This document shows positions 1 through 21,877 of a stretch of DNA of 21,877 bases, in pieces; position 1 is the stretch's first letter, and the number at the start of each line of letters is the position of its first letter. A program made the position numbers and the translations under genes. The notes under the pieces were generated by a model, which searched no databases, had not been told where the DNA came from, and saw nothing but the letters and a program-made list of their open reading frames with translations. Origin of the DNA: a virus; the IMG/VR virus record IMGVR_UViG_3300025645_000525, positions 1-21,877 of that record; one strand, 5' to 3'.

Positions 1-694
1 CATTTCCGATGTCTATGATCTCATAATCAGGAGTTCCATCAGGATTCATAATCACATATTCTTGAGTTATTTTAGCTCCAGCTGAAAGCTCTCCATTTTC
101 ACCAACCATATCTGGTGAGAATATACCCACCTCTGCTAGAAGTCTTAGCATGTCTTTAGATACGTCTGGTGTCGACACTACTAAAGACGTTTCAGAAACA
201 TTTAAAGCGTTTAATGCTGTATCGTTTATAACTAAAGGATATTCTAAAGCAGGACCAACAAAAACTACTTGCTGAGCACCTTGTGGTAATATGTCTAAAT
301 AAATGTTATAACCGTCGCTTTTAGAAAAACCAGGCTTAGCACTCATCATGCTGTTAGCAACTGTATATTTGAAATTATTGTTGACATCAAAATTAGGTTC
401 ATCTGTAACAGATAATTCAGCTAGTAAAGAAGATAAAAAATCCAATGATTTCTGAGGAGCTTCTTCTAAGTGTTTTATTTGGTTTAGCTCTAATTCACAA
501 TTTTCAGACTCACACCTATTAGAATCTATCGCTAATTTTAGTTTAGCATAAGTTCTACCTATATTTCTATAAGCGTTTTCTAGTAGTTTGAAGTTATAGT
601 CGCTAGTACTAGAAACAAAGCTCTCGCTGTAAGCTATAGCATCACTTTCGTTGAACTGCTGTAAAAAAAGGTTTTGATTTAAGTTGTTTTCCAT
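1..694 (-). CDS. Unrecognised protein, C-terminus cut by window edge (virion-block gene)
   Basis: An open frame starts at the ATG at 692-694 and reads without a stop for 231 codons to the left edge, so the end of the gene is missing. The product begins MENNLNQNLFLQQFNES and looks soluble and acidic. It has an alpha-helical first third containing two cysteines (..NRCESENCELEL..) and a more mixed part further on (..VVFVGPALEYPLV..). I recognise no family. It is the last visible gene of the late structural block, 13 nt after the stop of the ejection-protein-like gene, and its leader carries the 16-nt A-rich element also found before the 252-aa ring gene. That suggests a virion-associated protein made with the tail and internal proteins. 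The frame was checked codon by codon at both ends and through much of the middle; the function is unknown. Confidence 0.75.
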   Translation of the reverse strand, partial: MENNLNQNLFLQQFNESDAIAYSESFVSSTSDYNFKLLENAYRNIGRTYAKLKLAIDSNRCESENCELELNQIKHLEEAPQKSLDFLSSLLAELSVTDEPNFDVNNNFKYTVANSMMSAKPGFSKSDGYNIYLDILPQGAQQVVFVGPALEYPLVINDTALNALNVSETSLVVSTPDVSKDMLRLLAEVGIFSPDMVGENGELSAGAKITQEYVIMNPDGTPDYEIIDIGN

Positions 695-695
695 T

Positions 696-711
696 TTGTT
701 TTTTTAATTAT
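696..711 (-). promoter_or_regulatory. A-rich leader element before left-edge gene (ATAATTAAAAAAACAA)
   Basis: This is an exact copy of the 16-mer before the ring gene (10641-10656). It begins 1 nt after the ATG and overlaps the TAA stop of the ejection-protein-like gene. It is probably a translation-initiation leader. Confidence 0.42.
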
Positions 712-1361
712 CCTAACATTCCTCCACCAATAGTAGCTAAAGACCCAAACATACCAGTCATGGCCGCTGTTTGATCCGCTTTAGCTTGAGCCTGATCTTG
801 AGCTGCGCCCATCATTTCTCCGTAAGTCCTATCAATAGCTCCTTGCTCTCTACTTTCAGTAGCTCCAAATACAAATTGCTTTCCAGCAGCTTCAGCTGAT
901 TGAATACGCTGCTCTTCAGCCATTTTAGCTCTTTGCATTTGTTGTTCTCCAGCCGCTCTCTTGTCTTCGTTAGCTTTTTCTTGTTGTTCTACACTAGCTG
1001 CAACATCTTTTTTAGATCTTAAAGCCGCATTAGCTAGAGCTGTAGCGCTACCAGCTCCACCAGTTGCTCTCACAGCATCTAAAGTATTAGCTAAAGATAT
1101 ATCAGCTTCTTCAATTTTCATCTCTGCTGCTTTTGTAGCTACACTTAAGTTAGCAAAAGGATTTGAAATCATACTACTTAAACTCTTTACGTCTTCATAA
1201 GGGTTTATAACATCTTGTCTATTTTCTTCTAAATTATTTAATTTTTTTTGTAATCTAGCTTTTTCTCTTGCCGCTGCTCTTGCCGCTTTTTTAGCTGAGC
1301 TTGAACCCACAAGCCCTCCAGCTATGGACGCAACTCCGCCTACTACTGCCATGTAACTCAT
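708..1361 (-). CDS. Internal virion / ejection-protein-like polypeptide
   Basis: The 217-aa product has a glycine/alanine-rich hydrophobic N-terminal stretch (about residues 4-19), then a long Ala/Lys/Glu/Gln-rich helical region (about 22-190) with coiled-coil character, and ends in a second glycine-rich hydrophobic patch (FGSLATIGGGMLG). This is the usual look of small podovirus internal or ejected proteins such as T7 gp14 and P22 gp7, which enter the host envelope with the DNA; here it is analogy by composition, not a sequence match. Its ATG overlaps the stop of the cupin-like gene by 4 nt (ATGA), so the two are probably translationally coupled. The position after the neck and tail genes fits an internal virion protein. 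An alternative is a tail assembly or scaffolding protein. Confidence 0.7.
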   Translation of the reverse strand: MSYMAVVGGVASIAGGLVGSSSAKKAARAAAREKARLQKKLNNLEENRQDVINPYEDVKSLSSMISNPFANLSVATKAAEMKIEEADISLANTLDAVRATGGAGSATALANAALRSKKDVAASVEQQEKANEDKRAAGEQQMQRAKMAEEQRIQSAEAAGKQFVFGATESREQGAIDRTYGEMMGAAQDQAQAKADQTAAMTGMFGSLATIGGGMLG

Positions 1362-1822
1362 ATCTTTTCTTTTATTAGTTTTTTGTTTTCTAGTTGAAGG
1401 TAATACTCATCATAAGTGTTAACTACATTATTTTTTTCTAGAACCTTAGCGTCTTTATAGTTTAGTGGATTATGAAACACATTAGTAAATATACAATCTT
1501 CAACAGCATAAACAGCTCTTTTAATACCTGGTTTAGATATTATTGTAGCAGGAGCCTCAATTGTTTGCCTTCCGTTTTCCTCATCAACAATTACCATTTT
1601 ACCTTTCAATAGAAAACTAACATGTTCTTTTAGATGTATCTTTCCTATAGAAAATATACCTTTAGGAATTTCTATTTGTCTTATGTGCATTCCATCTGCA
1701 AATGTGTTAGTTACAGGGCAAATGTCATTATCTCCAAAAGCAACTTGACCTTCAGGTAAATTACTTAAAGACTCTTGGAAATCTAATATACTGTCTCTTA
1801 TTTTCTTTACTAACTTATCCAT
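1358..1822 (-). CDS. Cupin-like (jelly-roll) protein in tail block
   Basis: The 154-aa product has an all-beta middle (about residues 45-120) with cupin spacing. There is a first strand pair with His63 and His67 followed by FLLKGKM, which resembles cupin motif 1 ending in its glycine turn. Next come a beta hairpin with an EENGR turn, the sequence APATIISKPGIKRAVYA with the Pro-Gly of motif 2, and a final FTNVFHNP with His117. Not all classical metal ligands are clear (motif 1 lacks a plain HxH..E), so it may be a structural jelly-roll and not an enzyme. The ends are helical and charged. The gene is coupled to both neighbours: its ATG overlaps the upstream TAA (TAATG) and its stop overlaps the next ATG. 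The context suggests a virion part or assembly factor. The fold call is moderate and the function is unknown. Confidence 0.65.
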   Translation of the reverse strand: MDKLVKKIRDSILDFQESLSNLPEGQVAFGDNDICPVTNTFADGMHIRQIEIPKGIFSIGKIHLKEHVSFLLKGKMVIVDEENGRQTIEAPATIISKPGIKRAVYAVEDCIFTNVFHNPLNYKDAKVLEKNNVVNTYDEYYLQLENKKLIKEKI

Positions 1823-3504
1823 TAATATCCATTGTTTTGAGTATAAGTTGTACTAACGTTAAACAATTGTTTTTCAGCACCTATATTTGTTGTGTTATCT
1901 GTTGATAATTTTACATTGGCATAAAATCCTTTTACTCCACTAATTTGCTGTCCAAAGTTAATTTCAGAGTCTGCAGCTTTACTAGCGTTTTGCAGATTAG
2001 CTACATATTTATTTTCTTTTAAATTAAACCCAGCGTAATATTTAGGTAATGGCGGATTAGTAGTATTGAAAGCTGTACTGTACAAAGCTCTATTAGCTAC
2101 TAAATAAAAATTTAATAAAACAAATTGAGCTGTATTTACGTTTTGACTAACAATTAAAACTGCTGTAGCTACATTATAGCTAACGACCGTGGTGTTTGCT
2201 GGAACACCTAGTCCACTCACTAGCGCACCCACTGGTATTAAACCTGTAACGTTGTTTAGGTTTATACTTGTTGTTGTAGATGCCTGTGCTGTTGTACCTG
2301 TTGATTCAGATATAACATACTCACCTTCGTGGTAACTACTAACACCTGACGTGAAATCAAAAGTATTACTCCAACCGTTGTTTAAGCTTATTTGTCCAGT
2401 TAAATCAGATGTATAACTAGAAACTTGCCAACCACTAGTTCCTTCGTAACCTATGGTCTGGAAACTTTTAGATGTAGCAGGGCTAGAATTTACAACAAAA
2501 GATACTGTACTAGGATATTGAACTCCATAAAAGTTACTTCTTTTAACAACACTTCCGGTTGGTGTTAACTCAACATAGTGTTTATATAACTTACCTTTGT
2601 ATGCTGTATAAAAATCGTTTTGAATGCTAAATATTTGCTCTGGTTTATAACTATAAAAAGAAGGCCAACCACTAGATCTTTCATCAAAAGATGATGTGTA
2701 ATACGGTAATAATGCAGGTTGAGATATCGGGTCTTTTTGCAAAGAAACAACGTACTCTGAGTTATGTACGTTATAACCACCCTGTATAAACCCGCTATAG
2801 CTAGCTGTATCTATTTTATTTAACTCATCTCTAAAAAAGTCTTTCATTCCAAGAGCTGATATTTCAGTAATACCGTTGTTGCTAAGTCTCAATATAGCGT
2901 TATTGTTTTTGTCTGCAAAATATTTTTGATAACCATAGACAGCAAAACTTTCTGGATTTTTACTTATACCGTATTCACCAGCATAAGGCTGAATTGTTCC
3001 AATAACTAAATTAGAGTTAGTTACAGCTCCACCGCCTTCTGCGGAGTATATCGCGTCTTTATCTATTAATGCCCTTGATACTTTTTGTTCTTGAAAAACA
3101 ACTAAATTAGAATCCTCCGCATAAAGCCTTTGTATTGAACCGTTGGAAGGATCTGCACTTTTTGTTATGTCTTCCGCTATAGAAAAAACGTTAGAGTTGT
3201 TTATTCCAGTTCTAGAATTAAATATTCCAGAGTATATTATTGAGTTAACTCTAAACGACGCAGAAGCTTGATCTTCTACTAAGTAAGCTTTAGCACCATA
3301 GTCTGTGGATGTATTATTAAATCCACCTCTAATTCTAGATTCTTCTATAACCCAATCTTGAGCGTCGTTTGTAACAGCAACAACAGGGTAACCTCCTATA
3401 TCTTCTGGTATACCTCTAGATCCGTTCCAAATAGGTTCCTTAGAAGAATTAGTTTTATTTAAAAAAAATGAATTGAAATATTTAACTTCTATTATTGCTG
3501 CCAT
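1822..3504 (-). CDS. crAss-like muzzle/stabilisation-type tail protein, second subunit
   Basis: The 560-aa beta-rich product has no signal peptide or membrane segment. Residues 145-230 contain a run (EGGG..., GEYGISKNPESFAVYG, KYFAD, AILRLSNNGITEIS, GMKDFFRDEL) that I associate with the C-terminal part of crAss-like muzzle/stabilisation proteins, which form the narrow tip of the short tail. Around residues 412-465 there is one copy of a beta-module (IPVGALVSGLGVPANTTVV) that also recurs in the 1701-aa protein upstream. It starts 30 nt after the stop of that gene and its own stop overlaps the ATG of the cupin-like gene. The simplest reading is that the muzzle function is divided between two polypeptides here. 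It could instead be an independent tail-hub or fibre protein that shares modules. Confidence 0.7.
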   Translation of the reverse strand: MAAIIEVKYFNSFFLNKTNSSKEPIWNGSRGIPEDIGGYPVVAVTNDAQDWVIEESRIRGGFNNTSTDYGAKAYLVEDQASASFRVNSIIYSGIFNSRTGINNSNVFSIAEDITKSADPSNGSIQRLYAEDSNLVVFQEQKVSRALIDKDAIYSAEGGGAVTNSNLVIGTIQPYAGEYGISKNPESFAVYGYQKYFADKNNNAILRLSNNGITEISALGMKDFFRDELNKIDTASYSGFIQGGYNVHNSEYVVSLQKDPISQPALLPYYTSSFDERSSGWPSFYSYKPEQIFSIQNDFYTAYKGKLYKHYVELTPTGSVVKRSNFYGVQYPSTVSFVVNSSPATSKSFQTIGYEGTSGWQVSSYTSDLTGQISLNNGWSNTFDFTSGVSSYHEGEYVISESTGTTAQASTTTSINLNNVTGLIPVGALVSGLGVPANTTVVSYNVATAVLIVSQNVNTAQFVLLNFYLVANRALYSTAFNTTNPPLPKYYAGFNLKENKYVANLQNASKAADSEINFGQQISGVKGFYANVKLSTDNTTNIGAEKQLFNVSTTYTQNNGY

Positions 3505-3534
3505 TTATATAATATTACTTATTTTTAACTTAAA

Positions 3535-6500
3535 TTACACATTAACCTGCCATGCTATGTTGTCTACATCATAATTGTTTTCATCTATATCAAACGTGCC
3601 ACTGGGGAAAGGTGTTGGTGAAGGGTAGGCGTAAAAGCGCCAACCAAACAAATTGGGAGCAGCATTATCACCAGTGTCTGTTATTGCGTAATTACCGATC
3701 TGTGGCGGTAGAGGATTAGGAAGAAGTATCGCAAAATAACCGTACGTTTCGGTGTCAGCCAGCCAAAGATCTATAACCGCTTGTTCTGAAACATTAGAAA
3801 ATCTTATGCTTTCATATAAAGGCAATGTATTTACAGACGCAAAATCTATATTTATAAAACCATTCCCGCCAAGCGAGCTTGTTAAAGGCGGTTGGATTGG
3901 CCCAAACATGGTTTGAATTGGCGCATACCCACCATATCCAGTAGGAAATTGAGAGATAAATCTGTTTGGAGGATTATCTAAACCAAACTCCGTGCTAAAA
4001 CTTAAAGTTGTTAAACTCTCTATACTACTCTCGTTAGACCAGGGACCATTATACAAATACCAACCCCAAGCTGCGCTACTAGCACCGCCGTATACTTCAA
4101 AAACTGTTATAGTTTGATACCATGTATCAAATCCGCCTGCATTATTAGCGCCACCAGTTGGACCGTATTTTCTTCGGAACTCCCTAGAGTATGAAAACTG
4201 CTTTACGTTTCTAACTTTAGCTCCAAAATCAATAACTATATCTATGCAGTCTTGATCATTTTGACCACCAGCATCTTGAACGCATATAGTTAATTCGTAT
4301 CTGTCTACAGGAACGTTACCTACTTGAGTATTTATTAGTTGAAACTTAGCTTCACCACCAACTATCGTGGGCTCGTCTAATATGTCAAAATAATTTACAT
4401 CACCTTGAGAGTTTGTTTGAGATGTTATTGTGCAACTGCCGTTTGAAAATATTGAAGCTAAATTTACATTATCTGCTCCATTCACGCAGTCAATAGTGGT
4501 TATGTTTTCAGTGTTATTTGTTATATTAAAAGTTGTACCGTCTAATGGGAGGTTTATTGTTGGTGCTACATTAGCTAGTATTAAATCTCTAGTAACATCT
4601 AAGTTTTGACCATTTACAACTGCTGTAAATTTTAATGAAAAAGAACGTAAGCTAGGAGGGCTAGAGCTATCATCTTCACCAAAATATATATCATTGTAGT
4701 AAGCCGCTGTTGTTATTATTTGAAACCCATTTTGATTAGGTAACGTTTGCACTAAAGTAAAATAATTCAAATCGGTTATATCCTGTATGCCATTACTAAC
4801 TTCTACTAACTCTAGCGGTGTTGTAATATCAACTATAGAAACTAAACTACCAAAATTGTCTAACACATAGAAAGGAGCCGATAATACATTTTCACCCAAA
4901 GCTAATCCCTCTGTAAAAGGAGTTTGGTTAAATTCAGTTAAAGTAGCTCCAGCAGAGTCTTGGTTTATAATAGCGTTGTTTAGGTCGGATATTAAACCAG
5001 AGGTTGATGTTTCCCAAAATATATCTAATAAACTTTCAACAGGTTTAGTCTCGTAAATAGCTAAGTACTGAATTCCAGGTGTAGAATCAGGTATTATAGT
5101 TATTGTTTGACCTAAAGTTACGGATTGAGGAGTATCAACTTGTAAAGTAGGAGCTGTAGTATAGGTTATGTTTGTTCCACTTGATACATTAACAATATTA
5201 CTAACCGTCAAGGTTACGCTTGGTGCTGTTCCAGTTATGTTTGTTATAGCTGTTCCAGCTGGAATACCATTTGCAGTAACTAAAGTTCCGTTTCCAGCAC
5301 CTCCAGTTGGTGCAGCGTCTACAATAAAAGAAGTATCTCCACCTGCAGGTGTTCCAGTTGTTACTTGAGCCGATCCAGCAGATGCTCCGTTTAAAAACTG
5401 AACAACTTTTAAGTCTTTTGGAAAATTATTAGATAAAACTATATCTCCAGGAATAATAGTAGATGTATCACCTGCAATATCTACTAACCTAAAAGTATCA
5501 GTTGTAGCAGATTCAGCTATGTTAGCAGTTACGGTGTCAAAGTTTGTTGTTGATATTTGACCTATTTTAGATTCCGTACTTATTCTAGCCACTAAAGGGT
5601 TTGACTCAATAGAGTAAAATTGAGGGAAATAATTAGGCCTTGGCACTTCAGAAGGATTATACTCAAATAAATCATTTAGAGTAGATATAGTTGAAACAGT
5701 GTCTGAAGATCTTCCGGGGTAATACTGCTCGTTTGAACTACCCAAGTCTGTTGTTGGATCTATTTCTATGTTAGTGTTTTGAACTCTACCGTAAAGTTGC
5801 ACAGAACTTCTAAACTGCTTTTGCTGAGGACCAACCTGTGACAAATCTCTAGGCACCTTGTTTATATTATCATTTATAAGTACAGTATGAGAAGTATTAC
5901 CTAGCTCTAAAGTAACATCTTCTGGATATGAAGCCATTATACCTGGTAAATAAACATTATAATACTCTTGTTCAGTTTGTTTAACAACTATCTTAAAGGA
6001 GTACCATCCTAGCGGATTGTAATCTAAGCTAGTTATATCTCCATTGTATAAACCTGGAGTGCCTGTGTTTAGATTTCTAGTAGAAGATATTACTTCATTG
6101 AAGAGTATTTTCAAAGAATCACCCGGCCAATCTGATGGCGTTTGTGAAATGTCAGAATAAGGAGAGTAAACAGTTGAACCAGAAAAAGCTTGTCCAAAAA
6201 ACCTTACAATTTCTTTATTATCAGATAAAATAACAGTCGACGTTCTACCAAACTTATCAGACAAAAGAACTCCTACTTGGTAGTTTCTGTTTTGTTTTAA
6301 AGAGCTGTTAGGGTATTCTATAATACTAGTGGTGTTAATTACATTTGATTCTGGTTCAAAATCTAAATCAACTACTCCGGCTGGAAAAGTTACTTCTCTG
6401 TTAAGCGATATAATAGCCTCGGTTGTTGAAGTTGAGCTAAAATAAATCGGTTGATTTTCCACTAATGTTACAATAGATGAACATGTTACATATTGCGCAT

Positions 6501-8640
6501 TATCACCAAGTGAAGGTCCTTCAAGTACTGAAAGTACCGTTGTTCCTGGAATAACTCCATTTCCACTAACCACTGCGCCTACTGGTATAAAACCATTTGT
6601 TTCTTTTACAAGAAAATCATCTGACGATCCTGATGAAGCTAATAATCCTGTTATAAAAACACCTTCACCATTGTTGTTTGTTGAAGAAACCAAAGTATTA
6701 GGAGGTATTGTAACGCCTGGCGTATTTGAAGATAATAAACTTCCAGGAATAAAACTACTTCCAGCTGTTAAGTCTATATCTATACGCTGTCCAGGAGCTA
6801 TAGTTCCACCTCCACCACTATATGTTGCTTCGTTTTCGTTTAATTCAAAATCAGACTTGTTGGAAACAGATACATTGTAATTTAAATACTTTGGTGGTGT
6901 GTGCTTGTTTTGATAGTTTGCATATATAACTCTATTACCAGCGATTTCTTGAGAAAGAGATCTTACTGGAATTTTATCGTAAACTCTAGTTAAATCTTTT
7001 TCTGGTAAAGTTTTAAAAGGTTTTTTAGATAAATAATCATAAACATAATAACTAGGTTCGCCAGAAGTTAAAATAGTATTATTCTCTAGTGTTTGAATTA
7101 AGTCTAAAGTTATTTCTCCACCAATAGAGGGATTGTTTACATCTGTAGGTATATATGTTAGAACCTTTGGTTTACCAACAATACCAGTACCTGATATGAT
7201 ACTTCCAATGTCTATACCTCCTTGTAGATTGTCTATAATAATTGTAGTAGAAGCTGTAACAGCTCCATTAACAGTAAACGTTCCAGAAGAAGTTGCAATA
7301 TCGCCTATGACAACTGTATCAACAACTTTAACAGCTAAAGAGTTTGATTCTTTATATAGTATGTCTATTTCTTTTATTTTTAAACTATTTTCTAAGTTGT
7401 AGTTTAAAGATGGCAGAGGTATTCTAAGCTTTATTTTATCTAATTTGTTTTCTACAAAATAAACAACTGTACTTCTATAAGCGTCAGCTTGATTATCTAG
7501 CTCTTGTAGGTTAAGGTCGTTTTCTTTTACATACATAAAATATCCGTCTTGCTTTGGAATAAATGCGATTTGAGTAAAAGGAGCAAATAAAGAATACTCA
7601 TTATCATCAAACCTAAATCTATAAGAAAATCTAACAAATTTGTCTTCTAAAAAGTCTGGATCTCCTGAGAAATTAACATCATAATAAGGATTTGGATTTA
7701 ATACTATTTTCTCACTAGTAACAAGCGCTGGTAGTATTCCTCCAGTTATTGTAATTTCCCAAAATGGAATTAATGGAGTAGTTGTATCGTCGTATATAGC
7801 AGACGCTACCGTAGCTCCTGCAACTGGCGTTAGTCCACCTCCAAAAACGGGATTACCAAGAACCGAAACCAATGCTCCAGAATCATAAATAGATCCGATT
7901 TCTTGTATGTCACCTTTGAAAGATGTTACTCTTACAACAGTATCACTAACTCTAGTTAACACGTTTCCAGCACCTCCGTTTGGATAGTATAAAGAACTGA
8001 CATCATACATGGTAGTTTCATATTCACCAACAGTGTTAGATAAATAGCTTTCTGAATAAAGTTCCATGCAGGAATATGGATTGTATTTTGCTACAGATAT
8101 TTGATCCTCAAAAGTGTAATAAGTTGCATTTGTAAAAATCCTTGTTGGATTCGCTAGTTCTATATTTATTTTTCTAGGTTGATTTCTATTGTCAGTCCAA
8201 AACAATAACGTTTCTAAAAGATTTACTCCATATATTGGATTTTTTTTAGAAAAATTTAAAAAAGCCCCTTTAACCAAGCAAACAGGTGCAGAGGCATTAG
8301 GATTACATGCAAAAATAAAATGATTAGAACCAACTCCCGTAGGATAGTAATCTTTATTAGGGTTACTTGGGTCTGGATTGTCTGTTAAAAATAAAAAAAC
8401 AGTGTTAGAATTATCATCTTCTAGGTGACCTATACAATATAGATTATTAACCCCTGTTATAGCTTCAAAGTCGAAAACAGGATAGTTGCCTAAAACGTTT
8501 TCAACAGTACCAACACCGTCACCTTCTGATTTACTAACCTGTATGTTGTAAGCGTCTCTATATTCTCCGCTTGGTATTAAGCGAGCGTCTAAGTCTTTAT
8601 TCATCTTAGACCTTAAAAAAGTATTTATAGCTTTAGCCAT
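3535..8640 (-). CDS. Giant crAss-like muzzle/tail stabilisation protein with repeated beta-modules
   Basis: At 1701 aa this is the largest gene in the window. The N-terminus (residues 12-52; KMNKDLDARLIPSGEYRDA, then NIQVS and VGTVENVLGN) is the signature I associate with crAss-like stabilisation/muzzle proteins. A beta-rich body follows, with blocks typical of that family (TDNRNQPRKINIELANP; FVRFSYRFRFDDNEYSLFAPFT). It is interrupted by several Gly/Ser/Thr-rich modules built around IPxGT or SGxGI turns (about residues 230-300, 440-500, 605-735 and 1040-1160). Near the end, about 1365-1478, there is an Ig/cadherin-like domain with four cysteines, and then a Trp/Tyr/Gly-rich C-terminal domain of about 220 residues. 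It follows the adaptor-type gene by 5 nt. Role: the muzzle or tail-tip assembly, with the terminal domains possibly contacting the host surface (inference). Confidence 0.8.
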   Translation of the reverse strand: MAKAINTFLRSKMNKDLDARLIPSGEYRDAYNIQVSKSEGDGVGTVENVLGNYPVFDFEAITGVNNLYCIGHLEDDNSNTVFLFLTDNPDPSNPNKDYYPTGVGSNHFIFACNPNASAPVCLVKGAFLNFSKKNPIYGVNLLETLLFWTDNRNQPRKINIELANPTRIFTNATYYTFEDQISVAKYNPYSCMELYSESYLSNTVGEYETTMYDVSSLYYPNGGAGNVLTRVSDTVVRVTSFKGDIQEIGSIYDSGALVSVLGNPVFGGGLTPVAGATVASAIYDDTTTPLIPFWEITITGGILPALVTSEKIVLNPNPYYDVNFSGDPDFLEDKFVRFSYRFRFDDNEYSLFAPFTQIAFIPKQDGYFMYVKENDLNLQELDNQADAYRSTVVYFVENKLDKIKLRIPLPSLNYNLENSLKIKEIDILYKESNSLAVKVVDTVVIGDIATSSGTFTVNGAVTASTTIIIDNLQGGIDIGSIISGTGIVGKPKVLTYIPTDVNNPSIGGEITLDLIQTLENNTILTSGEPSYYVYDYLSKKPFKTLPEKDLTRVYDKIPVRSLSQEIAGNRVIYANYQNKHTPPKYLNYNVSVSNKSDFELNENEATYSGGGGTIAPGQRIDIDLTAGSSFIPGSLLSSNTPGVTIPPNTLVSSTNNNGEGVFITGLLASSGSSDDFLVKETNGFIPVGAVVSGNGVIPGTTVLSVLEGPSLGDNAQYVTCSSIVTLVENQPIYFSSTSTTEAIISLNREVTFPAGVVDLDFEPESNVINTTSIIEYPNSSLKQNRNYQVGVLLSDKFGRTSTVILSDNKEIVRFFGQAFSGSTVYSPYSDISQTPSDWPGDSLKILFNEVISSTRNLNTGTPGLYNGDITSLDYNPLGWYSFKIVVKQTEQEYYNVYLPGIMASYPEDVTLELGNTSHTVLINDNINKVPRDLSQVGPQQKQFRSSVQLYGRVQNTNIEIDPTTDLGSSNEQYYPGRSSDTVSTISTLNDLFEYNPSEVPRPNYFPQFYSIESNPLVARISTESKIGQISTTNFDTVTANIAESATTDTFRLVDIAGDTSTIIPGDIVLSNNFPKDLKVVQFLNGASAGSAQVTTGTPAGGDTSFIVDAAPTGGAGNGTLVTANGIPAGTAITNITGTAPSVTLTVSNIVNVSSGTNITYTTAPTLQVDTPQSVTLGQTITIIPDSTPGIQYLAIYETKPVESLLDIFWETSTSGLISDLNNAIINQDSAGATLTEFNQTPFTEGLALGENVLSAPFYVLDNFGSLVSIVDITTPLELVEVSNGIQDITDLNYFTLVQTLPNQNGFQIITTAAYYNDIYFGEDDSSSPPSLRSFSLKFTAVVNGQNLDVTRDLILANVAPTINLPLDGTTFNITNNTENITTIDCVNGADNVNLASIFSNGSCTITSQTNSQGDVNYFDILDEPTIVGGEAKFQLINTQVGNVPVDRYELTICVQDAGGQNDQDCIDIVIDFGAKVRNVKQFSYSREFRRKYGPTGGANNAGGFDTWYQTITVFEVYGGASSAAWGWYLYNGPWSNESSIESLTTLSFSTEFGLDNPPNRFISQFPTGYGGYAPIQTMFGPIQPPLTSSLGGNGFINIDFASVNTLPLYESIRFSNVSEQAVIDLWLADTETYGYFAILLPNPLPPQIGNYAITDTGDNAAPNLFGWRFYAYPSPTPFPSGTFDIDENNYDVDNIAWQVNV

Positions 8641-8645
8641 TTATT

Positions 8646-9875
8646 TTAGTGTTTAATCCATTTAGATTTACCTCTCATAACCTGAGTAATTTCCTCAGTC
8701 TTAATGTTAGATAATCTTATTTTTGCATTTCTTAATTTAGCAGACCTTTCTTTCTTGAGTCTTTGAACCACGTATTCTGGTTGATTAGCTCGTGTAGATA
8801 TTACAGCATGTAACACGTGTGCGTATAAAGCCTCTTCTGCCATTTTGGGTATTCTAGTATCTGAATCATATGCTAAGCCATCAGAGATGTACTCTAGCAC
8901 GATTAGACGTCCTACTAGTTGACTAGAAAAAGACATCTTACCTTCTCTTTCGTTTAGATTAAAATAACCATTAACATTAGCATATTGAGGATCTAAGCCA
9001 TATAATTGTCCAAAGTTTTGGAAATTAATAAACTCTCCGTTTTGGTTAAGATTTAAAGAAAAATCATTTATACCCGTTAAATTGTTATTTAATAAATCGC
9101 CACTACTATTACTATGCCATCTTTCTTGAGTGATCGATGTACCTTCAATATCTGATCCAAAGTTGTCTTGAGTAGGAACTCCAGTGCTATCTTGAATTTG
9201 AGTGTAGTAAGGACTTGTGGTTAAGTTGTTTGTAGGATAGATAGGATGTAAAACACCTGCTTGATCTACCCAAGAGCATTTAACGTAATTTACATAATCT
9301 TGAGGTAAAGCTAAAGTTAAACTGGCTGGTATTGTTAATTCAGCTGATTTAATACTCTTTAAAGTGTCATAGCTAAATTCTTGTAAACCTCTTTTAGCAT
9401 GAAACAATATATCAGATCTCTTAGCGGTTTGAACTAACTTTCCATCACCAACATAACCAACCATAAAGTTATCTATAGCGTCATCTAAAGTTGTATAAGC
9501 GTAACTACCATAGTTATCTTCAACAGCTTGTCCATAAGCTTTTTCAGCCTCCGTAGTTCCATACTTACCACCATCTAAGATTTTTAATTGAACAACTATG
9601 TATAAACCATTCGCTGGTTCAGAACCTGCTTCAAAAGTTATAGCATTGTTAACTACTGTGAAAACAGTTAAATACTCAACATAAGAACCTGGTAGACCAG
9701 TAGTACTAGTGTATAATTTAAAATTATTTAAAGCATAGTCGACGTTATTGGGATCGAAGCTACCTAAAATTAAATTTGTATCAAAAGTAGTTTCAAAAGA
9801 TAACTTAACACCGTCACCTCTAAAACCTTGAGCGCCTTGATAGTACTGTTGATTAGTTTCTGTTATTAGGCTCAT
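8646..9875 (-). CDS. Neck/adaptor-type structural protein (crAss-like ring or tail-tube family)
   Basis: The 409-aa protein starts with a beta-rich domain (residues 1-115; GVKLSFETTF, FKLYTSTTG, ANGLYIVVQ). It continues with a helical segment carrying TLDDAIDNFMVGYVGDGKL and FHAKRGLQEFSYD, then LTIPASLTLALPQDYVNYVK, and closes with a basic helical tail (RLKKERSAKLRNAKIRLSN). The central DDAIDNF...L..AKRGLQEF pattern is what I associate with head-to-tail adaptor/ring proteins of crAss-like phages, similar in role to P22 gp4 or T7 gp11. It lies 3 nt after the 252-aa ring gene and 5 nt before the muzzle gene, a spacing consistent with co-assembly in the neck. The start is the ATG right after a TAA (TAAATG context), which recurs at several genes here. 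The role is confident; the exact family member is less so. Confidence 0.72.
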   Translation of the reverse strand: MSLITETNQQYYQGAQGFRGDGVKLSFETTFDTNLILGSFDPNNVDYALNNFKLYTSTTGLPGSYVEYLTVFTVVNNAITFEAGSEPANGLYIVVQLKILDGGKYGTTEAEKAYGQAVEDNYGSYAYTTLDDAIDNFMVGYVGDGKLVQTAKRSDILFHAKRGLQEFSYDTLKSIKSAELTIPASLTLALPQDYVNYVKCSWVDQAGVLHPIYPTNNLTTSPYYTQIQDSTGVPTQDNFGSDIEGTSITQERWHSNSSGDLLNNNLTGINDFSLNLNQNGEFINFQNFGQLYGLDPQYANVNGYFNLNEREGKMSFSSQLVGRLIVLEYISDGLAYDSDTRIPKMAEEALYAHVLHAVISTRANQPEYVVQRLKKERSAKLRNAKIRLSNIKTEEITQVMRGKSKWIKH

Positions 9876-9878
9876 TTA

Positions 9879-10637
9879 TTATGATTTTTCGTTAATTGAA
9901 TTTTGTTGAATATCTTGAGCAGCCGTCTGTATAACGGTAGGGTCATTTATTATAACTCCGCAATATTTTAATATATGCATAACTATATTTGTTTGCTCTG
10001 AATTGTCTAGTTCAAAATTAACAGAGTTTGTAGAATTGTGTAAGTATTGACCGGAACTACCAATTGTAAAGTTCCAATTTGGATTTAATGGGTAAACCAC
10101 GCAATTAGCTAATACAGAGTCTGGAAGAGGGTTTATTATTAAAGAAGAACTAGTAGATGTGCCACTGCTTAAGTAGTATATTGGATTTTTTTTTGTAGGT
10201 AGAGTTAGTTTTGATCTTACTATTTTGTTGTAATCACTTTTTGAAGTAAACTGAGTTATTGAATCGTATTTAGTTTGACCATCATACGTTGATATAATAG
10301 ACCCAAATTTACGCACAGTTCTATTTATAGAACCAGTATCTGACAACTGAGGTTGAATAAAAGCATTTTCTGCGTTTATAGTTAATTGTAATTCTTGTTC
10401 AAACGGCGTTAATTTTGATTGTATGTCTTTAGACATATTAAAAAACTCAGTGTCATTTTGACTATTATTTTGATTCGGTCTATTTAATTGATTTCCATCT
10501 GGAAAATATGATTCAAATATTTCCAACTGAACCTGAGCCGCTAAGCTATTAAACTCAGCAGGTGGAACGTAACCTCTTTGTTCTTTGTTTAATATATACA
10601 AGACCGTTTGATACACAGTGTTTACATTTACCGCCAT
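9879..10637 (-). CDS. Ring/neck structural protein (crAss-like)
   Basis: The 252-aa protein opens with TVYQTVLYILNKEQRGYVPP then AEFNSLAAQVQLEIFESYF, a helical signature (NKEQRGY..P.EFN..A..AQ..IF..YF) that I recall from ring/neck proteins of crAss-like and related marine Bacteroidetes phages. The middle is a beta-rich part with Ser/Thr-rich loops, and a helical C-terminus follows (VMHILKYCGVIINDPTVIQTA). There is no membrane segment. Its leader contains the 16-nt A-rich element at 10641-10656. The gene sits between the 274-aa protein and the adaptor-type gene, which it precedes by 3 nt, in keeping with a part of the portal-proximal ring stack. The exact equivalence to a numbered ring protein of a reference phage cannot be decided from sequence reading alone. 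Confidence 0.72.
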   Translation of the reverse strand: MAVNVNTVYQTVLYILNKEQRGYVPPAEFNSLAAQVQLEIFESYFPDGNQLNRPNQNNSQNDTEFFNMSKDIQSKLTPFEQELQLTINAENAFIQPQLSDTGSINRTVRKFGSIISTYDGQTKYDSITQFTSKSDYNKIVRSKLTLPTKKNPIYYLSSGTSTSSSLIINPLPDSVLANCVVYPLNPNWNFTIGSSGQYLHNSTNSVNFELDNSEQTNIVMHILKYCGVIINDPTVIQTAAQDIQQNSINEKS

Positions 10638-10640
10638 TTG

Positions 10641-10656
10641 TTGTTTTTTTAATTAT
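10641..10656 (-). promoter_or_regulatory. A-rich leader element before ring gene (ATAATTAAAAAAACAA)
   Basis: On the coding strand the 16 bases ATAATTAAAAAAACAA end a few bases before the ATG. The identical 16-mer precedes the left-edge gene (696-711), and a close version (14 of 16) precedes the major capsid gene (13080-13095). There is no Shine-Dalgarno sequence. Bacteroidetes ribosomes are known to favour A-rich leaders, so this is best read as a strong translation-initiation leader; a promoter role is not excluded. Confidence 0.45.
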
Positions 10657-10662
10657 AGCAAT

Positions 10663-10685
10663 TAGGCCACTTTTAAAGTGACCTA
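10663..10685 (-). other. Intergenic stem-loop between the 274-aa and ring genes
   Basis: An 11-bp inverted repeat (arms 10663-10673 and 10675-10685) has a single G-U wobble when read on the minus strand. The apical AT pairs would open to form a small loop. No U-tract follows directly; the next As and Ts belong to the leader of the ring gene. It could be a weak or host-factor-assisted terminator, an RNA-processing site, or a structure that insulates the two genes. A separate 10-bp palindrome (TACTATAGTA) lies next to it at about 10688-10697. Confidence 0.5.
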
Positions 10686-10707
10686 GCTACTATAGTATTA
10701 CTTGTTT

Positions 10708-11532
10708 TTATAGTTTTTTATCTATAGACTTATAGATTTCAACACCTTCGTCTGTCTTTAAGAAAGCCGCGAATGCTGAGTAAGGATTTTCGTCAAAAGG
10801 TACATTCATTAATTTTCTACCAGTTGACACCCATGTAAATGTTCTTTGATCTTGTGATAGACTTATAATGCCAACCTCTTGTGCTCTAATAGCAAAATTC
10901 CTTAGTTGTACATTTTCATCATTAGCTAAGTTAATAAACAATGCAGGATTGTTTCTAGCAAATAATAATAAGTCTCTTTTAAGTTCTTTAGAACTCATTT
11001 CATTTACTTTAGAACCTAGCTCAACTCTAAGTATTGCTTCTGCATGATCAACTTCCATTGATCTAGCTGCATTTAAAGCATCAATTTGAAGATCTAATAT
11101 ATCTAGTTCGTCTTCAGCTTTTTCGCTAGCGCTAAACTCTTCGTATATCCTACCTTTTAAAGGGTGATACAATGAAAGCAACTTCTGCAAGTTCTGTTGT
11201 TCTTTTGGAACTTTCAAGTCTCCATCCATAAATCTTATATGACCCATAGTACATTCCCCTTTTTGTTCATCAACAAGTGGTGAGTCTTGATTAGTTGCGT
11301 ATCTTATTTCTTTTTGTTTCCCAGTTTTTTTATCAAAATAAAGTAAAGCATGCTTTCTTGTATGTCTACTTGGAATTGTTAATGTTAAAGGGTTTTTGTT
11401 ACCTTTTAAGTAATAAACTCTATCCTTGATTTCCCACGATGGTTTTGTGGGTTTTACTGGAGTAGTAACTTGTGTTACAACTTGTTCCTGAGGTGCAACC
11501 TCAATTGTTTCTGCTGTAGCTTTTTTAGCCAT
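10708..11532 (-). CDS. Unrecognised virion-block protein, first gene after capsid terminators
   Basis: The 274-aa product has a flexible Ala/Thr/Val/Pro/Gln-rich N-terminus (residues 1-32), then a beta segment (WEIKDRVYYLKGNKNPLTL; TIPSRHTRKHALLYFDKKTG). A long acidic helical part (about 125-200; KAEDELDILDLQIDALNAAR) and a short mixed C-terminus follow. The region RKHALLYFD..TGKQKEIRYATNQ suggests a small beta domain that could bind another structural protein. I recognise no family. It sits between the capsid gene and the ring proteins, where crAss-like genomes carry head-associated or cargo-type proteins. Its leader repeats, base for base, the one before the scaffold gene. With two terminators just upstream, it probably begins its own transcription unit or is made by read-through. 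Confidence 0.7.
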   Translation of the reverse strand: MAKKATAETIEVAPQEQVVTQVTTPVKPTKPSWEIKDRVYYLKGNKNPLTLTIPSRHTRKHALLYFDKKTGKQKEIRYATNQDSPLVDEQKGECTMGHIRFMDGDLKVPKEQQNLQKLLSLYHPLKGRIYEEFSASEKAEDELDILDLQIDALNAARSMEVDHAEAILRVELGSKVNEMSSKELKRDLLLFARNNPALFINLANDENVQLRNFAIRAQEVGIISLSQDQRTFTWVSTGRKLMNVPFDENPYSAFAAFLKTDEGVEIYKSIDKKL

Positions 11533-11551
11533 AATATAATATAATTAAATA
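11533..11551 (-). repeat. Leader repeat, copy 2 (upstream of 274-aa gene)
   Basis: These 19 bases next to the ATG are identical to 14270-14288 in front of the scaffold gene (22 bases with the ATG). The coding-strand core is TATTTAATTATATTATATT. Both copies have a TAAAC a few bases further upstream. In an AT-rich genome short matches are common, but a 19-mer at exactly the same distance from two start codons is unlikely to be chance. It may be a promoter, a translation leader or a protein-binding site. Confidence 0.5.
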
Positions 11552-11555
11552 GTTT

Positions 11556-11604
11556 AAAAATGTGACAATAGCCTTAGTATATAACTAGTAAGGGGCTAAT
11601 GTCA
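11556..11604 (-). terminator. Second terminator-like hairpin downstream of capsid gene
   Basis: Read on the minus strand, arms at 11594-11604 and 11563-11573 pair over 11 bp with one mismatch, around a 20-nt loop that can fold further. A short T-tract (11556-11560) follows after about two bases. It lies directly behind the stronger UUCG hairpin and would catch transcripts that read through it. Confidence 0.6.
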
Positions 11605-11607
11605 TAT

Positions 11608-11635
11608 AAAAAATCCCCACCCGAAGGCAGGGATT
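11608..11635 (-). terminator. Rho-independent terminator with UUCG tetraloop after major capsid gene
   Basis: On the minus strand, AATCCCTGCC (11635-11626) pairs with GGTGGGGATT (11621-11612) over 10 bp including two G-U wobbles. They are closed by a C(UUCG)G tetraloop at 11622-11625, one of the most stable RNA loops. A run of six T (11613-11608), partly overlapping the stem base, follows. It starts 16 nt after the capsid stop codon, so it should end or attenuate the packaging/head transcript. Confidence 0.88.
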
Positions 11636-11650
11636 GTTATTGTTGTGTTA

Positions 11651-13072
11651 CTAGATTCCTTTGAAAAGTACAAAGTTGTTAGCAGCTTGAGTTACTAAAC
11701 ATCTTTCAGATAGGAAGTTTACTTCCATAGCATCAAGAGTTGAAGTATAAGCGCCTCCAGCAGAACCAGTTAACCAAGACTTCATACGACGATCATCAGC
11801 TTGTGAGGCTCTGTATCGTACGTGTAAGAATGGTCTACGAATGTTAGTTCCTAGTACTTGATCGTAAACTGTAGAAGTTCCAGCAGGTACTAATACACCT
11901 TCAATAGAACTAATACCGTTTAATCCACCACGAGTAGAAGCATCGTTTAAGTATTTCCAGTCAGTCTTATAGAAATCGTAAGATCCTCTACGGAATCCGC
12001 TAAATCCTAAATTCAAAGCCATTTCTTCTGAATTTTCAAATAAACCAAAAGCAGTTCCACCGGCAAATCCACCAGAGATAGCAGCTAGCATATCATCAAA
12101 ATCAAGAGATGTTTGTCTTTGTAAGAATAACATGTTTTCTTCAATTGCTCCTTGAGTATCTAAATTCTTAAGGATAGCATCAAATTCGTCAAGTCCAGCA
12201 GCAGCAGTAAATCCTACTTCTACATTACCACGAGTTTGAATAGCAGCAAATAAACCTTGTGTTCCAGGGTTTGTTCCAGCAGTTGCAGCAACTTGATTGA
12301 ACTCACCTTCTACCATTGACATTTCTAAGTAATCCTCAAAACGTAAACGAGTTTCAGATTCAGCTTTTAAATACCATAAGTACCCAGATGTTCCGTCTTC
12401 AGTCGCAACTTCAACCCATCCAATTTGTGCCATATCAGAACCAGATACAGTGTATTGGTTACGGATGATGATTGGAGAATTAGAGTACTGTGTAAAAGAT
12501 GGCTCAACACTTACTCTGTCTCCAGTTGCAATGTTAGATCCTTTTCCATAATCAGAACCGTAAACGAATACCTTTAATCCAGTAGCACTGAATCCTTGAG
12601 TAGCTAAGCTTAAGTTAGAATAAGGCTGAATATCAATAGTTCCAGCAGCGCCAACAACGGTTGCAATCACAATACCTTTAGCTTCTAATCCTGTTACAGG
12701 ATCTAAAACTACTACAGTATCATTTACAGATATAACATTAGATACACCTGCAACCGCACCTGGGTTTATTGTGATTTGAGAAGCAGTACCAGCTCCAACG
12801 TTAGCTTGAGATACTCCATCATAAGAGATGTGTAATCTATTTTGTTCAGACCAAATTACTTGATCAGAAGTCATTGGCATTTCAGCACCAACCATTCTTA
12901 AAAATCCAGATAACGTACGGTTTCCGTAACGCTCTACTTCAGCTTCGTAGATTTCTGGTAAATATTGCTGTGCAAAATCATTAGCCCCATTATTAAACTG
13001 GAGGTAGTTTGATTGCAACAACTGCTGTGATTGACTTGGGACAATAGACCCAAATTGAGGAGTTAAACTCAT
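11651..13072 (-). CDS. Major capsid protein (HK97-type fold, crAss-like)
   Basis: The 473-aa protein lies between a scaffold-like gene and the neck genes, at the family's usual size. The N-terminus (residues 1-80) carries YLPEIYEAEVERYGNRTLSG and VGAEMPMTSDQVIWSEQ, which I associate with crAss-like capsid proteins. Residues about 90-170 form a beta-rich inserted domain (SQITINPG...VNDTVVVLD...). The remainder has the mix expected of an HK97 shell subunit: a long helix (TRLRFEDYLEMSMVEGEFNQ) followed by beta-rich peripheral-domain segments (YDFYKTDWKYLND, PFLHVRYRASQADDRRMKSW). Codon use is visibly different from the neighbours (more GCA, CGT and GGT, higher GC), as expected for the most abundant phage protein. 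The leader is A-rich (13080-13095), and strong terminators follow the gene. Confidence 0.85.
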   Translation of the reverse strand: MSLTPQFGSIVPSQSQQLLQSNYLQFNNGANDFAQQYLPEIYEAEVERYGNRTLSGFLRMVGAEMPMTSDQVIWSEQNRLHISYDGVSQANVGAGTASQITINPGAVAGVSNVISVNDTVVVLDPVTGLEAKGIVIATVVGAAGTIDIQPYSNLSLATQGFSATGLKVFVYGSDYGKGSNIATGDRVSVEPSFTQYSNSPIIIRNQYTVSGSDMAQIGWVEVATEDGTSGYLWYLKAESETRLRFEDYLEMSMVEGEFNQVAATAGTNPGTQGLFAAIQTRGNVEVGFTAAAGLDEFDAILKNLDTQGAIEENMLFLQRQTSLDFDDMLAAISGGFAGGTAFGLFENSEEMALNLGFSGFRRGSYDFYKTDWKYLNDASTRGGLNGISSIEGVLVPAGTSTVYDQVLGTNIRRPFLHVRYRASQADDRRMKSWLTGSAGGAYTSTLDAMEVNFLSERCLVTQAANNFVLFKGI

Positions 13073-13079
13073 AATTGTT

Positions 13080-13095
13080 TTGTTTTTTTAGTTAA
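13080..13095 (-). promoter_or_regulatory. A-rich leader element before major capsid gene
   Basis: The coding-strand sequence TTAACTAAAAAAACAA differs at two positions from the 16-mer found before the ring gene and the left-edge gene. It overlaps the TAA stop of the scaffold gene and lies 7 nt before the capsid ATG. No Shine-Dalgarno sequence is present, so it probably supports high-level initiation. Confidence 0.42.
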
Positions 13096-14269
13096 ATTTC
13101 TTTGTTTTTATTCTTAATTTCGAGGAGTCAGTACCTGAAATAGCTTTAACCTTAAACCCGTTTACAAAAACATCACCTTGAGTGGACCTAGCTTTGGTAT
13201 CACTTAAGTTTCTTGATGAATTTACAACGTCTTTAACAGCGTCAGCTTTTCCTTGCTCGTAAAAATGAGAGGCAATCTTATCCACATTGTCAGCAGCGTA
13301 CATAGCTTTGTGATAACCTTTCGTGTCACTAACATTACCATCTGAGTCTAGGAACTTCCCGACAAGGTTATTAATGTTTGATTGGTTTTCTGCAACTTTA
13401 TCACGGTTTTGAATATTGTACTTATAGTTCTTATCACCGACTTTAATATCGAAACCTTCGAAATCATCGTTGAAAAGCTGTTTAGTACTTTCTTGAAACT
13501 GTGAATGTTGTTGCTTAGCTGTTTCCTGCTGCTTATTATAGCGGTTGAAAAAATCCGTAGCTTTTTGAGTATCAGGGTTTACGTTTGATCTCAACTTGAT
13601 TTCATCGTAATACTTAACCTTTGTTTCCTCTAAAAAACCTTTAGCTTTTGCAACCTCTTCCTTGAACGCAAGTTTCTTTTTGCGTATATCTCTATCCTCT
13701 TCTAGATCTTCGTCGTAGTCAAAATCTTCTAATAGAAGCTCTACGTCTGAATTATCTAAATAAGGTTTGTTTTTCTTATAATACTCTTTTAATAATGTTT
13801 TTTCATCTACATTAGAGTAATCGGCGTTAAGCCTTGTGTAATCTTCAATTGTCCCACCAGTTTCTTCCATGAAGCTAACTAGTTTTTCGATGTTTTCAGG
13901 TAATTGCTTACCTAGTACTTTTTCATCTCTTAAAGCTTCTTTAACTTCTGCCTCAACTTTAGCTACTTCAACCTCTTTGATTGGTGTAAACTCTTTAACA
14001 TCTTCGACGGGCTTTTGTACTTGTTCTCCCACCGCAGCGCTATCTCCGGATGGTTTTTCCACAGGAACTTCCTTTGTTTCTCCGATTTGAATGGCATCTT
14101 CTTTAGGTATTACCACTTTTATAACCTCAGGCTCTGTTTCAATCAAAGGTTCTTTGATGTTTACTTTAACCGGTTCGTTACTTGGTGTTGTTAATTTTTT
14201 TGGAGTTTTCTTTTTAATTTTAAACTCACCTTCCTGCTTAACAGGTTCATTTGTTTTTACTTCTGACAT
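13088..14269 (-). CDS. Probable capsid scaffold protein
   Basis: The 393-aa protein is highly charged and low in hydrophobic residues. Residues 1-105 are a disordered Lys/Glu/Val/Pro-rich arm (EPVKQEGEFKIKKKTPKKL). Residues about 110-270 are acidic and helical (VELLLEDFDYDEDLEEDRD; KKLAFKEEVAKAKGFLEE). The C-terminus is short and basic (KLRIKTKKFN). Acidic coiled-coil proteins with a basic C-terminal tail directly upstream of the capsid gene are typically scaffolds, where the tail binds the shell. No protease motif is evident, so maturation cleavage, if any, would need a protease elsewhere. The gene begins 31 nt after the portal stop, behind the 19-nt leader repeat. It could instead be an internal core or cargo protein. 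Confidence 0.68.
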   Translation of the reverse strand: MSEVKTNEPVKQEGEFKIKKKTPKKLTTPSNEPVKVNIKEPLIETEPEVIKVVIPKEDAIQIGETKEVPVEKPSGDSAAVGEQVQKPVEDVKEFTPIKEVEVAKVEAEVKEALRDEKVLGKQLPENIEKLVSFMEETGGTIEDYTRLNADYSNVDEKTLLKEYYKKNKPYLDNSDVELLLEDFDYDEDLEEDRDIRKKKLAFKEEVAKAKGFLEETKVKYYDEIKLRSNVNPDTQKATDFFNRYNKQQETAKQQHSQFQESTKQLFNDDFEGFDIKVGDKNYKYNIQNRDKVAENQSNINNLVGKFLDSDGNVSDTKGYHKAMYAADNVDKIASHFYEQGKADAVKDVVNSSRNLSDTKARSTQGDVFVNGFKVKAISGTDSSKLRIKTKKFN

Positions 14270-14288
14270 AATATAATATAATTAAATA
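14270..14288 (-). repeat. Leader repeat, copy 1 (upstream of scaffold gene)
   Basis: This is a 19-base perfect copy of 11533-11551, placed at the same distance (0 nt) from its ATG. It fills most of the 31-nt gap between portal and scaffold genes, and TAAAC lies just upstream on the coding strand. A promoter or translational leader that sets scaffold output apart from portal is plausible. Confidence 0.5.
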
Positions 14289-14300
14289 ATTGTTTACTTC

Positions 14301-16688
14301 CTACATGAAAGCTTGCATGCCCATATCGGGTTCGTTTTCAAAGTCTATAGGTAAACTATCGTTTTGCCTTTGACTTATAAGCTCGCTTTGCTGCGAAGCT
14401 TCCATTTTGCTACGAGTATCTTTGCGATCCTCAATAGCTTTTTCTTTTTGTTGCATGTTCTGAACCTCAAGTTGTTTTAGCTGCATATCAAACTGAAACT
14501 TAGTTTGCATCTCTTGAGCTTTTAATTGAGCTGCAATCTCCATTCTTTGAATCTCCATTTGATTCTTAGATTGTTCAAACTGAACATTCGCACCCATAAT
14601 AGCCTCTTGCTTTTGCACTTCAGCCATTGCTGTTTTCTCTGCTGTTTCAGCTTGAGAATCACCTTGAGCTTTGATGTTAGCTTGTTGATTAGCTTGGTCT
14701 TGTTTAGCCTTCGCTTTACGCTTAACCTTTAACATTTGATTAGCTAACTTGAGATTTTTAATCTGCCTTAAGTCTATAGCATCTTCTAAGTCAATACCAC
14801 CTTGGCCTAATGCAACTTGAATATTCTCTTCTAATTTAGCTTGCTCTTCGTCGTCTGGTTCTAATTCTAAGAATATACCAAAGTCATATAAGTTTAAATC
14901 AACAACTTGCTGTAATGTTTCAACATTAAAAGTTGATATAGAGTTCTTAAGTGATTCAGCTGTCAGCGGAAAATATAAAGCGTCTGCTATTTTAAGAGAA
15001 ACGTTTTCTGCTAGCTTTAGCGTGAGATATAAACTAGCTTGCTTGATATGTCTAGTTGCTACGTTAGATGCGTTAGCGGCCATCTTTTGAAGACCTACTA
15101 GTGAGTTTTTATCCTGTGAGCTTCCATCTCTAGCTTCATTTAATCCTGTTACGTCACGGATCATTTGTAAATAATATTGATACGTTTGTATAAGCGCTTG
15201 TATCTTACCTAGACCGCTAGAGCTATTAAGTTCTTGAATAGGTACTTTACCAGGATTCATATCACCATCTTGCGTCATTGATCTACCTACAATAGAACCA
15301 GTTTGGAAATACATGTTTAATGCTTCCGCTGGATTGTAATTAGTTCCATTACCAAGATCAACCTCAGCTAAACCATCCATATCTAAGTAGACACCGTCTG
15401 GTACCATTCTAGACATTACCTGTTGCAGTTTAAGATGTGTTAGTTGAATCATATCTGCAAATCCAACGCATTTACTTACAACAGATTCTATACGTCCCTT
15501 GTACATTCTAGGAGCACATATAGCGTAATTCATTTCAACCTTAGTTGTATCTGCCATTGGCCTAGACATATTCTCTGCTAGACTCCAGTCTAATATAGTG
15601 TTAGTTCCTAAAACTTTAGCTCCAGTGTATAAAACCTCTATTGATCTAGATACTCTTTCAAAGTTATCATTTTCAGGTGGATTAAAAGTGTCTGGCTTTT
15701 CCAAAGCTTTTAATAACCCTGAATCTGTTTGTTTTATTTTAAACACTTGATTGTGATACGTCTTGTATTCAAAGTACATTACCTGTACTGTGTTCTCATC
15801 GTAATTACCCCAACCAGTTACATATTGCCTGTTACCAGGTGTTTGTTGTATTTTTTTTAATTCTTCTTCTGATATACCAGGAAACTCTTTTTTAAGCTCT
15901 GGTATTGTTATAGACTTTACCTCGCCTACATAGTATATATCTTCAAAGTTTGGATCTTCTGTATACGAGTAAACCATATAAGCTGGATCTACGTAATCAA
16001 CAGTAATTCCTTCAGCTGTGTTAAAGTTAGTTTTACCAGCTGAGATACCTATAGTCGTAAGATCCATATTCAATCTTCGTCTAACAAGATCGTATTTGTT
16101 TTGAGCAAACACAGTTGATATAGCTTCTTCTTCTGCTATTTCAATTGATTGCTTATAACTAAGTTGCATGTGTAATTCCAACTCTTCCTTAGATCCTGGA
16201 ACTACAACTCCACTTGGCGATTGGTACAAATCAATACCTAACGTTTGTTTTAAACCGTCTAGATATTCTTTAGCAACCATGTCTTCTTGAAGCCTGCTAG
16301 CGTATTCAGTTCTTCTTTTAACTGAACTAGGATCTTGAGAATAAGCTTTAATGTCATAAGACTTTTGCGATATACCATTAACTACAATATCTACGAACTT
16401 AGATAAAATAGGTACAGGCTTCCAGTCTAAATTAAGATAAGACAAATCACCATTAATTGACAACTCATCTTTATATTTCTGCACAGGTTGTTCACCTCTA
16501 GCGTATAGTCTTAACGAATGAAAGTTATTCCAGTTTGTTAAGTATCTATTACCTCCAGTTCTGCCTTGGTCAAACCACTCATACTCGATAGCTTGAGCAA
16601 CTTGAGTTCCGTATTCCCAGCTAGCTTTTTCAGCATCGCTTACTACTTGGCTTGGAAAAGCGCTATTAGTGTTAGTGTATATACCCAT
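14301..16688 (-). CDS. Portal protein (crAss-like)
   Basis: The 795-aa protein begins directly after the TerL stop with no gap, the position and length expected for a crAss-like portal. The N-terminal half has portal-type clip/stem/wing features (YLNLDWKPVPILSKFVDIVV near residues 84-103, DVTGLNEARDGSSQDKNSLVGLQ near 520-545, the helical region before the crown). From about residue 654 to 775 there is a very Gln/Lys/Glu/Met-rich coiled coil (KQDQANQQANIKAQ, FQFDMQLKQLEVQNMQQKEK), then an acidic end. Portals form the dodecameric DNA channel at one capsid vertex and dock the terminase. The C-terminal coil probably forms a long internal barrel or contacts cargo (inference). The overall assignment is strong from context plus length. 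Confidence 0.83.
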   Translation of the reverse strand: MGIYTNTNSAFPSQVVSDAEKASWEYGTQVAQAIEYEWFDQGRTGGNRYLTNWNNFHSLRLYARGEQPVQKYKDELSINGDLSYLNLDWKPVPILSKFVDIVVNGISQKSYDIKAYSQDPSSVKRRTEYASRLQEDMVAKEYLDGLKQTLGIDLYQSPSGVVVPGSKEELELHMQLSYKQSIEIAEEEAISTVFAQNKYDLVRRRLNMDLTTIGISAGKTNFNTAEGITVDYVDPAYMVYSYTEDPNFEDIYYVGEVKSITIPELKKEFPGISEEELKKIQQTPGNRQYVTGWGNYDENTVQVMYFEYKTYHNQVFKIKQTDSGLLKALEKPDTFNPPENDNFERVSRSIEVLYTGAKVLGTNTILDWSLAENMSRPMADTTKVEMNYAICAPRMYKGRIESVVSKCVGFADMIQLTHLKLQQVMSRMVPDGVYLDMDGLAEVDLGNGTNYNPAEALNMYFQTGSIVGRSMTQDGDMNPGKVPIQELNSSSGLGKIQALIQTYQYYLQMIRDVTGLNEARDGSSQDKNSLVGLQKMAANASNVATRHIKQASLYLTLKLAENVSLKIADALYFPLTAESLKNSISTFNVETLQQVVDLNLYDFGIFLELEPDDEEQAKLEENIQVALGQGGIDLEDAIDLRQIKNLKLANQMLKVKRKAKAKQDQANQQANIKAQGDSQAETAEKTAMAEVQKQEAIMGANVQFEQSKNQMEIQRMEIAAQLKAQEMQTKFQFDMQLKQLEVQNMQQKEKAIEDRKDTRSKMEASQQSELISQRQNDSLPIDFENEPDMGMQAFM

Positions 16689-18899
16689 TTAACTTATAAT
16701 TTTTGAATTGACCCCTTTGTTGTCATATTTTTTAATACCTAAATTTACAGACTCTCTTATAACCGGATTAGACGGAGCATATCTGTGTTTATTGCAAGCC
16801 ATTAAAGCTAGGCCAGAACTAATAGAAGCATCGTGCTTTGTTCTGTTGTTTATATTAAATTTAGCCCAGTCTTCTAATGTTCTTTGAAAAAACATATCAC
16901 CATACCCAGTTTCTTTTAAACCAACGTATGATTCTATATATGTTTCAATAGCTGCCGCGTGAGCTTGCTTTATATCTTCACTTGAATTTGGTATTCCACC
17001 AAGTTCTCTTTCTGTTACTGATAATTTATTATATTTTTTATCTGGCCTGTTTATAGAAAAATTTCTATAACCTCTTCTTTTAAAATGGTATAATAATCTA
17101 GGTTTATTATTCTCTGCTAGTATCGGCATACCGTAAAACACGCAAGCCATTAATACGTCTTCAAAAAATATTTCAGCGGTTTGTGGTCTAGCAATGTATT
17201 CTAAAAAGAAATGATTTGGAGGCACGTCCTCCATTGAAAACTTAGTTAAACCATGCAAAGATCCATTAGATCCTCTTTTGTCAACTGTACCTGATATATC
17301 ATAACTGTCACAACCAAAGGCTCCGCAGTGTTCGTTTCCCGGATATTTATACCCACTCTTTATTATTACACGATTTTGCAAGTTTGCAGGTGGAACCCAA
17401 GAAATTCTGAACCTTCCGTTTTTATTAGGCATAAATGTAACTTTAGAGTCTTTAACACCGTTCTCCCATTGAAAACTTCCTTGTGTAACTGATATTGAGT
17501 TTTTAAGATCTTCATTAAAATCTATTTGCTCGTATATTTTTGTTAAATTAAATAAAGATTCTTTAGACTCATCTCTAAAAGCGTGCTTTGTTGTACGCGG
17601 GAATTGTCTGTAGAATTCATTTAAACCATCTTGATCTTGCTTTAATCCTTCGACTTCATTCTCCCAGTACTCCACAACACCTTGAACTATAGTATCGCCT
17701 AAAGGTCCTTTTAACTCTTCTTTTGGAGTGTCGAATACAGGAAAGCCATAAGTGTCAATGTAACCCTCGTAGTTCCATTCCATAGGTATGAACAAACTAT
17801 AGAGTCCTGAGCGAGTCTGTCCATTGGCATTTCTTTGCGTAACATCTGAATCATTGTAAAGTTTTTTAAAGTTGTCTCCTCCTTTATCTAAAGCGTTTGA
17901 GGTTGAACCCATCATACACTTGCCTATAATTCTTGAACCTAACCTTAAACAAGTTCGAGTTACCCTCCAGTTGTTTAATATATTTGTAGGTCTTTCCCAC
18001 TTTCCACTTTCATCGTGTACTAGTAGTTTTAATTTCTCACCGTCATACGAGTTATCACCTGTGTTTTTCCAGTCGATCGTGGTGTCGAGACCGGTAATTT
18101 CTTGAAGCTTTTCGTTGGAGTCAAGCTTACGTCTTGTGAATTTAGACGCTGGTACTCTGTACGCGAGCTCTGTCTTCGGGCGATCCATTCCATCCTGGAT
18201 TGGTTTGAAGAAGAATGGATAGTTGACTGATATTGGGACAACTTTGTCAGTAAACATTTTCTTTGCATCGGGTCCAGATTTCGAGAGTATACCAAAGCGA
18301 GCATCTGTAGATATTGTTGCTTGGTTAACTGTCTCCCCGCTTGCCATGAACGAAAAACCGGATCTTCTGTTCTTAAGGTAGCACATCCCATAGCTACGCG
18401 TGTCGGCTTTACAAGCTTCCCAGAATATGTAGAATAATCTGTTTGATTCCCTAAAGTCTGGTTGCCCGACGTCAATCTTACTCCACTGCAAGTACATGTA
18501 GTTAGTGCCAGTAATATAAGTAGGCTTGTCTTTGTTAATAAACCAAAAACCCTCTTCGCGACGCGTGAATTCTTTATCAATGTAATCATACCACTTTTCT
18601 TTAAAATCTAACGGGTATTCTTCCCAGTCAAATACAGATTTAATTTTATTTAATTCTTTTGGGTATTCTGAATGAGACCATTTGTTATCTTCAAAGTTAA
18701 CAACGTCATTTTCTTTTGGTAAAGCTATTACAAGATCTTGTATCTCATATATCTCACCTATCTCGCCGGTTTTACTTATAACTATTAAGTCGTGTTCTTT
18801 GTTGTACCCATATTCCCACTTCTTATACCTATTCATTCTTTTAAGAACTTTAGGCTTTACGTGGTCTTTTAATACTTTATATAAAGTTTGCTCGTACAT
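16689..18899 (-). CDS. terL: Terminase large subunit (packaging ATPase and nuclease)
   Basis: The 736-aa protein couples ATP hydrolysis to DNA translocation and cuts concatemers. The ATPase domain shows a Walker A-like loop at residues 177-186 (NRRSGFSFMA, without the classical GK), Walker B at about 291-297 (KLLVHDE, Asp296 and Glu297) and a coupling motif GSTSNA (331-336). The C-terminal RuvC-like nuclease has its likely metal ligands in GAFGCDSYD (Asp531), ILAENN (Glu597) and NNRTKHDASIS (Asp690). The length fits crAss-like TerL. The ATG overlaps the stop of the 91-aa gene (TAATG), and the portal gene starts immediately after its own TAA. Codons for about residues 100-280 are much richer in GC than the rest of the gene (see findings). 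Assignment is firm. Confidence 0.93.
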   Translation of the reverse strand: MYEQTLYKVLKDHVKPKVLKRMNRYKKWEYGYNKEHDLIVISKTGEIGEIYEIQDLVIALPKENDVVNFEDNKWSHSEYPKELNKIKSVFDWEEYPLDFKEKWYDYIDKEFTRREEGFWFINKDKPTYITGTNYMYLQWSKIDVGQPDFRESNRLFYIFWEACKADTRSYGMCYLKNRRSGFSFMASGETVNQATISTDARFGILSKSGPDAKKMFTDKVVPISVNYPFFFKPIQDGMDRPKTELAYRVPASKFTRRKLDSNEKLQEITGLDTTIDWKNTGDNSYDGEKLKLLVHDESGKWERPTNILNNWRVTRTCLRLGSRIIGKCMMGSTSNALDKGGDNFKKLYNDSDVTQRNANGQTRSGLYSLFIPMEWNYEGYIDTYGFPVFDTPKEELKGPLGDTIVQGVVEYWENEVEGLKQDQDGLNEFYRQFPRTTKHAFRDESKESLFNLTKIYEQIDFNEDLKNSISVTQGSFQWENGVKDSKVTFMPNKNGRFRISWVPPANLQNRVIIKSGYKYPGNEHCGAFGCDSYDISGTVDKRGSNGSLHGLTKFSMEDVPPNHFFLEYIARPQTAEIFFEDVLMACVFYGMPILAENNKPRLLYHFKRRGYRNFSINRPDKKYNKLSVTERELGGIPNSSEDIKQAHAAAIETYIESYVGLKETGYGDMFFQRTLEDWAKFNINNRTKHDASISSGLALMACNKHRYAPSNPVIRESVNLGIKKYDNKGVNSKIIS

Positions 18900-19174
18900 T
18901 ATTTAGATCTCCCTTCTGCAAATCCTCTAAAAGACTTTTCCTCTTTTACTTCTACAGGTTTTTCGTTTAACAAGTTCTCTTCAGCTTCTATTCTACTCAA
19001 TATTTCAAAAGCATCGAATATAGCTAGTTTCTTTGTAGCTGCAGCGTTTTTTAATCTATCCGCCGTGATATCATCTCCTGAATCAACAATAGCTTCTTTA
19101 GCTACTTTGATTAACTCCTGAACTGCTACTTGCCCAGCTTGGATTATATTCAACTTCGTTTCCTTGGTGTTCAT
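18899..19174 (-). CDS. Candidate small terminase / terminase-associated protein
   Basis: The 91-aa protein is mostly helical. It has an N-terminal helix (NIIQAGQVAVQELIKVAKEA), then DDITADRLKNAAATKKLAIF and DAFEILSRIEAEEN, and a short basic tail (FRGFAEGRSK). Position, size and helical content fit a small terminase subunit, which recognises phage DNA and stimulates TerL. I cannot point to a certain helix-turn-helix, and crAss-like small terminases are poorly defined, so this is inference. Its stop shares a base with the TerL ATG (TAATG), implying coupled synthesis. The first 25 codons overlap the end of the preceding co-chaperonin-like gene in another frame. The only other conventional start would be a TTG at codon 8, which still overlaps, so the ATG is preferred. 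Confidence 0.6.
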   Translation of the reverse strand: MNTKETKLNIIQAGQVAVQELIKVAKEAIVDSGDDITADRLKNAAATKKLAIFDAFEILSRIEAEENLLNEKPVEVKEEKSFRGFAEGRSK

Positions 19175-19724
19175 ATTTAATTACAATATCATTAGATTTC
19201 ATACAGTATAATCGCTTTCCGTCAACTAAAAATTCCCATTCTCCGTTTGGCGTGTAGCCAACTAGATCTCCTGAGTTAATCCCTAGTGCATTTAAGGAGC
19301 TATTGTCATATTTTAATATACCAACAAGGCTCTTCTCTTTATCCAGCGTTAGGGATTCTGTATTTTTTATAGGTGAAATAAAACATCTGTTTCCAAAAGC
19401 TTTCCAATCACCACCTTTATTATATAAGTAGATTTGATCTACTGCACAGAAATATAGATCATCTTTGAACCAAGATCTACTTTTCTTTTTTTCTCCTTTC
19501 ATGTCATAGAATACTCTAAACACGTTTTGGTGTATAACAATTATATCACCAACATCAATACCAGTATTTACAGCTTTAGGTGTTTGTATAACTTTAGCTA
19601 ATCTATTTACAAATTTAAAGTCTTCAATTTTTGAATTTAAAACTAACTCTTTGCCACCTATTTTAATTGTATTACTGTATTTTTCACCTAATGGCTCTAC
19701 TATAAAGTCGTATAACCCTTTCAA
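19098..19724 (-). CDS. Tandem GroES-like co-chaperonin
   Basis: The 208-aa protein appears to hold two Cpn10/GroES-type beta-barrels. The first (residues about 3-101) reads LYDFIVEPLGEKY, a loop with GGKELVLNS that resembles the GroES mobile loop and its hydrophobic IVL tripeptide, then LAKVIQTP...GIDVGDIIVIHQN and, after a charged insert (78-87), DDLYFCAVDQIYLYN. The second (about 109-186) reads GNRCFISPIK, LVGILKYDN, LGINSGDLVGYTPN, FLVDGKRLYCMKSNDIVIKYE. Each ends in the [D]-[Q/N]-x-I element typical of GroES. Phage co-chaperonins (T4 gp31 and others) replace host GroES to fold capsid protein. A Ser-rich tail (about 187-208) overlaps the next gene. The start overlaps the upstream stop by 4 nt (ATGA). 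The fold is read by eye; moderately confident. Confidence 0.68.
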   Translation of the reverse strand: MKGLYDFIVEPLGEKYSNTIKIGGKELVLNSKIEDFKFVNRLAKVIQTPKAVNTGIDVGDIIVIHQNVFRVFYDMKGEKKKSRSWFKDDLYFCAVDQIYLYNKGGDWKAFGNRCFISPIKNTESLTLDKEKSLVGILKYDNSSLNALGINSGDLVGYTPNGEWEFLVDGKRLYCMKSNDIVIKYEHQGNEVEYNPSWASSSSGVNQSS

Positions 19725-19948
19725 TACTCTAAGTCATATTCAACAGATATTGCCATGTGAGAATTAAACTTCTTCCATGGCATTACCTCGTTGTTTTTCT
19801 TAATGTGAATATTGTAAGAGTTATCTAATTCATCAAAAAGTATATGTGAGATTTCATGACCTCCATAAACTTGTTGACCTACAGAGTAATGCATTGCATC
19901 ATTCTTGTAATCAGAACCAATACTTATTTTTCTTACAATAGAAGACAT
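19721..19948 (-). CDS. Unrecognised 75-aa protein
   Basis: This small mixed alpha/beta protein has two His-containing segments (DAMHYSVGQQVYGGHEISHI) and a C-terminal strand run (YNIHIKKNNEVMPWKKF...MAISVEYDLEY). It has no signal peptide or membrane segment. The H-x3-H element (GHEISHI) could suggest metal binding, but the protein is too short to support an enzymatic call. The gene starts 1 nt after the coiled-coil gene and overlaps the co-chaperonin-like gene by ATGA, so it is made in the same translational relay. I cannot name a family; a beta-rich adaptor or partner of the co-chaperonin is a guess. Confidence 0.65.
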   Translation of the reverse strand: MSSIVRKISIGSDYKNDAMHYSVGQQVYGGHEISHILFDELDNSYNIHIKKNNEVMPWKKFNSHMAISVEYDLEY

Positions 19949-19949
19949 C

Positions 19950-20198
19950 CTAAGCTTTTGTAAGTTTAGAGTCTTTTTCTACTTCAGTATATTCTCCAGT
20001 CGTTAGGTCGATATCAATAGCTCCATACTCTTTTTCGAGTTCAACTTTTAAATCTTCTACAACTTTATTAGCGTCTGCTACTTGATGTAATAGACTATGT
20101 TTTTGAGACTCTAAAATACCTATTTGATTAACTATTGTCATTAATTCTTTTTGACCTTCGGTAATACTTTTTAATTGTTCGTCTGTAATTTTACTCAT
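19950..20198 (-). CDS. Small coiled-coil protein
   Basis: The 82-aa protein is almost wholly helical, with heptad-like hydrophobic spacing from about residue 7 to 60 (ITEGQKELMTIVNQIGILES; LHQVADANKVVEDLKVELEK), followed by a polar tail (AIDIDLTTGEYTEVEKDSKL). Short coiled-coil proteins with a final strand of this type are common in marine phage structural regions, but I know no defined role. It begins an overlapping run of four genes (82, 75, 208 and 91 aa) that leads into TerL, so it may act in assembly. It sits 47 nt after the 96-aa gene, behind an A/T-only leader containing TAAACAATTAAAT. Confidence 0.68.
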   Translation of the reverse strand: MSKITDEQLKSITEGQKELMTIVNQIGILESQKHSLLHQVADANKVVEDLKVELEKEYGAIDIDLTTGEYTEVEKDSKLTKA

Positions 20199-20245
20199 TT
20201 TATTTGATTTAATTGTTTATAATAATATAGTTACTTGATTTTTAA

Positions 20246-20536
20246 CTATTTTAACGCAACCATATCTGCTGGGCCAGAAAGAATATAATCAAACGCTACT
20301 GGTAAAATCGTTCCAGCAGGAACAGCATTAAATGTTACAGCGACTGTTGCGCCAGATAATATGCCTACGATATTCCCACCTGTACCAGAATATATTGAAG
20401 AACCTGTTAAGTTAGTACCTAAAGTTCCAGATTGGTTTTCAAACTCCCAAGCAGAGGTTGGTGTTATGGTTGCCGTTCCACCGCCGATAGCTAGTGCTTT
20501 GCCTACAAGACCATATGTTATTCCGAATGTTCCCAT
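20246..20536 (-). CDS. Small Gly/Thr-rich beta protein, possibly decoration or fibre-associated
   Basis: The 96-aa product is rich in Gly, Thr, Ser, Ala and Val and low in charge (ALAIGGGTATITPTSAWEFE; GSSIYSGTGGNIVGILSGAT; VPAGTILPVAFDYILSGPAD). This suggests a compact beta-sandwich. It has no signal peptide. Such proteins in phage late regions are often capsid decoration or minor virion proteins, but I recognise no family. It is placed 5 nt after the holin-like gene and starts behind an A-rich leader (ATAAATAAAAAAAATG). The gene is likely real because it fits tightly into the operon and has clear beta-strand periodicity. Confidence 0.62.
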   Translation of the reverse strand: MGTFGITYGLVGKALAIGGGTATITPTSAWEFENQSGTLGTNLTGSSIYSGTGGNIVGILSGATVAVTFNAVPAGTILPVAFDYILSGPADMVALK

Positions 20537-20541
20537 TTTTT

Positions 20542-20940
20542 TTATTTATTGTTTGTTATTGATTTTGCTTTCTCCCAAGTTCTACCTACAAAATAAGCTC
20601 CGTAAACGGTTACTAGCAATGTTTGAAAAATTGGTATATATTCTTTAGCTAACGCAAACTCACCAATGTTGCCATCAAAAAAAGCTAGAGACGTAAAGAT
20701 TACAGTTAGATATATTAATATAAAAGGTCTAATGTTTTTACTTAAAAAACTATCAGATTTCATATCTGCTTCCCAACGCCTACTAACTTCTACTTGAGCC
20801 TTAGTATCTGCGTCTTCTAATATCTGCTGTATTTGTTTCTTTACTTCTAACCTTTCTTCTTCGGTTGTAGTAAGCTTGTCGATGACGTTACCAATCTCTT
20901 TGATAACGCCACCTGATAGCCATTGAATTATTTTTTTCAT
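20542..20940 (-). CDS. Holin-like membrane protein (3-TM / GTA holin type)
   Basis: The 132-aa protein has an amphipathic N-terminal helix (1-22), a charged coiled-coil segment (25-62; TTTEEERLEVKKQIQQILED), and the RRWEADMKSDSFLSKNIRP block (54-72) that marks the family I know as 3-TM holins for gene-transfer release. Two hydrophobic helices follow (about 72-88 and 102-119) and a short basic tail. Holins oligomerise in the inner membrane and time lysis by releasing or activating an endolysin. No endolysin is visible in this window, so its partner must lie elsewhere. It is flanked by the secreted 113-aa gene (0 nt apart) and the 96-aa gene. Confidence 0.78.
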   Translation of the reverse strand: MKKIIQWLSGGVIKEIGNVIDKLTTTEEERLEVKKQIQQILEDADTKAQVEVSRRWEADMKSDSFLSKNIRPFILIYLTVIFTSLAFFDGNIGEFALAKEYIPIFQTLLVTVYGAYFVGRTWEKAKSITNNK

Positions 20941-21282
20941 TTATTCTTTTTTCATAATTACAGTACTGTTTTCATCTCCTGTAAAAACACATTGTAAAGT
21001 ATCTTCATCTATAACAGTGTAAGACATTCCAACAGTATAGCCATTTCTAGGATTATATATTGAAGTCGTCATTGTAGTGTCTGTTTGAGTTAATATAACT
21101 TCGTTTAACGTACCGTTTGATTTAAAACTATAATTAATAATTCTAACTACAGCATAGTCACTAGCTAAAATTACTGTTTTATATGTTGAACCTTCCATAA
21201 CCCAAACACCTTCAAATGCTTCTTGAGCTTTAGAAGTTAGTACTGTAAAAAATAAAGTTAATGTAATAAGTAATTTTTTCAT
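20941..21282 (-). CDS. Small secreted protein with Bacteroidetes-type signal peptide
   Basis: The 113-aa precursor starts MKKLLITLTLFFTVLTSKAQ, a clear signal peptide with cleavage most likely after KA or KAQ, as is typical of flavobacterial exported proteins; there is no lipobox. The mature part (about 93 aa) is a beta-strand-rich lipocalin-like or YtfJ-like small domain (FEGVWVMEGSTYKTVILA; VIDEDTLQCVFTGDENSTVI). The form FEG.W...GSTYKTV resembles small lipocalin-like stress proteins of Bacteroidetes, so it may be host-derived. It ends directly at the holin gene, so it could act in the periplasm at lysis or alter the host envelope (inference). A 14-bp palindrome lies just upstream. Confidence 0.7.
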   Translation of the reverse strand: MKKLLITLTLFFTVLTSKAQEAFEGVWVMEGSTYKTVILASDYAVVRIINYSFKSNGTLNEVILTQTDTTMTTSIYNPRNGYTVGMSYTVIDEDTLQCVFTGDENSTVIMKKE

Positions 21283-21299
21283 AATATTAAATTTAATTG

Positions 21300-21313
21300 T
21301 TATAATATTATAA
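21300..21313. promoter_or_regulatory. 14-bp perfect palindrome upstream of secreted-protein gene
   Basis: TTATAATATTATAA reads the same on both strands and lies 17 nt before the ATG at 21282, inside a 51-nt A/T-only gap, the first real gap in this gene cluster. It contains a TATAAT-like core on both strands. It may be a promoter or an operator; AT richness makes chance palindromes likely. Confidence 0.3.
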
Positions 21314-21333
21314 TTACATATAATTAGTAACGT

Positions 21334-21654
21334 TTATCTTTCGAATCTATTGTATGTTGATCCTGTTTGTCCTTTTGCAGTTGTTTTAGCTAAATTTGCT
21401 AGAACTTTTTTAGGTATGAGTTTCGAGGATGAAGCTTCTTTGTCTAACTTTACTCTAACTCCAGTTTTAGGATTTGCATATATTTTTTTACCATAGTGAG
21501 GGTTTTCTACCATATCCTCTTGCTCTCTATAAGCTTTTCTAAACTCAGTTTCTTCACCAGCTTTTTTATCTTGATAAAGAGGGCTTTTTCCAGATCCTCC
21601 TACGTGTAGTGGTGATCCAGCTGTGATTGAGTGTTTGTTTGTAAATGGTTTCAT
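21334..21654 (-). CDS. Unrecognised basic 106-aa protein
   Basis: The product is Lys-, Gly- and Ser-rich and probably partly disordered (MKPFTNKHSITAGSPLHVGG; SPLYQDKKAGEETEFRKAYR). The middle has a short helical segment and a KIYANPKTGVRVKL strand pair, and the end is basic (KVLANLAKTTAKGQTGSTY). It has no membrane or signal segment. I know no family. The basic, Gly-rich nature suggests a nucleic-acid or virion-associated minor protein, but this is only composition. It ends 51 nt before the secreted-protein gene and begins directly after the 71-aa gene (0 nt). Confidence 0.6.
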   Translation of the reverse strand: MKPFTNKHSITAGSPLHVGGSGKSPLYQDKKAGEETEFRKAYREQEDMVENPHYGKKIYANPKTGVRVKLDKEASSSKLIPKKVLANLAKTTAKGQTGSTYNRFER

Positions 21655-21870
21655 TTATTTTTTATTTTTAATTGGTGTTTCTGTTACGTGTTTAGCGCCA
21701 GGAAATTTATAGTCATATCCTGGGTACATTATTTTTGTATATCCTCGGTTGTCAGTACCTAATACTTTAAACTCGACTCCTTTCATTGTTATATCGCCTC
21801 CTAATATAGTATTTTGAGACTCGTTAACGTCAGGACTGTTTTTTAAATAACCTGTCTTAGATGTCTTCAT
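21655..21870 (-). CDS. Unrecognised 71-aa protein
   Basis: The small, mostly beta protein reads KTSKTGYLKNSPDVNESQ, then NTILGGDITMKGVEFKVLGT, TKIMYPGYDYKFPGAKHVTE and a basic end. The pattern ITMKGVEF.V.GTDN.G...M.PG.DY.FPG is one I associate with small conserved proteins of marine Bacteroidetes phages; I know no function for it. The ATG follows a TAA at 21871-21873, probably the stop of a gene that continues beyond the right edge (context TAAATG). Only 7 bases of that upstream gene are in the window, so nothing can be said about it. Confidence 0.62.
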   Translation of the reverse strand: MKTSKTGYLKNSPDVNESQNTILGGDITMKGVEFKVLGTDNRGYTKIMYPGYDYKFPGAKHVTETPIKNKK

Positions 21871-21877
21871 TTAGGAT

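Follow-up and report, generated by a model that had tools for sequence, protein, structure and literature searches.

The window analysed here is a 21,877-base IMG/VR virus record, taken at its whole length, and carries on its minus strand the genes for TerL, portal, capsid protein, ring1, g8646, MUZ-N (1701 aa) and MUZ-C (560 aa), in this order. Matches to PHROG families were obtained for TerL (6681), portal (6547), the capsid protein (13704), ring1 (14543) and g8646 (13977). The TerL was 64% identical to that of the uncultured Manatee Spring podovirus (MW202828), the closest named genome by this protein, and about 45% identical to those of the Flavobacterium elemo phages; these relatives suggest that the hosts are Bacteroidota. 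An Rfam search of the window gave no match.

The two genes located between the capsid gene and the muzzle encode virion proteins. The first, ring1 (252 aa, positions 9879–10637, minus strand), is a homologue of phi38:1 gp95 (hhalign probability 99), and its label follows the crAss001 gene order as an analogy and does not rest on homology. The second, g8646 (409 aa, 8646–9875, minus strand), is a homologue of phi38:1 gp96, and about 120 residues at its N-terminus lay outside the matches to its PHROG and to gp96. The assignment of both proteins to particular rings of crAss001 was dropped (hhalign probabilities below 4%), and therefore the ring that touches the muzzle is not named here. Directly after MUZ-C, a 154-aa gene was found (1358–1822), which was 100% identical in the related locus L005, was not found in the 12 other relatives compared and gave no Pfam match.

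MUZ-N (3535–8640, minus strand) matched PHROG 14478 (E 3e-32), and MUZ-C (1822–3504, minus strand) matched positions 920–1222 of the same family (E 1.9e-45). When the first 200 residues of MUZ-N were scanned alone, PF25731 (crAss_MUZ) was detected with 41.8 bits against a cut-off of 27, a match that was not found with the whole protein as the query, and the C-terminal muzzle domain PF25729 (crAss_MUZ_C) was detected on MUZ-C (41.6, cut-off 27). Furthermore, MUZ-N 6–190 aligned to residues 7–180 of crAss001 gp44 (probability 87) and MUZ-C 103–371 to residues 1034–1294 (probability 95); the middle of MUZ-N gave no alignment to gp44, and PDB sequence searches with MUZ-N, MUZ-C or the first 190 residues of MUZ-N retrieved no relative. 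Following the domain limits of gp44 in the accessible part of PMC10172136, MUZ-N would comprise the ring-joining part, the first blades, the IG domains and the crass domain, and MUZ-C the remainder of the propeller. By the family membership of both halves, the locus is a Crassvirales-type muzzle, encoded here by two ORFs and not as a single polypeptide. An earlier note on this DNA had correctly placed its region of interest (3535–4545) at the 3' end of the 1701-aa ORF, but the muzzle does not stop where this ORF does. The remaining beta-propeller part is encoded by the next gene, and the annotation of the downstream 560-aa gene is corrected accordingly to the other half of the muzzle.

The point at which the muzzle is cut was located by comparison with single-gene muzzles. 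In a conservation profile of 58 distinct rows, the conserved framework covered residues 1–1217 (4990–8640, minus strand), and residues 1193–1217 matched the motif that precedes the junction in single-gene muzzles. Among 138 stretches of MUZ-N compared with this motif, the top three were those holding residues 1193–1212 whole, with probabilities of 95.6–95.9%, followed by partly overlapping stretches (63 and 8%), and the best stretch outside reached 4.5%. On the other side of the junction, the IEVKYFN-type strand that opens MUZ-C corresponds to FFNCF or FFNCY of the single-gene muzzles. In fused muzzles the two motifs were separated by 30–37 residues, a range that comes from the 47 of 83 fused-labelled muzzles in which both of our hand-made regular expressions matched (36 lacked one of the two), whereas 484 residues, a stop codon and a 30-nt gap lie between them in the window. 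The C-terminal end of MUZ-N is therefore an extension at the linker.

The gap between the muzzle genes (3505–3534, minus strand) contains a conserved element, AAATAAGTAATAT, as an exact match at 3512–3524. In 36 of 54 gaps, the motif TAAGTRAT was present 16–19 nt upstream of the start of MUZ-C (mean of 0.4 and largest value of 5 after shuffling), and it was observed neither before each of six other genes (0/54 or 0/52) nor at the ends of fused muzzles (0/66). It may be a promoter or translation signal for MUZ-C.

The extent of the split was surveyed through a viral-contig search with MUZ-N, which matched 407 stretches; the best 80 were taken, together with four further loci and the window. Contigs cut by their ends were left out. 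In all of the 66 loci with both genes complete the muzzle was split, with gaps of 17–42 nt, and in none was it fused; some contigs are held twice among these entries, which correspond to 54 distinct muzzles. It is highly improbable that the split stems from errors in the assembly or in the calling of starts, or that both frames are joined by read-through or frameshifting. Contig errors do occur, and the muzzle frames of the Maribacter phage Panino (PP540027) and of L143 are broken at other places, but the 66 entries agree on the split, and MUZ-C has its own start codon, with a beginning of the IEVKYFN type that is much alike across the rows listed and is preceded by the conserved upstream element. 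Moreover, 27 of the 54 distinct gaps were out of frame and 26 were in frame with a further stop, and a single one was in frame without a stop; with 53 of 54 gaps closed in this way, read-through across the junction was ruled out, and frameshifting was dropped as well.

In a second search, with the Manatee Spring muzzle as the query, 80 of 181 relatives were taken, and most of these muzzles were one gene at the cut point of the window. Altogether, 188 loci were labelled at this point: 81 fused, 84 split and 23 unassigned. On a tree of the capsid protein (MCP) the label changed once, at a branch with an SH-aLRT of 100. The tree was built quickly under LG+G4 from 99 capsid proteins, 55 of them from split and 44 from fused loci, and from it the unassigned loci, duplicate contigs and identical or incomplete capsid proteins were left out; it was midpoint-rooted for drawing only, contains long branches among the named phages, and its sampling follows the two queries. 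The labels of Panino, L143 and L183, which the automatic rule called split, were set by hand to fused, their frames being broken elsewhere.

In Panino (L088), the muzzle frame was broken inside the propeller part, through a sequencing error or a real break, and one tblastn match spanned two annotated genes; the break in L143 was also at a place different from the cut point of the window. A different cut of the muzzle was observed in 43 of the 81 loci fused at this point, including phi13:2, in which the last part of the muzzle lies on a separate gene (for example, 23565–24368 of L107, a flipped locus, and 12123–12848 of L090). A two-gene muzzle was not mentioned in the literature searched, to which few subscription papers belonged, nor in the accessible parts of PMC10172136, PMC12386605, PMC10136315 and PMC7077304, and so it is not claimed here as unpublished.

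The extension of MUZ-N begins with a pair of cadherin-like domains. In a structure model of residues 1201–1701, built from 15 rows (mean pLDDT 64, mostly 80–90 over residues 1231–1480), two such domains were found in tandem, aligning with cadherins over model residues 30–273. Domain 1 comprises residues ~1230–1357 (4570–4953, minus strand) and domain 2 residues ~1358–1473 (4222–4569, minus strand; model residues 157–273 are residues 1357–1473 of the protein). The second domain matched protocadherin-15 EC6-7 with a Z-score of 10.4 and an rmsd of 2.0 Å over 92 residues, and solved cadherins were at the top of the Foldseek list (E 2.8e-8). In BFVD, the matches of the same model had low TM-scores and were heterogeneous in name, with cadherin or fibronectin in several cases. 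No match to the Pfam cadherin family was obtained with residues 1366–1480 (to E 10) or with 57 tails (to E 0.1), and scans of these tails against Pfam and PHROG gave weak matches only (Big_13 in 3 of 57, best E 0.0026). The calcium motifs generally regarded as canonical for cadherins were not evident in the linker LILANVAPTI on reading its sequence. The fold thus bears out the cadherin-like domain that the earlier note had proposed at residues ~1365–1478, from its strands and four cysteines; the preceding domain (~1230–1356) had been overlooked. The cysteines are indeed present, at positions 1385, 1403, 1453 and 1465, but among 14 aligned relatives only the three nearest retain the full set.

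The cadherin-like pair is followed by a C-terminal head at residues 1479–1701 (3538–4206, minus strand), which an iterated HMM found in 15 distinct members of one subclade only; no other ORF of the loci matched it, and at this sensitivity neither did the other 43 distinct tails. The core common to the 15 members consists of FEV..G....GWYLYNGPW, one Trp that never varies and a conserved strand that closes the protein, and the loops between these core residues have very different lengths, with many insertions and deletions. A short-looped homologue was modelled with a pLDDT of 63 and a pTM of 0.71, and showed a better predicted alpha/beta core that included the last strand. At this model quality, no PDB fold reached a Z-score of 2 or more, the best Foldseek E-value was 2.2, and no lectin or carbohydrate-binding module fold was matched; the structure prediction proposed in the earlier note therefore yielded no glycan-binding fold. 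Beyond the loci already in the set, a viral-contig search with the tail alignment added no contigs. A diversity-generating retroelement is a very improbable driver of the variation in the tail: the variable region does lie at the C-terminus of a tail-tip protein, but a crude scan of the ORFs for reverse-transcriptase motifs in stretches of up to ~10 kb on either side found none, and the changes include many insertions and deletions.

The composition of the tail was compared with that of the rest of the gene, since the earlier note had described this end as very rich in Trp, Tyr, Phe and Gly and raised in GC. The enrichment held for Trp (7 of 223 residues after position 1478, 5 of 1478 before it; Fisher p 3e-4) and marginally for Phe (p 0.046), and was not significant for Tyr and Gly (p 0.19 and 0.23). 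The shift in GC was confirmed, with 41.2% at 3541–4200 against 34.0% in the rest of the gene and one 60-nt line at 52%. Among 1479 overlapping windows of 223 codons within the gene, the tail ranked third for GC and fourth for GC3 (0.31, against 0.18 as the mean of the non-overlapping windows). From the codon usage of the rest of the gene a GC of 37.1% was expected for the tail, so that about 3 of the 7 points correspond to its amino-acid make-up. However, in 16 of 16 relatives compared, hand-chosen from 57 other distinct full-length rows and including some with unrelated tails, GC was higher over the last 200 codons than over the first 1200. Since the rise is also present where the tails are unrelated in sequence, it is a general trait of this gene end and neither marks nor dates an import.

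Along MUZ-N, the lowest mean identity among 11 close pairs was found at residues 1621–1680 (3601–3780, minus strand), within the head; in its two 30-residue bins, 6 and 8 of the 11 pairs fell below 70% identity, the latter at residues 1651–1680. Further changeable patches were detected at residues ~241–300, 601–760 (6361–6840, minus strand) and 1081–1170 (5131–5400, minus strand). Amino-acid identity of the window to L001, L002 and L004 was 85, 81 and 54% at residues 1541–1701, against 97, 89 and 81% at residues 1361–1478. The dN/dS at 1541–1701 was 0.22–0.29, well below 1, and similar or higher values were obtained elsewhere (0.30 at 1111–1360 against L001, and 0.88 at 601–760 against L002). 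A repeat domain of about 65 residues, with the signature GIPxGTxV, was present in 2–5 copies per MUZ-N and 0–3 copies per MUZ-C in the 54 genomes; those of the window are at MUZ-N 463–525, 673–739, 1046–1095 and 1112–1163 and at MUZ-C 410–475. The patches 601–760, with one copy, and 1081–1170 coincide with this repeat.

Local divergence at this end was abrupt in two other pairs of near-identical muzzles. Between L071 and L070, nucleotide identity dropped from 94 to 63% at residue 1263, and between L025 and L084 from 95 to 72% at residue 1403; it stayed low towards the end, while the MUZ-C genes differed by only 2–8%. The tails within each pair are still mutual best matches, and therefore both rapid divergence at this place and an exchange between related alleles are possible. 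Between the window and L005, its nearest muzzle, nucleotide identity dropped only from 96 to 88%, with a break near residue 1454, and no sharp loss therefore marks a recent swap here. The exchanged receptor-binding domain proposed by the earlier note stands in part: the gene is of the muzzle type, a cadherin-like domain is present and the most changeable stretch follows it, and the sharp loss of similarity against relatives that it had anticipated was observed in the two other pairs, but the window shows a mild drop and no mark of a recent swap.

These data make it unlikely that a foreign receptor-binding domain, recognisable by its composition, was recently imported as the tail. The abrupt divergence in both pairs and the higher GC (41% against 34%) and GC3 would agree with such an origin. 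Nevertheless, the window tail showed homology over its full extent to the tails of L001, L002 and L004, and more distantly to eleven others, with a mild step only; the GC rise is shared by all of the relatives checked; and no match to the tail was obtained by tblastn in sequenced phages, nor in genome contigs, where 8 stretches matched a pattern and none was confirmed.

It is less easily set aside, although still doubtful, that the extension is mainly structural, serving as a spacer or as an interface, either among the muzzle subunits or towards MUZ-C, its variation being due to relaxed constraint and co-evolution rather than to receptor choice. Within the subclade the last strand is conserved, and the model places it inside the domain; moreover, the tails of six relatives extend only 186–225 residues past position 1361. 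A purely structural part would not be expected from variation confined to loops between invariant core residues, nor from a stretch that differs strongly between muzzles nearly identical elsewhere. Relaxed constraint may also contribute to the faster change at the end of MUZ-N.

The inheritance of the muzzle genes was then compared with that of their neighbours. With L066, the window shared a capsid protein 99% identical, whereas identity was 42% in ring1, 32–65% in MUZ-C and 39–59% in the MUZ-N framework (32% in the patch 601–760), and the head had no match. With L005 the situation was reversed, with 75% in the capsid protein, 98% in ring1, 85–97% in MUZ-N and 96% in MUZ-C; g8646 was 77–79% identical to both. 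Across 54 genomes, the nearest neighbour by MUZ-N 761–1060 was also the nearest by ring1 in 39 and by MUZ-C 1–370 in 40, against 19 by g8646 and 15 by the capsid protein. Segments of MUZ-N, MUZ-C and ring1 shared nearest neighbours in 37–43 of the 54 genomes, and the corresponding values were 15–18 for the capsid protein and 19–22 for g8646. ring1 prevailed over g8646 in 21 cases against 1 (sign test p 1e-5, to be taken as a guide because the genomes are related). Spearman correlations of whole-gene distances were low (0.33 for MUZ-N and MUZ-C, 0.08 for MUZ-N and ring1), and the co-inheritance is therefore visible only among near relatives. As judged from these identities, the larger exchanged unit is ring1 plus both muzzle genes, with g8646 between them skipped. 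The shared nearest neighbours were read as compatibility of ring1 with both chains.

Taken together, the reading we prefer, with a probability of roughly 0.6, is that the tail of MUZ-N extends the C-terminus of the first of two chains in a crAss-like muzzle and bears a host-contacting head on a stalk. Compared with single-gene muzzles, the cut in the gene lies at a short linker, where the first chain carries about 480 additional residues, namely the cadherin-like pair and a head of alpha/beta type whose loops vary. MUZ-N and MUZ-C would fold together into one hexameric muzzle, and by analogy with crAss001 the head would be situated at the tail tip, the cadherin-like pair serving as a stalk that keeps it pointing outward. 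The fast-changing head on this stalk probably touches the host cell and would there contact a receptor. A contact of its loops with the host surface is proposed as the reason for their fast change and their exchange between related phages, and, as has been suggested for crAss001, it might lead to the opening of the gate. Likewise, we propose that ring1 and the muzzle pair share their inheritance because they have to fit one another. In the accessible part of PMC10172136, the distal muzzle is proposed to contact the host, and crassvirus muzzles are stated to differ in length through insertions into the crass and IG2 regions.

A more far-reaching account is offered tentatively. A gene fission that occurred only once and is clade-wide might have produced an interlocked two-chain muzzle, with the propeller distributed across two polypeptides and the freed chain end turned into a replaceable adhesin head on a cadherin stalk. 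Co-selection of the pair with one ring protein would be strong enough for joint inheritance, although the intervening gene has a different line of descent, so that patterns of inheritance might by themselves reveal contact partners inside an unseen tail.

The crAss-like phages rank among the most abundant that are known, and host recognition and opening at their tail tip are a standing question. A naturally split muzzle shows a point at which the protein tolerates a cut without loss of function, and indicates which part is likeliest to be turned towards the host. Additionally, the head constitutes a short, expressible domain family, with 15 distinct members available for direct tests of receptor binding.

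Compared with known systems, residues 1230–1473 have the same fold as the extracellular domains of cadherins, although the Pfam cadherin match is absent here. In the Manatee Spring podovirus (MW202828), the genes for terminase, portal, capsid and muzzle follow each other as in the window, and its muzzle shares the pre-junction motif and carries the FFNCF motif; unlike that of the window, it continues through the junction as one gene, in which this place is taken by about 30 residues, and its last domain is on a separate gene, through another cut point. The muzzles of phi38:1 (gp97), elemoF and Gundel_1 are homologous to both halves, but they are single genes of 1324, 1493 and 1386 aa, respectively, with the junction motifs close together. 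Finally, gp44 of crAss001 (Bayfield et al. 2023, PMC10172136) has profile kinship to both the start of MUZ-N and MUZ-C. It is one chain of 1371 aa, whereas the muzzle described here is encoded by two genes and bears, at the cut, a cadherin-like and variable extension of 480 residues.
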